64,000 bases of DNA from Fibrobacter sp. (GCA_024399065.1 JAKSIB010000006.1:1-64000); one strand, 5' to 3'; shown: positions 1 through 64,000, counted from the first letter of the stretch. Translations and numbers: made by a program. The notes: a model not told the origin generated them from the sequence alone.

Positions 1-5
1 CTACT

Positions 6-2642
6 ATGACTTCTGCGCAAGTGCGCGAATCCTTTATCAAGTTCTTTGAATCCAAGGAACACTTGTTCGTCCGCAGCTCCCCGGTGGTGCCCCACGACGA
101 CCCGACTTTGATGTTCACCAACGCTGGTATGAACCAGTTCAAGGCAATCTTCTTGGGTGATAATCCCAAGGGCTGGAAGCGTGCTTGCAACAGCCAGAAG
201 TGCCTCCGCGTTTCCGGTAAGCATAACGACCTTGACGTTGTGGGTCGCGACAACTACCACCACACCTTCTTCGAAATGCTGGGCAACTGGTCCTTCGGCG
301 ACTACTACAAGAAGGAAGCTATCGCTTGGGCATGGGAACTCTTGACCGAAGTCTGGAAGCTCCCCAAGGAACGCCTTTTTGCAACCGTCTATCAGGACGA
401 TGACGAAGCTTGGCAGATCTGGAAGGACGTTTCCGGTCTTCCCGATGACCGCATCATGCGCTTCGACGCTCATTCCAACTTCTGGGAAATGGGCGATACC
501 GGTCCTTGCGGCCCCTGCTCCGAAATTCATTACGACCGCGGCGACCTGGCTACCCAGGCTGAAACCTTCAAGGACCCGATTTTGGGCGTGAACGGCGAAA
601 ACGACCGCTACATCGAAATCTGGAACAATGTGTTCATGCAGTACGAACGCATTAGCGACGGCTCCCTCATTCCGCTGAAGGCAAAGAACGTGGATACCGG
701 TATGGGTTTCGAACGTATCTGCGCCATCCTTCAGGGCAAGCGTAGCAACTACGACACCGACGTGTTCACCCCGATTATTTCCAAGGTTGCTGAACTTTCC
801 GGTGTTCCTTACACCGACGACGAAAACGGTACTCCTCACCGCGTGATCGCAGACCACATCCGCGCAGTTTCCTTCGCTATTGCCGACGGCGCTCTCCCGT
901 CTAACGAAGGCCGTGGCTACGTGCTCCGCCGCATTCTCCGCCGTGCAAGCCGCTTTGCTCGCCTCCTCGGCCAGAAGGAAGCCTTCATTTACAAGCTGGT
1001 CCAGGTTCTTGCTGATACCATGGGCGAAGCATTCCCCGAAATCCGTCAGCGTCAGGCTTTCGTTACCGAAGTCATCAAGAGTGAAGAAGACCGCTTCATC
1101 AAGACTCTGGACGCAGGTCTCGAACGTTTCGAAGCCATCGTTGCTGAAATGGGTTCCGCAAAGGTTGTGCCGGGCGACAAGGTCTTCGTGCTTTACGATA
1201 CCTACGGTTTCCCGCCGGACCTCACTGGCATCCTCGCCGAAGAAAAGGGCCTCACCATCGATGAAGCCGGCTTCGAAAAGTGCATGGAAGAACAGAAGGA
1301 ACGTGCCCGCGCCAACATGAAGCAGGGCATCAATACCATGGGTACCGAAGGCTGGACCCAGTACTCCGAAGCTTCTACCAACTTCGTTGGTTACGAACTG
1401 TCCGCTTGCGAAACTAAGGTTGTCCGCTACCGCGAAGACAAGGGCGTTCTTTCCATCGTTCTTGAAACTTCCCCGTTCTATGCCGAAATGGGTGGCCAGG
1501 TTGGCGACAAGGGTATGCTGGTTTCCAAGGATCTTGAAATCGCCGTGTTCGACACCGTGAAGGTGAACGACACCGCTCTCTGCCGCGGTAAGGTGGTGAA
1601 GGGTGAAGCCAACGAACAGACCATGGGTGGCGTGTTCATGGCAACCGTCGATGACGAACGTCGCATGGACATCCGTCGCAACCATTCCGCTACTCACTTG
1701 GTTCAGGCCGCTCTCCGCGAAGTGCTGGGCACTCACGTACAGCAGCAGGGTAGCTTGGTGACTCCGGATTCCCTCCGCTTTGACTTTACTCACTTCAATG
1801 GCATGACTGCTGAAGAAATTCAGAAGGTCGAAGACATCGTGAACGCAAAGATCATGGAATGCCTGCCGGTCCACACCGACGTCATGGGCGTTGACGAAGC
1901 CAAGGCTTCTGGCGCTATGGCTCTCTTCGGCGAAAAGTATGGCGATACCGTACGCGTTGTGAAGATGGGTGCCGCTGGCGAAGAATTCTCCAAGGAACTT
2001 TGCGGTGGCTTGCATGTTGTGAATTCCGGTAACATCGGTATGGTGAAGATCGTTTCTGAATCCAGCGTTTCTGCCGGTGTCCGCCGTATCGAAGCCGTCA
2101 CTGGCCGCGGTGCCATGGCAATGCTTCGTGCAGGTGCCCAGATTGTGAACGCTCTCCGCGACCGTCTCCGTTGCAAGGATGCCGAAGTCCTGGATCGTAT
2201 CCAGCAGTCCTTCGAAAAGACCCAGTCTCTTGAAAAGGCTCTCCAGTCCGTGAAGCTGGAACTGGCTACCATGATTGCTGGCGACGTTCTGAACGGCGGT
2301 CTGGACGTTATGGGTGTCATGCTCTACATTCGCGAGTTTGATATGCCGGAAGATAAGTACAAGGAACTCCTGGACGGTATCCAGAACAAGCTGGACAAGG
2401 GCGCTGTAGCTGTCATTGCGAACAAGGTAAATGGCGCTGGCTCCATCGCAGTGATCGTTGGCAAGGACGTTCAGGCCAAGGGCATCAAGGCAGGCGACAT
2501 GGTTCGCGACCTGGCTGCTGCATGTAACGGTAAGGGCGGTGGCCGTCCGGACCGCGCACAGGCCGGTACTCGCGAACCCGAAAAGATTAGCGCTGCTATC
2601 AAGGACGCTAACAACTGGATCCGTGCTAAACTGACCGCTTAG
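6..2642 (+). CDS. alaS: Alanyl-tRNA synthetase
   Basis: Charges tRNA-Ala with alanine in the cytoplasm. The 878-residue length is normal for the family. The N-terminal class II catalytic core opens with the typical PHDDPTLMFTNAGMNQF block, and GPCGPCSEIHYDRG follows near residue 165. The editing domain has its zinc ligands in HSATH (about residues 560-564) and CGGLH (about 665-669). The C-Ala domain ends with GGGRPDRAQAGT. The start fits the family because residues 2-15 align with the usual N-terminus; only five bases precede it in the window, so promoter and RBS cannot be seen. No frame disruption. Identification is secure. Confidence 0.98.
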   Translation: MTSAQVRESFIKFFESKEHLFVRSSPVVPHDDPTLMFTNAGMNQFKAIFLGDNPKGWKRACNSQKCLRVSGKHNDLDVVGRDNYHHTFFEMLGNWSFGDYYKKEAIAWAWELLTEVWKLPKERLFATVYQDDDEAWQIWKDVSGLPDDRIMRFDAHSNFWEMGDTGPCGPCSEIHYDRGDLATQAETFKDPILGVNGENDRYIEIWNNVFMQYERISDGSLIPLKAKNVDTGMGFERICAILQGKRSNYDTDVFTPIISKVAELSGVPYTDDENGTPHRVIADHIRAVSFAIADGALPSNEGRGYVLRRILRRASRFARLLGQKEAFIYKLVQVLADTMGEAFPEIRQRQAFVTEVIKSEEDRFIKTLDAGLERFEAIVAEMGSAKVVPGDKVFVLYDTYGFPPDLTGILAEEKGLTIDEAGFEKCMEEQKERARANMKQGINTMGTEGWTQYSEASTNFVGYELSACETKVVRYREDKGVLSIVLETSPFYAEMGGQVGDKGMLVSKDLEIAVFDTVKVNDTALCRGKVVKGEANEQTMGGVFMATVDDERRMDIRRNHSATHLVQAALREVLGTHVQQQGSLVTPDSLRFDFTHFNGMTAEEIQKVEDIVNAKIMECLPVHTDVMGVDEAKASGAMALFGEKYGDTVRVVKMGAAGEEFSKELCGGLHVVNSGNIGMVKIVSESSVSAGVRRIEAVTGRGAMAMLRAGAQIVNALRDRLRCKDAEVLDRIQQSFEKTQSLEKALQSVKLELATMIAGDVLNGGLDVMGVMLYIREFDMPEDKYKELLDGIQNKLDKGAVAVIANKVNGAGSIAVIVGKDVQAKGIKAGDMVRDLAAACNGKGGGRPDRAQAGTREPEKISAAIKDANNWIRAKLTA

Positions 2643-2688
2643 CCCAAAATTCAAAAAAGAACCTACGACTGGGCTTCGCTCTCGCCAC

Positions 2689-2719
2689 CACGACTCATTA
2701 ATATGAGTCGCTTGTGGCT
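2689..2719. repeat. Intergenic palindrome with perfect 8-bp arms
   Basis: The arms CGACTCAT and ATGAGTCG flank a TAAT centre (2692-2711), and partly matched flanks (CCAC / GTGG) extend the pairing outward. It lies between alaS and its terminator. It could be an operator, a dispersed repeat or part of a structured alaS 3' end. No function is assigned. Confidence 0.4.
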
Positions 2720-2784
2720 CACAAAGCTCGGTTAACTAGGCTCCAGGAACGAGGTCTGAGGCTCGAATACTCCTCGGAAAAACA

Positions 2785-2817
2785 AGGTCTCCGCAACTCA
2801 GCGGGGACCTGTTTTTC
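2785..2817 (+). terminator. Rho-independent terminator after alaS
   Basis: A 10-bp stem (AGGTCTCCGC / GCGGGGACCT, one G-U pair) with a 6-nt loop is followed by GTTTTT. It ends the alaS transcript immediately before the promoter of the next operon. Confidence 0.85.
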
Positions 2818-2823
2818 TATAAT
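2818..2823 (+). promoter_or_regulatory. -10 box for the S26/PqqD/ABC cassette
   Basis: TATAAT directly follows the terminator T-run and ends 12 nt before the ATG at 2836. No convincing Shine-Dalgarno sequence lies between, so the leader would be very short. Confidence 0.5.
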
Positions 2824-2835
2824 AAACTAACAAGT

Positions 2836-3282
2836 ATGAATTCCGCTTTTTCCGATGAAAACATTATTGCCGAGGCCATCAGGCTTGTAGAGGATGGGGT
2901 GAGCGTAACTTTCCCTGTGAATGGCCGTAGCATGCTTCCCTTTATTGTGGGGGGCAAGGAAAGTGTGATTCTCGTAAAACCGACCGATATAAAGGTTGGA
3001 CACATTGTGCTTGCGTGGGTGGATAATAAGCGATACGTGGTTCATCGGGTGTCCAAAATTGTGGACGAAAATGTGTTCCTGATGGGCGATGGCAACCTTG
3101 CCTTTGGGGAACGCTGCAAAATGTCAGACGTAAAGGCCTTGGCCACTCATGTGGTGAACTCCGACGGAAAAAGCCGAAACCTTTATTCAAAACCCCGCAA
3201 GATAGGCTCTCGGGCGTGGATCTTTCTTCGCCCTATTAGAAAGTATTTACTTTTTATCTATAGAGTTTTTCACAGGAATTGA
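2836..3282 (+). CDS. S26 (S24/S26) family signal-peptidase-like serine protease
   Basis: A 148-residue protein with the signal-peptidase fold motifs. The nucleophile box is GRSMLP (Ser32), followed by VVHRV (His70), where a bacterial type I signal peptidase has Lys. The Ser-His pairing is that of SipW/ER-type enzymes. GDGN at 84-87 corresponds to the last conserved box. There is no N-terminal membrane anchor; a hydrophobic, basic stretch at the very C-terminus (about residues 127-146) may tether it. It opens a three-gene cassette, with the PqqD-like gene 3 nt downstream and then an ABC exporter. From that context it probably trims a peptide or leader exported by the cassette. Family call is good; substrate unknown. 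Confidence 0.8.
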   Translation: MNSAFSDENIIAEAIRLVEDGVSVTFPVNGRSMLPFIVGGKESVILVKPTDIKVGHIVLAWVDNKRYVVHRVSKIVDENVFLMGDGNLAFGERCKMSDVKALATHVVNSDGKSRNLYSKPRKIGSRAWIFLRPIRKYLLFIYRVFHRN

Positions 3283-3285
3283 TTT

Positions 3286-3555
3286 ATGAAATTGAAAAGC
3301 GGTTATGTACTGCGTGATGTTTGTGGAGAACAGGTGATTATGGGGGAGGGCCTTGGTGCTCTCAACTTTGGCCGTTTGCTTTGTTTGAACGAGACTGCTG
3401 CGTGGCTCTGGCAGCGTGCAGCTGAACAGGGTGACTTTTCTGTTGACAGCTTAAGCGAAGCCCTGTGCCAGGAATACAACGTTTCTCTGGAGCAGGCAAA
3501 AACTGATGTCGCCGCCATTGTTGGCGAGTGGCAGAAGGTCGGTGTGATTGAATGA
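3286..3555 (+). CDS. PqqD-like peptide-binding (RRE) protein
   Basis: An 89-residue protein matching PqqD/lasso-B1-type RiPP recognition elements. It starts with a beta region (LKSGYVLRDVCGEQVIMGEG), continues with the family's LNETAAWLWQ segment at about residues 36-45, and ends with a helical half. Such proteins bind leader peptides and present them to a modifying enzyme, protease or exporter. It sits between the S26 protease and the ABC exporter and overlaps the exporter start by 4 nt (ATGA), so the three are translationally coupled. No radical SAM, cyclase or other modifying enzyme lies beside it. Confidence 0.8.
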   Translation: MKLKSGYVLRDVCGEQVIMGEGLGALNFGRLLCLNETAAWLWQRAAEQGDFSVDSLSEALCQEYNVSLEQAKTDVAAIVGEWQKVGVIE

Positions 3556-5174
3556 AATATCTAGCTTGGCTATGGCATAACACTTCGGGAATCCGAGGCA
3601 ATATTGTGGTGCGCGTCCTTGTGGGCGTCGTACGAGTTGTCCTTGGCTTGTATGTAGTGTGGCTTAGCAAGCAGTTCATTGATGATACCATTCGCTCGGG
3701 TTCGGACGCAGACGTAATTCGCATGGCGGTCCTTTTGCTGGCTACTGTTCTTGGCGGTGTTATCTTGCGCCAGATTTATTCCTATATGACCACGTCTGCG
3801 ACGATTCGCAAGGAGAATGAAGTCCGCCTACGAATGTTCGGCAGTTTATTCAAACGAAATCTTTTTGGTGAAAAAGTCCTTTTGTCTGGCGATGTGACGT
3901 CCCGCATGTCCAAAGATGTGGAACAAGTTTGCGGTGTAACTGCGGAATCTATTCCCCAGGTAATTGTAACTTGCTGCCAGTTTGTTGGCGCCTTCCTGAT
4001 GCTCCGTTTTTTTGATGTGCGTCTTGCCTGGGCTCTGATTTTGATGACGGTGGCTTTTGCGTTCTTCGGAAAGCTCATTGCCAGAAAGCTCCGCAATATG
4101 ACATCTGAAATTCGCAAGAAGGAAAGTGAGATCCAGATGCATGTGCAGGAAACGGTGGAGCATAACGCTGTGCTCCGTTCCCTTTCCAGCGAAAACTGGA
4201 TGAGCTCAGAATTGAATTCCAAACAAAGCGATTTGAAAAGCCGCGTGCTGCATCGCGCCCGCTTTACGGTAACGGCACGTCTCTTTATTGGTTCTGCTTT
4301 TAGCTTGGGTTATATGCTAGCTTTCGTGTGGGGCGGTATCGGCCTTCGTAGCGGTGCCATTACTTTCGGCGTCATGACTTCTTTCCTGCAGTTAGTGATG
4401 CAGGTGCAACAGCCTATCTTGAATTTGCTGACCGAAGCACCTCGCATAATTCATGCGACGGCAAGCATTGATCGATTGGAAGAACTTGCGGACGTTGGAA
4501 CCTCCGCAGAAAATTCCGCAGACACGACAGCAGACGCTTCCGCGGACGTCGCCGCAACCTCCAACGCGTCGGGCATCAGTGTCAAAGATCTCACCTTCCG
4601 TTACGCCGACAGCGAAAACAACGTCCTTGATCATTTCAGTTATGATTTTAAGCCGGGTTCCCGTACAGCGGTGATGGGTGAGACTGGCAGTGGCAAGACC
4701 ACATTGTTCCGCCTGATGCTAGGCCTTGTAAGACCTGCGTCCGGCTCTGTTTCCGAAAATCTCAACAAGAACGATTTTGTTTTTGTGCCTCAGGGAAACA
4801 CTTTGCTTAGCGGCTCCGTCCGTTTTAATCTGCAAGTTGCAAAGCCCGACGCCTCCGACGAAGAACTGAAAAAAGTTCTCCATACGGCCTGTGCCGATTT
4901 CGTAAACGAACTTCCCAATGGAATTGATTCTGTTCTTGGTGAGCGTGGCTGCGGTCTAAGCGAAGGTCAGGCTCAGCGTATTGCCATTGCCCGCGGCTTG
5001 CTCCGCCCGGGTAACATTCTGCTGTTGGATGAAATCAGTGCTTCTTTGGATGAACAGACTGAACACGAACTTTTCCGTAGAATTTTCGAAGCCTATCCTC
5101 AAAAGACTATGATCTTTATTACCCATCGCAAGGCTGTCTGTGAACTCTGCGACGATGTGATTCATCTTTCCTAG
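3552..5174 (+). CDS. ABC exporter, fused membrane and ATPase domains
   Basis: A 540-residue MsbA/lasso-D-type half transporter. The N-terminal part (residues 1-300) carries six hydrophobic segments. The ATPase domain has Walker A GETGSGKTT near residue 375, signature LSEGQ near 470, and Walker B ILLLDE near 489, all intact. There is no N-terminal C39 peptidase domain, so any leader cleavage must come from another protein, plausibly the S26 protease two genes upstream. A disordered Ser/Ala/Asp-rich link (about residues 315-338) joins the two halves. It ends the cassette at a hairpin terminator. Peptide or RiPP export is inferred from context; lipid or drug export cannot be excluded. Confidence 0.88.
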   Translation: MKYLAWLWHNTSGIRGNIVVRVLVGVVRVVLGLYVVWLSKQFIDDTIRSGSDADVIRMAVLLLATVLGGVILRQIYSYMTTSATIRKENEVRLRMFGSLFKRNLFGEKVLLSGDVTSRMSKDVEQVCGVTAESIPQVIVTCCQFVGAFLMLRFFDVRLAWALILMTVAFAFFGKLIARKLRNMTSEIRKKESEIQMHVQETVEHNAVLRSLSSENWMSSELNSKQSDLKSRVLHRARFTVTARLFIGSAFSLGYMLAFVWGGIGLRSGAITFGVMTSFLQLVMQVQQPILNLLTEAPRIIHATASIDRLEELADVGTSAENSADTTADASADVAATSNASGISVKDLTFRYADSENNVLDHFSYDFKPGSRTAVMGETGSGKTTLFRLMLGLVRPASGSVSENLNKNDFVFVPQGNTLLSGSVRFNLQVAKPDASDEELKKVLHTACADFVNELPNGIDSVLGERGCGLSEGQAQRIAIARGLLRPGNILLLDEISASLDEQTEHELFRRIFEAYPQKTMIFITHRKAVCELCDDVIHLS

Positions 5175-5181
5175 TAGAATC

Positions 5182-5209
5182 GGTGGGCGACAGCTCACCT
5201 TTCTTTTTC
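5182..5209 (+). terminator. Terminator of the S26/PqqD/ABC operon
   Basis: A 7-bp stem (GGTGGGC / GCTCACC, one G-U pair) with a GACA loop is followed by TTTCTTTTT. The 3' arm contains the stop codon of the convergent GSCFA gene. Confidence 0.65.
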
Positions 5210-6172
5210 TTGAGATAAATCCAATCCGTTGATTTCTTTTTCCAACAACGTGGCTTTTTCAAGGATTTGCTGCGCAAGTGCTGCGGTCTCTGCGGAGTCG
5301 GGATTGATGACGCGGTGGTTTGCGGTCTTCATGAATTTTTCAACCCGTTTCATGTTGGCAATAGTAGTTTCGCTGCAGTAGGCGTTACACATTTTTTCAA
5401 AGATGTAGTCTTCAGCAACTTTGGAAAGGTGAGTCATGTCCTCGGCGTAGAAACGGTAGTCACGTAATTCGTCCATAACGATTTCGTAACTGGGGAAGTA
5501 AGTGACGTCGGCGCAGCCTATGTTTGCGGATGAAACTTTGTTTACGGAAGATGCATCGTTTGCGAATTCTTGACAAACTTTATCAACGGCAAGGTGCAGC
5601 GTAGACTTGGACAAATTGTTTCCGTGGGCTCCGTCGTTTAGATGGCGAATCGGTGAAACGGTGAAAACAATTTTTACGTCATCCTGAGCGAAGCGAAAGA
5701 TCCACTTACACGTTCTCTTCAACGCCTCTGCGGCTTCCTCCACAGAAATTAACCTACGTTCAAAAAAATCTGCGGGTTCCTTATGGCAATTGGCCACGGC
5801 CTTTCCCGATTCCTTCAAGAAGTAAACGAATGCCGTTCCTAAGGTAATAAAGACAACGTCAGTTTTCTTTAAAAAGTCTCGGGTCTCCGCGACAACTTCT
5901 TGCAATTCTGCTTCAGAGAAATTTCCTTGATAATCCCAGCGACACCAGGTCTCGGTACTGTCCCCATTTCCCCCAGCGATTTTCTTGAAGAAATTTTCAA
6001 TGGACAGCGGGTTGTACAAAACACCCAGGGGGTTCACCAAAGTATGAAACTTTCGTTCCGTAAAACGTTTGGAAATGTTGTCTGCAAAGCAGGATCCTAT
6101 AAAAACCAGATTGGATTTGTAATCAATCTTAAAATTTGATTCAGAAAGCGTAACTTTGGTCGAAAAATCCAT
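5195..6172 (-). CDS. GSCFA-domain protein
   Basis: A 325-residue protein of the GSCFA family (an SGNH/GDSL-hydrolase-like fold). The naming motif occurs as FIGSCFADN at about residues 25-33, followed by NPLGVLYNPLSI, and later VKIVFTVSPIRHLNDG with the conserved catalytic-type region. Its biochemical role is unknown; the fold suggests an esterase or acyl transferase acting on surface glycans. Between two conserved blocks it reads FRFAQDD, the translation of a widespread dispersed DNA repeat (5678-5703). It is divergent from the GH43 gene, with 80 nt between starts. No signal peptide. Confidence 0.85.
   Translation of the reverse strand: MDFSTKVTLSESNFKIDYKSNLVFIGSCFADNISKRFTERKFHTLVNPLGVLYNPLSIENFFKKIAGGNGDSTETWCRWDYQGNFSEAELQEVVAETRDFLKKTDVVFITLGTAFVYFLKESGKAVANCHKEPADFFERRLISVEEAAEALKRTCKWIFRFAQDDVKIVFTVSPIRHLNDGAHGNNLSKSTLHLAVDKVCQEFANDASSVNKVSSANIGCADVTYFPSYEIVMDELRDYRFYAEDMTHLSKVAEDYIFEKMCNAYCSETTIANMKRVEKFMKTANHRVINPDSAETAALAQQILEKATLLEKEINGLDLSQEKER
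5678..5703. repeat. Dispersed GTCATCCTGAGCGAAGCG-type repeat inside a gene
   Basis: The sequence begins GTCATCCTGAGCGAAGCG and ends AAGATCC. It matches the common bacterial intergenic repeat of that type, but lies in frame inside the GSCFA gene, giving RFAQDD on the minus strand. Recognition is from memory of the repeat, not from a search. Confidence 0.6.
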
Positions 6173-6212
6173 ACATTTAAATGTAATTATTTGTAGGAAT
6201 GTTCAAAACATT
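6173..6212. promoter_or_regulatory. Two perfect palindromes in a divergent promoter region
   Basis: ACATTTAAATGT (6173-6184) abuts the GSCFA start codon. AATGTT-CAA-AACATT (6198-6212) lies 4 nt upstream of the GH43 -10 box. Both are good repressor or activator operator candidates for the divergent pair. The cognate regulator is not identifiable. Confidence 0.45.
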
Positions 6213-6216
6213 TGCC

Positions 6217-6222
6217 TATATT
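6217..6222 (+). promoter_or_regulatory. -10 box of the GH43 gene
   Basis: TATATT 30 nt upstream of the chosen start at 6253. No clear -35 element. An inverted repeat lies immediately upstream. Confidence 0.5.
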
Positions 6223-6252
6223 TCTTTATGGATTAGGGAAAGGATGGACTAT

Positions 6253-8232
6253 ATGAAATTTGGGTGCGCCAAAAACGCTGTCTCTGCGTTGACGATTTTT
6301 GCGACGGTTTTGACCCCGGCTTTTGCTGCCGATTGGTATGCCAAGGAAACCCAGTGGGCCGGCCATGATCCGGATATTATCCGTTATGAAGATGGTTATG
6401 CCTTGATGACCACGGACAATCATCTTTTGATGCAAACTTCGGAAGATGCTTTGAACTGGAAGAAGGGTGAGCCAGCTATGCCCACCTTTGAAAAATGGCT
6501 TTTCAATTACGCTCCCAATATGATTGATATTTGGGCTCCCGATATTCATTATATTGGTGGCGAATATCGCGTGTATTATTGCGGCTCTGAAATGGGAATT
6601 CGTTCCTCTGGAATGGGCTTTATGTCCAGTAAGGAAATCGACCCGACGAAACCTGGTTACGGTTGGACGGATCAGGGTGAAGTGATTCATACTGTCAAGA
6701 CCGATGCTTATAATGCCATCGATGCTGCAGTCTATCAGGACTTGCAAGGTAAGGTTTGGATGGCCTTCGGCTCTTGGGGCACGGGCATTCACATTATTGA
6801 ACTTGACGAAAAAACAGGTAAGCCGGTTAAGGGCGCTGAACAAATTAATATCGCCAATCGCGGTGGTTCCGGTGTGGAAGGTGCCAGCGTCATTGAACAT
6901 AATGGCAAGTACTTCCTTTTTACTGCATGGGATAATTGCTGCAAGACTGGAGCCAACCTCGAAGGCAATTCCTATAAGACCGTCGTGAATCGAGCTAACG
7001 CCATTACGGGTCCGTATTTGGACCGTACTGGAAAAGAAGCTCTGAAGGGTGGTGGAACAATCCTCCTCCAGCGTTATGGTCGTTATTATGGTCCTGCCGG
7101 TGGCGAAGCCTTTGAAGATGTCAATCGCCTTCGTTTTGTGAACCATTATTACGATAAGAATGATACCGGTCGTGCAAAGATCCAGGTTCGCGATATTGTT
7201 TTTACTGAAGACAATTGGCCGGAACTGGGCCAGCCCTTTGTGGGTCGCTATTTGAGTGCCGAAGCGGAACATGGTATCTTGAGTAATGTTGAAATCACCG
7301 AAGGTGAAAAAGCTTCCAATGGTGAATATGTTAGTTACATCAATTATGCGGACAGTCGCATTCGTTTGCCTATGATTATTCCGCAGGCTGGTGACTACCT
7401 GATCCGTTACCGCTATGCCAATGATTGGACCGATGAGGGTTCTCACTTTGTTGACATTAATGGTGTAACTCGCGAAGTCAAGTTGCCTATTACGGGAGCC
7501 TGGGGCGAATTCCCGGAAAAGTCTATTGTCTATATTCCGGCAAAATTAAAACGTGGTAGCAACTACGTGGAAATTACAAAGGGCAAGAGCTATGGTGAAT
7601 TGGATCGCTTGGATTTCCTTCGCATTATCCGTGACACCATTCCTGCAAATGGTTTTGACAATGGTATTCGTATTCGTTTGGATGAAAAGGATCAAATGAT
7701 CATCAAGGATGGCGGCTACGCCATTTACGAAAACGTCATTACTGATTCCATTGTAGGTTCTTCTGTTCACGTGCAGATGAAAAACTGCGCAGGCGGTACA
7801 CTATCTCTTCGCAAGGATGGAAAGAAGGGTGATGAAATTTCCAAGTGCTCAATCCCTGCAACGTGCGGCGACACTAAGTGGGTGGATGTGAAGTGCTCTG
7901 ATCTTCCAAAGCTTTCTGGAGTTCAGGATTTCTATTTGACTGCTAGCGGCGTTAGCGGAGAACTTCTCGTGGGAAACATCAAGTTCTCTATGGCGGATTC
8001 TACGGAAAATTCCGAATCTGTTGAAAAACGCTCAATTACTCAAATCGCAAATCCAATGCATTACGATGCTGCATCCCGTAAGGTGTATCTGGTTGACACG
8101 ATGGACTGGATGATTTTTGATTTGAATGGCGTTATGGCTCGTAAGGGCTTTGGCCGTGAAATCAATTTGAATGATTTAAATCACGGAACCTACCTCGTTC
8201 GTGCCGGTGGAAGGGTTATTAAGGTCCGTTAA
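6253..8232 (+). CDS. Secreted GH43 glycoside hydrolase (arabinanase-like) with carbohydrate-binding modules
   Basis: A 659-residue secreted enzyme for plant-wall arabinan or arabinoxylan. The start at 6253 was chosen over upstream ATGs (6199, 6244) because a GGAAAGGA Shine-Dalgarno lies about 9 nt before it and a clean signal peptide follows, cleaved after PAFA. The five-bladed GH43 domain (to about residue 330) shows HDPDII (base Asp), NAIDAAVY (pKa-modulating Asp) and GVEGASV (acid Glu), plus APDIHY. Two beta-sandwich regions (about 335-460 and 475-585) resemble CBM6/35. The C-terminal 60 residues resemble a Por-type sorting tail. Exact specificity cannot be read from sequence alone. Confidence 0.88.
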   Translation: MKFGCAKNAVSALTIFATVLTPAFAADWYAKETQWAGHDPDIIRYEDGYALMTTDNHLLMQTSEDALNWKKGEPAMPTFEKWLFNYAPNMIDIWAPDIHYIGGEYRVYYCGSEMGIRSSGMGFMSSKEIDPTKPGYGWTDQGEVIHTVKTDAYNAIDAAVYQDLQGKVWMAFGSWGTGIHIIELDEKTGKPVKGAEQINIANRGGSGVEGASVIEHNGKYFLFTAWDNCCKTGANLEGNSYKTVVNRANAITGPYLDRTGKEALKGGGTILLQRYGRYYGPAGGEAFEDVNRLRFVNHYYDKNDTGRAKIQVRDIVFTEDNWPELGQPFVGRYLSAEAEHGILSNVEITEGEKASNGEYVSYINYADSRIRLPMIIPQAGDYLIRYRYANDWTDEGSHFVDINGVTREVKLPITGAWGEFPEKSIVYIPAKLKRGSNYVEITKGKSYGELDRLDFLRIIRDTIPANGFDNGIRIRLDEKDQMIIKDGGYAIYENVITDSIVGSSVHVQMKNCAGGTLSLRKDGKKGDEISKCSIPATCGDTKWVDVKCSDLPKLSGVQDFYLTASGVSGELLVGNIKFSMADSTENSESVEKRSITQIANPMHYDAASRKVYLVDTMDWMIFDLNGVMARKGFGREINLNDLNHGTYLVRAGGRVIKVR

Positions 8233-8250
8233 TTTGGTTTTAATGGCGTG

Positions 8251-8293
8251 AAAAGCTAAAATGTACTATATTAAACCTGTACTTTTAGCTTTT
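8251..8293. promoter_or_regulatory. Long inverted repeat surrounding a -10 box
   Basis: The arms at 8251-8266 and 8279-8293 share AAAAGCTAAAA/TTTTAGCTTTT plus GTAC/GTAC (one extra T on the left). The 12-nt loop begins with TATATT, the putative -10 of the next gene. It may be an operator masking the promoter, or an AT-rich terminator for the GH43 gene. Confidence 0.5.
8267..8272 (+). promoter_or_regulatory. -10 box of the GGGP synthase gene
   Basis: TATATT in the loop of the inverted repeat. The start codon is 31 nt downstream, preceded by AAGGCGTG as a weak Shine-Dalgarno. Confidence 0.45.
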
Positions 8294-8303
8294 AAGGCGT
8301 GTT

Positions 8304-9059
8304 ATGAAAATCGGAAAGACTGAAGCTCGTTTGAATGCAGAAATCGAAAAACGCGGTGCATTGTTCGCCGTGCTTCTCGATCCGGATACTTCTGATGACG
8401 AAGCTCTTTTGAAGTCTGGTGTTTTGGCTCAGGAAAATGGCGCTGACTTGATTCTTGTTGGTGGTTCCTTCATGGGAAACTTCAACTTGCCTCGTCAGGT
8501 TGCTGCTCTCAAGGCCCAAGTGGATTTGCCGGTGGTTTTGTTCCCGGGTGGTGCTAGCCAGGTTGTCCCCGGTTTTGACGCCATGCTTTTCATGACCCTC
8601 GTTAGTGGCCGCAATCCCAGCTACCTGATTGAAGAACAGGTTCGTGGCGGAGCCCTCGTTCGCGCTCTTAATATGGAAGCTATTCCTACCGCATATCAGT
8701 TGATAAATAGCGGTCGTCGTACTACAGTGGAATATGTCAGCAACACTATGCCTATTCCTGCCGACAAACCGAAACTTAGCATGGTTCATTCTATCGCTGC
8801 AGAATTGATGGGTATGCGCTACGTTTATCTGGAAGCGGGCAGCGGCGCAGAAAATCCGGTTCCTGTAGAACACATTGCCTATACCCGCAAGGCTACTGAA
8901 ATGACCATCATTACTGGTGGTGGAATCAAGGATCCTCAGACTGCTGCGATTCGTGTTGCTGCGGGTGCGAATATTATTGTGACAGGCACCCTTTGGGAAA
9001 AGGTCCAGGATCCCATCCTCTTGAAGGAATTCGCTGCTGCTATTCATACTAAGGGATAG
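8304..9059 (+). CDS. Geranylgeranylglyceryl phosphate synthase family (GGGPS/PcrB)
   Basis: A 251-residue TIM-barrel prenyltransferase joining sn-glycerol-1-phosphate to a polyprenyl diphosphate, the first ether-bond step of archaeal-type lipids. Family markers are LLDPD near residue 26, DLILVGGSF, YLEAGSGAENPV (phosphate and prenyl binding), ITGGGIKDP and a final ANIIVTGTLWEK. The length and residues fit the group II form reported from Bacteroidetes-related bacteria. It is monocistronic: its own promoter and a strong terminator. No partner for later ether-lipid steps or glycerol-1-phosphate dehydrogenase lies in the window, so the product is uncertain (archaeal-type lipid or another prenylglyceryl compound). 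Confidence 0.88.
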   Translation: MKIGKTEARLNAEIEKRGALFAVLLDPDTSDDEALLKSGVLAQENGADLILVGGSFMGNFNLPRQVAALKAQVDLPVVLFPGGASQVVPGFDAMLFMTLVSGRNPSYLIEEQVRGGALVRALNMEAIPTAYQLINSGRRTTVEYVSNTMPIPADKPKLSMVHSIAAELMGMRYVYLEAGSGAENPVPVEHIAYTRKATEMTIITGGGIKDPQTAAIRVAAGANIIVTGTLWEKVQDPILLKEFAAAIHTKG

Positions 9060-9096
9060 TTACAGGTTCGTCGCAAAAACTTGTTCGCAAAAGCAT

Positions 9097-9130
9097 AAAA
9101 AAAGACCTGCTAAAAAGCAGGTCTTTTTTT
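9097..9130. terminator. Bidirectional terminator between GGGP synthase and LysR genes
   Basis: A perfect 14-bp stem (7 A-T pairs plus GACCTGC/GCAGGTC) around a TAAAAA loop, with a T-run on both strands, lies between convergent genes. Confidence 0.9.
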
Positions 9131-9148
9131 GTGGAGTACTAAAACAAA

Positions 9149-10042
9149 TTAGACGTTTTTCTTTTTCCAACGCTTCTTTGCGTCGTAGCCTAGCATAAAG
9201 TTGTAGAACTCGTCGGTGTGTGTACTGTTCTGCTTATTGCGTCTGTAGGACACAACAATGTCGCGCTTGAATTCCGTATCTGTGATTTCAAGAAGTTTGA
9301 CTTTCTTGTGGTCCATTTTTCCCCAAGACACTTCGGGCCAGAAGCATACGCCGATACCGCCAGCTACAGCTTCCTTGATAGCGGTAGAGTTATCGCTTTC
9401 AAAAGTGGTCTCGGACTTGAAACCGATTTTTTCGCAAAGTTCGTTACAAATTTTGCGGTACTGCTTGGAACCGTAAAGACGAATGAATTTTTCATCGCCC
9501 AGATTAAAGAGAGAAATGGAATCCATCTTCTTGTACTTTGCTGTATTGGGTACGGCGAGGAAAATCTTTTCGGAGCGAACAAAAAGTTCGTCGCTCTTGA
9601 AACTGTCGAGCTCCGGTTTGTATGCACTGAATGTCCTAACGCAGAAATCGGAAAGATCCGTTTCTTCGTTTTGGATCATGTCAATATTGATGTGTGGGTG
9701 AGTCTGCTTGTATTCAATCACCACGTTGGTAAACAGTGCGGATGCAGCAAGAACATTTAGCTTGATGTTGTTGTTCTGCTGATTTGCGACTTCTTGCAGC
9801 CTCTTGGGCAAAGCCATCATTTCGTTATAAATGGGCTGTAGTTGCTCGTAGAAGTACTTGCCGCTTTCTGTAAGCTTAATGTTTCTGCCGGAGGTTTTGA
9901 ATAGTGAAACTCCTAACTCATCTTCTAGCTTGTGTATGGCTTGGGTGAGAGCGGGCTGTACAATGCAAAGGTTCTTGGCACTTTGCGTTACGTGCTCGTT
10001 CTTTGCGACTTCTAGAAAATATTTGAGCTGCGTAAGTTCCAT
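9149..10042 (-). CDS. LysR-family transcriptional regulator
   Basis: A 297-residue regulator. The N-terminal winged helix is canonical (MELTQLKYFLEVAKNEHVT, then LCIVQPALTQAIHKLEDELG). The C-terminal co-inducer domain is ordinary in length; the ligand is unknown. The start at 10042 was chosen because the family begins with this MELxQL block; the in-frame sequence upstream is AT-rich non-coding DNA. A TATATT -10 box ends only 7 nt before the ATG and no Shine-Dalgarno is present, so the mRNA is probably leaderless. A perfect inverted repeat overlaps the -35, suggesting self-regulation. It is divergent from a lipoprotein gene, which may be a target. Confidence 0.93.
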   Translation of the reverse strand: MELTQLKYFLEVAKNEHVTQSAKNLCIVQPALTQAIHKLEDELGVSLFKTSGRNIKLTESGKYFYEQLQPIYNEMMALPKRLQEVANQQNNNIKLNVLAASALFTNVVIEYKQTHPHINIDMIQNEETDLSDFCVRTFSAYKPELDSFKSDELFVRSEKIFLAVPNTAKYKKMDSISLFNLGDEKFIRLYGSKQYRKICNELCEKIGFKSETTFESDNSTAIKEAVAGGIGVCFWPEVSWGKMDHKKVKLLEITDTEFKRDIVVSYRRNKQNSTHTDEFYNFMLGYDAKKRWKKKNV

Positions 10043-10049
10043 AATTCCA

Positions 10050-10077
10050 AATATAGGCAAATGTGATGAAATCACAA
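10050..10077 (-). promoter_or_regulatory. LysR promoter with overlapping operator
   Basis: Reading the minus strand: -35 TTGTGA (10072-10077), 16-bp spacer, -10 TATATT (10050-10055). A perfect 6-3-6 inverted repeat TGTGAT-GAA-ATCACA (10062-10076) covers the -35 and part of the spacer, as expected for an autoregulatory site. Confidence 0.55.
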
Positions 10078-10142
10078 GGTTTGATAATGATACTTTAAAT
10101 TTATATAATAATAATAAAATTCGATTAATTACAAAAAATGTA

Positions 10143-10192
10143 ATCACTTTTTCTTATTAATTTGATTAGAAGAAAATATTAGTCAAAAGTGA
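10143..10192. promoter_or_regulatory. Spaced inverted GTGAT sites in the LysR/lipoprotein intergenic region
   Basis: ATCACTTTT (10143-10151) and AAAAGTGAT (10184-10192) are perfect inverted copies 32 nt apart. They share the ATCAC/GTGAT core with the palindrome at the LysR promoter, so the same regulator may bind them. The rest of the 229-bp gap is AT-rich with no other gene visible. Confidence 0.35.
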
Positions 10193-10271
10193 TGAATCCA
10201 TCTACATTTGGCAACGTATAAATAAGAGCTCTAAAAATTATCACTAAAAACAATCTTAAGGAGATTGATTT

Positions 10272-10802
10272 ATGAAGCTCAAGTTCATCGCTGCTATGGC
10301 TTTTTCTGCCTTCGCTGCTTTCACTTTCACCGCTTGCGATAAGGCAAATTCCTGCTCTTACGATGATGCGACAAATACCTTGTCTTGTCAGGAAAAGACT
10401 TATAAGACCGTAAAGACCGGTGACAAGGTTTGGATGGCAGAAAATCTGGCCCGCTTCGATTCTGATTCTAGCTTCTGCTATGGCAGCAATCATGACAACT
10501 GCGAAAAGTATGGCCGTCTCTATCCTTACGAATCCGCAAACACCATCTGCCCCGATGGTTGGGTTCTTCCTTCCAGGGCGGATTTCGAAGCTGCCGACAT
10601 GAAGGCTCTTGATGTGAAACTTGGTGGTTACCGCTATGCAAGCAACGGCAAGTTTGCTGGCGAAGGCGAAAGCGCAAATTTCTGGACTGCGGATTCTTTC
10701 GATGATGCCCGTGGTACCATGGTCCGTGTCAAGGATGGTGAAGTTTCCTTTGAACACTTCAGCAAGAATATCGCTTACTCTGTACGCTGCATCAAGAAAT
10801 AA
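10272..10802 (+). CDS. Lipoprotein with Fibrobacter succinogenes major paralogous domain
   Basis: A 176-residue predicted lipoprotein: signal peptide with lipobox FTAC (Cys22), then one copy of the domain expanded in Fibrobacter genomes. Its landmarks are VKTGDKVWMAENL, SFCYGSNHDNCEKYGRLYPY, ICPDGWVLPS, NFWTAD and YSVRCIK at the end. Function of the domain is unknown; it is typically cell-surface or secreted. An AAGGAG Shine-Dalgarno is 8 nt before the start. It is divergent from the LysR gene and is followed by the exchanger gene after 20 nt. Confidence 0.9.
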   Translation: MKLKFIAAMAFSAFAAFTFTACDKANSCSYDDATNTLSCQEKTYKTVKTGDKVWMAENLARFDSDSSFCYGSNHDNCEKYGRLYPYESANTICPDGWVLPSRADFEAADMKALDVKLGGYRYASNGKFAGEGESANFWTADSFDDARGTMVRVKDGEVSFEHFSKNIAYSVRCIKK

Positions 10803-10822
10803 TTAAACCCAGGAGTTTTCCC

Positions 10823-12493
10823 GTGCAATGGTTAATTGATCTTTTTACAGGCTCATCGGTGGCGCAACAAGTGGTGGTTCTTTCCGTCACTGCGGCGCTA
10901 GGCCTTATGGTCGGAAAAATCAAGGTGAAGGGAATTAGCCTTGGTGGCGCGGGCGCACTGTTTGTTGGCATTTTGATGGGCCACTTGGGACTTCGCCTGG
11001 AACCAAGTGTACTCCACTTTATGCAGGAATTCGGCTTGATCCTGTTTGTGTATACCATTGGTATGCAGGTGGGACCAGGCTTTATTGATTCCATTCGTCG
11101 CCATGGCTTGGTGCTTAATATTCTGGCGGTAAGCGTGGTGCTTATGGGCGTTCTTGTAACGCTTTGCTTGTACTTCTTTACGGATATGCATAACAACGTA
11201 CCCGTGCTCATTGGAATGCTTTGTGGCGCTGTCACAAATACGCCTTCCCTTGGAGCCGCAAATTCAGCCTTTGTCGCGGCCGGGGCGGACACATCCCTGA
11301 CGGGTATCGGGTACGCTGTTGCATATCCCTTCGGTGTCATCGGAATTATTCTGGTGATGATCTTGATTCGTGTATTCTTCAAGCAGGATCCTGCAAAATC
11401 TGCTGAGGAATATACGGCGGAAATTGCAGCGACGCGAAAAGAAATTGTTTCCTGCAGCCTTCTTGTGGAAAACAAGAACCTGTTCGGCGTCGCAGTCAAG
11501 GAAATTCCCAATTTAATTTCTAGTGGTGTGGTGATTACCCGACTTCTCCGTGATGAAACAATTATTACTCCGAAGGGTTCTACAAAGATTCATGAGGGTG
11601 ATAAGATTCATATTGTAGGAATGCCTGAAGCTGTCGCTACCATGGAAAAGGTTATTGGCTCTCGCCTGACAACGCCCATTACTGCCGCCAATAGCGATTT
11701 GACCACCAAATCTATTTTGGTTACAAATAAAAAAATGCTTGGCAAAACCATTGAATCTTTGGCTTTTGCAGAACGCTATGGTGTTACCGTTAGCCGTGTG
11801 GTTCGCGGTGAGTTTAAGTTTACGGGTCGCCTAGATCTTCGATTGAAGTTTGCAGACAAACTTTTGGTTGTGGGACCTGCGGCTGGTATTGACGCTGTAA
11901 CCAAGGAACTTGGCGATTCTTTGAAGGCACTAGACCATCCTGAAATCATTCCGGCATTTGTCGGTATCTTCCTAGGCATTATTGTAGGTTCCATCCCTAT
12001 CGCCATTCCTGGAATGCCTACTCCGCTGAAGCTTGGCCTTGCCGGTGGTCCGCTGGTTATTTCAATCATCCTTTCTCGCAAGCGTAAGATTGGTCCGCTG
12101 AACTTCTTTATGGCTGCAAGCGCAAACCTAATGCTTCGTGAACTTGGAATTACTTTATTCTTAACCTGTGTGGGATTGAATGCTGGTATCAAGTTCTTTG
12201 ATGTTCTTTTGAATGGAGACGGTTTCTACTACATGGGCCTTGCCGCTCTCATTACATTCGTCCCGCTGATGGTTGCTGGCGTCGTGGGCCGTGTAGTCTT
12301 TAAGGTAAATTACCTGAGCCTCTGTGGTGCTATTGCGGGCTCTATGACGGATCCTCCGGCTCTCGCTTTTGCCAACGGACTTTCCAATAGCGAAGCGGTG
12401 AATGTGGGATACGCTTCTGTATATCCGCTGACAATGTTACTTCGAATTTTAAGTGGCCAGGTTTTGGCGATACTCTTGTACGCTGTGGCTTAG
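10823..12493 (+). CDS. AspT/YidE/YbjL-type membrane exchanger with RCK_C domains
   Basis: A 556-residue inner-membrane protein built from two repeated membrane halves (about residues 5-180 and 380-556) around two TrkA-C/RCK_C-like regulatory domains (about 205-360). This is the AspT/YidE layout of amino-acid or dicarboxylate antiporters. Paired motifs are GAVTNTPSLGAAN in the first half and GSMTDPPALAFAN in the second. It starts with GTG: AGGAG lies 7 nt upstream and no better ATG fits. The substrate is not predictable. It may be co-transcribed with the preceding lipoprotein and is followed by a terminator. Confidence 0.88.
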   Translation: MQWLIDLFTGSSVAQQVVVLSVTAALGLMVGKIKVKGISLGGAGALFVGILMGHLGLRLEPSVLHFMQEFGLILFVYTIGMQVGPGFIDSIRRHGLVLNILAVSVVLMGVLVTLCLYFFTDMHNNVPVLIGMLCGAVTNTPSLGAANSAFVAAGADTSLTGIGYAVAYPFGVIGIILVMILIRVFFKQDPAKSAEEYTAEIAATRKEIVSCSLLVENKNLFGVAVKEIPNLISSGVVITRLLRDETIITPKGSTKIHEGDKIHIVGMPEAVATMEKVIGSRLTTPITAANSDLTTKSILVTNKKMLGKTIESLAFAERYGVTVSRVVRGEFKFTGRLDLRLKFADKLLVVGPAAGIDAVTKELGDSLKALDHPEIIPAFVGIFLGIIVGSIPIAIPGMPTPLKLGLAGGPLVISIILSRKRKIGPLNFFMAASANLMLRELGITLFLTCVGLNAGIKFFDVLLNGDGFYYMGLAALITFVPLMVAGVVGRVVFKVNYLSLCGAIAGSMTDPPALAFANGLSNSEAVNVGYASVYPLTMLLRILSGQVLAILLYAVA

Positions 12494-12516
12494 CAAGATT
12501 TTTCATGTGCTCCAAT

Positions 12517-12547
12517 CAAAAAGACCCGGCTTCATGCTGGGCCTTTT
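12517..12547 (+). terminator. Terminator after the exchanger gene
   Basis: An imperfect hairpin (AAAAAGACCCGGC / GCTGGGCCTTTTTT) with a T6 run. A-rich 5' arm means it could also serve the convergent queC gene. Confidence 0.6.
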
Positions 12548-12572
12548 TTGCTTTAGAAGAAACGCGCGTCCA

Positions 12573-13262
12573 CTATAAAGCGGGATCGCTAGCGTTATTT
12601 GCCTCGAATGCCTTGGCACGATCAATGCATGTGGCGCATGTGCCGCAGGGATTTTCTCCGCCCTCGTAACAACTCCAGGTCAGCTCAAAGGGTGCCTTTA
12701 GCTCAAGACCGATTTTAACGACTTCAGATTTGCTGACTCCTGTAAAGGGGGCTGCTACGTGAACTTGTTCGTAAGTGCCGATGCCGATGGCGTCGCTCAT
12801 GGTGCTGACGAATTCTTCACTGCAGTCTGCGTAGGCGTTGCCTGCTGCGTCGTCGGCGTGAGCTCCGAGGAAAATGGTGACATCGTCGTTTTCGTAAATG
12901 CTTTGGGCGAGGCTTGCGCAAACGCTAAGCATTAAACCGTTGCGGAAGGGGACGTAAGTGGAAACCTTCCCGCGGCCGTTTTCGGCAATTTGCTGATCGT
13001 AGCTTTTGTGGTCAATTTCTTTTGTGGAATTGGCTAGTAGGGAGCAGTTGGAAAACTGCATGATGGATGCTACATCAAACTCGTAATGGGGGAGCCCGTA
13101 ATAATCCGCAACCGCCTTGGCGCAGTCCAATTCCTTGCGATGTTTTTGTCCGTAAAAGATGGATGCTGTGGCCACGTTTTCCTTGCCAAACTTTTCAACG
13201 GCCATTGCCACGCAGACGGTAGAATCCACACCGCCTGAAGAGAGTACGATTGCTTTCTTCAT
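12573..13262 (-). CDS. queC: 7-cyano-7-deazaguanine synthase
   Basis: A 229-residue QueC, which converts 7-carboxy-7-deazaguanine to preQ0 using ATP and ammonia in queuosine synthesis. The PP-loop is SGGVDST at residues 9-15. The zinc site is the C-terminal Cys cluster in SCYEGGENPCGTCATC (about 197-212). FYGQKH and VPFRNG are family blocks. Length is standard. A preQ1-I riboswitch sits directly upstream and ends in the AGGGAA Shine-Dalgarno, so translation is probably shut down when preQ1 is plentiful. No other queuosine synthesis gene is adjacent. Confidence 0.97.
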   Translation of the reverse strand: MKKAIVLSSGGVDSTVCVAMAVEKFGKENVATASIFYGQKHRKELDCAKAVADYYGLPHYEFDVASIMQFSNCSLLANSTKEIDHKSYDQQIAENGRGKVSTYVPFRNGLMLSVCASLAQSIYENDDVTIFLGAHADDAAGNAYADCSEEFVSTMSDAIGIGTYEQVHVAAPFTGVSKSEVVKIGLELKAPFELTWSCYEGGENPCGTCATCIDRAKAFEANNASDPAL

Positions 13263-13266
13263 TATG

Positions 13267-13308
13267 TTCCCTAGTTTTGTTTTTAGACAGGATGGTTTCG
13301 AACTGTCT
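13267..13308 (-). promoter_or_regulatory. preQ1-I riboswitch controlling queC
   Basis: On the minus strand: stem 5' arm GACAG, loop TTCGAAACCATC, 3' arm CTGTC, then the A-rich tail TAAAAACAAAACTAGGGA. This matches the preQ1-I pattern (GTTC, ACCATCC, A-rich, AACTAGG). The tail contains the queC Shine-Dalgarno, implying translational control. It sits 4 nt from the queC start codon. Confidence 0.85.
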
Positions 13309-13464
13309 TATTCTAAAAATAGATAAAATTTTCCTGAAATAACATCAATAAAACGCCCATTTTGCTTACGCGCCTTTCCTCTTTGTTCCATAAAAGTGTA
13401 TTTTTTCAAAAGAAAAGAAACCGTATGGGAATACGGTGTTTTGTTGTCTATTTAGAGGTTTTTG

Positions 13465-13767
13465 ATGAAAAAGCTTGCCATCGCGACTTATGTGCTTCGT
13501 GCTCTGGGTTTTATCTTGGTGTTTCTCAGCCTGTTTGGCCATACCTTGATCCTGAATGTTTTCCCGGGTCTCGAAGGTCAGTCCATTAACCCGATCTTCT
13601 ATTCCGGTATCGTTGTGTACCTGGTTGGTGCGGTTATCTACTTCTTTATCAATAAAAAGGAAAGGGCTGATCGCCGCCGTCGTGAAATTGAGGAAGCTGA
13701 GGAACGTGCTTTTGGCGGTCAACGCAATACTTCAGAAGAAAACGACGAACAGGATTCTGATAAGTAA
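13465..13767 (+). CDS. Small membrane protein, unknown function
   Basis: A 100-residue protein not recognised as a named family. Two transmembrane helices (about residues 4-25 and 43-61) are followed by a highly charged cytoplasmic tail (KKERADRRRREIEEAEERAF, then acidic). The start at 13465 was chosen over a TTG just upstream because AGAGG lies 6 nt before the ATG. The ABC ATPase starts 12 nt downstream, so it is probably the first gene of the six-gene operon running to 20452. Confidence 0.7.
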   Translation: MKKLAIATYVLRALGFILVFLSLFGHTLILNVFPGLEGQSINPIFYSGIVVYLVGAVIYFFINKKERADRRRREIEEAEERAFGGQRNTSEENDEQDSDK

Positions 13768-13779
13768 TTTGGTGTTTGT

Positions 13780-14691
13780 ATGATTCAGATTGAACATTTG
13801 CATAAGACCTACCACAGCGGTTTTCTGATGAAACCCAAGCTTGCATTGAAGGATGTAAGTTTTAATGTGGAACCGGGTCAGGTATATGGTTTTATCGGTC
13901 CTAACGGAGCAGGTAAGTCTACTACCATTAAGGTTCTTACCGGTCTTTTGAATTTTGATTCTGGTAAGGTGCTGATTAACGGCATTAGCCCTCGTGATGT
14001 AAAGAGCAGAACTTTCCTGGGCTACTCTCCGGAACAACCGTATTTCTACGATTATCTTTCTGGCCGTGAACTTTTGCAGTTCTATGGAAAGCTTGTGGGT
14101 CTCGAAGGTAAGGAACTGGATTCTCGCATTCATTGGGCCTTGGAACTTCTTCACGCTGATAAGGATTGGATTGATCGTCGTCTTCGTTCCTACTCCAAGG
14201 GTATGATGCAGCGCGTGGGCATTGCTCAGGCTATTCTTGGCAAGCCGAAACTGTTGATCTTGGATGAACCCATGAGTGGTCTTGATCCTATGGGACGTCG
14301 TGATGTTCGTGAAGCAATTCAGACATTGAATCGCGACGGTGTGACTATTTTCTATTCCAGCCACTTGCTGAGTGACGTGGAAAGCATTAGCCATAAGGTT
14401 GCCATGATTGTTGATGGCAAGATTGTCCGCGAAGGTACCGTGGATGAAATTACGGAATCCTGCGGTGTGGAATACCATGTCCGTACTCGTCAAGCAATTC
14501 TTGCTGCGGACCTTCCGGAAGGAGTGACTCCCGCAGGTCATCCTCAGGAATGCGTTTGTGCTGATGATGCTGCCCGCGATCGTCTTCTCAGTTTCTGCCT
14601 GTCTCATGGCGTTGCTGTAGAAAAGATGGACCACAAGCGTCCCAGCCTTGAAGATATTTTGACAGAGGAGATTGCCCGTGCCGACGCTTAA
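13780..14691 (+). CDS. ABC transporter ATP-binding protein (ABC-2 type)
   Basis: A 303-residue ATPase of the CcmA/NatA/GldA class. Walker A is GPNGAGKSTT near residue 43, the signature region is YSKGMMQRVG, and Walker B is LLILDEPMSGLDP, with a normal switch His in YSSHLL. The C-terminal 80 residues form the accessory region typical of ABC-2 ATPases. It overlaps the permease gene by 14 nt, so the pair is translationally coupled. The cargo is unknown. Related ATPases serve gliding machinery, polysaccharide export or multidrug export; the PilT-like genes downstream make a surface-machinery role worth considering. Confidence 0.92.
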   Translation: MIQIEHLHKTYHSGFLMKPKLALKDVSFNVEPGQVYGFIGPNGAGKSTTIKVLTGLLNFDSGKVLINGISPRDVKSRTFLGYSPEQPYFYDYLSGRELLQFYGKLVGLEGKELDSRIHWALELLHADKDWIDRRLRSYSKGMMQRVGIAQAILGKPKLLILDEPMSGLDPMGRRDVREAIQTLNRDGVTIFYSSHLLSDVESISHKVAMIVDGKIVREGTVDEITESCGVEYHVRTRQAILAADLPEGVTPAGHPQECVCADDAARDRLLSFCLSHGVAVEKMDHKRPSLEDILTEEIARADA

Positions 14692-15481
14692 GCATATTGG
14701 CATTATTGCCCTCAATACTTTCCGTGAATCTATCCGTGATAAGATTCTCTATAACATCGTATTCCTGGCTATCGCTCTCACCTTGTTCAGCATTGTTCTT
14801 GGTGAATGGTCTGTGTTTGATCGCGCCTACGTCATCAAATCCACCACCCTTTCAGTGATGAGCCTGTCTGGTTTGCTGATTTCCATTTTTGTGGGCATTA
14901 GCCTTGTACAAAAGGAAATTCAACGTAGAACTGTTTTGACCTTGCTCTCCAAGCCTATTAGCCGCGCCACATTCATTGTTGGAAAGTACTTGGGCTTGCT
15001 TGCCGTGGTCGCTGTGCATCTTGCTATTCTCACTTGCATCTACTACCTGATGCTTGCGGTTACTGGTGCTGATCCTACGCTTAGCTTGCTTACGGCGATT
15101 TACCTGATTTTCTGCGAAATGGCTGTGGTGATTGCAGTGGCGCTTTTGTTCAGCAGCTTTAGCAGCACGGTTCTTAGTGCTTTGTTCACCTTAGGCGTCT
15201 ACTTTGCAGGTCACCTGAGCAACCAGCTTTTGGAACAGGTTCGTTTTGCAAGCCGCATGGGCGAAATGAACGAAACTTCCAGTGCAATTTTTGAAAAGGC
15301 AGCCGTGGTTATTCATGCAATTTTCCCGGGCCTTTATCGATTTAACGTAACCAACTATGTGGTTCATGGAGTCGCTCTTCCGGACATGTATTTGTTCTGG
15401 AATACTGTTTACGCCTTGGGCTATGTGGGTGTGTTTTTGGCCATCGCAAGTTGGTGGTTTAGCCGGAGGGATTTCCTATGA
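14678..15481 (+). CDS. ABC-2 type permease
   Basis: A 267-residue inner-membrane protein with six hydrophobic segments, resembling NosY/GldF-type permeases. GTG at 14678 was chosen as start because GAGGAG lies 7 nt upstream; the in-frame TTG at 14672 is too close to that site. The first 30 residues (IALNTFRESIRDKILYNIV) are the typical ABC-2 entry helix. It partners with the overlapping ATPase. Its stop overlaps the next start (ATGA), coupling it to the PilT-like gene. Confidence 0.88.
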   Translation: MPTLKHIGIIALNTFRESIRDKILYNIVFLAIALTLFSIVLGEWSVFDRAYVIKSTTLSVMSLSGLLISIFVGISLVQKEIQRRTVLTLLSKPISRATFIVGKYLGLLAVVAVHLAILTCIYYLMLAVTGADPTLSLLTAIYLIFCEMAVVIAVALLFSSFSSTVLSALFTLGVYFAGHLSNQLLEQVRFASRMGEMNETSSAIFEKAAVVIHAIFPGLYRFNVTNYVVHGVALPDMYLFWNTVYALGYVGVFLAIASWWFSRRDFL

Positions 15482-17091
15482 GAAACCAGTATATGGCAAA
15501 GGTCCTTGTTCACAATAAGGTTGTGACTGAAGACCAGATTAAGACCTATTGGGGTCAGGTAACAGATACAAAGGATATTGGTCAGGTCTTGGTGGATGCA
15601 GGTGTTATCCCGCCGCCAATGTACGTTAAGGTTCTTGCTTTTGTCAAGAATCTTGAGGCAAAAGCCGCAGCCGAAGCTCCTGCTGCCCCTGCTGTAAAGC
15701 CGGCCGCTCCCGCTGCTGCTCCTGCTCCCGCCGCACCTGCCGCAAAACCCGCATTTACCGCTGCCTCATCCAGCGCAAGTTCCTCCAGTTCTTCAGATTC
15801 CGAGGGTGGCTTGCAGATCGAAGGCAACAATCCCTATGGTGAAATTTCTACCGCTAATATGGATGTTGAGGCGGTCGCAGGTTTGGAAGCTACCAGCATC
15901 AGCACTTTCCAGGTGAAGAGCGATTCTGATGAAGAAGATCTTGCTGCAGAAAGCGACGAATTGCCGTCTCGCTTTGCTATTGCAACTGGTGAAGGTACTC
16001 CCATCGAGGCTCCGGAAACTCTCCGCCCCATGACGACTTTGCCGCAGATTATTGCTTTTGCTCGCAAGTTTAACGCAACAGACATCTATCTGTTTGCGGA
16101 CCGCCCCATTGTCATGCGACAATCGGGCGCCCTGTTCGAAGCTTCCGAACAGCCTCTGGATTTGTCCCGCTTGAATGAACGTCTGGACGAAGCCTCCAAG
16201 GGTTTCTCCGATGGCTACAAGATTGTGGTCGGTCAGAACTTCAGCAAGACTATCGGCCTGAAGGGTGCTGGCCGCGCACGCATCACCGTGACCTGGAACG
16301 GAACCACGCCCAGCATTTCTCTGCGCGTGATTCCGTCTGAATCCACCACACTTGAAAATCTTTACTTGCCCGCATTCTGCGCCCAGTTCGCAGAATTGAA
16401 CTGTGGCCTTGTGCTTATTGCTGGTCCTGCCGCAAGCGGCCGTTCTACGACTATGACCACCTTCGCAGAAACTATTGCTGCAAATCGTGACGTCTATATT
16501 CAGACGGTGGAAAAGCCTATTGAACGTCTTTTGCAGAATGCCCGTGGCGCTATCGCCCAGCGAGAAGTCGGTTTGCAGGTACGCTCTGGAATTGAAGGTG
16601 TTGATCTTGCAATGAAGAGCGGCGCAGACGTTATCCTCTTTGACCATCTGGAAAATACAGACGAACTTTATGCCTTGCTCCAGGCTGCAAATGCTGGCGC
16701 ATTGGTGTTCGCTGTAACCGCAGGCAACAACGTTCATTCTCTGCTTTCCCGCTTGCTCAGTTCCGTTCCGGAACAGAATCGTACGGCTCTTGCAAACGCC
16801 TTGGCTGACCAGCTGAAGGGTGTGATTGTTCAGCACTTGATTCCCATTGTGCAGAACCAGGGCCAGATTCTTGCTGTGGAAGCAATGAAGATGACGTCTC
16901 CCATGGCCAACCTCCTTCGCCGTGGTGAAATCGCCCAGCTTGTTGCTGCAATCAACAGCTTGAAGGATCAGGGTGTTTCCTTGGATGATTCCTTGCAGAA
17001 GTGCGTGGAATCTGGTTACATCGAAGGTAATGAAGCTTGGAAGCGTGCAAACGACGCACGTCGTTTTGCGGCATATCGTTCTGCTAACTAA
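15478..17091 (+). CDS. PilT-like ATPase A with altered P-loop (Lys to Arg)
   Basis: A 537-residue protein of the type II/IV secretion ATPase superfamily, nearest to PilT. Domains: an N-terminal helical region like half of a GspE/MshE N-domain (residues 1-58), an Ala/Pro/Ser-rich linker (about 60-112), a PilT N-domain-like region (about 180-300) and a RecA-like core. The P-loop reads GPAASGRSTT with Arg322 where Lys is normally essential. QREVG is kept, but the Walker B Glu-Arg segment reads FDHLEN and the TLHT histidine box reads VTAGN. The PilT-type C-terminal helix is present in degenerate form (MANLLRRGE). It is probably a weak or non-hydrolysing partner. GGAGGG lies 7 nt before the start. 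Confidence 0.8.
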   Translation: MRNQYMAKVLVHNKVVTEDQIKTYWGQVTDTKDIGQVLVDAGVIPPPMYVKVLAFVKNLEAKAAAEAPAAPAVKPAAPAAAPAPAAPAAKPAFTAASSSASSSSSSDSEGGLQIEGNNPYGEISTANMDVEAVAGLEATSISTFQVKSDSDEEDLAAESDELPSRFAIATGEGTPIEAPETLRPMTTLPQIIAFARKFNATDIYLFADRPIVMRQSGALFEASEQPLDLSRLNERLDEASKGFSDGYKIVVGQNFSKTIGLKGAGRARITVTWNGTTPSISLRVIPSESTTLENLYLPAFCAQFAELNCGLVLIAGPAASGRSTTMTTFAETIAANRDVYIQTVEKPIERLLQNARGAIAQREVGLQVRSGIEGVDLAMKSGADVILFDHLENTDELYALLQAANAGALVFAVTAGNNVHSLLSRLLSSVPEQNRTALANALADQLKGVIVQHLIPIVQNQGQILAVEAMKMTSPMANLLRRGEIAQLVAAINSLKDQGVSLDDSLQKCVESGYIEGNEAWKRANDARRFAAYRSAN

Positions 17092-17103
17092 AAGAGGTTT
17101 ATC

Positions 17104-18102
17104 ATGGCGACAGAAATTGAATCTTTGTTGGAATATGCCTTGAATGTTGGTGCCAGTGAATTGATTATCACGGAAGGTGCCCCCTCTGCAGTTCGCTTGG
17201 CTGGAAAGGTTTGTGCTATTCCCGATGCCCCCGCTATTGAAGTGGGTGGCCTCCGCGAAATCTTGACTTCTATGGATGGCGAATCCGGAACTGTGATGGG
17301 CTCCTGGTGCGGATCCAAGTGGCGCGTACGTTATTACCGTGCTGCTCTGGGCAATGCCGCTGTATTCCGCCCGGTTCTTGAAGACTGTCCTGAATTTACT
17401 GCTATCGGCGCTCCGGAATCCTTGAACAACTTGCTGGGCTTGAGTTCCGGCTTGGTTGTTTTTGCAGGTCCTTCTTGCAGTGGTAAAACTACCACTGCAA
17501 CGTCCTATGTTTCTGCGCTTTGCCAGTCTAAGATCCTTCGAGTCAGCTTCTTGAATGGTGCTGAAGAAATTCCTGTGAAGCGCGGCCCCAGTTTGGTTCT
17601 GGATGATGCTTCTGGTGATGTTTCCCAGAAGATTGATCAGGCTCTTCGCAGTGGCACGGACTTGATTTGGCTTGGGGATTTCGACGGAAAGACCCTGATT
17701 CCGATTTTGCATGCAGCAGAAGCAGGCGCTCTTGTTGTCTTGAATGTGACTGCTGGCAATGCCGTAGGCGTTCTTGATGCATTGCTCTCTTCTGAATCTG
17801 CTGAAAATCGCGACCTGGTCCGCAACATGCTGGCCTCTGTACTTAAGGCTATTGTGGTTCAGCGATTGTTGCCGTCTACTCAGGGTGGCAGCACTGCAGC
17901 ATGGGAAATCCTTTATGGTACCCAGAATGTGGCTGCTCGAATTCGTGGTGGCGAACACTTCACCTTGCCTTCTATCATTGCCGCTTCTGCAGCAGATGGC
18001 ATGATGCTGATGGACGACTGCATCAATAGTCTTGTGCAGTCTGGTTATGTCGCAGCAGAGGATGCTTCCAGATATGTGGCTAATCCCGCACGTCTTGGCT
18101 AA
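17104..18102 (+). CDS. PilT-like ATPase B with intact P-loop
   Basis: A 332-residue PilT homologue without the long N-terminal extension. Walker A GPSCSGKTTT (residues 122-131) is intact. Walker B is IWLGDFDG in place of PilT's VGELRD, so the catalytic Glu is replaced by Asp and the Arg is gone. The His box is replaced by VTAGN, as in the gene upstream. The C-terminus (GMMLMDDCINSLVQSGYV) follows PilT closely. AAGAGG precedes the ATG by 6 nt. Sharing VTAGN with ATPase A while only one keeps the P-loop Lys suggests an active/inactive pair. No pilin or pilus assembly gene lies nearby. Confidence 0.82.
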   Translation: MATEIESLLEYALNVGASELIITEGAPSAVRLAGKVCAIPDAPAIEVGGLREILTSMDGESGTVMGSWCGSKWRVRYYRAALGNAAVFRPVLEDCPEFTAIGAPESLNNLLGLSSGLVVFAGPSCSGKTTTATSYVSALCQSKILRVSFLNGAEEIPVKRGPSLVLDDASGDVSQKIDQALRSGTDLIWLGDFDGKTLIPILHAAEAGALVVLNVTAGNAVGVLDALLSSESAENRDLVRNMLASVLKAIVVQRLLPSTQGGSTAAWEILYGTQNVAARIRGGEHFTLPSIIAASAADGMMLMDDCINSLVQSGYVAAEDASRYVANPARLG

Positions 18103-18124
18103 ATCATCCTTTAGGGTGGTTAGG

Positions 18125-20452
18125 ATGGCGGCCTCCGTGGCTGCCTTTTCGGCGTTGGCAGTAACTGCATTTGCCCAAGATAAAACTGCGGCAGATGCAG
18201 AACTCATGCTGAGCGCTTTTGATGCGACAGAAACTGCTTCGGTTGAAACAGTGAGGGATTCTGTTGTGAATGAATCCGAGGTTATTGACTCCGTTCCGGA
18301 GACAGCCTTTGTTCCTGTTGCAGAACCTGTTGTTTCAACAAAACCTGCATTAAAGACTGTTCTCTACCTTAGTGGTGGTGAACGTTCTACCTGGTTCCAT
18401 TTGGGCGTGCTCTACGCTATTGAAGAATACGGTATCCCTGTTGATTCTGTGGTTGGTACTTCCTGGGGTGCCTGGATTGGTTCCCTGTGGGCTAAGGGGG
18501 TTCCTCTGGATGAAATCCAGAGAATCATGAAGGACCCAGCAATTGCATCCTACGTGGGTCATGATCTTTCCGATCCGACAAACAAGCTGGGCTATGATAA
18601 CCGCGATGCTTTCGAATTGCCTATTTCAAAAAAGGGAATCCCCAGTCTCCGTCAGCGTTTCACCATGAACGTTGATGAACAACTTCAGGTAACTCGCGAG
18701 AAAAAATCCCTGTACCCGGATACCATGGGTGTTAAGCGTTCTATCGCGAAATTGCGTTTTCAGGAAACCCTTTATCGTCAAGATGTGATTTTCAGGATTC
18801 CGTTCTCGGTGCAGGGTTGCGATGGAAAGGACGAGGGCAAACTTTCCGCAAATGTGATTTCTTCGTTGCCTTTGTGGGAAAATGAAGTTTCAGGTGAACT
18901 GTGCCCTCATTACGCTTTGCCGGTAGAAGATAATGCTGCGGAATTTCCGATCATCGTTGTGGCAGACCCTTTGCGAGGAACCTTAACGGGTGATTCTCGT
19001 TCCAAGCTTTTGAAACAAATGGCTGGAGCGAACTTGAACAATTTGCCGGGATCAACTGTTCGTCCGCACACCGTTTTGGACACGTCTTACACGGCTATGA
19101 TTCAACTTGGTTTTTCAAGTTTTGAACACAATCTTTCTGATTTTGCGCCTTTTACAAACCGCCGTGTTTCTTATAAGGACCTGTTTGGTGGTAAGGACGT
19201 AAGGAAGTCCTGGTTTAAGTTCAATCCGACTTTCGACAGTTTGTCTTCAGAAACCCATAGTGCGGTGAAGACGTATTGGGATGATTCCGATACGGGCCTG
19301 GTCGCTTTGGAACATTTCGCTGAAAAAATCCTGCAGCGTCCCGGTTATGACTCTCTGGATTTTGATATGTTGCCTTCTGGTGACTTGATGGTTTCTGCGG
19401 CTGTTCATCCCACCTTTGATGTGGCTGTGGGTGGGTTTGGTTCCAATGCCTTGGGTGCTAATGCGTACTTTGAAGGAACGATGAATTTTGTGAACCAGAT
19501 GGAAATGGAATTGGTCCTGTCTGGTTTTTGGGGCACCTCGTCCTATGGCGTTCAACCTCGTTTAAATGTTTCAAAGCTTTGGAGCAAACATTGGGGACTT
19601 CAGTTCGGTTACGATTACCTTATGCTGCGTCCGTTGAAGACTTACAATAATGATCTTCGTGGCGAGTATCGAATCGTATCGGAAGAACGCAGCGATTTCT
19701 CCATGACTGTTGTTTATGACGTAGACGTAAATCAAAAAGTTTCTGCGAACTTCTTGTTTGGCAATCGTACTTTTGAATTGAATCCCATTTATTATGGTTA
19801 CGATGGTGTCAAAACCTTCCCGGTGTCGCCGAGCCTGAATTATGAATATTTGAATGGCGATGATGACCAATGGTTTTCTCAAAAGGGTTTTGCGGCTCAT
19901 GCTTCTGCAGGCTTGCAGTCCATCGGGTTTAATTTCGGAATAAGCGACTTGATTCCGATTTACTGGAAATTCTCTGGTGATTTACGTTATTCCGTATCTC
20001 CGAAACCATTCGCGACCTTTACTGCGGGGGTTGCAGCGGCAATCGAACGTTATCGTCAGGAAGGCCATGGCTACGTGAGCCCGAAATCTTTTGAATACGC
20101 ACCTTTGGATATTGCCTACCGTTATCACGCCCAGGTTACCCCCTGGTCAACAGAGTGGTATAACGAGGAACTGTCTTCCCATGAGTATGCCTTGATTCGC
20201 GGTAGCGCAGCCTTGCATAGCAAGTATTTTGGCCTGTGGTTGTTCGCTGCCTATTATCACGACTTTGAAGATAGTCCTTATGCCAAGTTGTCCAAGAACA
20301 AGTTTGTCATTGAACCCGCGCTTCGTCTGTCGTACAAATCCCTGGACATTTATGCGGGCATGAATCGCATTGTGGATAAGGATGGCTTCAGTGGCATAAC
20401 CGATTTTGGTAACTATACCTACTTTGTCCGTTTCGGCAATTACCAATTCTAG
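18125..20452 (+). CDS. Patatin-like protein with predicted outer-membrane beta-barrel
   Basis: A 775-residue exported protein. The signal sequence ends at AFAQD. The patatin domain (about residues 78-300) has YLSGGERSTWFHLG as the oxyanion-type glycine segment and GTSWG (Ser113) as nucleophile elbow. The usual DGG/DGA motif carrying the catalytic Asp is not found. The C-terminal 400 residues alternate aromatic and polar residues and end in YQF, as in outer-membrane barrels, so the layout resembles PlpD-type (Vd) proteins. The start is uncertain: ATG 18125 has AGGG 8 nt upstream, but GTG 18116 or TTG 18095 would give a more basic signal peptide. Last gene of the PilT/ABC operon. Confidence 0.75.
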   Translation: MAASVAAFSALAVTAFAQDKTAADAELMLSAFDATETASVETVRDSVVNESEVIDSVPETAFVPVAEPVVSTKPALKTVLYLSGGERSTWFHLGVLYAIEEYGIPVDSVVGTSWGAWIGSLWAKGVPLDEIQRIMKDPAIASYVGHDLSDPTNKLGYDNRDAFELPISKKGIPSLRQRFTMNVDEQLQVTREKKSLYPDTMGVKRSIAKLRFQETLYRQDVIFRIPFSVQGCDGKDEGKLSANVISSLPLWENEVSGELCPHYALPVEDNAAEFPIIVVADPLRGTLTGDSRSKLLKQMAGANLNNLPGSTVRPHTVLDTSYTAMIQLGFSSFEHNLSDFAPFTNRRVSYKDLFGGKDVRKSWFKFNPTFDSLSSETHSAVKTYWDDSDTGLVALEHFAEKILQRPGYDSLDFDMLPSGDLMVSAAVHPTFDVAVGGFGSNALGANAYFEGTMNFVNQMEMELVLSGFWGTSSYGVQPRLNVSKLWSKHWGLQFGYDYLMLRPLKTYNNDLRGEYRIVSEERSDFSMTVVYDVDVNQKVSANFLFGNRTFELNPIYYGYDGVKTFPVSPSLNYEYLNGDDDQWFSQKGFAAHASAGLQSIGFNFGISDLIPIYWKFSGDLRYSVSPKPFATFTAGVAAAIERYRQEGHGYVSPKSFEYAPLDIAYRYHAQVTPWSTEWYNEELSSHEYALIRGSAALHSKYFGLWLFAAYYHDFEDSPYAKLSKNKFVIEPALRLSYKSLDIYAGMNRIVDKDGFSGITDFGNYTYFVRFGNYQF

Positions 20453-20499
20453 TATCCGCTTGTATACAAAAAATATTTGAGCCACTCTAGCAATTAGGT

Positions 20500-20541
20500 T
20501 GGGCCATTTCTAAAATTGACAAAAAATTTAAGAAGGCCCTT
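20500..20541 (+). promoter_or_regulatory. Possible leader hairpin sequestering the MATE ribosome site
   Basis: GGGCC (20501-20505) can pair with GGCCC (20535-20539), and partly matched AT-rich arms lie between. The 3' arm overlaps the AAGAAGG Shine-Dalgarno of the downstream gene. It does not match a riboswitch class I recognise. Confidence 0.3.
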
Positions 20542-20543
20542 TT

Positions 20544-21881
20544 ATGCAGTCTAAAGTGCAAGTCAAAGATCGCTCCCTTTTGAGTCTTTCTTGGCCCTTG
20601 TTCATAACGTTTGGTATCGCAACCTGCCAACCGATGATGGACAGTTGGTTCCTTTCCCGCACTTCTGAAACTGCTGCGGCCGGTGTTGGTGCCCTGGGCC
20701 CTATTCTTGGTGCCATTTTTATGGCTATTACCGCCTTCTCTCAGGCGGGCGCAAGTATCGCCTCTCAATTCATGGGTGCGGAACGTCCCAAACAGGCCGG
20801 CACCACCCAGACTATGGTTCTTCTGGGTAGCTTGCTTTTAGGTGTTGCTATCATGCTGGTGACTATTCCGCTGGCAGGAAACATTGTCAACTGGATGGGC
20901 CTTACGGGAGACGCTGCCAAGTACGGTTACGAGTTCATGTTCATCGTTTCCTTTGGCTTTGCGTTCCGTTCCTTGCAAACGACGCTGACCTCCTTGATTG
21001 CAACCCACGGCCTTACCGGCTGGAACTTGATCGGAAACATTATCACCATCGTTTCCAATGCCATCATGAATGTGATTTTCCTGAATGGATACTTCGGCCT
21101 GCCTTGCATGGGCGTAAAGGGTGTTGCTCTCGCCACCATGCTTTCCTGGCTGATTTCTTCCGTAGTGCTTTATGCGATTCTCAAGTACAAGGTTCATCAT
21201 AAGATTCGTAGCACAGACTTCAAACGCTCCTGCGTGATTCTTCCGGACTGGATTCGCATTGGCGTACCTGCCGCCGTGGAACCGGTCAGCTTCCAGATTT
21301 TCCAGGTGGTGCTTACGGCCATCATCGTGCATTTGGGCATTACTGCCATGACGGCGAGAATCTTTGCGGCAAACTTCGCCATGCTTGCGGTTATTTTAAG
21401 TGTGGGGTTGAGTAGTGGTAGCCAGATTCTTGTAGCTCACTTGGTGGGCGCCCATGATTTCGACAAGGCCAACCGCCGTTTACACCAGAGCCTTGCTGCG
21501 GGCTGTTCTAGCAGCTTGATCGTAGCCATTATCGTTGCGATTTTTGGAACGGAATTAATGTCCCTTTATTCCATTGATCCTGAAATCCAGAGGTTGGGCA
21601 GGATTTGCCTTTGGTGCGACGTTGCTCTCCAACCTTTCAAGGCCGCCAACATGACCATCACTTCTGCACTTCGTGCTTCCGGTGATTCCAAGTTCCCCGC
21701 GATTGTGGGCTCCACCATGATGTGGACCTTGGGCCTTGGCACGGCACTTCTTCTGGGCTTTGGCTTAGATCTTGGTCTTGCCGGTATTTGGCTGGGCATG
21801 GCTGCCGATGAATTCTATCGCTCCATCGTGAACTACATCCGTTGGCGCGGCGGTCGCTGGAAAGAACTGGGCGTCGTTTAG
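20544..21881 (+). CDS. MATE-family efflux transporter
   Basis: A 445-residue, 12-helix inner-membrane antiporter of the multidrug/toxin extrusion family. It has the two-fold MATE repeat: WPLFITFGIATCQPMMDSWF near the start and its counterpart at IRIGVPAAVEPVSFQIFQ (about residue 235). Length is typical. The substrate is not predictable. The leader may form a hairpin over the Shine-Dalgarno. Convergent with mltG across a strong terminator. Confidence 0.93.
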   Translation: MQSKVQVKDRSLLSLSWPLFITFGIATCQPMMDSWFLSRTSETAAAGVGALGPILGAIFMAITAFSQAGASIASQFMGAERPKQAGTTQTMVLLGSLLLGVAIMLVTIPLAGNIVNWMGLTGDAAKYGYEFMFIVSFGFAFRSLQTTLTSLIATHGLTGWNLIGNIITIVSNAIMNVIFLNGYFGLPCMGVKGVALATMLSWLISSVVLYAILKYKVHHKIRSTDFKRSCVILPDWIRIGVPAAVEPVSFQIFQVVLTAIIVHLGITAMTARIFAANFAMLAVILSVGLSSGSQILVAHLVGAHDFDKANRRLHQSLAAGCSSSLIVAIIVAIFGTELMSLYSIDPEIQRLGRICLWCDVALQPFKAANMTITSALRASGDSKFPAIVGSTMMWTLGLGTALLLGFGLDLGLAGIWLGMAADEFYRSIVNYIRWRGGRWKELGVV

Positions 21882-21904
21882 TGCCTTAGCTATAGTTTGA
21901 AAAA

Positions 21905-21930
21905 AGCCCGGGGCGATTGCCTCGGGTTTT
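21905..21930. terminator. Bidirectional terminator between MATE and mltG genes
   Basis: CCCGGGGC / GCCTCGGG stem around GATT, with A5 before and T4 after, placed between convergent genes. Confidence 0.8.
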
Positions 21931-21964
21931 AAATTGTTACTCCGGTATCGTCCGGGGTTCTGTA

Positions 21965-22996
21965 TTACAACTGCGGTGCGCCGGTTTTTGCGCGGTTCTT
22001 TGCGGCAACGTCCTTGTACTTGTTGTGGTCGGCCAGGTTGTCGCTGAAGAAGTGGGTCATAGATCCGTCATCCTTGGCTACAAAATACAATGCCTTGGTT
22101 TCTGCAGGGTAGAGTGCTGCGGTAATTGCCTTGCGACCCGGATTGGAAATGGGACCCGGCATCAATCCAGGGAATTTGCGGGTGTTGTAAGGACTGTCGC
22201 TGTTCAACTGGCTCTTGTAGATGGGACCGGTCAAATTCTTGAAGATGAATCTTACGGTGGGGTCGGCACCCAGAGGCATGCCGATGCGGAGGCGGTTGTG
22301 GAACACGCCTGCAATGATGGGACGTTCGTCCGGCATACCGGTTTCTTCTTCCACCACGCTGGCCAGGGTCAACACGCGGTGCCAGTTGCCAAGGGTTTCC
22401 CATTTGGAGCCGGACTTCAGGTTGGCCTTCAGTTCGTCACGGAGCTTCAAGTTGGCTGCCACCATCTGCTTCAGGATCACTTCTTCATCGGCGTCGATGG
22501 GGAAGGGGTAGGTGTCCGGCAGCAGGTAGCCTTCCAAGCTGTTTGCTTCGAGACCCAGCTTGCGGGCGAACTTCGGGTCCTGGACCAGCTTGTTCCAGCG
22601 GTCCTCGTCCAGGTTCGGGTAAGCCTTTTTGACATAGGCTGGGATTTCCCAGGAGGCTCGACCTTCGGGGATGGTCACCTTACGAACGGCAATCTTGCCA
22701 CTGGCGATGATGTCCAGAACCTGTTCCAGGGACTGTCCCTTGGGAATTTCGTACCAACCGGCCTTCAAGGACGGGTTCTTTTTACGGACAACCAGCTTAT
22801 AGGCCACCTCGTCGTCCCAAATTCCGTTCTGTTTGAGGATCTGGAAAACCTTGGTGGGGGAGCTGCCCTTGGGGACCTGGATAAGCACGGAATCCTGATT
22901 TTGGGCTGTTGCGCCCATTCTGGAGTTCACGGAAGAGTACCCAAAAAAGGCGATTAGGGCCAAAATGGCGACAAAAACAAGTAAAATCTTCTTCAT
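21965..22996 (-). CDS. mltG: Endolytic murein transglycosylase MltG
   Basis: A 343-residue YceG/MltG protein that cleaves nascent peptidoglycan strands in the inner membrane and limits glycan chain length. One N-terminal membrane helix (residues 3-20), a LysM-like region, then the catalytic domain with ASVVEEETG (catalytic Glu, about residues 216-218), FHNRLRIGMPLGADPTV, SPYNTR and MPGPISNPG, all hallmark segments. Length is standard. It is monocistronic here. Confidence 0.96.
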   Translation of the reverse strand: MKKILLVFVAILALIAFFGYSSVNSRMGATAQNQDSVLIQVPKGSSPTKVFQILKQNGIWDDEVAYKLVVRKKNPSLKAGWYEIPKGQSLEQVLDIIASGKIAVRKVTIPEGRASWEIPAYVKKAYPNLDEDRWNKLVQDPKFARKLGLEANSLEGYLLPDTYPFPIDADEEVILKQMVAANLKLRDELKANLKSGSKWETLGNWHRVLTLASVVEEETGMPDERPIIAGVFHNRLRIGMPLGADPTVRFIFKNLTGPIYKSQLNSDSPYNTRKFPGLMPGPISNPGRKAITAALYPAETKALYFVAKDDGSMTHFFSDNLADHNKYKDVAAKNRAKTGAPQL

Positions 22997-23043
22997 ACAC
23001 TAAAAATTTAAAAGAAAAATTACCGAAATGGAAAAATAAAAGG

Positions 23044-23049
23044 TATATT
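23044..23049 (+). promoter_or_regulatory. -10 box of the small exported protein gene
   Basis: TATATT about 45 nt upstream of the ATG at 23094, leaving a leader of about 38 nt that ends in an AAGGAAGAG Shine-Dalgarno. Confidence 0.45.
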
Positions 23050-23093
23050 CCTATTGCATTTTGAATTTTTACCATGTTTCTAAGGAAGAGATT

Positions 23094-23531
23094 ATGAAAA
23101 AGGTATTGGTAATTGCTCTCGTTCTTATGGTCGGCGTTTCCTTTGGTGCCGGCAAGAAGGTCAAGTCCAAGCTGGGCGATATCGACCTGACTAAGGAAAA
23201 AGACGGCGGTGCTGTTGTTTGTACCGCAGGCTTCAATGATGAACTTACCATCGTTAAGGACGGTGAAACCGAAGTGCTCGTTAAGGGTAACTGCGGTCAG
23301 GGTTGGGTTCCCAAGTCCAAGATTGAATACGTTGCACAGCTCGCTGGCGATAAGTCCATGAAGTTGGAAGGTGTGGACGTGGTCGGTTGGCTCGATAACC
23401 CGTCTGCAGTGTTCGTGTTGGAAAACGATGACCTTGACTTCGACGGCGTGAACATCGACCGTGACTTTAAGGAATACCTCCAGCACACTATGGACCGTGA
23501 ACAGACCGAAATGCGCAACAACGAAAACTAA
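23094..23531 (+). CDS. Small exported protein, unknown function
   Basis: A 145-residue protein not assigned to a family. A signal peptide (cleavage after SFGAG or nearby) is followed by a beta-rich segment ending in NCGQGWVPKSKIEYV, which recalls bacterial SH3-like folds. The C-terminal half is acidic (ENDDLDFDGVNIDRDFKEYL). Two cysteines (in VVCTAG and GNCGQG) could form a disulfide. The start at 23094 was chosen for the strong AAGGAAGAG 4 nt upstream. Own promoter and terminator, so a single-gene unit. Role unknown. Confidence 0.75.
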   Translation: MKKVLVIALVLMVGVSFGAGKKVKSKLGDIDLTKEKDGGAVVCTAGFNDELTIVKDGETEVLVKGNCGQGWVPKSKIEYVAQLAGDKSMKLEGVDVVGWLDNPSAVFVLENDDLDFDGVNIDRDFKEYLQHTMDREQTEMRNNEN

Positions 23532-23560
23532 TCGCTGTTGAACATCTCAAGAGTTTAAAG

Positions 23561-23588
23561 AAAGCTCCGCTTCGGCGGGGCTTTTTTG
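23561..23588 (+). terminator. Strong terminator with UUCG tetraloop
   Basis: A 10-bp stem (AAAGCTCCGC / GCGGGGCTTT, one G-U) closes a C(TTCG)G tetraloop and is followed by a T-run. Confidence 0.92.
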
Positions 23589-23615
23589 TTTTTGGAACTT
23601 TTTGCTCCGCTTTGC

Positions 23616-23629
23616 GTGATTATTTTCAC
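23616..23629. promoter_or_regulatory. CRP/FNR-like palindrome upstream of the endoglucanase
   Basis: GTGA-N6-TCAC (23616-23629), the CRP-type core, flanked by C and G that extend the symmetry. The centre is about 88 bp upstream of the start expected from the TATATT box at 23699. No CRP-type gene lies in the window. Confidence 0.35.
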
Positions 23630-23698
23630 GTTGTCTACCGCTGTAACCGAATTTACTTGGAGTAAGTTTTAAATAGCGTGGAAAAAAGGGCTTCCTTA

Positions 23699-23704
23699 TA
23701 TATT
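23699..23704 (+). promoter_or_regulatory. -10 box of the endoglucanase gene
   Basis: TATATT 45 nt before the ATG at 23750. GAGGA just upstream of the ATG is the likely Shine-Dalgarno, although its spacing is short. Apart from this box, the CRP-like palindrome and the upstream terminator, the 218-bp gap shows nothing else. Confidence 0.45.
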
Positions 23705-23749
23705 TTTTTGCTCGTTGGTTAGGGTTTTCTTGATAAAAAACGAGGAAAT

Positions 23750-26700
23750 ATGTTTGGTTCTAAGGTATTAGGCGTTACCGCCCTCTCTTTGGCTTTGGCC
23801 GCTTCCGCTTTTGGTCGAGTAGGTCCTGTTAGCCAGTATGGTCAGCTTCAGGCTGGCAAGAATTCCAGTGGCAAGGGCCAGATTTACGGTGCTTGCAAGG
23901 GCGTAACCTCTGGTAACGAAGTTCAGGTTCAGGGTATGAGCCTTTTCTGGAGTATTTCCAGTGACGTAGGTTCTCCTTTCTGGACAGCAGACTATGTCAA
24001 GGGCCTTGTAGATAAACAGAATATTCAGATTATCCGTGCTCCTATGGGAGTTGATGAAGACTGGGGTTCCGGTAACTATTTTACCAACAAGGGTTACTAC
24101 CAGGGCCTCATGAACACCGTTGTTCAGGCTGCAATTGATAATGATATTTACGTGATTATCGACTACCATTCCCACAAGGCTTCTGACAATGTCAATAACG
24201 CTAAGGATTTCTTTGGCTATATGGCCCAGAAGTGGGGAAAGTACGACAACGTCATTTTCGAAGTTTTTAATGAGCCGATTTCCCAAAGTTGGGGTACCAT
24301 CAAGACTTATGCAGATCAGGTGATTTCTGAAATCCGTAAGTACTCCGATAACCTAATTGTTGTTGGCAACCGTTCTTGGGACCAGTACCCGAATGAAGCT
24401 ATTTCTGCTCCGATCAGCGATAAGAACGTTGCTTACACATTCCACTACTACGCAGGTTCCCATTCTACAGGTAACGAAGGCGCAAACGCAGTTCAGGCTA
24501 TGAACGCAGGCCTTTCCGTGTTTGTGACAGAATGGGGTACCGTGAATGCTGACGGTGACGGTGGCGTGAGCGGATCCAACTCCGGTTGGCTTTCTTGGAT
24601 GAACCAGCATAAGCTTTCCGGTGCAAACTGGGCTGTTTCCAATAAGAACGAAGGTGCTTCCTACTTTAGCGGCTCCGCCTGGAATTATTCAGAAAGTGGT
24701 AAATGGGTAAACGAAAACATCTTTAGCAAACTGCCTAAGTCTTATTCTGCATGTTCCGCTGGCGGCAACACTCCTGCATCTAGCAGCTCTGTGGCAAGTT
24801 CTTCCAGCTCTTTGCCGGCAGGTTACACTGATTATATCGATGACTTTGAAGACGGCGACTCCTTGGCATTTACAGGTGGCATCTGGTATGCCTATACCGA
24901 TAAGGATGATCTTGGTGGATCCTCCATCACCAATACTTCCAATAAGGATGCTAAAGAAAATTCTGGCTACGATGTAGTTGTCAATGGCGATAACAACACC
25001 AAGGGCATGGGTGCCATTACCGGTATCAAGCTTGTCCAAGGGCAGAATAAGTATGAACCTTACGTGGCATTGGGCATCAAGCTGAATGCCGATGAAACTG
25101 CCTACGATCTTTCTGCTTGCAAGACTATTTCTTACAAGTACAAGGGTGCCGGCCATAATTTCAAGGTGGAGGACACTGCCGTCAAGGATTATGCCTTCCA
25201 CCAGATTTCCAAGACGTCTTCCACTTCTTGGACGCAGGCAAATGTTCCTTGGGATATGTTGAATCAGCCTTCCTGGACAAGTGATCCCGTTACTCTTTCT
25301 CAGAAGAGAATTACAAAGTTCACATGGGAAGTGAAGGGTGACTTGAAGGGTTCTCAGCCTTCTCCTAACTACCTTTATATCGACGATGTTCGTTGCAACG
25401 GCCTTGCCATTAAGCCTGTGGTTGCTAAGCCTGCTTCTAGCTCCAGTTCTGCTCCGAAATCTTCTTCTAGCTCTGTGAAGAGCAGCAGTTCTTCGACACC
25501 TTCCAGCAGCTCTCGTACACCTATCGTCACCAACGTAGCCTTGACCAGCAACAATGCAACACAGAGTGTTACAGCCGGCAATGCAATCAAGAATATCACA
25601 TACACCGTCACCAACGGCACATCCGCCACGGTTACTGGATTGCCTCAGGGCCTGCAAGGCGTTTTGTCAAGCGACAAGAAGACCTTTACCATCAGCGGTA
25701 CTGTAGATGCATCCCTTGCAACCAAGGATTACGCATTCACCGTAACTGTGGCCGGTGTGGATAACAACTCTACGGCTACTGGCGTAATCAAGGTGACTCG
25801 AGCACCTATCGTCACCAGTGTGGCCTTGACCAGCAACAATGCAACACAGAGTGTTACAGCCGGCAATGCAATCAAGAATATCACATACACCGTCACCAAC
25901 GGCACATCCGCCACGGTTACTGGATTGCCTCAGGGCCTGCAAGGCGTTTTGTCAAGCGACAAGAAGACCTTTACCATCAGCGGTACAGTAGATGCCTCCC
26001 TTGCAACCAAGGACTACGCGTTCACCGTAACTGTGACCGGTGTGGATAACAACTCTACGGCTACTGGCGTAATCAAGGTGACTGAGGTGCCCAAGTCTTC
26101 CAGTTCTGTGAAGTCCTCTAGCTCTGTTGCGCCGAGCTCCAGTAGCGAAACGCCGATTGTTTCTTCTAGCAGCGAAGCTTTGGCAGAGTCCTCCTCCAGT
26201 AGCTCTGAAGTACAATCTTCTTCCTCTGAGATTTCCTCCAGTAGTGTAGCAACTTATGTAGTGACTGGCAGCCTGGAACAAAGTGTTGTAAGAGGCGGGA
26301 CGATTGAAACCGTCGTCATTACGGGCGTGAACACTTATTCCCGTAAGTCTTGGATCATCAACTTCCTGACGTTCCCGCAGAATGTTGCCGATGACAATAC
26401 GATCACTATTTCTGGTGTACTTCAGTCTTGGGGCCCAGAAGGCGATTACACTGAAACGCTAGAGGTGAATGGAGAAAAAATCTACTTCACGCTCCATGTT
26501 CTTCCCAAGCCTGTTTCTAGTTCTTCTGTGGAATCCAGCAGTTCTGTTGTATCCAGTTCTAGCAGCGAAATTCCGGCAGAGTCCTCCTCCAGTGACATCC
26601 CGGACGCTGACCTGGAACTTTCTTCCAGTTCCGTGGTATCTCAGGCACTTGCAGTAAATATGGCTGGCGCCTTCAAGATGAGCTTTGCAAACAATCAGTT

Positions 26701-26893
26701 GACTCTTTCCATGGTCAAGTCCTCAACCGTCTCCGTGCAGGTGTTCGACATGATGGGTAACATGGTTATGTCTCAGCAGGTTGCTACATCAGGAAACGCA
26801 GTTGTTCCCATGAACAATATGCGCCAAGGCAACTATATGGTTCGTGTCATAGATGGTAGCGCTGCTCAGGTGGCTCGAATCTCCATCAAGTAA
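23750..26893 (+). CDS. Secreted GH5 endoglucanase with CBM11-like module and Por-type tail
   Basis: A 1047-residue modular cellulase. Signal peptide (residues 1-22), then GH5 catalytic domain (about 55-330; the GH5_2 style) with acid/base Glu175 in FEVFNEP and nucleophile Glu261 in VTEWGT. Serine-rich linkers separate the modules. A CBM11-like domain (about 359-555) begins DYIDDFEDGDS and ends YLYIDDVRCNG. Two 95-residue Ig-like repeats (590-779) are nearly identical in DNA, and a third divergent repeat (about 840-920) follows. The C-terminus (965-1047) resembles a Por/T9SS sorting tail (VFDMMGNMV, NMRQGNYMVRV). It should cleave internal beta-1,4-glucan bonds outside the cell. The layout resembles Fibrobacter endoglucanases. 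Confidence 0.92.
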   Translation: MFGSKVLGVTALSLALAASAFGRVGPVSQYGQLQAGKNSSGKGQIYGACKGVTSGNEVQVQGMSLFWSISSDVGSPFWTADYVKGLVDKQNIQIIRAPMGVDEDWGSGNYFTNKGYYQGLMNTVVQAAIDNDIYVIIDYHSHKASDNVNNAKDFFGYMAQKWGKYDNVIFEVFNEPISQSWGTIKTYADQVISEIRKYSDNLIVVGNRSWDQYPNEAISAPISDKNVAYTFHYYAGSHSTGNEGANAVQAMNAGLSVFVTEWGTVNADGDGGVSGSNSGWLSWMNQHKLSGANWAVSNKNEGASYFSGSAWNYSESGKWVNENIFSKLPKSYSACSAGGNTPASSSSVASSSSSLPAGYTDYIDDFEDGDSLAFTGGIWYAYTDKDDLGGSSITNTSNKDAKENSGYDVVVNGDNNTKGMGAITGIKLVQGQNKYEPYVALGIKLNADETAYDLSACKTISYKYKGAGHNFKVEDTAVKDYAFHQISKTSSTSWTQANVPWDMLNQPSWTSDPVTLSQKRITKFTWEVKGDLKGSQPSPNYLYIDDVRCNGLAIKPVVAKPASSSSSAPKSSSSSVKSSSSSTPSSSSRTPIVTNVALTSNNATQSVTAGNAIKNITYTVTNGTSATVTGLPQGLQGVLSSDKKTFTISGTVDASLATKDYAFTVTVAGVDNNSTATGVIKVTRAPIVTSVALTSNNATQSVTAGNAIKNITYTVTNGTSATVTGLPQGLQGVLSSDKKTFTISGTVDASLATKDYAFTVTVTGVDNNSTATGVIKVTEVPKSSSSVKSSSSVAPSSSSETPIVSSSSEALAESSSSSSEVQSSSSEISSSSVATYVVTGSLEQSVVRGGTIETVVITGVNTYSRKSWIINFLTFPQNVADDNTITISGVLQSWGPEGDYTETLEVNGEKIYFTLHVLPKPVSSSSVESSSSVVSSSSSEIPAESSSSDIPDADLELSSSSVVSQALAVNMAGAFKMSFANNQLTLSMVKSSTVSVQVFDMMGNMVMSQQVATSGNAVVPMNNMRQGNYMVRVIDGSAAQVARISIK
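25518..26087 (+). repeat. Tandem 285-bp duplication inside the endoglucanase gene
   Basis: Copy 1 is 25518-25802 and copy 2 is 25803-26087, exactly 95 codons each. A central stretch of about 190 bp is identical even at synonymous sites; differences are confined to the ends. It encodes two Ig-like linker repeats and looks recent, or kept uniform by gene conversion. Confidence 0.9.
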
Positions 26894-26927
26894 ACATGAT
26901 TCACAAATAGGACTTCAATTCCTCCAT

Positions 26928-26966
26928 GAGGCTTCGCTCCTAAATGGGCGGGGCCTCTTTTTTTTT
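26928..26966 (+). terminator. Terminator after the endoglucanase gene
   Basis: A 10-bp stem (GAGGCTTCGC / GCGGGGCCTC, two G-U pairs), 10-nt loop, then nine Ts. Confidence 0.88.
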
Positions 26967-26996
26967 GACCAACGAGGTAAAATCTCTGCGATATTT

Positions 26997-27036
26997 AACT
27001 TTTTATGCATGTATATGCATATTTGCATAAAAAGTT
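26997..27036. promoter_or_regulatory. Perfect 13-bp inverted repeat upstream of azlCD
   Basis: Arms AACTTTTTATGCA (26997-27009) and TGCATAAAAAGTT (27024-27036) with a 14-nt spacer that itself contains ATGCAT. It ends 34 bp upstream of the azlC -10 box, a position suited to a regulator. The AT-rich symmetric form would suit an Lrp-type protein, but that is a guess. Confidence 0.6.
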
Positions 27037-27070
27037 TGGCTAAACGCTGCAAAAACTAATAGGCTTTTTC

Positions 27071-27076
27071 TATATT
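27071..27076 (+). promoter_or_regulatory. -10 box of azlCD, leaderless arrangement
   Basis: TATATT ends 7 nt before the azlC ATG and no Shine-Dalgarno is present. A transcript starting at the normal distance would begin at the start codon. Confidence 0.6.
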
Positions 27077-27083
27077 ACGACCC

Positions 27084-27830
27084 ATGAAATTTTCAAAAGG
27101 TGTAAAAGACGGTCTGCCCATTGGCATTGGATACTTTGCTGTGTCCTTTGCCTTTGGTATCAACGCTGGCGCCGCTTTGAATTCCTGGCTGTTGGCAACC
27201 TTTATTTCCATGACCAACTTGACTTCTGCAGGTCAGTTTGCCGGTCTCAAGATTATGTCCAGCGCTACAGGTACTTTGATCGAACTTGCCATTGCCAGCT
27301 TCTTCATCAATCTCCGCTATTCCTTGATGGCTATTTCCCTTTCCCAAAAGGTGACTCCTAGTTTCAATACTGCAAAGCGTCTTTTGCTGGCTACCGGTAT
27401 TACCGATGAAATTTATGCAGTCTCCATGGCCCAAAAGGAAAAGGTGAATCCGTTGTATTTCCTCGGTCTTATGACGCTTCCTTACATTGGCTGGAGTGGC
27501 GGTACATTGACTGGCGCCGTTTGCGGACAGATTCTCCCGGACATGGTGGTAAATGCTTTGGGCGTTGCCTTGTACGGAATGTTCATTGCCATCGTTGTTC
27601 CTCCCATGAAGTCTGATCGCCCCACTTTGATTGCCGTCCTTATTGCCATTGCCCTGAGCTTTGCTTTCTTCTATGCACCCGTGCTTCGCGATGTAAGTTC
27701 CGGCTTTGCCATTATCATTTGCGCAGTGGTTGCTTCCCTTGTTTGTGCAGCACTGTTCCCTGTGAAGGATAATGCAGGTGAGTCGAACAACTCCGACAAT
27801 GAATCCACCTCTTCCAAGGAGACGGTGTAA
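27084..27830 (+). CDS. azlC: AzlC-family amino-acid exporter large subunit
   Basis: A 248-residue inner-membrane protein of the AzlC/YgaZ family, the large subunit of a branched-chain amino-acid exporter. Family segments are GLPIGIGYFAVSFAFG at the N-terminus, then the LTSAGQFAGL and FFINLRYSLMA blocks. About seven hydrophobic segments. It overlaps azlD by one base (TAATG), the standard two-subunit arrangement. The acidic, Ser-rich C-terminal tail (last 20 residues) is extra. The upstream 13-bp palindrome suggests regulation, possibly amino-acid responsive. Confidence 0.93.
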   Translation: MKFSKGVKDGLPIGIGYFAVSFAFGINAGAALNSWLLATFISMTNLTSAGQFAGLKIMSSATGTLIELAIASFFINLRYSLMAISLSQKVTPSFNTAKRLLLATGITDEIYAVSMAQKEKVNPLYFLGLMTLPYIGWSGGTLTGAVCGQILPDMVVNALGVALYGMFIAIVVPPMKSDRPTLIAVLIAIALSFAFFYAPVLRDVSSGFAIIICAVVASLVCAALFPVKDNAGESNNSDNESTSSKETV

Positions 27831-28141
27831 TGATCGACTTCAATACTTACATTGAATTCCTTGCAGTGATGGCTGGTGTCACTTACCTTTTGCGCGCGGT
27901 TCCCTTTGTTCTTTTGAAAAAGGAATTGAAGAGCCCCTTCTGGAAATCCTTCCTGGCCTACATTCCCTACACGGTTTTGAGTGCAATGACGGTGCCTGCA
28001 ATTTTCTATGCTACCGAAAGCCGCCTTTCCGGCATTCTTGCCTTGGTGACTGCCACAATCGCTTCTTTGCTTGGCCGAGGCCTTGTAGTGGTTGCTGTGG
28101 TGGCTTGCGTTACCGTTCTTTTTGTAGACGGACTTCTGTAA
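27830..28141 (+). CDS. azlD: AzlD-family amino-acid exporter small subunit
   Basis: A 103-residue protein with three to four hydrophobic segments. It matches AzlD/YgaH: YLLRAVPFVLL near residue 20, SFLAYIPYTVLSAM in the middle, and a hydrophobic C-terminus. It works with the overlapping azlC product in exporting branched-chain amino acids. Translationally coupled to azlC. Confidence 0.92.
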   Translation: MIDFNTYIEFLAVMAGVTYLLRAVPFVLLKKELKSPFWKSFLAYIPYTVLSAMTVPAIFYATESRLSGILALVTATIASLLGRGLVVVAVVACVTVLFVDGLL

Positions 28142-28172
28142 TCTCCAAAGTTTTCTAACTTAAGCCGTACTT

Positions 28173-28985
28173 ATGTTGGAAGAACAGTGGAAAAAGATTA
28201 ATGAACTTTGCGACAAGTTGTCCAAGGTCACCTACGAAAATCTGACGAAGATTATCCGTCTTAACCAGACGGGAAGTTCTTCTGCTGCACAAAAGCTGGA
28301 TGACAGTTTCCAGAATGATATTGATGCCTGGATGGGTGGCGGCACTTGTTTCAGCATGACTTGGCATCTGTATCAAACCTTTACGGACATGGGCTTGAAA
28401 CCTCGATTGGTGATGGGCCATAAGCGTAAGGAACGTAACATCCACTGCGCCCTCATTTTGCCCGACGAAGAACCCTCCGCATGTCATCCCGGCCTTGTGC
28501 CGGGATCTCCCTTCGCGGTCCCTGCCCGCGAATACCTTTTTGACCCGGGCTACTTGATTTTTGAACCCCTGCCTATTCCTCTTCCACCTCCCTTTGGAAC
28601 AGGTTCTGCATTTTTTCCGTTGGTTCCCAACTGCGTGCGCCTAGACCGCCCCAACAACGAATCCATGGAACTTTGGACGGGTGGTGCTGGCGCTCCCATG
28701 AAGCTTCGTTTTGATTATCCGGTGGAAGGTGTTTCCGTAGAAGAATTCAAACAGCATTGGAACGAAAGCTTCTATCGCGAAATGATGACCTATCCGGTTC
28801 TTAATCGTCTGGATCGTGAAAAGGGAATTCAATATTATTACCAAAAAGGAAATTTGGTGACCCGTGATGCCAATGGATCCCGCATGGAAAAGATTGAAGC
28901 TCCGAACCGTGTTGAAACATTGAGCCGTATTTTTGGTCTAAAGCCGGAGCTTATTGACCAGGCATTGGGTATTTTGGACAAATAA
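28173..28985 (+). CDS. NAT/transglutaminase-like cysteine enzyme, substrate unknown
   Basis: A 270-residue cytoplasmic protein resembling arylamine N-acetyltransferases. A putative Cys-His-Asp triad is visible: Cys59 in GGGTCFSMT, His91 in NIHCALIL, and Asp124 in LFDPGYLIF. Overall similarity to true NAT is low, so the reaction is open (acyl transfer, amide transfer or peptidase). Between His91 and Asp124, residues CHPGLVPGSPF are encoded by a palindromic repeat (28484-28506) inserted in frame. It follows azlD by 31 nt and could be read through from it. No Shine-Dalgarno of note. Confidence 0.6.
   Translation: MLEEQWKKINELCDKLSKVTYENLTKIIRLNQTGSSSAAQKLDDSFQNDIDAWMGGGTCFSMTWHLYQTFTDMGLKPRLVMGHKRKERNIHCALILPDEEPSACHPGLVPGSPFAVPAREYLFDPGYLIFEPLPIPLPPPFGTGSAFFPLVPNCVRLDRPNNESMELWTGGAGAPMKLRFDYPVEGVSVEEFKQHWNESFYREMMTYPVLNRLDREKGIQYYYQKGNLVTRDANGSRMEKIEAPNRVETLSRIFGLKPELIDQALGILDK
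28484..28508. repeat. Palindromic REP-like element inside a gene
   Basis: GTCATCCCGGCCTTGTGCCG followed by GGATC: perfect 8-bp arms ATCCCGGC / GCCGGGAT with a 5-nt loop. This is the form of a dispersed repeat common in bacterial genomes, here translated in frame. Recognised from memory, not from a search. Confidence 0.65.
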
Positions 28986-28988
28986 TTA

Positions 28989-28994
28989 TATATT
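28989..28994 (+). promoter_or_regulatory. -10 box of the 29-kb lipoprotein gene
   Basis: TATATT 26 nt before the ATG at 29021; AGGAG is 5 nt before the ATG. Confidence 0.45.
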
Positions 28995-29020
28995 AGAAGA
29001 GTTCAATCTCAGGAGTATAT

Positions 29021-29509
29021 ATGAAAAAACTCGCTCTTTCTCTCTTGGCCGCAGCCTCCCTTTTCTTTATGGGTTGTGGTGCCTCCAAACTTGAAATGCA
29101 GGAACAGTCTTCCATGTGTGATGTCATGGTTGAAGTTCGTCAGGTACTGAATGACACCATTAGCTTGTATGTGGGAAATACGTTCTACCTCAATGCAAAG
29201 CAGGTTATTGCCGACGACATGTATCCTCTCTATGCAAGCACCCGCGACCCGGCTGAAATTGAAAAGCCCGCTGCAACCAATGTCATCAACAGCGACGAAG
29301 AATTCCTGAACTACCTCCGCCGTGCAGCTCCCCAGATGACTCAGATTGGTTTGGTTATCGGTTCTACGGCTGCAAACGAAATCGGTTTTGATGAAGGCGA
29401 AACTGTTGCAAAGATGACAAAGATTTTCCAGAAGATGGGTGGCGGTTCCTTGATCCTCTTCCATGATAATGCGGAAGGTGAACTCACCGACATGAAGAAA
29501 TTGTTCTAG
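29021..29509 (+). CDS. Predicted lipoprotein, unknown function
   Basis: A 162-residue lipoprotein: signal peptide with lipobox FFMGCG (Cys19). The mature part is mixed alpha/beta with no family I recognise. A Gly-rich segment (KMGGGSLILFHD) lies near the C-terminus. AGGAG 5 nt before the ATG and a -10 box support an independent gene; a terminator follows at 29538. Codon usage matches its neighbours. Confidence 0.8.
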   Translation: MKKLALSLLAAASLFFMGCGASKLEMQEQSSMCDVMVEVRQVLNDTISLYVGNTFYLNAKQVIADDMYPLYASTRDPAEIEKPAATNVINSDEEFLNYLRRAAPQMTQIGLVIGSTAANEIGFDEGETVAKMTKIFQKMGGGSLILFHDNAEGELTDMKKLF

Positions 29510-29537
29510 TCAAAACAGATTTTCTCAAAATAGAAGT

Positions 29538-29565
29538 GCCCAAAGCCTCTGCTTTGGGCATTTTT
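29538..29565 (+). terminator. Terminator after the 29-kb lipoprotein gene
   Basis: Perfect 9-bp stem GCCCAAAGC / GCTTTGGGC, loop CTCT, then ATTTTT. Confidence 0.9.
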
Positions 29566-29630
29566 GCGTATAGTATGTCACGGTTTTTTGCAATGTAAAG
29601 AAAACCTTAAAAAACTGGTTTTTGAGAATG

Positions 29631-29636
29631 TATATT
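29631..29636 (+). promoter_or_regulatory. -10 box of the second lipoprotein gene
   Basis: TATATT 34 nt upstream of the ATG at 29671, with TTAGGAGG as a strong Shine-Dalgarno before the ATG. Confidence 0.5.
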
Positions 29637-29670
29637 AAAATTCAATCGAAAAAGGTTAGGAGGTTTAATT

Positions 29671-30684
29671 ATGAATAAAATGGTCAAGGCCACTCTTGTT
29701 AGCGCTGCTGTTGTCGCAGGCTGTTTCTTTAGCGCATGCTCGGAATCGACTCCGACTAACGGCGATGTTGCTGAATTGCCGCAGAGCGATTCTGAATCCC
29801 TTGTTGTCATGAGCAAGGCTGATCTGGATAAGATCAGTACATATGAGGACAGTCTTTGTGATGAAGATGATGCGTCCTGCGAAGAAGAAGATGTTTACCC
29901 GATGTTTTCGATTGTCGCCAAGAGGATTATGGATCCTCATGAAAGGGATAAATCTACTTACGAGATTTGCTATTACAAGGTTGAATCCCCGGACGCAGAA
30001 ACAGTAGAGGTATGTCCGGCAAATCTTGACGGTTCCGACTTGTCGGTAAAATTCTACCTGGTTGCGGGTTTAACGTTTGCTGATTCAGGTTATGTCCTTG
30101 AATACGGTAAGGTATACTTTGGCGGCATCGACCTGACGGACGGAATTGTTGTTAGAAAGAATGCGGTTCAGCTCCCTCCGGGTCGTTTTACCTTGTGGAT
30201 TTCTATCGATGATAACCTGAAAAAAATTGCCAGCTTCCGAATGTCGGCAACTGTGGATGTTGTTTCCGAAAATGCGGTCGCCCATTTCTTTGACGACGAT
30301 GGCAAGGAAATTGTCGAGAGGCGTGCTGACTATGACTTTGTTGGGGAAGGTCTGCTTGCCGATGAACTGACCCTATCCAACCTTGTTCCGGTGTATGTTT
30401 CGGCTCTGTCGAGCACAGCAGATGGAAAACTGCTTATGAACCCGTATAATGCTGTGGACGTAGAATATACTTTGCATGTTGAAGAACCGGTCCATCTGTA
30501 TAAACGTGTAGGTGGAGAATACAGCGAAATCTACCAATCAAGCGTTCTTAGAATTGGATCTTCCGGAGTTGACACTATTTACGTGGCTGCGTTCTCGAAG
30601 GATGTTGACGGTGAAACCCTTGATGCACACTTGAGTGTTGTCGGCGGAAACCGTACTGCGAATATAGTCTTCAAGAAACCGTAA
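29671..30684 (+). CDS. Lipoprotein carrying the module also found in the fibro-slime protein
   Basis: A 337-residue lipoprotein with lipobox FFSAC (Cys23). After an acidic, disordered region (to about residue 90) it carries a module of about 240 residues that aligns with the middle of the giant fibro-slime protein 5 kb downstream. Shared landmarks in order: YLVAG, GIDLT, LPxGRxxL, KKxASFR, VDVVxxNAVA, LVPxYVSA, YKRVGG/YKKNASGG, GVDTIYV. The module's function is unknown; it is beta-rich and probably surface exposed. TTAGGAGG gives a clear start. The gene ends convergent with a MATE gene with no spacer and no evident terminator. Confidence 0.8.
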   Translation: MNKMVKATLVSAAVVAGCFFSACSESTPTNGDVAELPQSDSESLVVMSKADLDKISTYEDSLCDEDDASCEEEDVYPMFSIVAKRIMDPHERDKSTYEICYYKVESPDAETVEVCPANLDGSDLSVKFYLVAGLTFADSGYVLEYGKVYFGGIDLTDGIVVRKNAVQLPPGRFTLWISIDDNLKKIASFRMSATVDVVSENAVAHFFDDDGKEIVERRADYDFVGEGLLADELTLSNLVPVYVSALSSTADGKLLMNPYNAVDVEYTLHVEEPVHLYKRVGGEYSEIYQSSVLRIGSSGVDTIYVAAFSKDVDGETLDAHLSVVGGNRTANIVFKKP

Positions 30685-32070
30685 CTACTTCATTCGCTTC
30701 CATTCACGGCGTAGCATAAATATGCCGATGAAAGCTGTTCCCACGTCTGCAACGGGCTGTGCGCAGAACACGCCCGTAAGGCCGAAGAACAGGGGAAGAA
30801 TCAACAAGAATGGAATAAACAAAATCAATTGACGGCAGGCGTTCAGGAACATGGAACGACCTGCCTTTCCTGTACCCTGGAAGAAGCTTCCTGCAATCAT
30901 GCCGAAGGGGACCATGAAAATGGTGCAGGTAAAGAGACGCATGGCCTTGGCTGCCACTTGCTGCATTGTCAAGTCGCCGGGAGCAAAGGGAGCCACAAAG
31001 GCTTCGGCCTGCCACTGGACCAGGGCCCATGCGAGAATCATAAATGCCAAGGAATAGATGTAGGCGAACTTTACCACGCCCTTGACGCGGTCAAATAGCT
31101 TTGCTCCGTAATTAAAACCGATAATAGGTTGTGTTCCGTTGACGAATCCCAGTAGCGGCATTACGATGATGGAAACAATACTGTTCAGAATACCGAAGGC
31201 GGAAATGGCCATGTCGCCACCGCTCATGGTTTCTGTAGCTTTGAGGCTCTGGTTTCCGTAGGTGGTGAGGCTCCATGCCAGAATTGCGTTCATCAGGCTG
31301 TTGCAAATCTGCATCACGGAAGGGGGGAGGCCCAGGATGTAAATCTTGCGAACGTAGGGCCAGCGCAACTTCATGTAGCGACGGTTAATCTTGATGGGAG
31401 TGGTCTTCTTCAAGAAGAAGTGGGTAATCAAGAGGCTGCTGACCAGCTGGGAACAGATGGTTGCCCAGGCGGCGCCTTCAATACCCCAGTGCAACTTCAT
31501 GATGAAAACGTAGTCCAAGATCACGTTGGTGCCCGCACCGATGATTTCTCGGAACATGGCTGTCTTGGGGTGGCCCATGGAACGGATAAAGTGGTTCATG
31601 CCCGGAGCCACCGTCTGGAAGACAGCGCCAAGCAAAATAATGCGCATGTAGCTTGTAGCCACCGGGAGGGTCTGGTCGCTGGCGCCAAAGAGGCGGAGCA
31701 ACGGCTCCATGAAGGCTTCGCCCACGGCAAAAGCTCCCACGGCCATGATAATGAGCAATACGAAGGCGTTGTTCAGGATGATGGCGGCCTGTTCGTACTT
31801 CTTTTCCCCAAGACGGATGGAAAAGAGGGTGTTGGCGCCTACGCCTACGATCATGGACATGGCCATGATGAAAAGAGCGATGGGGAAGCAGAGGGTGATA
31901 CCTGCGATACCCAGGCTACCAACGCCCTGGCCCACGAAAAAACGGTCCACTATATTATATAGGGCATTGACCACCATGCTGATGATGGCTGGTACTGAAA
32001 ACTGCAGAACCAGCTTGGGAATGCTGGCGGTACCGAAGGATTTTAACTTATTTGAATGTAATTCGCTCAT
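30685..32070 (-). CDS. MATE-family efflux transporter (second copy)
   Basis: A 461-residue 12-helix MATE transporter. The N-terminal half begins IPKLVLQFSVPAIISMVVNALYNIVDRFFVG, a hallmark of the DinF/NorM-like branch; the second half repeats the pattern (about residue 235 on). It is clearly not a recent copy of the MATE at 20.5 kb. The ATG at 32070 was chosen over an in-frame TTG upstream; a TATCTT box ends 10 nt before it. The transporter follows the diguanylate cyclase gene but has its own promoter after that gene's terminator. Confidence 0.93.
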   Translation of the reverse strand: MSELHSNKLKSFGTASIPKLVLQFSVPAIISMVVNALYNIVDRFFVGQGVGSLGIAGITLCFPIALFIMAMSMIVGVGANTLFSIRLGEKKYEQAAIILNNAFVLLIIMAVGAFAVGEAFMEPLLRLFGASDQTLPVATSYMRIILLGAVFQTVAPGMNHFIRSMGHPKTAMFREIIGAGTNVILDYVFIMKLHWGIEGAAWATICSQLVSSLLITHFFLKKTTPIKINRRYMKLRWPYVRKIYILGLPPSVMQICNSLMNAILAWSLTTYGNQSLKATETMSGGDMAISAFGILNSIVSIIVMPLLGFVNGTQPIIGFNYGAKLFDRVKGVVKFAYIYSLAFMILAWALVQWQAEAFVAPFAPGDLTMQQVAAKAMRLFTCTIFMVPFGMIAGSFFQGTGKAGRSMFLNACRQLILFIPFLLILPLFFGLTGVFCAQPVADVGTAFIGIFMLRREWKRMK

Positions 32071-32080
32071 TTCGGGGCGC

Positions 32081-32086
32081 AAGATA
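32081..32086 (-). promoter_or_regulatory. -10 box of the second MATE gene
   Basis: TATCTT on the minus strand ending 10 nt before the ATG at 32070. The upstream gene's terminator T-run abuts it. No Shine-Dalgarno. Confidence 0.4.
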
Positions 32087-32115
32087 GAAAAATAGCCCCC
32101 TGGTTGAAAGGGGCC
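32087..32115 (-). terminator. Terminator after the FHA-GGDEF gene
   Basis: Minus strand: GCCCC, 9- to 10-nt loop, GGGGC, then TATTTTT. A 16-bp perfect palindrome (32145-32160) also overlaps the stop codon of the gene. Confidence 0.6.
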
Positions 32116-32158
32116 TAAAATTCATGAAAAGCGCATTTTTGTTCAAAAATCGCGATTT

Positions 32159-33043
32159 TTAGGCGGTTGCGACCTGGTTTCTGCCGTTTTCCTTGGCAAT
32201 ATACAGCAATTTGTCGCATTCGGCGATCATCTGGTCGATTTTACCGATTTCTTCGCCCTGCTTGCTGCAGAGCCCCAGGGAGATTGTCACCGGAATGATG
32301 GTGTCCTTCCAGGAGAAACGGTGACGTTCCACGGCGGAACGGAGGCGTTCGGCGCTCTTTTTTGCGTCTTCCGGGCCGATTCCTGCCAGGAGAAGGACGA
32401 ATTCCTCGCCACCATAGCGGGCCAGGAGGTCGGACTCGCGCTTTTCTTCCTTGAGGATGCGTGCGATTTCCTTGAGGACCATGTCTCCACACTGGTGGCC
32501 CCAGGTGTCGTTGACTCGCTTGAAATGGTCAGCGTCCACCATTATAGTATGTACAAAATAGTTGTTGCGACGTGCAAGAGCCAGTTCGCCCAGGCTACGG
32601 TCCATGAAGGTGCGGCGGTTGCTGATCTTGGTCAGGGGGTCCATGGTGGCGGCTTCGTACAGTTCTCGGTCAAAAGCTTCTTCAGACGGATCCTTGAAGT
32701 CCACCTTGAGCACCATCTTGCCAATCTGCAGACGATTATCGGAGTCCAACTGCATCTTTTGGACGGGGGAACCATCCACAAAGGTCCCGTTGGTGCTGCC
32801 CATGTCCTGTACAGTGACATTTCGGCCATCAAAGGTCAGGGAGCAGTGTTTGCGGCTCACAAGCTCGTCGTCCAGCTTGATGTCGGCGTCGGCGCCTCGA
32901 CCAAGGACTACGGTCCCTTTTTCCAGGGGAATCTGCTTAAACTTGTTCTGGGGGTACAGGACGATCAGGTGCGGTCGCATTTCCACCGTGGAAAACTTAA
33001 TAGTGTTATTACCGGCTGCGATAGTCTGGTCTAGGTCCTGCAT
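32159..33043 (-). CDS. FHA-GGDEF diguanylate cyclase
   Basis: A 294-residue cytoplasmic signalling enzyme that should make cyclic di-GMP. The FHA domain (about residues 25-112) reads LGRGADADI and SRKHCSL, with GSTNGTFVDG, so phosphothreonine binding should be intact. The GGDEF domain (about 125-294) has GGEEF at 211-215 and an inhibitory I-site RESD at 202-205, both functional in form. FHA fusion suggests control by Ser/Thr phosphorylation; no such kinase lies in the window. TATATT box at 33079-33084 with a leader of about 30 nt. Confidence 0.95.
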   Translation of the reverse strand: MQDLDQTIAAGNNTIKFSTVEMRPHLIVLYPQNKFKQIPLEKGTVVLGRGADADIKLDDELVSRKHCSLTFDGRNVTVQDMGSTNGTFVDGSPVQKMQLDSDNRLQIGKMVLKVDFKDPSEEAFDRELYEAATMDPLTKISNRRTFMDRSLGELALARRNNYFVHTIMVDADHFKRVNDTWGHQCGDMVLKEIARILKEEKRESDLLARYGGEEFVLLLAGIGPEDAKKSAERLRSAVERHRFSWKDTIIPVTISLGLCSKQGEEIGKIDQMIAECDKLLYIAKENGRNQVATA

Positions 33044-33078
33044 TTGGGGTCTCCGAGTGTCTTACGAAATGGAAATCT

Positions 33079-33084
33079 AATATA
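33079..33084 (-). promoter_or_regulatory. -10 box of the FHA-GGDEF gene
   Basis: TATATT on the minus strand 35 nt before the ATG at 33043. The rest of the gap up to the fibro-slime gene (33044-33295) is AT-rich and otherwise holds only the leader hairpin described below. Confidence 0.45.
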
Positions 33085-33223
33085 ATTTCTGCAAAAATAT
33101 GTGATATTTGCACGTTTTCGCCAATTATTCACATTTTGTTTACAGAAAAAACCTTTTTTTTAACTATTCTTTGCAAAAATAATTGGCATTTTTGAAAAGA
33201 AAAGAATAGATTTCAACCCGGTG

Positions 33224-33257
33224 TGGCATTTCAAAAAGGCCGGTCTTTTTGCTATGC
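33224..33257 (+). promoter_or_regulatory. Hairpin in the leader of the fibro-slime gene
   Basis: GGCAT (33227 on) pairs with ATGCC, and AAAAAG with CTTTTT, closing a GCCGGT loop. A CCGG in the loop can also pair with a CCGG just upstream (near 33219), giving a possible pseudoknot. It lies 25-60 nt before the start codons. It matches no riboswitch class I know. Confidence 0.4.
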
Positions 33258-33295
33258 CGTTGTTGGAAGGTTTTACATCGATGGAAAAGAGAATT

Positions 33296-36200
33296 ATGAA
33301 AAACACGAAAAACACCTTGCTTAAGTGGTTGCTTGGTACCAGCTTGCTCTTTGCTGGTGTGCAGAGCGTCTGCGCTGCATGTCTTGGTACCTTGCATTTC
33401 CAGAGACCTGATGATTGGAAGGTTGCTTATGTTACAATAAACACCGCCGTTCAGATTCCGGCCTCCACGCTCAATGCGACCACTGGTTTCTACGACTATG
33501 ATTTGTCCAATACAAAGGCTCAAACCCAGGAACTTTACTTCGGCTTGCAGACAGCTCCTCCTCTGTCAGATCAGCAGGGCGGTTCGATTAATTATATTTT
33601 GGCCAATACGTGGAATGGCACAAACTCTAACGATCCAAATTTCATCGTGAATAACCGTAATACTCTCGGTATTAAGTGCCCGGGTGAAGGTAAGGATGTT
33701 TGGGTTATGGAAAACCCGAAGAAGCCTAATACCACCTTGGTTTCCTATACCAAGCCGGACCTTCATTACCTCTACGTTCTTGTTCCGGATGAAGAAGAAT
33801 GGAAGTCTACTCCTCCGAAGGTTAGTCTTGACGGCTCCTTCGAAAATCGTAAGGCTATGAGTGTTGACACCCGCATGTGCGGTTGGTACTACTATGTCTG
33901 GATGAACGAAGAAGTTCCGGGCAGCATTCTTATTGTCCGTGATGACGACCCTGATTTGGAAGAAGCCATCGGCTTTGAAGGTGCTGGCGCATCTACCACC
34001 ACTCCCATTCCGGCTGACATGCTTTTCTCTGCCTATGGCGAACGCCTTTACTTTGTGACCTCTCCTGAAGTTGCAGAAGAATATCCTGAATCTATGGCTG
34101 GTGAATTGTTCTCTGACAAGGATCCTGGCATTGAAGGTAACTGTAAGTATAGCTTGGCTGCACTCCTCTACGATACAGATGCCTCTATGCATGGCGCTTT
34201 CACCTGTGATGCTTACCCGGCTGTGGCTTCTAACGGTTGCTATAATGCTGGATCCAAGTATAACTACCCGGGTGCTGGTGCTGCAAATACGGTTCCCTGT
34301 ATTGGTGTGACCAAGGGTATTGTTGCTGACATCTTGAACAAGGAAACAAAAAAGCCGACCTACAATGCTGCTAGTGGCTGCTTTGTTAGCCAGGAAGCTT
34401 TCGATGTGATGTTCAAGGAAACTCCGGGCGTGAACTTTAAGCATTGCCGTAACGTTGAGTTTGGCTTGCAGAAGGACGGTATGTGGGAATATGATAGCTA
34501 TAACGAACCCACAGGTGCCTTCACTATCTTGAACGATCTTGCTGACTCTGTCAAGGCTGGCGTTTGCACTGACTATTGCGAAGTTGCTGCGACTCCGCGT
34601 GCTGGTATGGGTAACGTGTCCTATGGTACTGGTGCTTTGCAAATCCAGTTTACCAATGGTGAAGAAGTTATTCGGGAAGAACCTGAAGGTATTTCCGCTG
34701 CAGCTACTAAGTTGCTTGGCTTTGTGAAGGACTGGTCTGCCATTGAACCGAACAGTGGTCTTCCGTATATTGACCTCTATCCGGTTGCTGCAGGTGAATT
34801 CGGTGACGGTAAGAATCCGAACGTTTATGATAACTCCACTTGGGATAAGCGTACCAAAGGCATGAACAACCAGATGTTCTGCTTCGAATCCCATGCAAAC
34901 TTTGTCTATCGCCCGGGCATGCAGTTCTCCTTCCGTGGTGACGATGACATTTGGGTTTATATCGATAACAAGCTGGCCGTGGACCTTGGCGGTACCCACC
35001 TTGCTGCTCCGGGTTATGTGAACTTGGATGATTTCACTGGTGCTTCCGGTAAGCTTGCTGAAAACACCCAGTATGATATTGATATCTTCTTCTGCGACCG
35101 TCGTACCGACATGAGTAACGTTCGTATCAAGACCAATATGTACATTGTGCAGAACACCTCCATTACCGCAAAGCCGGTTAAGGAAAAGGGTAACTCGGCT
35201 GTTACTTCTTATGCCATGTGCTATAACAGATCTGGTGACGGTTCCTGCGAAGCTATTGCTTCTGGTTCCAATGATGCTGTGCAGTGCTGTGGTAAGGAAT
35301 TGCTCGGTGGCAAGGAAGGCTGCGAAGGCCTTACCCTGGAATACTACCTTGTTGCCGGTTCTGCCTGGAATGATTCTGCCAAGGCTCTTGCTTCTGGTGC
35401 CGTTCACTACAGTGGTATTGACCTGACCAACCCCATTTCTCCCAAGATTGATAAGAAGGCTATTGATCTTCCCTCTGGTCGTTGGAGCTTGTACCTCAAG
35501 ATTGGCAATGAAAAGAAGAAGGTTGCTTCTTTCCGTAAGGCCGGTGAAGTTGACGTTGTCTATGGCAATGCTGTGGCTGTCTATATCGATGAAGAAACTG
35601 AAAAGGAAATTTCCTCCAAGACCAAGTACTACAACTACACCAAGTCTGCTATGGCTGGTGGTGGCAAGAACCCGGTCGCAACCGACCTCGTTCCGATGTA
35701 CGTTTCCGCAGTTGCATCTGAAAAGCGCGAAGACAGAATCGTGATGCAGCCGGATGACTCCAAGGGCTTTACCTATAGCCTTGATATTCCTAGCGGTATG
35801 AAGGTCTATAAGAAGAATGCAAGCGGTGGTTACGACGAAATCAGCTCCACCACTTCCAACACAATTGATGATACTGGTGTTGATACCATCTACGTGTTTG
35901 TCTCCTCCTTGATGATGGATACAAAGAAGGGCAACCCGCAGTCCTACAGCATCAAGGTTGTCAACAGACCGACTCCGGCTGTTATTTCCTTCTACGTTCC
36001 GCGTCTTGCCTTTGTTGATACCTTGTACAAGGATTCTGCAACAAACAAGTGGGTGTTCAGCACCAACTTCCGCACTCAGGGTGATACCATTGATGGCAAG
36101 ATTGAAGAACGTTTGACCGGTATGGGTTACAACTTCTTCCTGGTTGCTCTTAAGCCCAATGACGCTGGCAAGTACGATATCTGTGATGATTGTAACCTCA

Positions 36201-38074
36201 AGTTCAGCACCAAGGCGGGTACTTCTCCGGGTCTCGAAGCAATCGATACTACTCAGCTGAAGATTGTTAACGGTGGTGCTGTTTTCCAGGTTCGCTCCTT
36301 GAGACAGTATCGCATTGCTGATAACAACCCGGCTAAGCTCGTTGTTGTTGGCCCGACTTCCTTGAGTAATGCTCAGTATACCCCGATCTTCTTTGCTGAA
36401 CCGCCTTGCCCGATTCCGGCATTTGCTGACGTGTTCGATGTTGAAGGTGCTAAGTCTTCTATTGATATGAAGATTCCTGGTCCGTACTTCAGCACGGAAA
36501 CCGTATATCAGGATGGTATCGCTGACATGGTGGATGTGTACTACAACCGCCTGGTTCCGAAGGACTCTGTCCCGCTGGCAATCTGTATCGAATGGGAAAC
36601 TTCTTCTGCTGAAAAGTTCTATCCGGCAAAGGATTCTCTCTATTCTACCAGAGATCCGGAAGACTACTACATTCTCTGTAACGCAGTTGTTACCACCGAT
36701 GACATGGAAGTCACCAATTGTGACCAGACTATGACCGATGGTGAAGATGGCTCTGTCGTAACGGATTCTGCAACTGGCAAGCCGGTTATGTACTGTGATC
36801 AGCGCGTACGTCTTAAGAATCTTGCTTTGTCCAAGCTTCCGAAGACTGTTGGCCCGGGTAAGGTTACTTCCTTCTCTGCCTATAGAGAAAAGAAGGGCGG
36901 CCTCGTTAAGCAGGGCTTTACTTCTGAAGTTATGGTTGATCGTATGGCTCCGATTCCGGTCTCTGCACGAGTCCTTACTTCCAAGAACTCCAAGGGCCAG
37001 TCTTCTGACCAGGATGTTATGACCATTATCATGTCTGAACCGGTTAGAATCGTTGACGATGTTGATAAGTTCAATGTCTTTGACTTCTACATTACCGGTG
37101 GTCACTGGGATGATTCTCAGCGCTTTGTCTCTCCGACCGAAGGCACCACAAGTACAGTTACCCCGTTGATGGCTCCGACTCCCAGCAATGATACCATTAA
37201 GGTTATCTATAAGATTGTGATCGATGAATCCAATGGTATGGCTAAGAACATGACTCCGAAGAAGGATGACTACCTGCGTCTTAGCGGTAATGTGGAAAAG
37301 AAGCTCTTCTTCTGGAGTGACTTGACTGAAACCAACGTGGCTGGTGCTGATAGTATCCGTAAGGTTGTTGCTCTTAAGAACAGCGATGATATCTACCTGA
37401 AGGAAGAATACTACTGGAATGCTCCGACGGGCTATGCAGAAACTATGCGTCTGCCTTCTCCGTGGGTTGAAATTGAAGGTGATGCTGTGAACAACATTAC
37501 CGTGAACAAGTTCGCATACACCAGTTACGCAAATGATGCAAAGACTCCGATTGTTGTCAACGCATACAACAAGCGTAGAACCTTCAATGAAATCATTGAT
37601 AAGGAAGGTGGTATCCCGGGTCACTTTGTCCAGGCTGACTTGATGTCTTACTACAACAAGTTGTCTGCAGAAGATCGTGCTAACCTTGATCTTGACCAGG
37701 TGTACTTCTACTACAAGGTTGAATACTTCACTAACCTTGGTAACTATGTTGCTGGTACAAGCGGAAAGATCTACTGTAAGGATGAAACTAATAAGAAGTT
37801 GAATGGTGGCAGAACCTTCTTTGGTGAAGAATCTGAAAACAAGACCTGTATCGAAGCAGGTACCAACCGTAACTTCTACATTGGCTGGAATATGCTTTCT
37901 GATGAAGGCCGCCAGGTTGGTACCGGCGTCTACATCACCAAGGTTCAGACTTATGTGAAGATTGGCCGCAAGAAGGATGGAAAGAAGGATCTTACTACTA
38001 CCATTGGTGTGAAGAAGTCCGACAATTCCAAGATTTACTCTCCCAAGGGTGAAATCTTCCCTGAACAGTTCTAG
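33296..38074 (+). CDS. Giant fibro-slime domain surface protein
   Basis: A 1592-residue secreted protein. The start at 33296 (GGAAAAGAG 4 nt upstream) gives a signal peptide ending in VCAA; ATG 33281 with GGAAGG is nearly as likely. A PA14-like fibro-slime domain (about residues 474-619) shows WDKRTKGMNNQMFCFESHA, FRGDDDIWVYIDNKLAVDLG and DIFFCDRR. Next (about 638-899) is the module shared with the lipoprotein at 29.7 kb. The C-terminal part (about 1450-1575) resembles FlgD-type Ig domains (IGWNMLSDEGRQVGTGVYI). Proteins with this domain are linked to cellulose adhesion in Fibrobacter. Adhesin or slime matrix role is inferred. Confidence 0.9.
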   Translation: MKNTKNTLLKWLLGTSLLFAGVQSVCAACLGTLHFQRPDDWKVAYVTINTAVQIPASTLNATTGFYDYDLSNTKAQTQELYFGLQTAPPLSDQQGGSINYILANTWNGTNSNDPNFIVNNRNTLGIKCPGEGKDVWVMENPKKPNTTLVSYTKPDLHYLYVLVPDEEEWKSTPPKVSLDGSFENRKAMSVDTRMCGWYYYVWMNEEVPGSILIVRDDDPDLEEAIGFEGAGASTTTPIPADMLFSAYGERLYFVTSPEVAEEYPESMAGELFSDKDPGIEGNCKYSLAALLYDTDASMHGAFTCDAYPAVASNGCYNAGSKYNYPGAGAANTVPCIGVTKGIVADILNKETKKPTYNAASGCFVSQEAFDVMFKETPGVNFKHCRNVEFGLQKDGMWEYDSYNEPTGAFTILNDLADSVKAGVCTDYCEVAATPRAGMGNVSYGTGALQIQFTNGEEVIREEPEGISAAATKLLGFVKDWSAIEPNSGLPYIDLYPVAAGEFGDGKNPNVYDNSTWDKRTKGMNNQMFCFESHANFVYRPGMQFSFRGDDDIWVYIDNKLAVDLGGTHLAAPGYVNLDDFTGASGKLAENTQYDIDIFFCDRRTDMSNVRIKTNMYIVQNTSITAKPVKEKGNSAVTSYAMCYNRSGDGSCEAIASGSNDAVQCCGKELLGGKEGCEGLTLEYYLVAGSAWNDSAKALASGAVHYSGIDLTNPISPKIDKKAIDLPSGRWSLYLKIGNEKKKVASFRKAGEVDVVYGNAVAVYIDEETEKEISSKTKYYNYTKSAMAGGGKNPVATDLVPMYVSAVASEKREDRIVMQPDDSKGFTYSLDIPSGMKVYKKNASGGYDEISSTTSNTIDDTGVDTIYVFVSSLMMDTKKGNPQSYSIKVVNRPTPAVISFYVPRLAFVDTLYKDSATNKWVFSTNFRTQGDTIDGKIEERLTGMGYNFFLVALKPNDAGKYDICDDCNLKFSTKAGTSPGLEAIDTTQLKIVNGGAVFQVRSLRQYRIADNNPAKLVVVGPTSLSNAQYTPIFFAEPPCPIPAFADVFDVEGAKSSIDMKIPGPYFSTETVYQDGIADMVDVYYNRLVPKDSVPLAICIEWETSSAEKFYPAKDSLYSTRDPEDYYILCNAVVTTDDMEVTNCDQTMTDGEDGSVVTDSATGKPVMYCDQRVRLKNLALSKLPKTVGPGKVTSFSAYREKKGGLVKQGFTSEVMVDRMAPIPVSARVLTSKNSKGQSSDQDVMTIIMSEPVRIVDDVDKFNVFDFYITGGHWDDSQRFVSPTEGTTSTVTPLMAPTPSNDTIKVIYKIVIDESNGMAKNMTPKKDDYLRLSGNVEKKLFFWSDLTETNVAGADSIRKVVALKNSDDIYLKEEYYWNAPTGYAETMRLPSPWVEIEGDAVNNITVNKFAYTSYANDAKTPIVVNAYNKRRTFNEIIDKEGGIPGHFVQADLMSYYNKLSAEDRANLDLDQVYFYYKVEYFTNLGNYVAGTSGKIYCKDETNKKLNGGRTFFGEESENKTCIEAGTNRNFYIGWNMLSDEGRQVGTGVYITKVQTYVKIGRKKDGKKDLTTTIGVKKSDNSKIYSPKGEIFPEQF

Positions 38075-38091
38075 CATCTAGTTGCTAAATA

Positions 38092-38126
38092 AGACCTTCC
38101 GGTTAGTAGCCGGAAGGTCTTTTTTT
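38092..38126 (+). terminator. Terminator after the fibro-slime gene
   Basis: Perfect 11-bp stem AGACCTTCCGG / CCGGAAGGTCT, 7-nt loop, then six Ts. Confidence 0.93.
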
Positions 38127-38128
38127 AT

Positions 38129-38134
38129 TATATT
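38129..38134 (+). promoter_or_regulatory. -10 box of the SPOR gene, leaderless arrangement
   Basis: TATATT immediately after the terminator T-run, ending 6 nt before the ATG at 38141. Confidence 0.55.
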
Positions 38135-38140
38135 TGAGGC

Positions 38141-38557
38141 ATGAAAAAGATTGTTGCATTTTTGACTGTTGCCGCAGGTTGCGCCATGGGCTGGGCTGCT
38201 GACCAGCCTACTGATCTTGATTCCCTGTTCCGTGGCAAGGAATACAAGCCTGCTCTGAGCGCATCCTTGAGGGATACTACTTCCAATCAGGCTGTTCCCA
38301 GCAAGTCTTCTAATGCCAAGTCCAGCAAGTCTGATGGCTACTATGTCCTTCAGTTTGAAGCTGTTGCTGATTTTGATGCCGCTCAGCGTCGCCGTGCACA
38401 GATTTCTGCAAGCACTGGTTATGCAATCCAGGTTGTATTTGATACTCCCTTCTACAAGCTTCGTGGCGGTGGATGGACGACGAAGAAGGCTGCTGAAGAC
38501 AAGGCTCGTGAATTATCTGCCTATAACATCAACGCCTTCGTTGTCAAGTTGAAGTAA
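38141..38557 (+). CDS. SPOR-domain envelope protein
   Basis: A 138-residue exported protein. Signal peptide (cleavage near GWAADQ), a Ser-rich linker (about residues 40-65), then a C-terminal SPOR-like domain (about 66-138: YYVLQFEAVADFDAAQRRR through NAFVVKLK). SPOR domains bind peptidoglycan stripped of stem peptides at the division site. Its promoter lies in the terminator of the fibro-slime gene, so it is expressed separately. Convergent with the helicase-like gene across a bidirectional terminator. Confidence 0.85.
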   Translation: MKKIVAFLTVAAGCAMGWAADQPTDLDSLFRGKEYKPALSASLRDTTSNQAVPSKSSNAKSSKSDGYYVLQFEAVADFDAAQRRRAQISASTGYAIQVVFDTPFYKLRGGGWTTKKAAEDKARELSAYNINAFVVKLK

Positions 38558-38592
38558 GCCTCAAGTAGAATCGCCGATTTTGCAAAAGAAAA

Positions 38593-38618
38593 CCCCACTC
38601 GTTTGAGTGGGGCTTTTT
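38593..38618. terminator. Bidirectional terminator between SPOR and helicase-like genes
   Basis: Perfect 8-bp stem CCCCACTC / GAGTGGGG with GTTT loop; CTTTTT on the plus strand and GTTTTCTTTT on the minus strand. Confidence 0.9.
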
Positions 38619-38642
38619 GTTTTTAAGATCACGGACTGCCGT

Positions 38643-41600
38643 TTATTCTAGCAAACCCAGAGCCTGCTTGAGGTTGTGCTCGTTCAAGGACTGGGGCATC
38701 AAGGCTCGTTCTTCCGGAGATACGTAGACCAGCTTTCGTTCCAAGTCCGGACGGGAAGAACGATCGCGGGGCTGTACTTCCATAGGAGTAAGGGAGTAGT
38801 AGAACGGACCGGTCTTCACAAAGCGCTTCTTTTGGAGGCCCTGATTGATTGCGTCAGTCAAAGCCTTTTCAAGCATGGGACCTGCTCGGTCTACATGGTG
38901 AAGTTCTAGCACGCGGTGCTTAAGGATGTCTTCATGAATCGGGGCTTCGTGGTCCACGTAGAACTTGAGCTGCGTAATGAGGGCGGCTGCGGGAAGTTCT
39001 GCGATAGGCTTGTCATGAGGTGTGCCTTCGATTTTCGGATGCTGTACTGCATAGGGCACCACGGCAGTGCCTTCTCCCGCCATCTTTTCTGCAACATCGT
39101 CGTCATCTTCTGCTTCGGTTTCTGCAGAAGGCGGCGGAGCGACGCTTTGTTCGATAGCGATTGTTGCAATCATGTGTCCGACTTCGTCGGCGTTCATCAT
39201 GTACCAGAAGGGCAACCACAGATGGAGAACCTTCCATCCCAGTCTTTTCAGGAGGATCGGACGGATGCAGGTCTTGTCTTCAACAGAGTCGCAGAAACGT
39301 TCAACGGTACAGTCGTCTTCAATGAGGGCGAGGAATCGGTTTGCATTGTTGGCGTCAACAACCACAGGTCCAATGGAAATTCCTCCGCGGTTGAAGGATT
39401 CTTCAATCTGGATGTTTTCCTTTTCCAATGCGCTGAGAACCTGCGACTTGATGGCAGATTCTGCGGGATGACCTTCGCTCTTGACAGTGAAGTTCTTTTC
39501 TTGCAGGTAAGAAATCCATTCCCAGAACAGGGATGTCCTGGAGGTTCCCTTCTTGGACATGTCTGATTCGGAAATGAAAACCCTGGTTTCAACCTTTGCC
39601 AACGTCGTGCAAACGGAAATCTTTCTGTCGTTAGCCAAACCGCTTGTATTTTCAGATTCGGCACAGACGAAAATTACATCACGGAAACGGTCAATGGCTC
39701 GTTCCGGAGTTTTAATAAAGTAACGGATGTCCTGGTTTTGCTGGTCAAAGAATCTTGCTGCGCCGGAACCGGAAGCGAGCATGGCTCTAATGGCAGCTTC
39801 GATTTCGTGACAGGTGGACTGATGGAAAGCGATGATGCCGAGGGTCTGGCTAGGATTCTTTTCGGCATGACGAATTGCTGCCTGGGCAATTGTCATTACC
39901 TTGTCCATAACAGTCTTGAAGCGGATTCCCTTGAACTCAGAACGGTTCGGTGCAGGGAATTGCTTGATGCTGTTATTGTAAATTCTGTCGTTTGCAAATC
40001 CAATCAAGGACGCATCGGCGTATTGGCTGGAAAGCCACAGTTCTCTTGTGGGGACACCCTGACGGAGGATGGATGACAAAATGCTTTCTACGAAGAACGG
40101 CGTGTGCTTGAGCGGGTTCTCCTGATAAGCGTCGTATGGCAGCATCTCGTGGTTCGGGTTGTGCGGGTCGCCGATGAAGACAACCTTTTTCGAACTAAGG
40201 ATGCTGGGGAGGGCTTCTACGACGGTGATGCAATCAGCGTCGAGAAGGATTGTCAAATCAAACTTACTGTCAACGGGAAGGGCCAGCGAGCCGTTTACGT
40301 TGACCACAGTTAGCAATTCCGGACTCTGTTCGACGGCGTTGTGGAGTTCCTTGAAATTTGCGTTACTGAATTTATCCAAAAGGTCGCGGTAGGCGCTGTT
40401 CTTCTTGTAGCGAGCCTTGGGATTCAAGGAGAACAAGTCCGGGCAGCTACGTGTGGCAGCCTGGATTTGAACACCGGACCAATGATGAACGAACGCCTGA
40501 AGAATGTCCTTGTTGACATTGGCGGTATCTTCAACGAAGGATACCAGTCCAGGACAGTTGTAGTTTTCAAGTTCGTTGAACAAGGATGTCAATTCCAAAT
40601 GGACGTCCAGGTTGTCCCAGTTTTCACTCCAGGACTTGATGGTGTCCAACCACTTGTTAATGTCCAAGCTGTCCAGCGGAGTTTCCAGTTTCATGTCCTT
40701 GGAAATCTGGCGGATGGACTTCTGTAGATTCTTTACGGAACCGGAAATGGTTTCAAAGTCGTCGAGAATTGGCTTGATGTTGTGCCACTGTTCCAGGATC
40801 TGGAGCAGCAAGTCAAGACGGGGGTTGTCTTCGTACTTCTTGCGGAATTCAAAGACGTACTGAATCTTCTTGTGGAGTTCCACCCAGTTAGAACGTTCGT
40901 ACTGCCAGTCCTTGCCCAACAGATGGTTGCCGAGCACGGCACTTTCCTTGTAGGCTTTCTTGTTTTCCTGCAGTTCCAGCAAAGTATCGATCAAATCGAG
41001 CAACTGGATGTCAGAGGAAACGTCCTTGGGATTGCGGATGACCTGAAGCAACTGCTTCTTGGAAGAACGGTATCTGTCGGAAAGGCCTTTCAAGGTAGCC
41101 TTCTGGCTTTCTGCAAATTCGTCTCGGGCTGCAAGAACGTTTGTGTCTACTGCTTCGTCGGTATAGATTTCAGAGGTCTGACGACGGTAGCGGACCCACT
41201 TGTCTCCAGCTTCGGAAAGTTCAAGGAGGGTATCCTTGTAGGCTGCCCAATTGCTAGAACGGAGTTCCCAATCTTCAAAGTCAGGAGTGTCCTGGTCGAA
41301 GTTGTCTTGAATCAGTTCAAGAATGTCAGACAAGCTCGCAAGGAAGATTCCGGTGGGGAACAGACCTGCATTTTTTAAAAGCTTGATGGTCGTGTCTAGC
41401 TTGGAAACGTTTTCCGCGGCAAGCTTCAGTTCCTCGGAAATGGAAGCTTTCTTTTCGGCGGTGAGGCTAGGTACCTTTACGCTTTGGAACGCTTGGCGTG
41501 CTTCAAAACCCTTCTTGTTGAAGTACAGGTCGGAAATCTTTTCCAGGTCAGCCTTCAGTGCAAGATAGCTGGCGTAGTTCAGTTCGCTGACTCCCTGGAA

Positions 41601-42758
41601 AATGGAATCGGGGAACTTGCGCTTTGGTGCCTTGGCTGCGATGAATTCTTTCAGCAAGTCTGCCAGAAGAACGCCGGACGGTTGAATGGGGTTGTTGACG
41701 GTTTCGTAATAGTCAAGGAAATCCTTTCGTGCTTTTCTTACATCGTTTGCCAGGGCGTCGCGATCGGCGTCGGCGAATGTACGGAAAGGAGGCTTCCATG
41801 CGTTCTTGAATGCGTTTGCGGAAACTGCACGGCGAGTGACCACCAAAACTTTCTTTTTCTGTGCGACTGCTTCTGCAACGATATTGGCTGCCACCTTCAT
41901 CTTTTCGGTGCCGGGCAGAGCCTGGATTGCATAGGCGGGGGCTCTGTCGTCGAGAGCGTCCATGGTGACTTTCGTAGTGTGAGAGTCAGTCTGATACAGG
42001 AAGTGGTGATCTGCCGGGGAGTAGACGTGGTCGAATGCGTCGTTTTCAAACAAGGATTCTGTTACGTCGTAGCCGTCGCCATTGAGGAATGGCTGGATTG
42101 CGGCGTTAGATTCAATCTTCTTGTCTGTCCAGCCGATTTCGTAACGCTTCTTGAAAAGAAGGCGGCTGGTGTGGAAGAATCCGAGGCAAAGACCGTGACG
42201 GGTGAACTTCCAGTTGCGTTCTCCTGCAATGGCCTTCTCGAAGAGGGAGAAATACTGCAGGATGCTAAACTTGCCGTTGGTAATAGCGTCTTCAGCCTTG
42301 GGCAAGGCAATCTTGTCCTTGAGGCGTTCTCTGAGAACGACGTTTTCAATGGGCTGACGGTTGGCAAGAGTTAAAGTCTTCTTGTTTACATCGGCGTCTA
42401 CGGGAATCAAAAGGCTGGGGGCAAGGGCATTGCCGTCCCATTTCAAGAAACCGAGAACGAGGTATAAATCAGATTCTCCGAAATCTTCGTACTTTTCGCG
42501 AAGAACTGCGGACATGGAGTCTTCCATGGCCATCTTCTGCTGGGCGGTAAAATTTGCAGAAATCGGGAAAAAGGAATCCAGGGGCAAAGGACCTTCTGAT
42601 TGTTTCCATTTCTCATAGAATAAATCTCCCGCTTCCATAATCAGGGGAGACTGGAAGTCTGCCTTGGAAGAGAAGATGAGCAAACGATCTTTAGAATCGA
42701 AAAGAGCTGCTTCTTGACGAATGTTGGATACGATAGAAGATGATAATGCCTGAGACAT
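38643..42758 (-). CDS. DUF4011-type SF1 helicase / Vsr-like nuclease homologue with degraded active sites
   Basis: A 1371-residue protein laid out like DUF4011-helicase-MTES_1575-DUF3320 proteins, but every catalytic motif I can align is altered. Motif I (GPPGTGKS) reads ALPGTEKM near residue 280. Motif II (DEAS) reads DADC near 837. Motif III GDPKQ reads GDPHN. HYRS reads QYAD. The motif V and VI equivalents (about 1025-1055) lack the Gln and Arg. The nuclease region (about 1097-1190) keeps RLGWKVLHLWLPFWYM but loses the Asp and the first Glu. A DUF3320-like winged helix ends the protein. A long helical insert fills residues 400-780. The frame is fully open. TATATT ends 6 nt before the ATG. 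Confidence 0.75.
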   Translation of the reverse strand: MSQALSSSIVSNIRQEAALFDSKDRLLIFSSKADFQSPLIMEAGDLFYEKWKQSEGPLPLDSFFPISANFTAQQKMAMEDSMSAVLREKYEDFGESDLYLVLGFLKWDGNALAPSLLIPVDADVNKKTLTLANRQPIENVVLRERLKDKIALPKAEDAITNGKFSILQYFSLFEKAIAGERNWKFTRHGLCLGFFHTSRLLFKKRYEIGWTDKKIESNAAIQPFLNGDGYDVTESLFENDAFDHVYSPADHHFLYQTDSHTTKVTMDALDDRAPAYAIQALPGTEKMKVAANIVAEAVAQKKKVLVVTRRAVSANAFKNAWKPPFRTFADADRDALANDVRKARKDFLDYYETVNNPIQPSGVLLADLLKEFIAAKAPKRKFPDSIFQGVSELNYASYLALKADLEKISDLYFNKKGFEARQAFQSVKVPSLTAEKKASISEELKLAAENVSKLDTTIKLLKNAGLFPTGIFLASLSDILELIQDNFDQDTPDFEDWELRSSNWAAYKDTLLELSEAGDKWVRYRRQTSEIYTDEAVDTNVLAARDEFAESQKATLKGLSDRYRSSKKQLLQVIRNPKDVSSDIQLLDLIDTLLELQENKKAYKESAVLGNHLLGKDWQYERSNWVELHKKIQYVFEFRKKYEDNPRLDLLLQILEQWHNIKPILDDFETISGSVKNLQKSIRQISKDMKLETPLDSLDINKWLDTIKSWSENWDNLDVHLELTSLFNELENYNCPGLVSFVEDTANVNKDILQAFVHHWSGVQIQAATRSCPDLFSLNPKARYKKNSAYRDLLDKFSNANFKELHNAVEQSPELLTVVNVNGSLALPVDSKFDLTILLDADCITVVEALPSILSSKKVVFIGDPHNPNHEMLPYDAYQENPLKHTPFFVESILSSILRQGVPTRELWLSSQYADASLIGFANDRIYNNSIKQFPAPNRSEFKGIRFKTVMDKVMTIAQAAIRHAEKNPSQTLGIIAFHQSTCHEIEAAIRAMLASGSGAARFFDQQNQDIRYFIKTPERAIDRFRDVIFVCAESENTSGLANDRKISVCTTLAKVETRVFISESDMSKKGTSRTSLFWEWISYLQEKNFTVKSEGHPAESAIKSQVLSALEKENIQIEESFNRGGISIGPVVVDANNANRFLALIEDDCTVERFCDSVEDKTCIRPILLKRLGWKVLHLWLPFWYMMNADEVGHMIATIAIEQSVAPPPSAETEAEDDDDVAEKMAGEGTAVVPYAVQHPKIEGTPHDKPIAELPAAALITQLKFYVDHEAPIHEDILKHRVLELHHVDRAGPMLEKALTDAINQGLQKKRFVKTGPFYYSLTPMEVQPRDRSSRPDLERKLVYVSPEERALMPQSLNEHNLKQALGLLE

Positions 42759-42764
42759 GCCCTC

Positions 42765-42770
42765 AATATA
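42765..42770 (-). promoter_or_regulatory. -10 box of the helicase-like gene, leaderless arrangement
   Basis: TATATT on the minus strand ending 6 nt before the ATG at 42758. Confidence 0.55.
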
Positions 42771-42800
42771 CTTTTTTTTGAAGGTTCGTGCTGTTTATTG

Positions 42801-43709
42801 TCACAGAGATTCGGCGATTTCGCCTATAGCTTCGTTTATGGAGGTGGGGCAATCTTCAGAATGTATACCGGCCTTGAAAAGAACTCGTCCCAAAAGTTCC
42901 TCTGGGGAGATTCCTTCTTCCTTGTCCTGCCTGATGCTGTGGGCTAATTCACGTTTAGAAAGCTTTTTTCCGGTTGAGTCTACGATGAGGGCGTGGTGAA
43001 GGTAAAGGGGCTGCTTGTAGGGCTTGCCGAGAACGTCGCAAATGGATCCGGAAAGGGCGATTTGTCGGGCGGTGGAATTGCGAATGTCCTCTCCGCGGAT
43101 GATGTGGGTGATGTCCTGGTCAATGTCATCGACGCAGACGGCAAATTGGTAGGTCCAGCATCTTTCTCGGTCGCGGATGGGAAAGTCTCCGCATTGGTTT
43201 GCGGGATTTTCTGCGAACGGGCCAAGGCGATAGTCATTCCAGTTTATTACTTTGTCTGCAAGTTTAAATCGCAGGTTGTGCGGGGGAAGACTGCCTTCCG
43301 TCTCTTTTTCGCCTTCAGCCTTTAACGTCTCTGCTAAGCAACGGCACTTTCCTTGATAGATAATTTCGCCGGTTTCGCTTTTGGGGTTTTCTGCTTCCAA
43401 TTGCTTTCTGCTGCAGGTACAGGGGTAGACAAGGTCTTTTTCGATTAGTTTTTGAAGAACGCCTTGGTAAATTGCTGTTCGTTCGCTTTGAATACTTTCG
43501 CTATGGTGTTTAAAGCCCATCCATTCCAGGTCTTCTCGGATGCCATCGATATAGGCTTGACGAGTTCGGCCTCTATCATGGTCTTCGATTCGCAAATGGA
43601 TATGAAGGTCCCATTTTTTTGCTGCGGCCCACACATAAAGAGCCGAAAGCAGGTGGCCTTCGTGCAGGTATCCGGTGGGGCTGGGGGCGAATCTGATTTT
43701 TCCTGTCAT
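42801..43709 (-). CDS. gluQ: Glutamyl-queuosine tRNA(Asp) synthetase
   Basis: A 302-residue truncated glutamyl-tRNA synthetase without the anticodon-binding domain, which attaches glutamate to queuosine in tRNA-Asp. Class I motifs: HEGH (the HIGH box) at residues 16-19 and KLSKR near 249. Zinc ligands in CTCSRKQ and YQGKCRC are kept, as in GluQ. RFAPSPTGYLHEGH is diagnostic of the Glu family. With queC in the same window this supports an active queuosine pathway. It is divergent from the M16-like gene. Confidence 0.93.
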   Translation of the reverse strand: MTGKIRFAPSPTGYLHEGHLLSALYVWAAAKKWDLHIHLRIEDHDRGRTRQAYIDGIREDLEWMGFKHHSESIQSERTAIYQGVLQKLIEKDLVYPCTCSRKQLEAENPKSETGEIIYQGKCRCLAETLKAEGEKETEGSLPPHNLRFKLADKVINWNDYRLGPFAENPANQCGDFPIRDRERCWTYQFAVCVDDIDQDITHIIRGEDIRNSTARQIALSGSICDVLGKPYKQPLYLHHALIVDSTGKKLSKRELAHSIRQDKEEGISPEELLGRVLFKAGIHSEDCPTSINEAIGEIAESL

Positions 43710-43761
43710 AGAACAGCCCTGAAATTAGAAATAGATGGCGGTTTTGTTCTTTGGTATTTGC

Positions 43762-43767
43762 TATCTT
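43762..43767 (+). promoter_or_regulatory. -10 box of the M16-like gene
   Basis: TATCTT ends 8 nt before the ATG at 43776, without a Shine-Dalgarno. Confidence 0.4.
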
Positions 43768-43775
43768 GATACTTA

Positions 43776-45311
43776 ATGCGAAATGTTTCCTGTGTTTTGA
43801 AAGTTTTGATGTCTTCGGCTTTTGCCTCCTTGGCTGCCGTGGCCTTTTCTTCCTGTTCTTCTGCACCTGCACCACAGACGGATGCTACCGTGGCGAAGGC
43901 TGATTCTGTAACAACGGAAAACGCAAATTCTGCTGTTGCAATGGCTTCGGACCTTCCTGTAAGTTACAAGGATATCCAGTTCCCGGAATTCAAGTATGTG
44001 GCTCCTTATCCGAAGGACTATCGTGTGGAAGTTGCCCCGGGCATTACAGGCTATATTGTCAGCGATCGTTCCCTCCCGTTGGTAAACTTTACAGTCTATT
44101 TTGAAGAATCCTTCATTCCTTCCGTGTTGAAGGACGAAGCTGCCAATTCCATGGTGAGCTCCATGCTTCGTCGTGGCGGTGGCGGTGGCATAAATCCCCA
44201 TGCCTTGGACGATTCCCTGGAATTTATTAGCGCAGGTCTCAGCACCTCTGTGGGAACCTTTAGCTCCATGTTCGATATCGACTGCATGTCCAAGGATTTC
44301 AAGAACATGATGGCAACGGCAAAACAGGTCCTTACGGCTCCGGAATTTGATAAGGAACAGTTGGAACTGGTTAAAGCCAATTATGTAACCTCCTATGATC
44401 GCCGCTATGACACCCCGGCCAAGGTCCTTTCTGCTTTGAAGGCCAAGGTAAACTACGCTCCTAACCCGAGACTGTGGGATGCCAATGCTGAAGAATACAA
44501 GGGTGTAACTGCGGATGATGTGAAACGTCTGGCGGCTGGTGCGTTCTCTTCCAAACGCATTATTTTTGCCCTTTCTGGTGATGTGGACAAGGATTCCGCT
44601 GTTGCCGTATTGAAGGATTTCTTTGCTGGCTGGAAGGTTGAACCTGCTGCAGAGAAGGCAAAACCTACGCCCCTTGCTTTCTTGAATAAGCCCGGTGTCT
44701 ATGTGGTGGACAAGGACATTACCCAGGCAAACATTTCCATGAACCAGCCTTTTGTAAAGCGTCCCCATCCGGACTACTATCCTGCTGCAGTGGCCAGTTT
44801 CATTTTGGGCGGAGGCAGTTTTACTAGCCGCTTGATGAACCGAGTCCGTAGCGACGAAGGCTTGGCCTACAGCATCTATAGCTCTGTAGGAAACGATTAC
44901 CGCGATACGGCCATGTCTACCATCGCCTTGCAGACTAAGGTTGAATCTGTAGACTTTGCCCTGAAGCTGATTTTTGAAGAAGTGGAAAAGCTGGCGAAGG
45001 ATGGTCCTTCTGAAGAAGAACTTGCCCAGGCCAAGAAATCCTTGATTGAAAGCCTGCCCAGCTTGTTTGATAGTCCTTCTTCCACCGCAATTATCTTTGC
45101 CAAGGGTGAACTTCTTGGAAAGTCCGACGACCATTACCTGGATTATGTCAAGGAAATCAATGCGGTAACGCCTGATCAGGTGAAGGCTATGATTGCCAAG
45201 TACTTTGACAAATCCAAGATGACCATTTCCATTGTGGGACCGGTTTCCAAGTTCGATGCCTTGAAGCCGTTTACCGTGGTCCCAATGGATAGTCTGGAAT
45301 TCAGAAATTAA
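43776..45311 (+). CDS. M16 (insulinase)-like lipoprotein lacking the zinc motif
   Basis: A 511-residue predicted lipoprotein (lipobox FSSC, signal about residues 1-27). Two M16 half-domains follow. Where active M16 peptidases have HxxEH, this protein reads AANSMVSSMLRRG (about residue 121), so it cannot bind zinc there. The second half keeps RSDEGLAYSIYSSVG, the conserved Arg/Tyr region of the non-catalytic half. It is probably a processing-type partner or scaffold; no active M16 partner gene is beside it. An unknown exported protein gene starts 19 nt downstream. Confidence 0.82.
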   Translation: MRNVSCVLKVLMSSAFASLAAVAFSSCSSAPAPQTDATVAKADSVTTENANSAVAMASDLPVSYKDIQFPEFKYVAPYPKDYRVEVAPGITGYIVSDRSLPLVNFTVYFEESFIPSVLKDEAANSMVSSMLRRGGGGGINPHALDDSLEFISAGLSTSVGTFSSMFDIDCMSKDFKNMMATAKQVLTAPEFDKEQLELVKANYVTSYDRRYDTPAKVLSALKAKVNYAPNPRLWDANAEEYKGVTADDVKRLAAGAFSSKRIIFALSGDVDKDSAVAVLKDFFAGWKVEPAAEKAKPTPLAFLNKPGVYVVDKDITQANISMNQPFVKRPHPDYYPAAVASFILGGGSFTSRLMNRVRSDEGLAYSIYSSVGNDYRDTAMSTIALQTKVESVDFALKLIFEEVEKLAKDGPSEEELAQAKKSLIESLPSLFDSPSSTAIIFAKGELLGKSDDHYLDYVKEINAVTPDQVKAMIAKYFDKSKMTISIVGPVSKFDALKPFTVVPMDSLEFRN

Positions 45312-45329
45312 GAGGACGGAATTTTGAAT

Positions 45330-46394
45330 ATGGTTCTGAAAAACACGCTGAGACTTCTGTGCGCAATTCTGTTGTGCGGTGTTTATGCTGTTGCCGCAGA
45401 ACCCGCTCAAGCGTCTCCGTCGGATTCTTCCTCGCAGCTGAACCAAGTGGATAAGGCGGAACGTCTCCGTTTGCAGAACAAACTGGGCCATGATGATTTG
45501 CATGCCCTTTGCTCCGGTATGAAGGGCTGCCTGAATATGGATGTCCCTGGCTGTGATGAACTTGATAAGAAGCCCATGACAAGGGTGAAGTATGATGAAG
45601 AATACTGCGCTCCTTACCACGAAGTGGTTGCCCGTGGCCTAAGCACGGATATGAAGACTCCCTATGCTCCGGAAATTTTTGCCCGTCTTGGTCGTCAGTA
45701 CCGCGCAGTCTACGAAAATGTTGGTTCTTTCCCCTCGGATGGAAACATCATTAGTTATTTGTTCGACAATATGCCCTTCACCGCTCAGTTGATGAACGCT
45801 TATTTGGAATCCAACTATGTTCTTGAATATACCCATCCGAACCGTAGGTATTTCAATGGCAGCAATGGTCGTAGCTTGTCAGGTGAATTCTATTGGGCTC
45901 TTCAGGACAGCGCTGGTCAGAAGCTTGGCTTGAGAAACTTGTTCTTTGGCTATGGTCATGCCAAGGTTTTGAAGTGGGCTCTTCATGGCACTGCAATCGC
46001 ATACCTGGATATGGATCCTGTGCCCGGCAATACGATTAAATACAAATTAACGGCAATCGTGTTCCCTGGAAATTCTGTGTTGAATTCCATTATGCAAATG
46101 AAAGTCTTCAAAAATGTGGTGAATGCGAAAATTGACCATATTGTAGATGATGTGAAAAAGTCCTCGGGTCAGTATTTTAGCGGCAATAAGGAGCCTATGC
46201 TGAAAAATGCCAATTTGAAATCCCAGGAAAATATTCAGAATGTCTTGGATTTCGAAGCGGTTGTGAATGGCGCTCCCTGGAAACTTGGCGACTATATGAA
46301 ACTGAAAAAGTTGCGTGAAGAACAACGCAAGAACCCGTCGCAGACAGCTCCGCTGCGTGTTGAAGAATTTCAAAAAATCAAGGAAAACAAATGA
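45330..46394 (+). CDS. Exported protein of unknown function
   Basis: A 354-residue protein with a signal peptide (cleavage near VAAEP) and no family I recognise. Four Cys occur in the first third of the mature protein (ALCSGMKGC, PGCDEL, EEYCAP). The centre is aromatic-rich (YFNGSNGRSLSGEFYWALQD). The C-terminal 60 residues are helical and highly charged. The ATG at 45330 is 9 nt after AGGACGGA; a TTG at 45324 is an alternative. It lies between the M16-like gene and trmH and overlaps trmH by 4 nt (ATGA). Confidence 0.75.
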   Translation: MVLKNTLRLLCAILLCGVYAVAAEPAQASPSDSSSQLNQVDKAERLRLQNKLGHDDLHALCSGMKGCLNMDVPGCDELDKKPMTRVKYDEEYCAPYHEVVARGLSTDMKTPYAPEIFARLGRQYRAVYENVGSFPSDGNIISYLFDNMPFTAQLMNAYLESNYVLEYTHPNRRYFNGSNGRSLSGEFYWALQDSAGQKLGLRNLFFGYGHAKVLKWALHGTAIAYLDMDPVPGNTIKYKLTAIVFPGNSVLNSIMQMKVFKNVVNAKIDHIVDDVKKSSGQYFSGNKEPMLKNANLKSQENIQNVLDFEAVVNGAPWKLGDYMKLKKLREEQRKNPSQTAPLRVEEFQKIKENK

Positions 46395-47059
46395 GCGAAA
46401 TGAACGAAAACTCTGAAAAGTTGGAATCCCTCTTGGCCCGTGTGACAGACCGTCGCAAGGAATTGCTGACCTCTGTTGTCGATCGTCGTACGAGACACTT
46501 CTGCATGGTTCTCGAAGATTTGTTCGACCCTCATAATATTTCCGCAGTGATCCGTACTGCAGAAGTCTTTGGTTTGCAGGATGTTCACATTATCGAAGAA
46601 GATAACGCCTATAGCGTGAACAAGTCCATTCTTAAGGGTTCCTACAAGTGGATGAATCTTTACCTGTACAAGAAGCGCATGCTTTGCATGGAAAAGCTTC
46701 GCGCCAAGGGTTACAAGATTGCCGTTGCAAGCACCAACACCACCAATTCCGTACTGGATCTGGACTTGAGCCAGCCTACCGCTTTCTACCTGGGAAGCGA
46801 ATTCCACGGTAACCACCCGGATACCTTGGCTCATGCTGATTATGAATTCAAACTTCCCCAGTACGGCATTACCGAATCTATGAACGTTTCTGTTGCTGGT
46901 GGTGTCTTGATGACCTATCTGGACGTGTTTATGCAGAAGGAAGGCCGCGAAAAGTTCCTCTTGCCTAAGGCCGAACGTGACGCCTTGCTGACGGATTGGC
47001 TGGATCGCCATGTAAATGGCATCGAAAATAACAGCTCAATTACCCGAATCGAAGGCTAA
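46391..47059 (+). CDS. trmH: tRNA (guanosine-18 2'-O)-methyltransferase
   Basis: A 222-residue SPOUT methyltransferase of the TrmH class, using S-adenosylmethionine to methylate G18 in the D-loop of tRNA. Diagnostic motifs: FDPHNISAVIRTAEVFG (motif 1), LGSEFHG (motif 2) and ITESMNVSVAGGVLM (motif 3, SAM binding in the trefoil knot). Length and C-terminal extension fit TrmH rather than RlmB. Translationally coupled to the preceding unknown gene. Followed by a weak terminator. Confidence 0.93.
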   Translation: MSEMNENSEKLESLLARVTDRRKELLTSVVDRRTRHFCMVLEDLFDPHNISAVIRTAEVFGLQDVHIIEEDNAYSVNKSILKGSYKWMNLYLYKKRMLCMEKLRAKGYKIAVASTNTTNSVLDLDLSQPTAFYLGSEFHGNHPDTLAHADYEFKLPQYGITESMNVSVAGGVLMTYLDVFMQKEGREKFLLPKAERDALLTDWLDRHVNGIENNSSITRIEG

Positions 47060-47080
47060 AAAGGCGTTTTTTCCCTAAAG

Positions 47081-47103
47081 AGCCCCTGTTTTAAGGGGGC
47101 TTT
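47081..47103 (+). terminator. Terminator after trmH
   Basis: AGCCCC / GGGGCT stem with a loop of about 9 nt, then only TTTCCC, so weak. Confidence 0.55.
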
Positions 47104-47123
47104 CCCGTGGAAAAAGCCGGAAT

Positions 47124-47129
47124 ATACTA
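47124..47129 (+). promoter_or_regulatory. -10 box of the mlaD-ptsH-ptsI operon
   Basis: TATACT ending 13 nt before the mlaD ATG; no clear Shine-Dalgarno. Confidence 0.4.
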
Positions 47130-47142
47130 GATTAAGAACGAA

Positions 47143-48063
47143 ATGAAAAAGTATTCTGCACTCTATTTTTCTGTTGGCCTTGTAGTCATACTGGCCGTCA
47201 TCATTCTTGTCTTTGGCGTGTTCTTCCTTAATGAAAAGGACCCGCGTGAAACTTACAATACCTTCTACCTGCGTTTTACACAGGTCAGTACCCTTGTTCT
47301 CGATGACCCTGTCAAGGTAAACGGCGTCAAGCTGGGTAAGGTTGAAAACATTGAACTTTCTGGCCACCGCGTGGTGGTTACGGTTCGCCTTCGTACCGAC
47401 GTGAAGATTCCTAAGGATTCGGAAATTCGCGTGCAGAACATCGGTATCATGGGTGAACGTCAGATTGGTATGATTTTGGGCGATTCTGCAGAATACTTCG
47501 CTCCGAATGATACCATCAACGGCCAGTTCGATGCCGGTATTGCTGAAGCAATCGGTTTGGCTGGTGAAGTTTGCGACAGTACCAAGGTTTTGCTTGAATC
47601 TGTGAAGCAGGCTCTGAATCAGACTATCGTGAATCCGGATTTCCAGGAAAGATTCAAGACCCTCCTGGTCAAGGCAGAAAATCTTGAAGACCGTTTGATG
47701 ACTATGCTGAACACCACCGATCCGAAACTCAAGAAGAGCTTGGACGGTTTGAATCAGGTGACCGTGAAGGTTAACGAACTGATTGACGGTGTTAAGTCTC
47801 CGGTGGACAACCTGTTCGCCAATACCGAAAAGCTTATGGGCAATGCCGACAAACTGGTCGGCGAACTGGAAGGTGTTACAAAGCATTTGGATGAATTGCT
47901 TGCCAAGGTCCAGAATAAGATCAATTCCAAGGACAACACCGCAGGACTTTTGTTGAATGATCGCGCTCTCCATGATGACTTGATTAAGACGGTGCATTCT
48001 GCTGACAGCTTGTTCCGCGTAATTCTTAAGGACGGCCTGGACATCAACGTGGATCTTTTCTAA
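47143..48063 (+). CDS. mlaD: MCE/MlaD-family phospholipid transport protein
   Basis: A 306-residue periplasmic protein anchored by one N-terminal helix (residues 6-29). The MCE domain (about 38-115) reads VSTLVLDDPVKVNGVKLGKV and MGERQIGM, the core of lipid-binding MCE proteins. The rest is a long helical region rich in KLxxxLDxL patterns, as expected for a trans-periplasmic barrel. Normally MlaD works with an MlaE permease and MlaF ATPase, neither of which is in the window. The ptsH start is 9 nt downstream, so it appears to be in one operon with HPr and Enzyme I. Confidence 0.9.
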   Translation: MKKYSALYFSVGLVVILAVIILVFGVFFLNEKDPRETYNTFYLRFTQVSTLVLDDPVKVNGVKLGKVENIELSGHRVVVTVRLRTDVKIPKDSEIRVQNIGIMGERQIGMILGDSAEYFAPNDTINGQFDAGIAEAIGLAGEVCDSTKVLLESVKQALNQTIVNPDFQERFKTLLVKAENLEDRLMTMLNTTDPKLKKSLDGLNQVTVKVNELIDGVKSPVDNLFANTEKLMGNADKLVGELEGVTKHLDELLAKVQNKINSKDNTAGLLLNDRALHDDLIKTVHSADSLFRVILKDGLDINVDLF

Positions 48064-48072
48064 GGAAAAAAA

Positions 48073-48345
48073 ATGATAGTCAAGACATTGGTGGTCTCTA
48101 ACAAGTTGGGCATTCACGCCCGCCCTGCTGGGATGATTGTTGACGTTACCGGACAAGCAAAGAGCGATGTAAGCATCGTCTATGAAGGTTCCAAGGCTAA
48201 CGCCAAGAGCATTCTTAACGTTATGATGCTCGCTATTCCTGCCGGTTCCGAAGTCAAGTTCGAAATCGACGGTGAAGACGAAGAAAACGTTGCTTCTCAG
48301 TTGGAAAGCCTGTTCAATGACCACTTCAACGAAGAACCCTGCTAA
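48073..48345 (+). CDS. ptsH: Phosphocarrier protein HPr
   Basis: A 90-residue HPr of the sugar phosphotransferase system. The phospho-accepting His15 lies in GIHARPAG, and the regulatory Ser46 lies in AKSILNVMML, so both phosphorylation sites are present. It receives phosphate from Enzyme I, encoded by the overlapping gene. No EII sugar permease is present in the window, so a regulatory role is possible. The last 29 nt overlap the ptsI start. Confidence 0.96.
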   Translation: MIVKTLVVSNKLGIHARPAGMIVDVTGQAKSDVSIVYEGSKANAKSILNVMMLAIPAGSEVKFEIDGEDEENVASQLESLFNDHFNEEPC

Positions 48346-50140
48346 TAACGAAGCGCTGCCGGTCCGTACAGTTTTGACCGGTGTTCCTGCTTCTCCCGGC
48401 TTTGCAATGGGCCGGGTGTTCCCGGTTATTAACCGAGAGATTTCCGTTGTTGAGGAAACTCTCCCGGAAAGCCGATTGGCAGATGAAGAGCAGTTGTTCC
48501 TGAAGGCCGTGAATATGACCTCCAAGGAAATTGCCCAGATCAAGGAAATTTCCGAAACTCGTGCAGGGATGAAGGATAGCCTCATCTTTGCAACCCACTT
48601 GATGATTTTGCAGGACCCGGGTCTTTTGAACGGAGTCCTGGATCAGATCCGCAAGCACCATAAGAATGCCCGCTGGGCTGTTCACGTAGTGCTTGGCGCC
48701 TACATCGACAAGTTTGAATCTATTGACTCTGCGGCCATGCGAGACAAGGCTGCGGACCTTAGAGACTTGTATAACCGTCTCATGGCGGCCATGGAAGACT
48801 CCGGACCTGTATTGGAGGATGTGGCTGCTGAAGATGGCGTAATCCTAGTTGGCCATGAACTTTTGCCCAGCTTGCTGATGTCCATCAAGCCTGGTCAGGT
48901 AACTGGTCTCGCCATGGATACCGGTGGTCGTACTAGCCATGTGGCTATTTTGGCCCGATCTCTCCAGATTCCCTTGGTTTCTGGCCTGAGAAACTTTGCT
49001 GCCGTGGCAAAGGCCGGCGAAACGATTTTGCTGGATGGTTCTCGCGGAACCGTGATCATCAATCCGAATGAAGAAGATATCCGCGATTTCCATGAACGTC
49101 AGGAAGTTTTCGAAAAGCAGCGCCGTGAATTGTTCACCATGCGCCAGCTTGAACCGATGACCCGCGATGGCAAGTACATTACCTTGCATGCTAACATCGA
49201 ATTGCCGTCGGAAGCGGACAGAGTTACCGACTTCGGTGCTACGGGTATCGGCTTGTACCGTTCTGAATTTTTGTTCCTGCGAAAGAACGCTCCCACCCAG
49301 GATGAGCAGCAGGACGCCTACCGCTATATTTTGGAAACGATGTCTCCCTGCCCGGTGATGATCCGTACTTTGGATGCAGGTGGCGATAAGCTGGTTAGCG
49401 GTATCAATGCGGTGAACGAATCCAATCCCTTTATGGGCTGGCGTTCCATCCGTGTTTGCCTGGATAAGACAGATTTGTTCTGCGCGCAGTTGAAGGCTTT
49501 GCTTTTGGCAAACACCAAGGGCAACCTCCGCATTCTTTTGCCCATGATTTCGGGCATGTCTGAACTGCGCCGTGCAAAGGACTACATTCGTAAGTGCCGC
49601 CAGGAATTGGAAGCTGCAGGACACAAACTCGCACCTGTGAAGATTGGTGTGATGATTGAAGTCCCCGCCGCAGTGATGATTGTGGACAAATTAGCGAAGG
49701 AAGTGGACTTCTTTAGCATCGGTACTAACGACTTGATTCAGTTTACCTTGGCTGTAGACCGTACCAACGAATTGATCACCAACATGTTCCAGCCTCATCA
49801 TCCGGCTGTGTTGAGCATGATTTACCAGACAGTTCGTGCTGCGCATCGTGAAGGTATTCCTGTTGCAGTTTGTGGTGAAATGTCAGCAGACCCCATGAGC
49901 GTTCTGTTGCTTGTGGGACTTGGCGTGGATGAACTTTCCATGACTCCGTGGAGTGTGATGTCTACCAAGAAGATTATTCGTTCCATCAATTTTGAAGACG
50001 TTCGTGAAACGGCTTTGACTGTTTTGCAGATGGACGATGCAGAAAGCGTGAATGCCTACTTGCATAAGAGATACGCTCAGCCCATTATGGACTTGGGTAT
50101 TTCCAGTGTGGTGGGCCAAGTTGAAAACAGTAAGAAGTAG
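48317..50140 (+). CDS. ptsI: PTS Enzyme I (phosphoenolpyruvate-protein phosphotransferase)
   Basis: A 607-residue Enzyme I. Active His208 lies in GGRTSHVAI. PEP-binding motifs include TRDGKYITLHANIELP, GIGLYRSEFLF and FSIGTNDLIQFTLAVDR. Cys519 lies in CGEMSADP. The start was placed at 48317 because GGAAAG lies 9 nt upstream and the usual Enzyme I beginning (VLTGVPASPGFAMG) follows about 20 residues later; this gives a 29-nt overlap with ptsH in another frame. Slightly longer than the 570-residue norm because of both ends. Partner of HPr. Confidence 0.95.
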   Translation: MTTSTKNPANNEALPVRTVLTGVPASPGFAMGRVFPVINREISVVEETLPESRLADEEQLFLKAVNMTSKEIAQIKEISETRAGMKDSLIFATHLMILQDPGLLNGVLDQIRKHHKNARWAVHVVLGAYIDKFESIDSAAMRDKAADLRDLYNRLMAAMEDSGPVLEDVAAEDGVILVGHELLPSLLMSIKPGQVTGLAMDTGGRTSHVAILARSLQIPLVSGLRNFAAVAKAGETILLDGSRGTVIINPNEEDIRDFHERQEVFEKQRRELFTMRQLEPMTRDGKYITLHANIELPSEADRVTDFGATGIGLYRSEFLFLRKNAPTQDEQQDAYRYILETMSPCPVMIRTLDAGGDKLVSGINAVNESNPFMGWRSIRVCLDKTDLFCAQLKALLLANTKGNLRILLPMISGMSELRRAKDYIRKCRQELEAAGHKLAPVKIGVMIEVPAAVMIVDKLAKEVDFFSIGTNDLIQFTLAVDRTNELITNMFQPHHPAVLSMIYQTVRAAHREGIPVAVCGEMSADPMSVLLLVGLGVDELSMTPWSVMSTKKIIRSINFEDVRETALTVLQMDDAESVNAYLHKRYAQPIMDLGISSVVGQVENSKK

Positions 50141-50153
50141 TACTTAGAAAGTC

Positions 50154-52592
50154 ATGATTCGATCTCTTGTGACCCTTTTAAGCATTTGCACATTGAGTGC
50201 ATTTGCTCAAAGCCCTGTTGTTGATAGCACTCAAAATGCGGTTCCGCAAAACGTGGATACCCAGGCTTCCGTGCCTGTGGCTCAATCATCGGCATCCGTT
50301 GTCGCTGAAGTTGCTCCTGCATCTTCTTCAAATGGAACTCCGGTTCCTATGCAGGCTACGGATAGCATCATTGCTGCCATGCCTATGGAACCTGTAAATC
50401 CTTATACGGATTTGGAACAGATTCCGCCTAGCCGTTTCCAGGATATGGTGGTTCGTTACGAACGCGTGAAGGCTGCTAGTGAAGATCCGCGTCAGCCGAA
50501 GAACATCCGTGATTTTGCAAGAGCAGCTCAGTACTATTACAAGGAAGAATGGGATAGCGCCTACGCTGCCTATGATTCTTTGCGCGGTCGCGATTCTGAA
50601 CTTGATGGCGCCGTAATCTTGCGCATGGCAAAGACATGTTTCTATCAGAAGGATTTTGCCAAGATGCGTGCCGCCCTGAACCTGAATCCGGCTTTGGCAA
50701 AGAATGCTTCCTGGGACCGTAGCGCTTCTCGCCTGCGTATTGAAGCTGCCATGGCTGACTCTACATTAAGCGATCGCGCACACGCCGACTCCTTGAAGGC
50801 CTTTATTGAAAAGTACCCCAAGTCTGATGATGCGGCTGCTTTGAAGTTCCGCTACGGCCGCTACCTGGAACAGTTCAAACAGTTGAAGGAAGCCAAGCGC
50901 ATCTACATGCAGTTGCTGACCAGTTCTTCCTTCTATAAGGATTCTGCGTTCGCCAGCATCCGTAAGCTCCGTAAGGTGCAGGGTGCGCCCGAGTCGTTGG
51001 CGGAGAAGATTGCCTATGCGAAAATGGCTTGCGCTAAGGATGAGGCTGCGAGCTGCTTGACCCTTTTAGATTCCATCTTTATTCTTGATGCCGAACAGGT
51101 ACGAAAGAACCCGCAAAGTGCAGTAGCTCTTCCGGAAGATTCCATTCAGAGCAAGCTTCCTCTCAGCACTATGGATATGGAAACCCGCATCAACCTGTGG
51201 GAAAAGCGCGCTGTCGCCCTTCGCGGTTTGAAGCGTGATGATGAATCCATTGCCCAGTTCCGTTTCTTGCTGGATTCCGTGGAAGTTCGCCCGGTTTGGA
51301 TTCAGTCCACCTTGCGCTTGCTCCGTAACAACTCTACAAGAAATGCGAAGCTTATCAAGAAACTGGACGCTCAGCTTACAGATGTAAGCAAGTACAGCAA
51401 GGAAAATGCAAACAACCTCTGGGTTCGCGGTATTGAATACGAACAGAACCAGAAGTACGATAGCGCCCTGGTTTGTTTCAGGCAGCTTTCCCATAAGCGT
51501 TTTAAGAATAACGTGAAGCGTCAGTGGGCCAAGTTCCGCGTAGGCTTTGTGCTCTTCAAGCAGGAAAAATGGGAAGAAGCGGTGGCAGCTTTCATCGATG
51601 CTTCCAAGGAACCGTTCCTATGGAGTGGTAGTGGCGCCCGCATGTTCCTGGGTGACGCCTACATGAAACTTGGCAAGGACTCCTTGGCACGTGAAGCCTA
51701 CCTTGACTGTATCCGCGATTTCCCGCTGGCCTATTACGCTCATCGCAGCCGAATGAAACTTGTGGAAAATAACTTGATGGCCGCTGCCGATGTGCCCTAT
51801 GCTCATGGCGTGCAGATGACTCCGGAACAGACCTTGGCTTGGATTCGCGATTCCCAGAAGTTGGGTAAACCCGACGCTACCTACAGCCCGGAACGTTATA
51901 ACCGAATCAAGACTTTGTTCCTCTACGGCTTCAGTGATCAGGCCTTTGACCTTTATGATGAAGCCCGCAAGAAGAACGCAAAGCGTTTGGACTTCTTGTA
52001 CGAATACGGCCAGCTCTTCTACGAGATGGGTGAAACAGCTGCAGGCTATCGCTTGGCTCGTCAGTTCCAGAACAACATTGATCGCCGTCGCCTCATGACG
52101 CCGCCTATCGATGTTCTGCATTACCTGTACCCGATTCCGTACAAGGATCAGGTGAAGTATCACTCCGGTGAAAAGATCGACCCCTTCTTCGTGTACAGCG
52201 TGATGCGTCAGGAATCCATCTTCAACTTTGAGATCGCTTCCCCGGTGGGTGCCTGCGGTCTTCTGCAAATTATGCCTGCTACCGGTAAGATGCTTGCAAA
52301 GCTTGAAAACCTGGAAAACTTTGACCCGAAGCAGCTTTACAATGCCTACATGAATATCCGTCTGGGTGTCCGCTACCTCATCGACTTGAAGGCTGAATAC
52401 AAGGACGACTACATGTACGTTCTCGGCAACTACAATGCTGGTCCCAAGCCCACCAAACGCTGGCAGGCTGCAGGCCAGGGCCTTCCTTGGGATATTCGTG
52501 CCGAAGAAATCAGCTACTGGGAAACCCGCGATTACGTGAAGCGCGTCATGGGTAACTACTGGATCTATCAGGAAATTTACGACTCACTGTAA
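50154..52592 (+). CDS. Soluble lytic transglycosylase (Slt-type) with TPR-like superhelix
   Basis: An 812-residue periplasmic peptidoglycan lyase. Signal peptide (cleavage at AFAQS), a low-complexity Ala/Ser/Val segment, then about 500 residues of TPR-like helices (about 100-620). A C-terminal SLT domain (about 670-805) carries catalytic Glu687 in MRQESIFN, followed by ASPVGACGLLQIMPATG and GNYNAGP, all canonical. Resembles Slt70 in layout. It starts 13 nt after ptsI and may be co-transcribed. Confidence 0.93.
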   Translation: MIRSLVTLLSICTLSAFAQSPVVDSTQNAVPQNVDTQASVPVAQSSASVVAEVAPASSSNGTPVPMQATDSIIAAMPMEPVNPYTDLEQIPPSRFQDMVVRYERVKAASEDPRQPKNIRDFARAAQYYYKEEWDSAYAAYDSLRGRDSELDGAVILRMAKTCFYQKDFAKMRAALNLNPALAKNASWDRSASRLRIEAAMADSTLSDRAHADSLKAFIEKYPKSDDAAALKFRYGRYLEQFKQLKEAKRIYMQLLTSSSFYKDSAFASIRKLRKVQGAPESLAEKIAYAKMACAKDEAASCLTLLDSIFILDAEQVRKNPQSAVALPEDSIQSKLPLSTMDMETRINLWEKRAVALRGLKRDDESIAQFRFLLDSVEVRPVWIQSTLRLLRNNSTRNAKLIKKLDAQLTDVSKYSKENANNLWVRGIEYEQNQKYDSALVCFRQLSHKRFKNNVKRQWAKFRVGFVLFKQEKWEEAVAAFIDASKEPFLWSGSGARMFLGDAYMKLGKDSLAREAYLDCIRDFPLAYYAHRSRMKLVENNLMAAADVPYAHGVQMTPEQTLAWIRDSQKLGKPDATYSPERYNRIKTLFLYGFSDQAFDLYDEARKKNAKRLDFLYEYGQLFYEMGETAAGYRLARQFQNNIDRRRLMTPPIDVLHYLYPIPYKDQVKYHSGEKIDPFFVYSVMRQESIFNFEIASPVGACGLLQIMPATGKMLAKLENLENFDPKQLYNAYMNIRLGVRYLIDLKAEYKDDYMYVLGNYNAGPKPTKRWQAAGQGLPWDIRAEEISYWETRDYVKRVMGNYWIYQEIYDSL

Positions 52593-52612
52593 CTCGAAAC
52601 TCATCGCTCATC

Positions 52613-53479
52613 ATGCTCTTTCTTCTTCTGACAATCGGTCCTGCCTTCCTTTTTGCCTGCGGCAACATCCTGGAGAAATCCGGAGTGGCCAACGTGGGCA
52701 AAAGAACTGGTGGTGTGTCCAACCCCTGGCAGTTCTGGAAGGGGGTTTTTACCAACGGTTTCTGGTGGCTTGGAATCGCCTGCTCCGTATTTGCAACGGG
52801 TGGCTACTATATCGCCATGGCCCGCTACGATTTGAGCCAGGTTCAGCCCATGATGGTGTTGAACCCGGTGCTTACCGCATTGATGGGCTTTGTGATTTTG
52901 AAGGAAGTTCTGACCCGCCGTATTGTGGTGGCTATCTGCTTTGTGGTTGCTGGCCTCCTTTGCTCTGTGGAATCCCTTGGTGAGGCGACCAGTGTCCAGG
53001 ACGTCAGTATGCTTTGGATCTATGCCGGAGTGGTTTGTGGAGTCGCCTTGCTGGCCCATTTACTTTGTAAGGATCGGGAGATGGTGGATTCCCTGATTAT
53101 GGGTGTTGGCTTCGGTATTTCTGCCGCGTTCTATAAAAGCCTGGCCATGGATTTCGATTTGGACAACATTTCTCTTTCGTCCATTGGAGCCTTGATCCTT
53201 GATCTCAGAACCCTTGCTTATGTGGCCACCTACGGTATTGCGTTCATTTACTCGCAAATTTCTTTTTCCAGAGGCCGCGCCTTGTTTATTATCCCGTTCA
53301 GCGCCGCTGTGGGAGCTGCTGTTCCCACTATCGCTGGAGCAGTGGTTTTCTCTGAAGCGTTCCCGGTAGAAAAAGTGGTATCCGTTACATTGGTGTTGAT
53401 TGGCGCCTGCCTTTTTGTGGTTCGTCGCCCCGGTCGTAAAAAAATCAGAAGAAAAAGAAATGAAAATCACAGTTTCTAG
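52613..53479 (+). CDS. DMT/EamA-type membrane transporter
   Basis: A 288-residue protein with nine to ten hydrophobic segments in two related halves, in the drug/metabolite transporter superfamily. The N-terminal part (FACGNILEKSGVANVGKR) also recalls NIPA-like magnesium or DMT proteins. MMVLNPVLTALMGFVILKEVL is a typical EamA stretch. The C-terminal tail is very basic (RRPGRKKIRRKRNE). Substrate unknown. Starts 20 nt after the Slt gene. Confidence 0.8.
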   Translation: MLFLLLTIGPAFLFACGNILEKSGVANVGKRTGGVSNPWQFWKGVFTNGFWWLGIACSVFATGGYYIAMARYDLSQVQPMMVLNPVLTALMGFVILKEVLTRRIVVAICFVVAGLLCSVESLGEATSVQDVSMLWIYAGVVCGVALLAHLLCKDREMVDSLIMGVGFGISAAFYKSLAMDFDLDNISLSSIGALILDLRTLAYVATYGIAFIYSQISFSRGRALFIIPFSAAVGAAVPTIAGAVVFSEAFPVEKVVSVTLVLIGACLFVVRRPGRKKIRRKRNENHSF

Positions 53480-53520
53480 CAAGTGATTTTTTGATTGGTT
53501 CTTTTCTTCAAAGAATCAAG

Positions 53521-53526
53521 TATATT
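53521..53526 (+). promoter_or_regulatory. -10 box of the CotH gene, leaderless arrangement
   Basis: TATATT ends 8 nt before the ATG at 53535; no Shine-Dalgarno between. Confidence 0.5.
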
Positions 53527-53534
53527 TTCGTAGT

Positions 53535-56378
53535 ATGGGAATCGTCAATAAAAAAGGCATGGCTTGTTGCGCCCTTTTAGGAAGCGCAGTCCTTTTGACG
53601 TTTTCTCTTTTGTCTTGTAGTAGCGATAATTTTGCAGAAGAGTCTATTTCCGAGATCGTTGTTCCCGGGGGTGGATCTTCTTCCGACCCGTCGCCTTTGG
53701 ATTCCTTGAAGCATCCTTTTGTGGGTGGCCCTGTTATTTTTACGGAAGTGGATCCGATAAATTTGGATTACGAGGACCATGAAGGAGATGACGCGGGTTG
53801 GATTGAACTTTATAATACGACGTCGGAACCTGCGAATCTTACAGGAATGTACTTGACCAATTCTTTGAGTGAACCTCAAAAATGGAAATTGGGCAATGTT
53901 GTTGTTCCACCCCAGTCTTTTTTGCTCATTTATCTTTCTGAAAAGAATTATCCCGATTATGTTGCTCCGTCGGATACGGTAAATCTTGCAGGCAATGGTT
54001 GCTGGACATGGACGGATTCTCAGAACGAAGACCCTCCGGGCGAAAGTACTACGAAGAATTTGCCGGGAAAAAAGAACCTCTGCTTTACCGAAAATGGGAT
54101 TCGCCGTTTTGGTGCCACAATGCAGTTTGGTGAAAATAAAGAACTAGGGTGGACTTCTATTTCTGATTTTGTGGGTGCTAAAAGTGGATCTGAATCCGAT
54201 GTTGTAGACTTGTCCAATTCCAATGAAGTTCTTTTGAATGCCTACATTACCAAGGATCGCAAAATCTCGTTGCGATTGGTGCAGGCTGGCCTTGACGATT
54301 GGAAAGGATATGAAACGGTTTTGACGGGAACGGGGGATTCCTCTACTGTATACCGATTCTTGCTTCCGAAGGGAAAGAGCCTTCCGGACCTTGAAAATAT
54401 TTATGGTACCCGATTCAGCCCAGAATCGAACGAACGTAAGGAAGTGACTTTCAAGGCTTTCTCCTACATTGCTCGTAATCGTGGGCATGAACCTCATGCA
54501 TCCTTCAAAATAAAGAATGCTCCAGGCAGTCTTTATCTCATGAATGATGAGGGTGGCGTTGTGGCATTCGTCGATTACAAGGATGTTCCTGCGGGGAAAA
54601 GTTGGTCTTACGGTTTCTTTTCGGATAACTTGGCTGCGGGTGCGGATAATGTCGGCTGGGGTTATGCGGATCCGAGCCCCAATGCTCTTGCAACGAGTTT
54701 TGTGAATGGAATGCGTTCACCATCCCTTGATTCGTTGGTGGAATTCCCGCCTTCGGGTTTTTATTCTTCCGCCTTTGTGGTTTCCCTCCCGCCGGACCTG
54801 AGCATTCGTTGTGAAATGGGTGGCGCAGAACCCTCGCCGCAAAGCCCTTTGGTAACAAAGGTTGAGGTTTCTTCAACAAAGGTTGTCCGTTGTGCAAGTT
54901 TTGCTCCTGGGGCGGTTTCTGGCGAGGTTACGAATCGAACCTATGTGTTTGAAAAGGCTCCGACTTTGCCGGCTGTGTTCCTTACGGGTAATCCTAATTC
55001 TTTGTTTGACCCTGATACTGGAATTTATATGGAAGGCCCGAATGCGTCTTCCGCAGATCCGCACTATGGCGCCAATTATTGGGAAGACAAGGAACTTCCG
55101 ATTTTTGTGGAACTGATCGAGACCGGTACGAATCAGCCGGCCTTTGCAGAAAATGCAGGGTTTAAAATTTTTGGCAATTATAGCAGGGCCAACGACAAAA
55201 AATCCGTGTCCATTACTTTTCGGGAAAAGTATGGAAATAAGCGATTAAAGTATCAACTTTTCCCTGAATTCCCCGAACTGAAAAAATTCAAGGTTTTTGT
55301 GCTGCGTAACAATGGCAGCAACTTTACCAATGACTATATCCGTGATATGCTGGCAAGTTCCATTAGCGAAGGCCTTGGTGTAGATTACCAGCGCGGCCGC
55401 GCTTCCGTTGTGTATTACAACGGCGAGTATTTTGGAATTCACAATATTCGTGAAAGGTCGACGGAGTACTACTTTGAAACCCATTATGGAATGGATCCGG
55501 ATGACATTGACCTGCTGAAAGCCGACAATTCTGCAACAAACGGATCTTCTGTAGAATACCAGCAAATGATGGACTGGCTGGAATCCCACCACTTGGACAA
55601 AGAAGAAAATTACGCGAAAGTAGCCAGTCAAATTGATGTGAACAATTTCATGAATTATGTGCAGCTGGAAATGTTTGTGAATAATCGAGACTGGCCCAGC
55701 AATAATTTGAAGAAATGGCGTAATTCCAAGCAAAATACTCCTTGGAAATGGTTTATCTACGATACTGATTTCGGCTTAGGAAATACCTATAGCGAATACA
55801 CGAACAATATTTTCGAGTTTGCAACAAATACCGAGGGCTCTGCAGATGGCTGGCCCAATGGACCCAACTCTACCTTGCTGCTTCGGAGGCTGTTGGAAAA
55901 CTACAATTTCAGATTGGCTTTTATAAACAGGATGACAACCCTGTTGTCCATGAATTTTGAAACTTCTCGCGTCAATGCTAGGATAAATACTTTGATGTCC
56001 GCAATCTCTGCTGAGATATCCAGGGATCAAAAGCGCTGGGGGCATAGCAGTTCCCATATGGATCGTGAATTGAACGCCATCAGAACTTTTGTCAAGAATC
56101 GCCCTGGAGTTGTTGCTCGTGAAATGCAGGAATTTTTCAACCTGAGTGAAACAACTCCTATTACGTTGTCTGTAAATGGCGGAGGTTCCATTCTCGTTCA
56201 TGACCTGCCGATAGACAAATATCCAATCACGGTAAATTTCTTTAAGGGAACCCCGGTTGTGGTTTCTGCTGAACCTAATCCTGGGAAAATCTGGATGGGG
56301 TGGGATGACGGTGTCGTGGATCCGGTTCGTGTGGTAGATCCTGGGGAAATCCCGTCTTTAACAGCCGTTTTCAAGTAG
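53535..56378 (+). CDS. Lipoprotein with lamin-tail (LTD) and CotH kinase-like domains
   Basis: A 947-residue predicted lipoprotein (lipobox LLSC, Cys28). An LTD domain (about residues 72-155: VIFTEVDPIN, GWIELYN) comes first. A long beta region follows, with a second LTD-like segment (about 230-400). A CotH domain (about 525-880) carries NNRDWPSNNLKKWR near residue 716 and WFIYDTDFGLG near 740, matching the kinase-like active-site blocks of CotH. The end resembles a short bacterial repeat-type beta domain (GKIWMGWDDG). CotH proteins occur with carbohydrate-active surface proteins and may phosphorylate them; this is inference here. Confidence 0.88.
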   Translation: MGIVNKKGMACCALLGSAVLLTFSLLSCSSDNFAEESISEIVVPGGGSSSDPSPLDSLKHPFVGGPVIFTEVDPINLDYEDHEGDDAGWIELYNTTSEPANLTGMYLTNSLSEPQKWKLGNVVVPPQSFLLIYLSEKNYPDYVAPSDTVNLAGNGCWTWTDSQNEDPPGESTTKNLPGKKNLCFTENGIRRFGATMQFGENKELGWTSISDFVGAKSGSESDVVDLSNSNEVLLNAYITKDRKISLRLVQAGLDDWKGYETVLTGTGDSSTVYRFLLPKGKSLPDLENIYGTRFSPESNERKEVTFKAFSYIARNRGHEPHASFKIKNAPGSLYLMNDEGGVVAFVDYKDVPAGKSWSYGFFSDNLAAGADNVGWGYADPSPNALATSFVNGMRSPSLDSLVEFPPSGFYSSAFVVSLPPDLSIRCEMGGAEPSPQSPLVTKVEVSSTKVVRCASFAPGAVSGEVTNRTYVFEKAPTLPAVFLTGNPNSLFDPDTGIYMEGPNASSADPHYGANYWEDKELPIFVELIETGTNQPAFAENAGFKIFGNYSRANDKKSVSITFREKYGNKRLKYQLFPEFPELKKFKVFVLRNNGSNFTNDYIRDMLASSISEGLGVDYQRGRASVVYYNGEYFGIHNIRERSTEYYFETHYGMDPDDIDLLKADNSATNGSSVEYQQMMDWLESHHLDKEENYAKVASQIDVNNFMNYVQLEMFVNNRDWPSNNLKKWRNSKQNTPWKWFIYDTDFGLGNTYSEYTNNIFEFATNTEGSADGWPNGPNSTLLLRRLLENYNFRLAFINRMTTLLSMNFETSRVNARINTLMSAISAEISRDQKRWGHSSSHMDRELNAIRTFVKNRPGVVAREMQEFFNLSETTPITLSVNGGGSILVHDLPIDKYPITVNFFKGTPVVVSAEPNPGKIWMGWDDGVVDPVRVVDPGEIPSLTAVFK

Positions 56379-56406
56379 GCTTTAGGCCTTGTTTTGGGAA
56401 ATTAAC

Positions 56407-56418
56407 TAGATTTATATT
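56407..56418 (+). promoter_or_regulatory. Overlapping -10 candidates for ugd
   Basis: TAGATT (56407-56412) and TATATT (56413-56418) lie 9 and 3 nt upstream of the ugd ATG at 56422. The first gives a leaderless geometry; the second is too close for a standard start site. Confidence 0.4.
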
Positions 56419-56421
56419 ACT

Positions 56422-57792
56422 ATGAGTTTTAAAACTAATATTGTGTGCATTGGCGCGGGCTATGTCGGTGGCCCCACTATGACCGTTATTGCCGATAAGT
56501 GCCCCGATGTTAAAGTGACTGTTGTTGATATTAACCAGTCCCGTATTGATGCCTGGAATAGCGAAAACCTTCCGATCTTTGAACCGGGCTTGGATGATGT
56601 GGTGAGCCGTGCTCGCGGTCGCAACCTGTTTTTCAGCACTGACATCCCGGCTGCCATTAAGGAAGCGGACATTATTTTCGTGTCTGTGAATACCCCCACC
56701 AAGACATTCGGTCACGGTGCGGGCAAGGCTTCCGACCTCCAGTATTGGGAAAAGACTGCTCGTCAAATTTTGGACATTGCGGATGAAGGCAAGATTATCG
56801 TGGAAAAGTCCACCCTGCCTGTTCGTACCGCTGCCGCCATGGAACGAATCCTGAATTCCAACGACAAGGGACTTCACTTTGAAGTTCTCTCCAACCCGGA
56901 ATTCCTGGCTGAAGGTACCGCAATTAATGACCTTTTCGAACCGGACCGCGTGCTCATTGGTAGCCACCAGACTGAATCCGGTCTTGCTGCTTGCCAGAAG
57001 TTGGTGGACGTCTATGCTCACTGGGTTCCCCGTGATCGCATCTTGACCACCAATCTTTGGAGTTCTGAACTTACCAAGCTGACGGCAAATGCATTCTTGG
57101 CTCAGCGTATTAGCTCCATCAATTCCATCAGCGCCCTCTGTGAACGTACTGGTGCTGATGTGAATGAAGTTGCTTTCGTCATGGGTAAGGACAAGCGTAT
57201 CGGTCCCAAGTTCCTTAAGGCTTCCATCGGTTTCGGAGGTTCCTGCTTCAAGAAGGATATCCTGAACTTGGTATACCTGTGCGGCTACTATGGCCTTCCG
57301 GAAGTGGCTGACTACTGGGAAAGCGTTGTGAAGATCAACGAATGGCAGACTCACCGTGTGCTGGACCGAATGCTTGAAACCATGTTCAACACCATCGCAG
57401 GCAAGAAGATTGCCGTGTTTGGCTTTGCTTTCAAGGCTAATACCGGTGATACCCGTGAAAGTCCTGCTAACCTGGTCGTCCGTGATTTGCTGGCCGAACA
57501 TGCACTGCCGGTTGTTACCGATCCGAAGGCCATCCCTGATGCCAAGCGCGACCTGAAGGATGTGCTGGAACAGGTTCAGTTTGAAGAAGACCCCTATAAG
57601 GCTGCGGAAGGTGCCCACGCTGTAGTAGTTTGTACTGAATGGAAGTGCTTTGCTGAATTGGATTGGAAACGTATTTACAGTTCTATGGCGAAGCCTGCAT
57701 TTGTATTTGACGGACGTAACATTTTGGACGCCGAAGCCCTTCGCAAGATTGGCTTTGAAGTGACTAGCATTGGTAAAGGCAAAGCGGAGTAA
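56422..57792 (+). CDS. ugd: UDP-glucose 6-dehydrogenase
   Basis: A 456-residue enzyme oxidising UDP-glucose to UDP-glucuronate for surface polysaccharides. NAD site GAGYVGGPT at residues 12-20, Cys275 in [10 protein letters not shown] as catalytic nucleophile, and [12 protein letters not shown]. Length and wording match the longer eukaryote-like class of UGDH closely ([37 protein letters not shown]) rather than the shorter bacterial TuaD class. It heads a run of four genes with gaps or overlaps of 0-12 nt, followed by LicD and glycosyltransferase genes. Confidence 0.96.
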
Positions 57793-57794
57793 AA

Positions 57795-58643
57795 ATGGGT
57801 TTTGCTACTAAAACAGGAACTCCGGTTCCTTTGTCCGAAGCGCAGGTCCAGATCTGGAATGTATTCAAGGTTCTTAAGGACTATTTGGACAAACGTTCTG
57901 TGAAGTTCTATTTGTTGGGTGGCTCTCTGTTGGGTGCAGTTCGTCATCGTGGATTTATTCCGTGGGACGATGATATTGATATTGGTATTGAACGTAGCGA
58001 ATACGAAGAGTTCCTGAAGGACATTGCAGACAACCTTCCTAGTCATCTGCAACTGCGCCATTATGGCGATAATACGGATCACCACTACTACTTCTCTCGT
58101 ATTGTGGATACCCGTTTCTTTATGGAACGTAGCGGTAGCTTGGTGACTCGTAAGGAAAATGTCTGGGTGGATATATTCCCTCTGGATGGCATGCCCAACA
58201 ATTTCCTCATGCGCAAGATTCATATGCTGCGCTTGCTGTGGGTTCGTGCCATGTACCATATTGCAAGTTTTGAAAAGGTGAATCTGAAACGTCCTCACCG
58301 TCCTCTTTCTGAACGCGTCGTGATTAAGTTTATTCAGCTTACTGGTTTCAAGGGTTGCAAGCCCTTTAAGTATTGGCTGGAAAAGCTGGATTCGCTTCTT
58401 AAGGAGTATCCCATTGAAAATAGCAACTGGGTTGTAAACTTCATGGGACAGTACAAGTTTAAGGAAATGTTCCCCAAGTCGTACTATGGCGAAGGCAAGA
58501 TGTATGAATTCGAAGGAGAACAACTTCCTGGGCCTGAACATGCCGACAAGGTTCTGACGCAGATGTACGGCGACTACATGAAAGAGCCTGCCGATGCCGA
58601 TAAGAATGTCCATGACGCCCGCCTGATCAAGGACGAAAAGTAA
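57795..58643 (+). CDS. LicD-family transferase 1
   Basis: A 282-residue LicD/fukutin-type protein. LGGSLLGAVRHRGFIPWDDD (about residues 37-56) is the nucleotidyl-transferase-like metal-binding motif. Proteins of this family transfer phosphocholine or related phosphodiester groups to surface glycans. The gene begins 3 nt after ugd and overlaps the next LicD gene by one base, so all are in one operon. Confidence 0.9.
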   Translation: MGFATKTGTPVPLSEAQVQIWNVFKVLKDYLDKRSVKFYLLGGSLLGAVRHRGFIPWDDDIDIGIERSEYEEFLKDIADNLPSHLQLRHYGDNTDHHYYFSRIVDTRFFMERSGSLVTRKENVWVDIFPLDGMPNNFLMRKIHMLRLLWVRAMYHIASFEKVNLKRPHRPLSERVVIKFIQLTGFKGCKPFKYWLEKLDSLLKEYPIENSNWVVNFMGQYKFKEMFPKSYYGEGKMYEFEGEQLPGPEHADKVLTQMYGDYMKEPADADKNVHDARLIKDEK

Positions 58644-59470
58644 TGGATGATTCCCTACGTCAGTTGCAATTGAAGGAACTGGAACTTCTCAAGTTATTCC
58701 AGAAAATTTGTGCTGACAACCACATCTCTTACTTTGCTTTGGGAGGAACCCTGCTGGGTGCAATCCGCCACAAGGGCTTCATTCCTTGGGATGATGATAT
58801 TGATGTGGGCATTCCTCGTCCAGATTATGAACGTCTCTGCAAGATCTTGGAACAGGAATCCTTGGGTGAAAACATCCGTTTTCATTCCTTCCATAATAAC
58901 GAAGAATACATTCGCTATTTTGGGCATCTTGAAGATACTAGCTTCAAAATTATCAGACACGATAAAATTAAGGCGGAAGAAACTTTCGCATGGATTGACT
59001 TGTTCCCGCTGGATGCCATGCCGAATAACGGACTCCTCCGCAAGTTACGTGTGTATCACGTCTTGTTGTTGAGAGCGATGTTCCGCTTCTCCGGCTTTGA
59101 CCGCCTTGTTGACGTGAACAAGAAGGGACGTCCCCTTCATGAACGAATCCTGGTATGGATTGGTTTGCACACTCCTATCCAGAAATTCTTTAATACAAGA
59201 AAATGCCTTGCTCGTATGGAAAAGGTTTTGACCAGCACGCCCTACGAAAAGTCTGATTATCTTGTGAACGCCATGGGTGCCTACAAGTTCCGTGAAATGT
59301 TCCATAAAAAGTATTATGGCGAAGGCAAAATGTATCCCTTCGAAGATACCGAAATTCGCGGCCCTGTAGATTATGATTTTGTATGCACTCAGTTGTACGG
59401 TGATTACATGACTCCGCCGAAAGTTGATGATCGAAATCATCACGGTCTGGAAACCTTGTCTCAAAAGTAA
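58643..59470 (+). CDS. LicD-family transferase 2
   Basis: A 275-residue paralogue of the preceding LicD. ALGGTLLGAIRHKGFIPWDD (about residue 32) is the same metal motif. The two align throughout, including WVDIFPLDGMPNN versus WIDLFPLDAMPNN and the final TQMYGDYM versus TQLYGDYM, so they arose by tandem duplication but are now clearly diverged and may use different acceptors. Confidence 0.9.
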   Translation: MDDSLRQLQLKELELLKLFQKICADNHISYFALGGTLLGAIRHKGFIPWDDDIDVGIPRPDYERLCKILEQESLGENIRFHSFHNNEEYIRYFGHLEDTSFKIIRHDKIKAEETFAWIDLFPLDAMPNNGLLRKLRVYHVLLLRAMFRFSGFDRLVDVNKKGRPLHERILVWIGLHTPIQKFFNTRKCLARMEKVLTSTPYEKSDYLVNAMGAYKFREMFHKKYYGEGKMYPFEDTEIRGPVDYDFVCTQLYGDYMTPPKVDDRNHHGLETLSQK

Positions 59471-59482
59471 GTGGTGGCTCTG

Positions 59483-60532
59483 ATGTCGCCTCAGATTAGT
59501 GTTGTCATTCCCGTATATAATTCTGCAAAGTATTTGCGGGAGTGCCTTGATAGTGTTTGCAATCAAGGATTTGCCAACTGGGAAATTGTTGCTGTCGATG
59601 ACGGCAGCGTTGATGAGTCTCCTGCAATCCTAGATGAATTTGCCGCCGCCGACAACCGTGTCCGAGTAATTCATAAAAAGAACGGAGGCGTTTCTGCAGC
59701 CCGTAATGATGGCCTTGCTGCTGCCGTTGGCAATTATGTCCTGTTTGTAGATTCCGATGACTGGTTGGAAGAGAACGCCTTGCAGCAGTATGCCGATGCC
59801 TTGGCTGATGATGTTGATGTTGTAATTACGGATCACTGGACATGGGCAGAGAATGGCTCGGAAAAAAGATTCACATTCTTTGCGAAGGATTTTGTCGCAG
59901 ACGAGAAAACGCAAATTCAGGATTTGCAACGTACGGTACTGTATAGAGGATATTCTCCCTATCCGTCGTCCAGTTGCGGCTATATGTTCTCTGCGCTTTG
60001 GTCAAAACTAATTCGTCGAAAGTTGCTTGTGGAAAATGGAATTCAATTTTCCAGTACATTGAAACTATATGAAGACGGCCTTGTTGCCCTGCAGGTATTC
60101 CAATTTGCCAAAAAGGTTTGTTACAAAAGTGTCCCGACATATCACTATCGGATTTTGAACAATTCCCTTTGTCATGTCAATGAACAGCGCTTGGTAAAGG
60201 ACTGCTCTAACATATTGGACGAAATACAAGTTTTCCTGAATAATCATGATAAAGAACGAGCCTTGGAAGGAGCTTTCTTGTCTAGAGCTCTTTTCTTGAC
60301 CAAGAAGATGGCCTTGAGAAGCTTTTTCTGTAAAGGTGCCGAGGGGTCGTTCTTTAACCGTTACAAGACTTTTAAAGAAATACTTTTGTCCGTTCCTTAC
60401 ATCACGGCTGTAAAAAAAGCTGCAAGTTTGAAACTTTGCGGCAATGAAAAAAGTTACGGTAAGTTAATGAGCCACGGCCTGTTCTTTGTGACGGCTTTGA
60501 TGTATGAGTTGCGTGCTAAGCTTCGTCGCTAA
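59483..60532 (+). CDS. Family 2 glycosyltransferase
   Basis: A 349-residue GT-A glycosyltransferase. Nucleotide-sugar motifs: VVIPVYNSAKYLRECLDSV at the N-terminus, VDDGSVDES, and DSDDW (the metal DxD) near residue 90. The donor sugar and acceptor cannot be predicted. The ATG at 59483 is preferred; GTG codons at 59471 and 59474 could also start it. Last plus-strand gene of the glycan operon; its 3' end overlaps the convergent ligase/polymerase gene by 17 bp. Confidence 0.9.
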   Translation: MSPQISVVIPVYNSAKYLRECLDSVCNQGFANWEIVAVDDGSVDESPAILDEFAAADNRVRVIHKKNGGVSAARNDGLAAAVGNYVLFVDSDDWLEENALQQYADALADDVDVVITDHWTWAENGSEKRFTFFAKDFVADEKTQIQDLQRTVLYRGYSPYPSSSCGYMFSALWSKLIRRKLLVENGIQFSSTLKLYEDGLVALQVFQFAKKVCYKSVPTYHYRILNNSLCHVNEQRLVKDCSNILDEIQVFLNNHDKERALEGAFLSRALFLTKKMALRSFFCKGAEGSFFNRYKTFKEILLSVPYITAVKKAASLKLCGNEKSYGKLMSHGLFFVTALMYELRAKLRR

Positions 60533-61907
60533 CAATATCTTTGTTTTCGGCGTCGCAAACTTCTGCCGGAATTTCTTCAATATCATCGCTGACTTCGCAG
60601 TTGTTATCGTAGGCGATTTGCTTGTATTTCGAGATATATCCTAGCTGAACACCAGTAAATAGGAACAGGAACGACGAACTGTTTCCGATAGTACCTGAAA
60701 GTGTCAGGAATACTACTCCGCTAGCCATTAGCGCATAACCGCCACTGATGCCTTGCAGTTTGTTCCTGTAACGGAACAGCGATATGAACATCCACAGCAA
60801 CAGGAGGTAGTAGGAAAACAATCCTAGGAAACCTCTGTCAATGAGCAGCGAGAATACAATGGATTCCAATCCGCCCATGTCGTTGCCGCTACTGTCGTAT
60901 GCACGAGTGTCTTCACCGAAAATCACGTGAGATGTGTATTTGTTTCCGTTGCCAAGAATGGGGGAGTTGTAGATGGCTGCTACGGAGAAGAGCAACTGTG
61001 ATGTTCTAAAATCTAGGGATGATCCGCCGTGGTCTGTATTTGTCTTGAAATTATCAAGTACCACGGTGACAAGTGCTGAAGATGCGAAAATCAGACAACC
61101 TGCAATGAAAATTTTCGCAAGAGGCTTGAGCTTCATGTAGATCAAGAAGGCGACGCCGAAAGCGATGCACAGCATTGATGTACGGGAACCGCAAAGTAGT
61201 GAGTTGAATGCCAGCAAGGCAAGTACGACAAGAATCTTGTTACGCTCTGAAGCCTCTCTTTGAATGTAGGGCACGAAAAACAGGAACAGACTCATGAGCA
61301 ACGTTCCGAAAGCTGTTGGATGCTTTGTTGTAAAGCAAGTTCTGGTTCTCCAACTCTGTGCAAGACTCATGGTTGAGTTTAGATCGTGTGTACCTTCGTA
61401 ATAGGGGAACGCTCCATTGATGATTCGGTAGGGAACGTTGTCTCCTAGGAAAGCTTCTGCAATGCCAAAGAAGCAGAGGACTAATACAAAAGGAATCAGT
61501 TTTTTTGCGAATTGATAAAGGTCTATTTTGCGGCCGCAAATGAAGGCTGCGTAAATGTAACCGAAGCCATCGATAATGTCGCGAACGCCATAGTACATGT
61601 CTTTGGAGGCCAACCCAGAATTGTATATGGCGGTAAATATGTAGCTGACAGCACTGATGAGTATGGGGATCAACAGCAGGTTGCTAAAAATACTCTTCTT
61701 GAAATTTTCTCTATCCTTGTAAAATTCAATGATAAAGAACGCGTATAAAAAAATGTGCTGCGGAGAAACGGACGGATTCTTGAAGAAAAGAGCTGTGGTT
61801 GGAAACAAGACGGTTCCCATGATCAATGCTAAAAATCTTCCCTGGGAATCCGTTAGGAACATGTAGGCCAACAGCCCAAAAAAGAATAGCAGAACGATAT
61901 AGCTCAT
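60516..61907 (-). CDS. O-antigen ligase / Wzy-type polymerase-like membrane protein
   Basis: A 463-residue inner-membrane protein with about eleven hydrophobic helices. A large periplasmic loop (about residues 290-370) contains SLDFRTSQLLFS and SPILGNGNKYTS, the arrangement of the WaaL/Wzy superfamily. It would join or polymerise lipid-linked glycan units. TATATT (61915-61920) ends 7 nt before the ATG, with no Shine-Dalgarno. An acidic tail ends the protein. Confidence 0.85.
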   Translation of the reverse strand: MSYIVLLFFFGLLAYMFLTDSQGRFLALIMGTVLFPTTALFFKNPSVSPQHIFLYAFFIIEFYKDRENFKKSIFSNLLLIPILISAVSYIFTAIYNSGLASKDMYYGVRDIIDGFGYIYAAFICGRKIDLYQFAKKLIPFVLVLCFFGIAEAFLGDNVPYRIINGAFPYYEGTHDLNSTMSLAQSWRTRTCFTTKHPTAFGTLLMSLFLFFVPYIQREASERNKILVVLALLAFNSLLCGSRTSMLCIAFGVAFLIYMKLKPLAKIFIAGCLIFASSALVTVVLDNFKTNTDHGGSSLDFRTSQLLFSVAAIYNSPILGNGNKYTSHVIFGEDTRAYDSSGNDMGGLESIVFSLLIDRGFLGLFSYYLLLLWMFISLFRYRNKLQGISGGYALMASGVVFLTLSGTIGNSSSFLFLFTGVQLGYISKYKQIAYDNNCEVSDDIEEIPAEVCDAENKDIVSDEA

Positions 61908-61914
61908 TTTCCCA

Positions 61915-61920
61915 AATATA
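61915..61920 (-). promoter_or_regulatory. -10 box of the ligase/polymerase gene, leaderless arrangement
   Basis: TATATT on the minus strand ending 7 nt before the ATG at 61907. Confidence 0.5.
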
Positions 61921-61981
61921 CAAATTGATAACAGAGGTTATCAAAGGTTTTGCGCCTCGGTTGTCAAAATCAACGAGTCAA

Positions 61982-62818
61982 TCAATGAGGATTAATTTCC
62001 AAGTGGACGATCACGGGCGAGTGATCTGATGGGTAGCGCGTTCTCTCGCCGTCGTTGTACGTTGCATTTAGAATTTCATAGTGATTGATTTTGATTTGCG
62101 GTGCTACTAAAATATGATCAAAAGTCCATTCACTGGGACGTTCTGGGCTAAAGTAGTTGTAGCTTCCTTTTGAAGCGGCGACTTTTTTTGCAATGTTTTT
62201 CGCATCGTTCATTTTGATGCATGTTCCCAAATTTTGGTAGGATTCTGAACCAGCAACGAAGTTTAGGTCCCCGGCGAAAATGAATGGAGCGTCTCCTGCG
62301 ATGGAGAGAATTTTTTTGTTCATCAACTTGGCGCTTTCGCTCTGGGCTTCCTTTCCATGGTAGTCAAAATGCACGTTGAATATGTACAGTGAATCTTGAT
62401 TGAATTTCAGCTTTGCCCAAGTGCAGTAGCGGGCGTGCTTCGAATCCCAGCTTTTACTTTTCTTTTCGGGAGTCTTGGATAAATAGAATCTGCCGATGTC
62501 GGCGACTTCGAATATTCCCTTGCGCACGACGATGGGGTTGTATTCCATGGAGTCAGAAAGGATGATGTCGTAATCGGGAAGAAGTTCCATCAACTGCTTT
62601 AAACGGTAGGGGCTGCCTTCCTGAAGGCCCACGATATCAAAGTTATTAGCCTTGATGACATCGGCAATGGGACCTTTTCGTTTTTCCCAGGCGTCACCTT
62701 TTTCAACGTCTTTAGGGTCTTCCCAGCGGATGTTCCAGGTGGCGTAACGCAGTTCCTCTCCGTAGGAAAGTGTTGCCCACGAAAGTAGAACAAGGATGGT
62801 TGTCAGGATTTGTTTCAT
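61982..62818 (-). CDS. Secreted endonuclease/exonuclease/phosphatase (EEP) family protein
   Basis: A 278-residue exported protein with a signal peptide ending near SYGEE. DNase I-like fold motifs: YATWNIRW, GLQEGS (metal-binding Glu), FAGDLN, TFDHIL, and SDHSPVIV (catalytic His). The substrate could be nucleic acid, a phospholipid or another phosphodiester. The gene overlaps the GT8-like gene by 4 nt (ATGA), which suggests a role in the same surface-glycan unit, for example against a phosphodiester-linked decoration. Confidence 0.88.
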   Translation of the reverse strand: MKQILTTILVLLSWATLSYGEELRYATWNIRWEDPKDVEKGDAWEKRKGPIADVIKANNFDIVGLQEGSPYRLKQLMELLPDYDIILSDSMEYNPIVVRKGIFEVADIGRFYLSKTPEKKSKSWDSKHARYCTWAKLKFNQDSLYIFNVHFDYHGKEAQSESAKLMNKKILSIAGDAPFIFAGDLNFVAGSESYQNLGTCIKMNDAKNIAKKVAASKGSYNYFSPERPSEWTFDHILVAPQIKINHYEILNATYNDGERTRYPSDHSPVIVHLEINPH

Positions 62819-63783
62819 TTGTGGATGAATAATCCGCAGGCTTTGTCGATGACTCGATAAGCGAAACCGAGTCGCTTGTACATGAATGTGATGGCTCTGT
62901 ACAATGCTGTTCTTTGAATTTTCACAGAAGTCAGGTCTGCGTTCACGTCTTGCACGGAACTGAAGGCCACCTTAGGGTTGGCCATGATGATGTCCAGTGC
63001 TTTGTGTGAATCGTTGAGGATTGTTTTTTGAACTTCCTTGTTGGCCAAGTCAAAGCAGGTCAGACCGAAACTTGCGTAGTAATGCATAATCTTGGCGTTG
63101 TGCAAGTACTTAAGGAAGGATGATCTACGGGTTGCCTGGCAGTTCCATGTACCATCGATTTCCTTGACGATTCCGTTTAGACGGACGTTGACTTCATTCA
63201 GCGCAGTCTGGTCATACACGACAGAATACTTTTCCAGAGTTTCTTTCCAGAGCTTATGCCATTCGTCAAAGAACTTTTGGGCATTGTCGGATTTCTTTAC
63301 CCAAATAACGCCGCTGTTGAAATGCAAGTCTTGGTATCCGGAACTCCAGCCAAGCGGCTTTGCTCGCAGGTCATAGAAGTTCTTGTAGCTATTTTCGGAA
63401 ATTCTCTGATGACGGTCAAGTACCATGCCTATGGAAATGTTGCCGTTTGCGTCGCCGCTGAAATCGGGTTTCAACTCGTCGCAAATTAATGTGTCTCCAT
63501 CGATGAAGAGAAAATCCTCATCGATGTAGTTGTACATGGTGGTTTTCAAGAAACGAGAACGGTCTCGGTTGTTGTATTCTTCTGGGACCTTGATTTCTCG
63601 GATTTCTACGCCGAGGTTTTCATGGAAAGACCTTTTGCCCGTGAACGTTGCTATGGTTCCCTGGTCAACAATGATAACAACCTTGGCGTCATTATTGTAC
63701 TTCAATAGGCTTTTAGCACTTATCATGGTTTGTTCATAATAAGTGTCTTTTTCGTTACTGACAAGAACATAGACGAAAGTCAT
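62815..63783 (-). CDS. GT8-like glycosyltransferase
   Basis: A 322-residue GT-A glycosyltransferase of the glycogenin/LgtC type. VYVLVSNEKDTYYEQTMISA opens the nucleotide fold, FIDGDTLI is the DxD metal motif near residue 92, and FNSGVIWVKKS is typical of family 8. The ATG at 63783 was chosen because AAAGAG lies 6 nt upstream; ATG 63798 has no Shine-Dalgarno. Co-transcribed with the EEP gene downstream and the partial gene upstream. Confidence 0.85.
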   Translation of the reverse strand: MTFVYVLVSNEKDTYYEQTMISAKSLLKYNNDAKVVIIVDQGTIATFTGKRSFHENLGVEIREIKVPEEYNNRDRSRFLKTTMYNYIDEDFLFIDGDTLICDELKPDFSGDANGNISIGMVLDRHQRISENSYKNFYDLRAKPLGWSSGYQDLHFNSGVIWVKKSDNAQKFFDEWHKLWKETLEKYSVVYDQTALNEVNVRLNGIVKEIDGTWNCQATRRSSFLKYLHNAKIMHYYASFGLTCFDLANKEVQKTILNDSHKALDIIMANPKVAFSSVQDVNADLTSVKIQRTALYRAITFMYKRLGFAYRVIDKACGLFIHK

Positions 63784-63803
63784 GGGGAACTCTTTCATGA
63801 AAA

Positions 63804-64000
63804 TTATTTGCTGATTTTTAAAAGTCTCTTCAAGAACTTTACCTTGTGTCTTGTGATTCTAAGATTGCCAAGGAATATGGAGAGATCTTTTAAACTCTTG
63901 CTCTGCTTAAAGTAGAGGAATGAACTTCGCACGTGACGATATTGCTGATCGGTGAAATCTGGATAAACGCCGTAGCTGTTTGCGAAATTTTCCTGTTCCA
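63804..64000 (-). CDS. 3' end of an unidentified gene, cut by the window edge
   Basis: An open frame runs in from the window end on the minus strand, giving 64 residues that begin EQENFANSYGVYPDF and end KVKFLKRLLKISK before a TAA at 63804-63806. The other two minus frames contain stops here. The basic, amphipathic end and the position directly upstream of the GT8-like gene suggest a glycosyltransferase or other glycan gene, but the family cannot be named. Confidence 0.7.
   Translation of the reverse strand, partial: EQENFANSYGVYPDFTDQQYRHVRSSFLYFKQSKSLKDLSIFLGNLRITRHKVKFLKRLLKISK

What the first reader, a model, noticed from the sequence alone, without database searches (positions are those of the whole stretch)
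38643..42758. Full-length pseudo-helicase/nuclease of the DUF4011 class
The 1371-codon frame is intact, yet the P-loop, the DEAx motif, the conserved Arg and Gln of later helicase motifs and the nuclease Asp/Glu are all changed. Random decay would have broken the frame, so the protein is probably selected for a non-catalytic role. Active members of this class include a single-gene anti-phage system (hhe, as I recall it). A catalytically dead version could be a sensor, decoy, regulator or structural DNA/RNA-binding protein.
Basis: partly seen in the sequence, partly recalled or inferred. Interest (0 to 1): 0.75.

Follow-up and report, generated by a model that had tools for sequence, protein, structure and literature searches.

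The report
Conserved dead helicase-nuclease in Fibrobacteraceae
A large protein descended from a phage-defence helicase-nuclease has lost the residues needed to burn ATP and to cut DNA, yet a whole family of gut bacteria has kept it intact at the same chromosomal spot, which suggests it was repurposed for a non-catalytic job.

Summary
The 1371-codon frame (38643-42758) is real; it lies on the minus strand. It encodes DUF4011 + UPF1-like SF1 helicase core + Vsr-like nuclease + DUF3320 winged helix. Model of residues 1-1200: mean pLDDT 89; best match IGHMBP2/UPF1, Z 25.7. In 79 distinct orthologues none has a working Walker A. The Walker B Asp, helicase arginine finger and first nuclease Asp are lost in every readable row.

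The gene is present in 78 of 80 genomes of the genus and in six further Fibrobacteraceae genera. It is almost always directly downstream of gluQRS, in a housekeeping neighbourhood. dN/dS is 0.03-0.16. The rpoB tree groups the sampled carrier genera, and the gene tree places all dead copies in one clade apart from active DUF4011 proteins. Active relatives occur sporadically at other loci in a few Fibrobacter genomes (one a true ProA).

So an active ProA/Hhe-like enzyme died catalytically once, near the base of these genera, and was then kept: a conserved, probably domesticated pseudoenzyme. Role (inferred): static nucleic-acid-binding scaffold or regulator. Residual sensing in defence is not excluded. 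New variant of a known kind.

The parts
38643..42758 (-). Pseudo-helicase/nuclease gene, 1371 aa
   Evidence: Open frame; orthologues in 78 of 80 genus genomes; dN/dS 0.03-0.16
42024..42758 (-). DUF4011 domain, residues 1-245 (part of the UPF1-like core in the model)
   Evidence: Pfam 22.1 bits against cut-off 22.2; aligned to IGHMBP2/UPF1 from residue 3
41898..41921 (-). Degenerate Walker A, residues 280-287 ALPGTEKM (GPPGTGKS in active homologues)
40299..41768 (-). Long helical insert, residues 331-820, shared with active PDC-S37/ProA proteins
   Evidence: Best PADLOC PDC-S37 stretch is 332-807; all-helical in the model
40224..40244 (-). Degenerate Walker B, residues 839-845 LDADCIT (active DEASQ); the Mg-binding Asp has become Leu839
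   Evidence: L839 78/79, D840 79/79
40008..40034 (-). Degenerate motif IV, residues 909-917 (active HYRS replaced)
   Evidence: HYRS in 0 of 79
39675..39704 (-). Degenerate motif V, residues 1019-1028 (active VQGDERD; Q lost, R1026 and D1027 kept)
39591..39608 (-). Degenerate motif VI, residues 1051-1056 TTLAKV; arginine finger has become Leu1053
   Evidence: Leu or His in 78/78
39159..39470 (-). Vsr-like PD-(D/E)xK nuclease domain, residues 1097-1200; catalytic Asp has become Gly1130; E1147 and D1149 kept
   Evidence: Pfam MTES_1575 32.6 bits; fold matches I-Bth0305I Z 10.3 and Vsr Z 8.3; residues
38646..39053 (-). DUF3320 winged-helix domain and C-terminal tail, residues 1236-1371
   Evidence: Pfam 24.7 bits against 25; winged-helix matches Z 6-7; lowest dN/dS of the domains in most pairs
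42801..43709 (-). gluQRS, tRNA glutamyl-Q(34) synthetase, directly upstream on the same strand, 42-bp gap: conserved neighbour, not shown to be a functional partner
   Evidence: NCBIfam GluQRS 4e-66; adjacent in nearly all orthologous loci

Best explanation
It is a probably domesticated pseudoenzyme. An active DUF4011 anti-phage helicase-nuclease of the ProA/PDC-S37 lineage lost ATPase and nuclease chemistry once, near the base of the Fibrobacteraceae genera that carry it, and has since been inherited vertically as a single-copy gene beside gluQRS. Shown: motif loss, retained (predicted) fold, synteny, distribution, purifying selection. Inferred: the protein works without an ATP-driven cycle, as a static nucleic-acid-binding scaffold or regulator, using the retained UPF1-like core, the dead Vsr-like domain and the well-conserved winged helix to hold nucleic acid and/or a partner protein, much as Deinococcus PriA or RecC keep binding roles without catalysis. 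I put the pseudoenzyme-and-conserved part at about 0.9, the housekeeping nucleic-acid scaffold role at about 0.45.
For: No orthologue of 79 has a canonical Walker A, and the Walker B Asp, arginine finger and first nuclease Asp are lost in all readable rows, while eight active homologues keep the helicase motifs and the nuclease Asp. Present in 78 of 80 genus genomes and six further genera, absent from g15, g16, g17 and g21. Carriers in the rpoB tree form one clade, 100/100; dead copies form one clade, 100/100. Fixed locus: SPOR gene, this gene, gluQRS. Whole-gene dN/dS 0.03-0.16, no relaxed domain. Fold kept: pLDDT 89.4 over 1200 residues, UPF1/IGHMBP2 Z 24.9-25.7, Vsr-like nuclease Z 8-10 and winged helix. 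42 positions are fixed in dead copies but not in active ones, several at former catalytic sites (L839, D840), which fits new constraint rather than decay. The neighbourhood is housekeeping, not a defence island. Precedent for a bacterial pseudohelicase: PMC4504706.
Against: No biochemistry. Nuclease E1147, D1149 and R1166 are invariant, more than a pure scaffold obviously needs. The protein is acidic overall (pI about 5.6), and so are its active relatives. One g24 genome (G165, 94% complete) keeps gluQRS but lacks the gene, and two genus copies are interrupted (G117 frameshift, G028 one TAG), so it is not strictly essential or those are assembly errors. The 42 newly fixed positions are counted on related sequences.
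Confidence: 0.6

Rival explanations
1. It still works in phage defence, as a non-catalytic sensor or adaptor: it recognises phage nucleic acid or protein and passes the signal to another effector.
For: Its nearest characterised relatives are anti-phage proteins; the genus average of defence systems is high (PMC11834463).
Against: Vertical core inheritance at one fixed housekeeping locus and presence in 78 of 80 genomes are unlike the patchy pattern of the active paralogues; no effector gene is conserved beside it; low dN/dS with no fast-evolving domain.
Confidence: 0.2
2. It keeps a residual or altered nuclease activity built on E1147, D1149, D1161 and R1166, with the helicase part dead.
For: Those residues are kept in 75-77 of 77 readable rows; the Glu is even lost in some ProA-type proteins with intact helicase motifs; the PD-(D/E)xK/Vsr-like fold is intact.
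Against: The first Asp, a metal ligand in this fold (general knowledge), is lost in all rows and replaced by unrelated residues; the His after the ExD motif is lost. PF18741 scores below its cut-off.
Confidence: 0.12
3. It is an accessory factor of queuosine tRNA modification or translation, working with the neighbouring gluQRS.
For: gluQRS is directly upstream on the same strand in nearly all orthologous loci.
Against: G160 keeps the gene with no gluQRS beside it or detected elsewhere, G165 keeps gluQRS without the gene, and g15, g16 and g17 have gluQRS-like genes without it. Neighbours that never rearranged would give the same picture.
Confidence: 0.06
4. It is a decaying relic with no function, caught before the frame broke.
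For: One genome lacks it and two copies are interrupted.
Against: dN/dS 0.03-0.16 over pairs with dS up to about 2; open frames across the genus and in further genera; confident fold.
Confidence: 0.02

Closest known systems
ProA anti-phage protein (NCBIfam NF058533) / PADLOC candidate PDC-S37
   Same: Whole-length homology including the helical insert and C-terminal part (PDC-S37 404 bits; ProA 288.6 bits); same domain order
   Different: Score far under ProA's cut-off of 1500; about 500 aa shorter than ProA; ATPase and nuclease motifs lost; fixed core gene instead of sporadic
Hhe (NCBIfam NF042953)
   Same: DUF4011, SF1 helicase and Vsr-like nuclease domains
   Different: Weaker match (108.7 bits against cut-off 2000); Hhe of Klebsiella keeps all the motifs compared
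Deinococcus radiodurans PriA (PMC4504706)
   Same: Helicase fold kept with lost motifs across a lineage; a named bacterial pseudohelicase
   Different: A different helicase family, no nuclease domain; its DNA binding was measured, ours was not
RecC of RecBCD (from general knowledge)
   Same: Works like: inactive helicase and inactive nuclease folds in one protein used for binding
   Different: An analogue only; this genome has its own RecBCD cluster

Membership tests
Anti-phage ProA (NF058533) | Score over curated cut-off 1500 bits | tested here: not met
   288.6 bits; a Fibrobacter ProA (L208) scores 2043
Anti-phage ProA (NF058533) | Intact Walker A/B and arginine finger | tested here: not met
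Anti-phage Hhe (NF042953) | Score over curated cut-off 2000 bits | tested here: not met
   108.7 bits
PADLOC PDC-S37 | Match to the PADLOC model | tested here: inconclusive
   3e-121, 404.5 bits, three stretches; no curated cut-off shown. Active relative L040 scores 1407 bits
UPF1-like SF1 helicases | Fold of the helicase core | tested here: met
   IGHMBP2 Z 25.7 over 457 residues, UPF1 Z 24.9, on a predicted model
UPF1-like SF1 helicases | Catalytic motifs I, II, IV, V, VI | tested here: not met
UPF1-like SF1 helicases | ATPase and unwinding activity | not testable with these tools
   Needs purified protein
Vsr-like / MTES_1575 nuclease (PF18741) | Fold | tested here: met
   I-Bth0305I Z 10.3, Vsr Z 8.3, on a predicted model
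Vsr-like / MTES_1575 nuclease (PF18741) | First catalytic Asp | tested here: not met
   Lost in 77 of 77; kept in 8 of 8 active homologues
Pseudoenzyme (pseudohelicase) | Catalytic residues lost but fold and purifying selection kept across a lineage | tested here: met
Pseudoenzyme (pseudohelicase) | Measured lack of activity | not testable with these tools
   Needs assays

The most novel reading that the evidence does not exclude
A phage-defence helicase-nuclease was converted, by loss of both catalytic activities, into a core housekeeping component of a bacterial family: an independent parallel to RecC-like use of dead helicase and nuclease folds as a nucleic-acid-recognition scaffold, here possibly tied to transcription, repair or RNA metabolism.
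Probability: 0.35. Interest if true: 0.8.

Novelty: new variant of a known kind. Interest (0 to 1): 0.58.

Why it matters
It shows a defence enzyme family giving rise to a conserved dead protein in a whole bacterial family, so defence genes can be domesticated rather than only gained and lost. It gives a defined set of changed residues to test. It also warns that profile-based defence surveys may count a core non-catalytic gene as a defence candidate: this protein matches a PADLOC model strongly, and a rumen survey that used PADLOC ranked Fibrobacterota among the phyla richest in defence systems (PMC11834463). Whether this gene was counted there was not checked.

Tried and rejected
Decoy or dominant negative for an active paralogue: only a few Fibrobacter genomes (G006, G033, G132 examined; G150 not) hold one. 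Replacement for a missing RecC: this genome has a recC-recB-recD cluster. Obligate gluQRS partner: counter-examples in G160, G165, g15-g17. Decaying gene: dN/dS. Solved-structure search by sequence gave nothing significant. Plasmid search gave DUF4011 relatives only at about 23-25% identity; the five fetched have intact motifs. Literature searches for DUF4011 with DUF3320, PDC-S37, and gluQRS with Fibrobacter found no paper; ProA as an anti-phage protein was not found in the held library. Foldseek alone on the C-terminal model gave no match under E 0.001. Similarity of the winged helix to the RNA polymerase delta subunit is one of many tied matches and was not pursued. Promoter scan: no excess over shuffles.

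Full report
Observation. The frame named in the finding is real but lies on the minus strand: 38643-42758, 1371 codons, no stop. Pfam places DUF4011 (86-146), the MTES_1575 nuclease (1105-1200) and DUF3320 (1268-1295) just below their curated cut-offs. PADLOC gives PDC-S37 3e-121 and Hhe 3.3e-17. NCBIfam gives ProA 8.9e-86 and Hhe 1.6e-31, both far below cut-off. The nearest characterised relative is therefore ProA/PDC-S37 rather than Hhe.

Distribution. A BLAST of 60 relatives found the gene in all 36 further genomes of the same genus then sampled and in none outside it. The genome-contig scan names the genus as Fibrobacter. A family-model search found related frames in other genera, and a profile search confirmed genera g18, g19, g20, g22, g23 and two of three g24 genomes, with none in g15, g16, g21 and only a fragment of an active paralogue in g17. 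Over the whole class, 78 of 80 genus genomes match; the two that do not are 65% and 71% complete. G028 has one TAG, G117 is split by a frameshift, and G015 and G123 are partial.

Synteny. In the genus the order is SPOR gene, this gene, gluQRS, with gluQRS upstream on the same strand. gluQRS stays adjacent in g18, g19, g22, g23 and g24; the g20 genome has lost it. The rest of the window is housekeeping: alaS, azlC, a SpoU methylase, mlaD, a PEP-utilising enzyme, a transglycosylase and a fibro-slime protein. No defence island is visible.

Motifs. Eight active homologues (Vibrio, Hymenobacter, Salinibacter, Klebsiella Hhe, Bacteroides and three Fibrobacter paralogues) all read G-P-P-G-T/S-G-K-S, DEASQ, HYRS, VQGD and S/T-R-A/S, and keep the first nuclease Asp. 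'Active' here means motif-intact; activity was not measured. In 79 distinct orthologues of the window gene: no PPG[TS]GK[ST]; position 285 (Gly in active proteins) is E, D, A, S, Q, F, N or K; Lys286 is kept in 61 and is Trp in 10; the Walker B Asp is Leu in 78 and Thr in one; the Walker B Glu position is Asp in 79; the arginine finger is Leu in 69 and His in 9; the first nuclease Asp is lost in all 77 readable rows; E1147, D1149, R1166, W1175 and W1181 are kept in all 77.

Selection and constraint. Fifteen pairs give whole-gene dN/dS of 0.028-0.157, with no relaxed domain; the C-terminal part is lowest in most pairs. dS is high in several pairs, so single values are rough. Of 141 columns invariant in the eight active proteins, 86 are lost in the dead ones, mostly in the two RecA-like domains; 42 columns are newly fixed in the dead ones, among them L839 and D840. 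These counts use related sequences and are descriptive.

Origin. In an rpoB tree the 12 sampled carrier genomes and the non-carrier G165 form one clade, 100/100, apart from g17, g21 and outgroups; g22 and g16 had no rpoB match, and g15 only a fragment that was left out. In the protein tree the 20 dead copies form one clade, 100/100, separated by long stems from the active ones; inside it g24 sits differently from rpoB. The simplest history is one loss of catalysis before these genera split, then vertical descent, with loss or non-detection in G165. Whether the active ancestor came by transfer is not shown.

Fold. Residues 1-1200 were modelled with mean pLDDT 89.4 and pTM 0.74. VIA-align 2 puts IGHMBP2 (Z 25.7, 457 residues, 4.1 A) and UPF1 (Z 24.9) first, spanning residues 3-1090. 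Residues 1080-1371 (pLDDT 81) match the I-Bth0305I and Vsr nucleases (Z 10.3 and 8.3) and many winged helices (Z 6-7). The fold is therefore kept although the chemistry is lost. All structural statements rest on predictions.

Mechanism. Shown by computation: lost catalytic residues, kept fold, kept frame, kept locus, purifying selection. Inferred: no ATP-driven cycle and no ordinary metal-dependent cleavage; a binding role. I favour a static nucleic-acid scaffold or regulator because the helicase core and winged helix are nucleic-acid-binding folds and because known pseudohelicases keep binding (D. radiodurans PriA, PMC4504706). A remaining defence-sensor role is the strongest rival. The invariant E1147/D1149/R1166 are the main loose end: they may be structural, or mark a changed nuclease site.

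Comparison. It fails the curated cut-offs of ProA and Hhe and their catalytic motifs, so it is not filed as either; it is a dead, vertically inherited branch of the same superfamily. RecC is an analogue only, and this genome has RecBCD.

Verdict. Novelty: new variant of a known kind. Interest 0.58, limited by the unknown role.

Noticed in passing
G165 (L139) and G160 (L064, L204): G165 keeps gluQRS but lacks the pseudo-helicase gene; G160 keeps the gene but has no adjacent or detected gluQRS. Useful natural separations of the two neighbours.
   Followed up: partly
L040/L207 (G033), L041/L208 (G132), L042/L209 (G006): Rare DUF4011 proteins with intact helicase motifs and first nuclease Asp in Fibrobacter at unrelated loci; L208 passes the ProA cut-off. 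G150 may hold a fourth.
   Followed up: partly
G117 and G028 orthologues: One apparent frameshift near residue 220 (G117) and one in-frame TAG (G028) in otherwise full-length copies; real loss or assembly error was not decided.
   Followed up: no
L204 9278-9835, L205 3214-3780, L206 9533-10087: A small, probably exported protein with an 'ILHD[DN]GRWEYY' motif sits next to or near the gluQRS/pseudo-helicase pair in g20, g24 and g19.
   Followed up: no
window 33221-38074: 1617-aa fibro-slime domain protein next to the SPOR gene, with a 1503-codon open frame on the opposite strand (33566-38077), probably a codon-usage effect.
   Followed up: no
L201 (G000 contig C24): A recC-recB-recD cluster in the window's genome; all three score under the curated NCBIfam cut-offs, so it is divergent.
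   Followed up: partly
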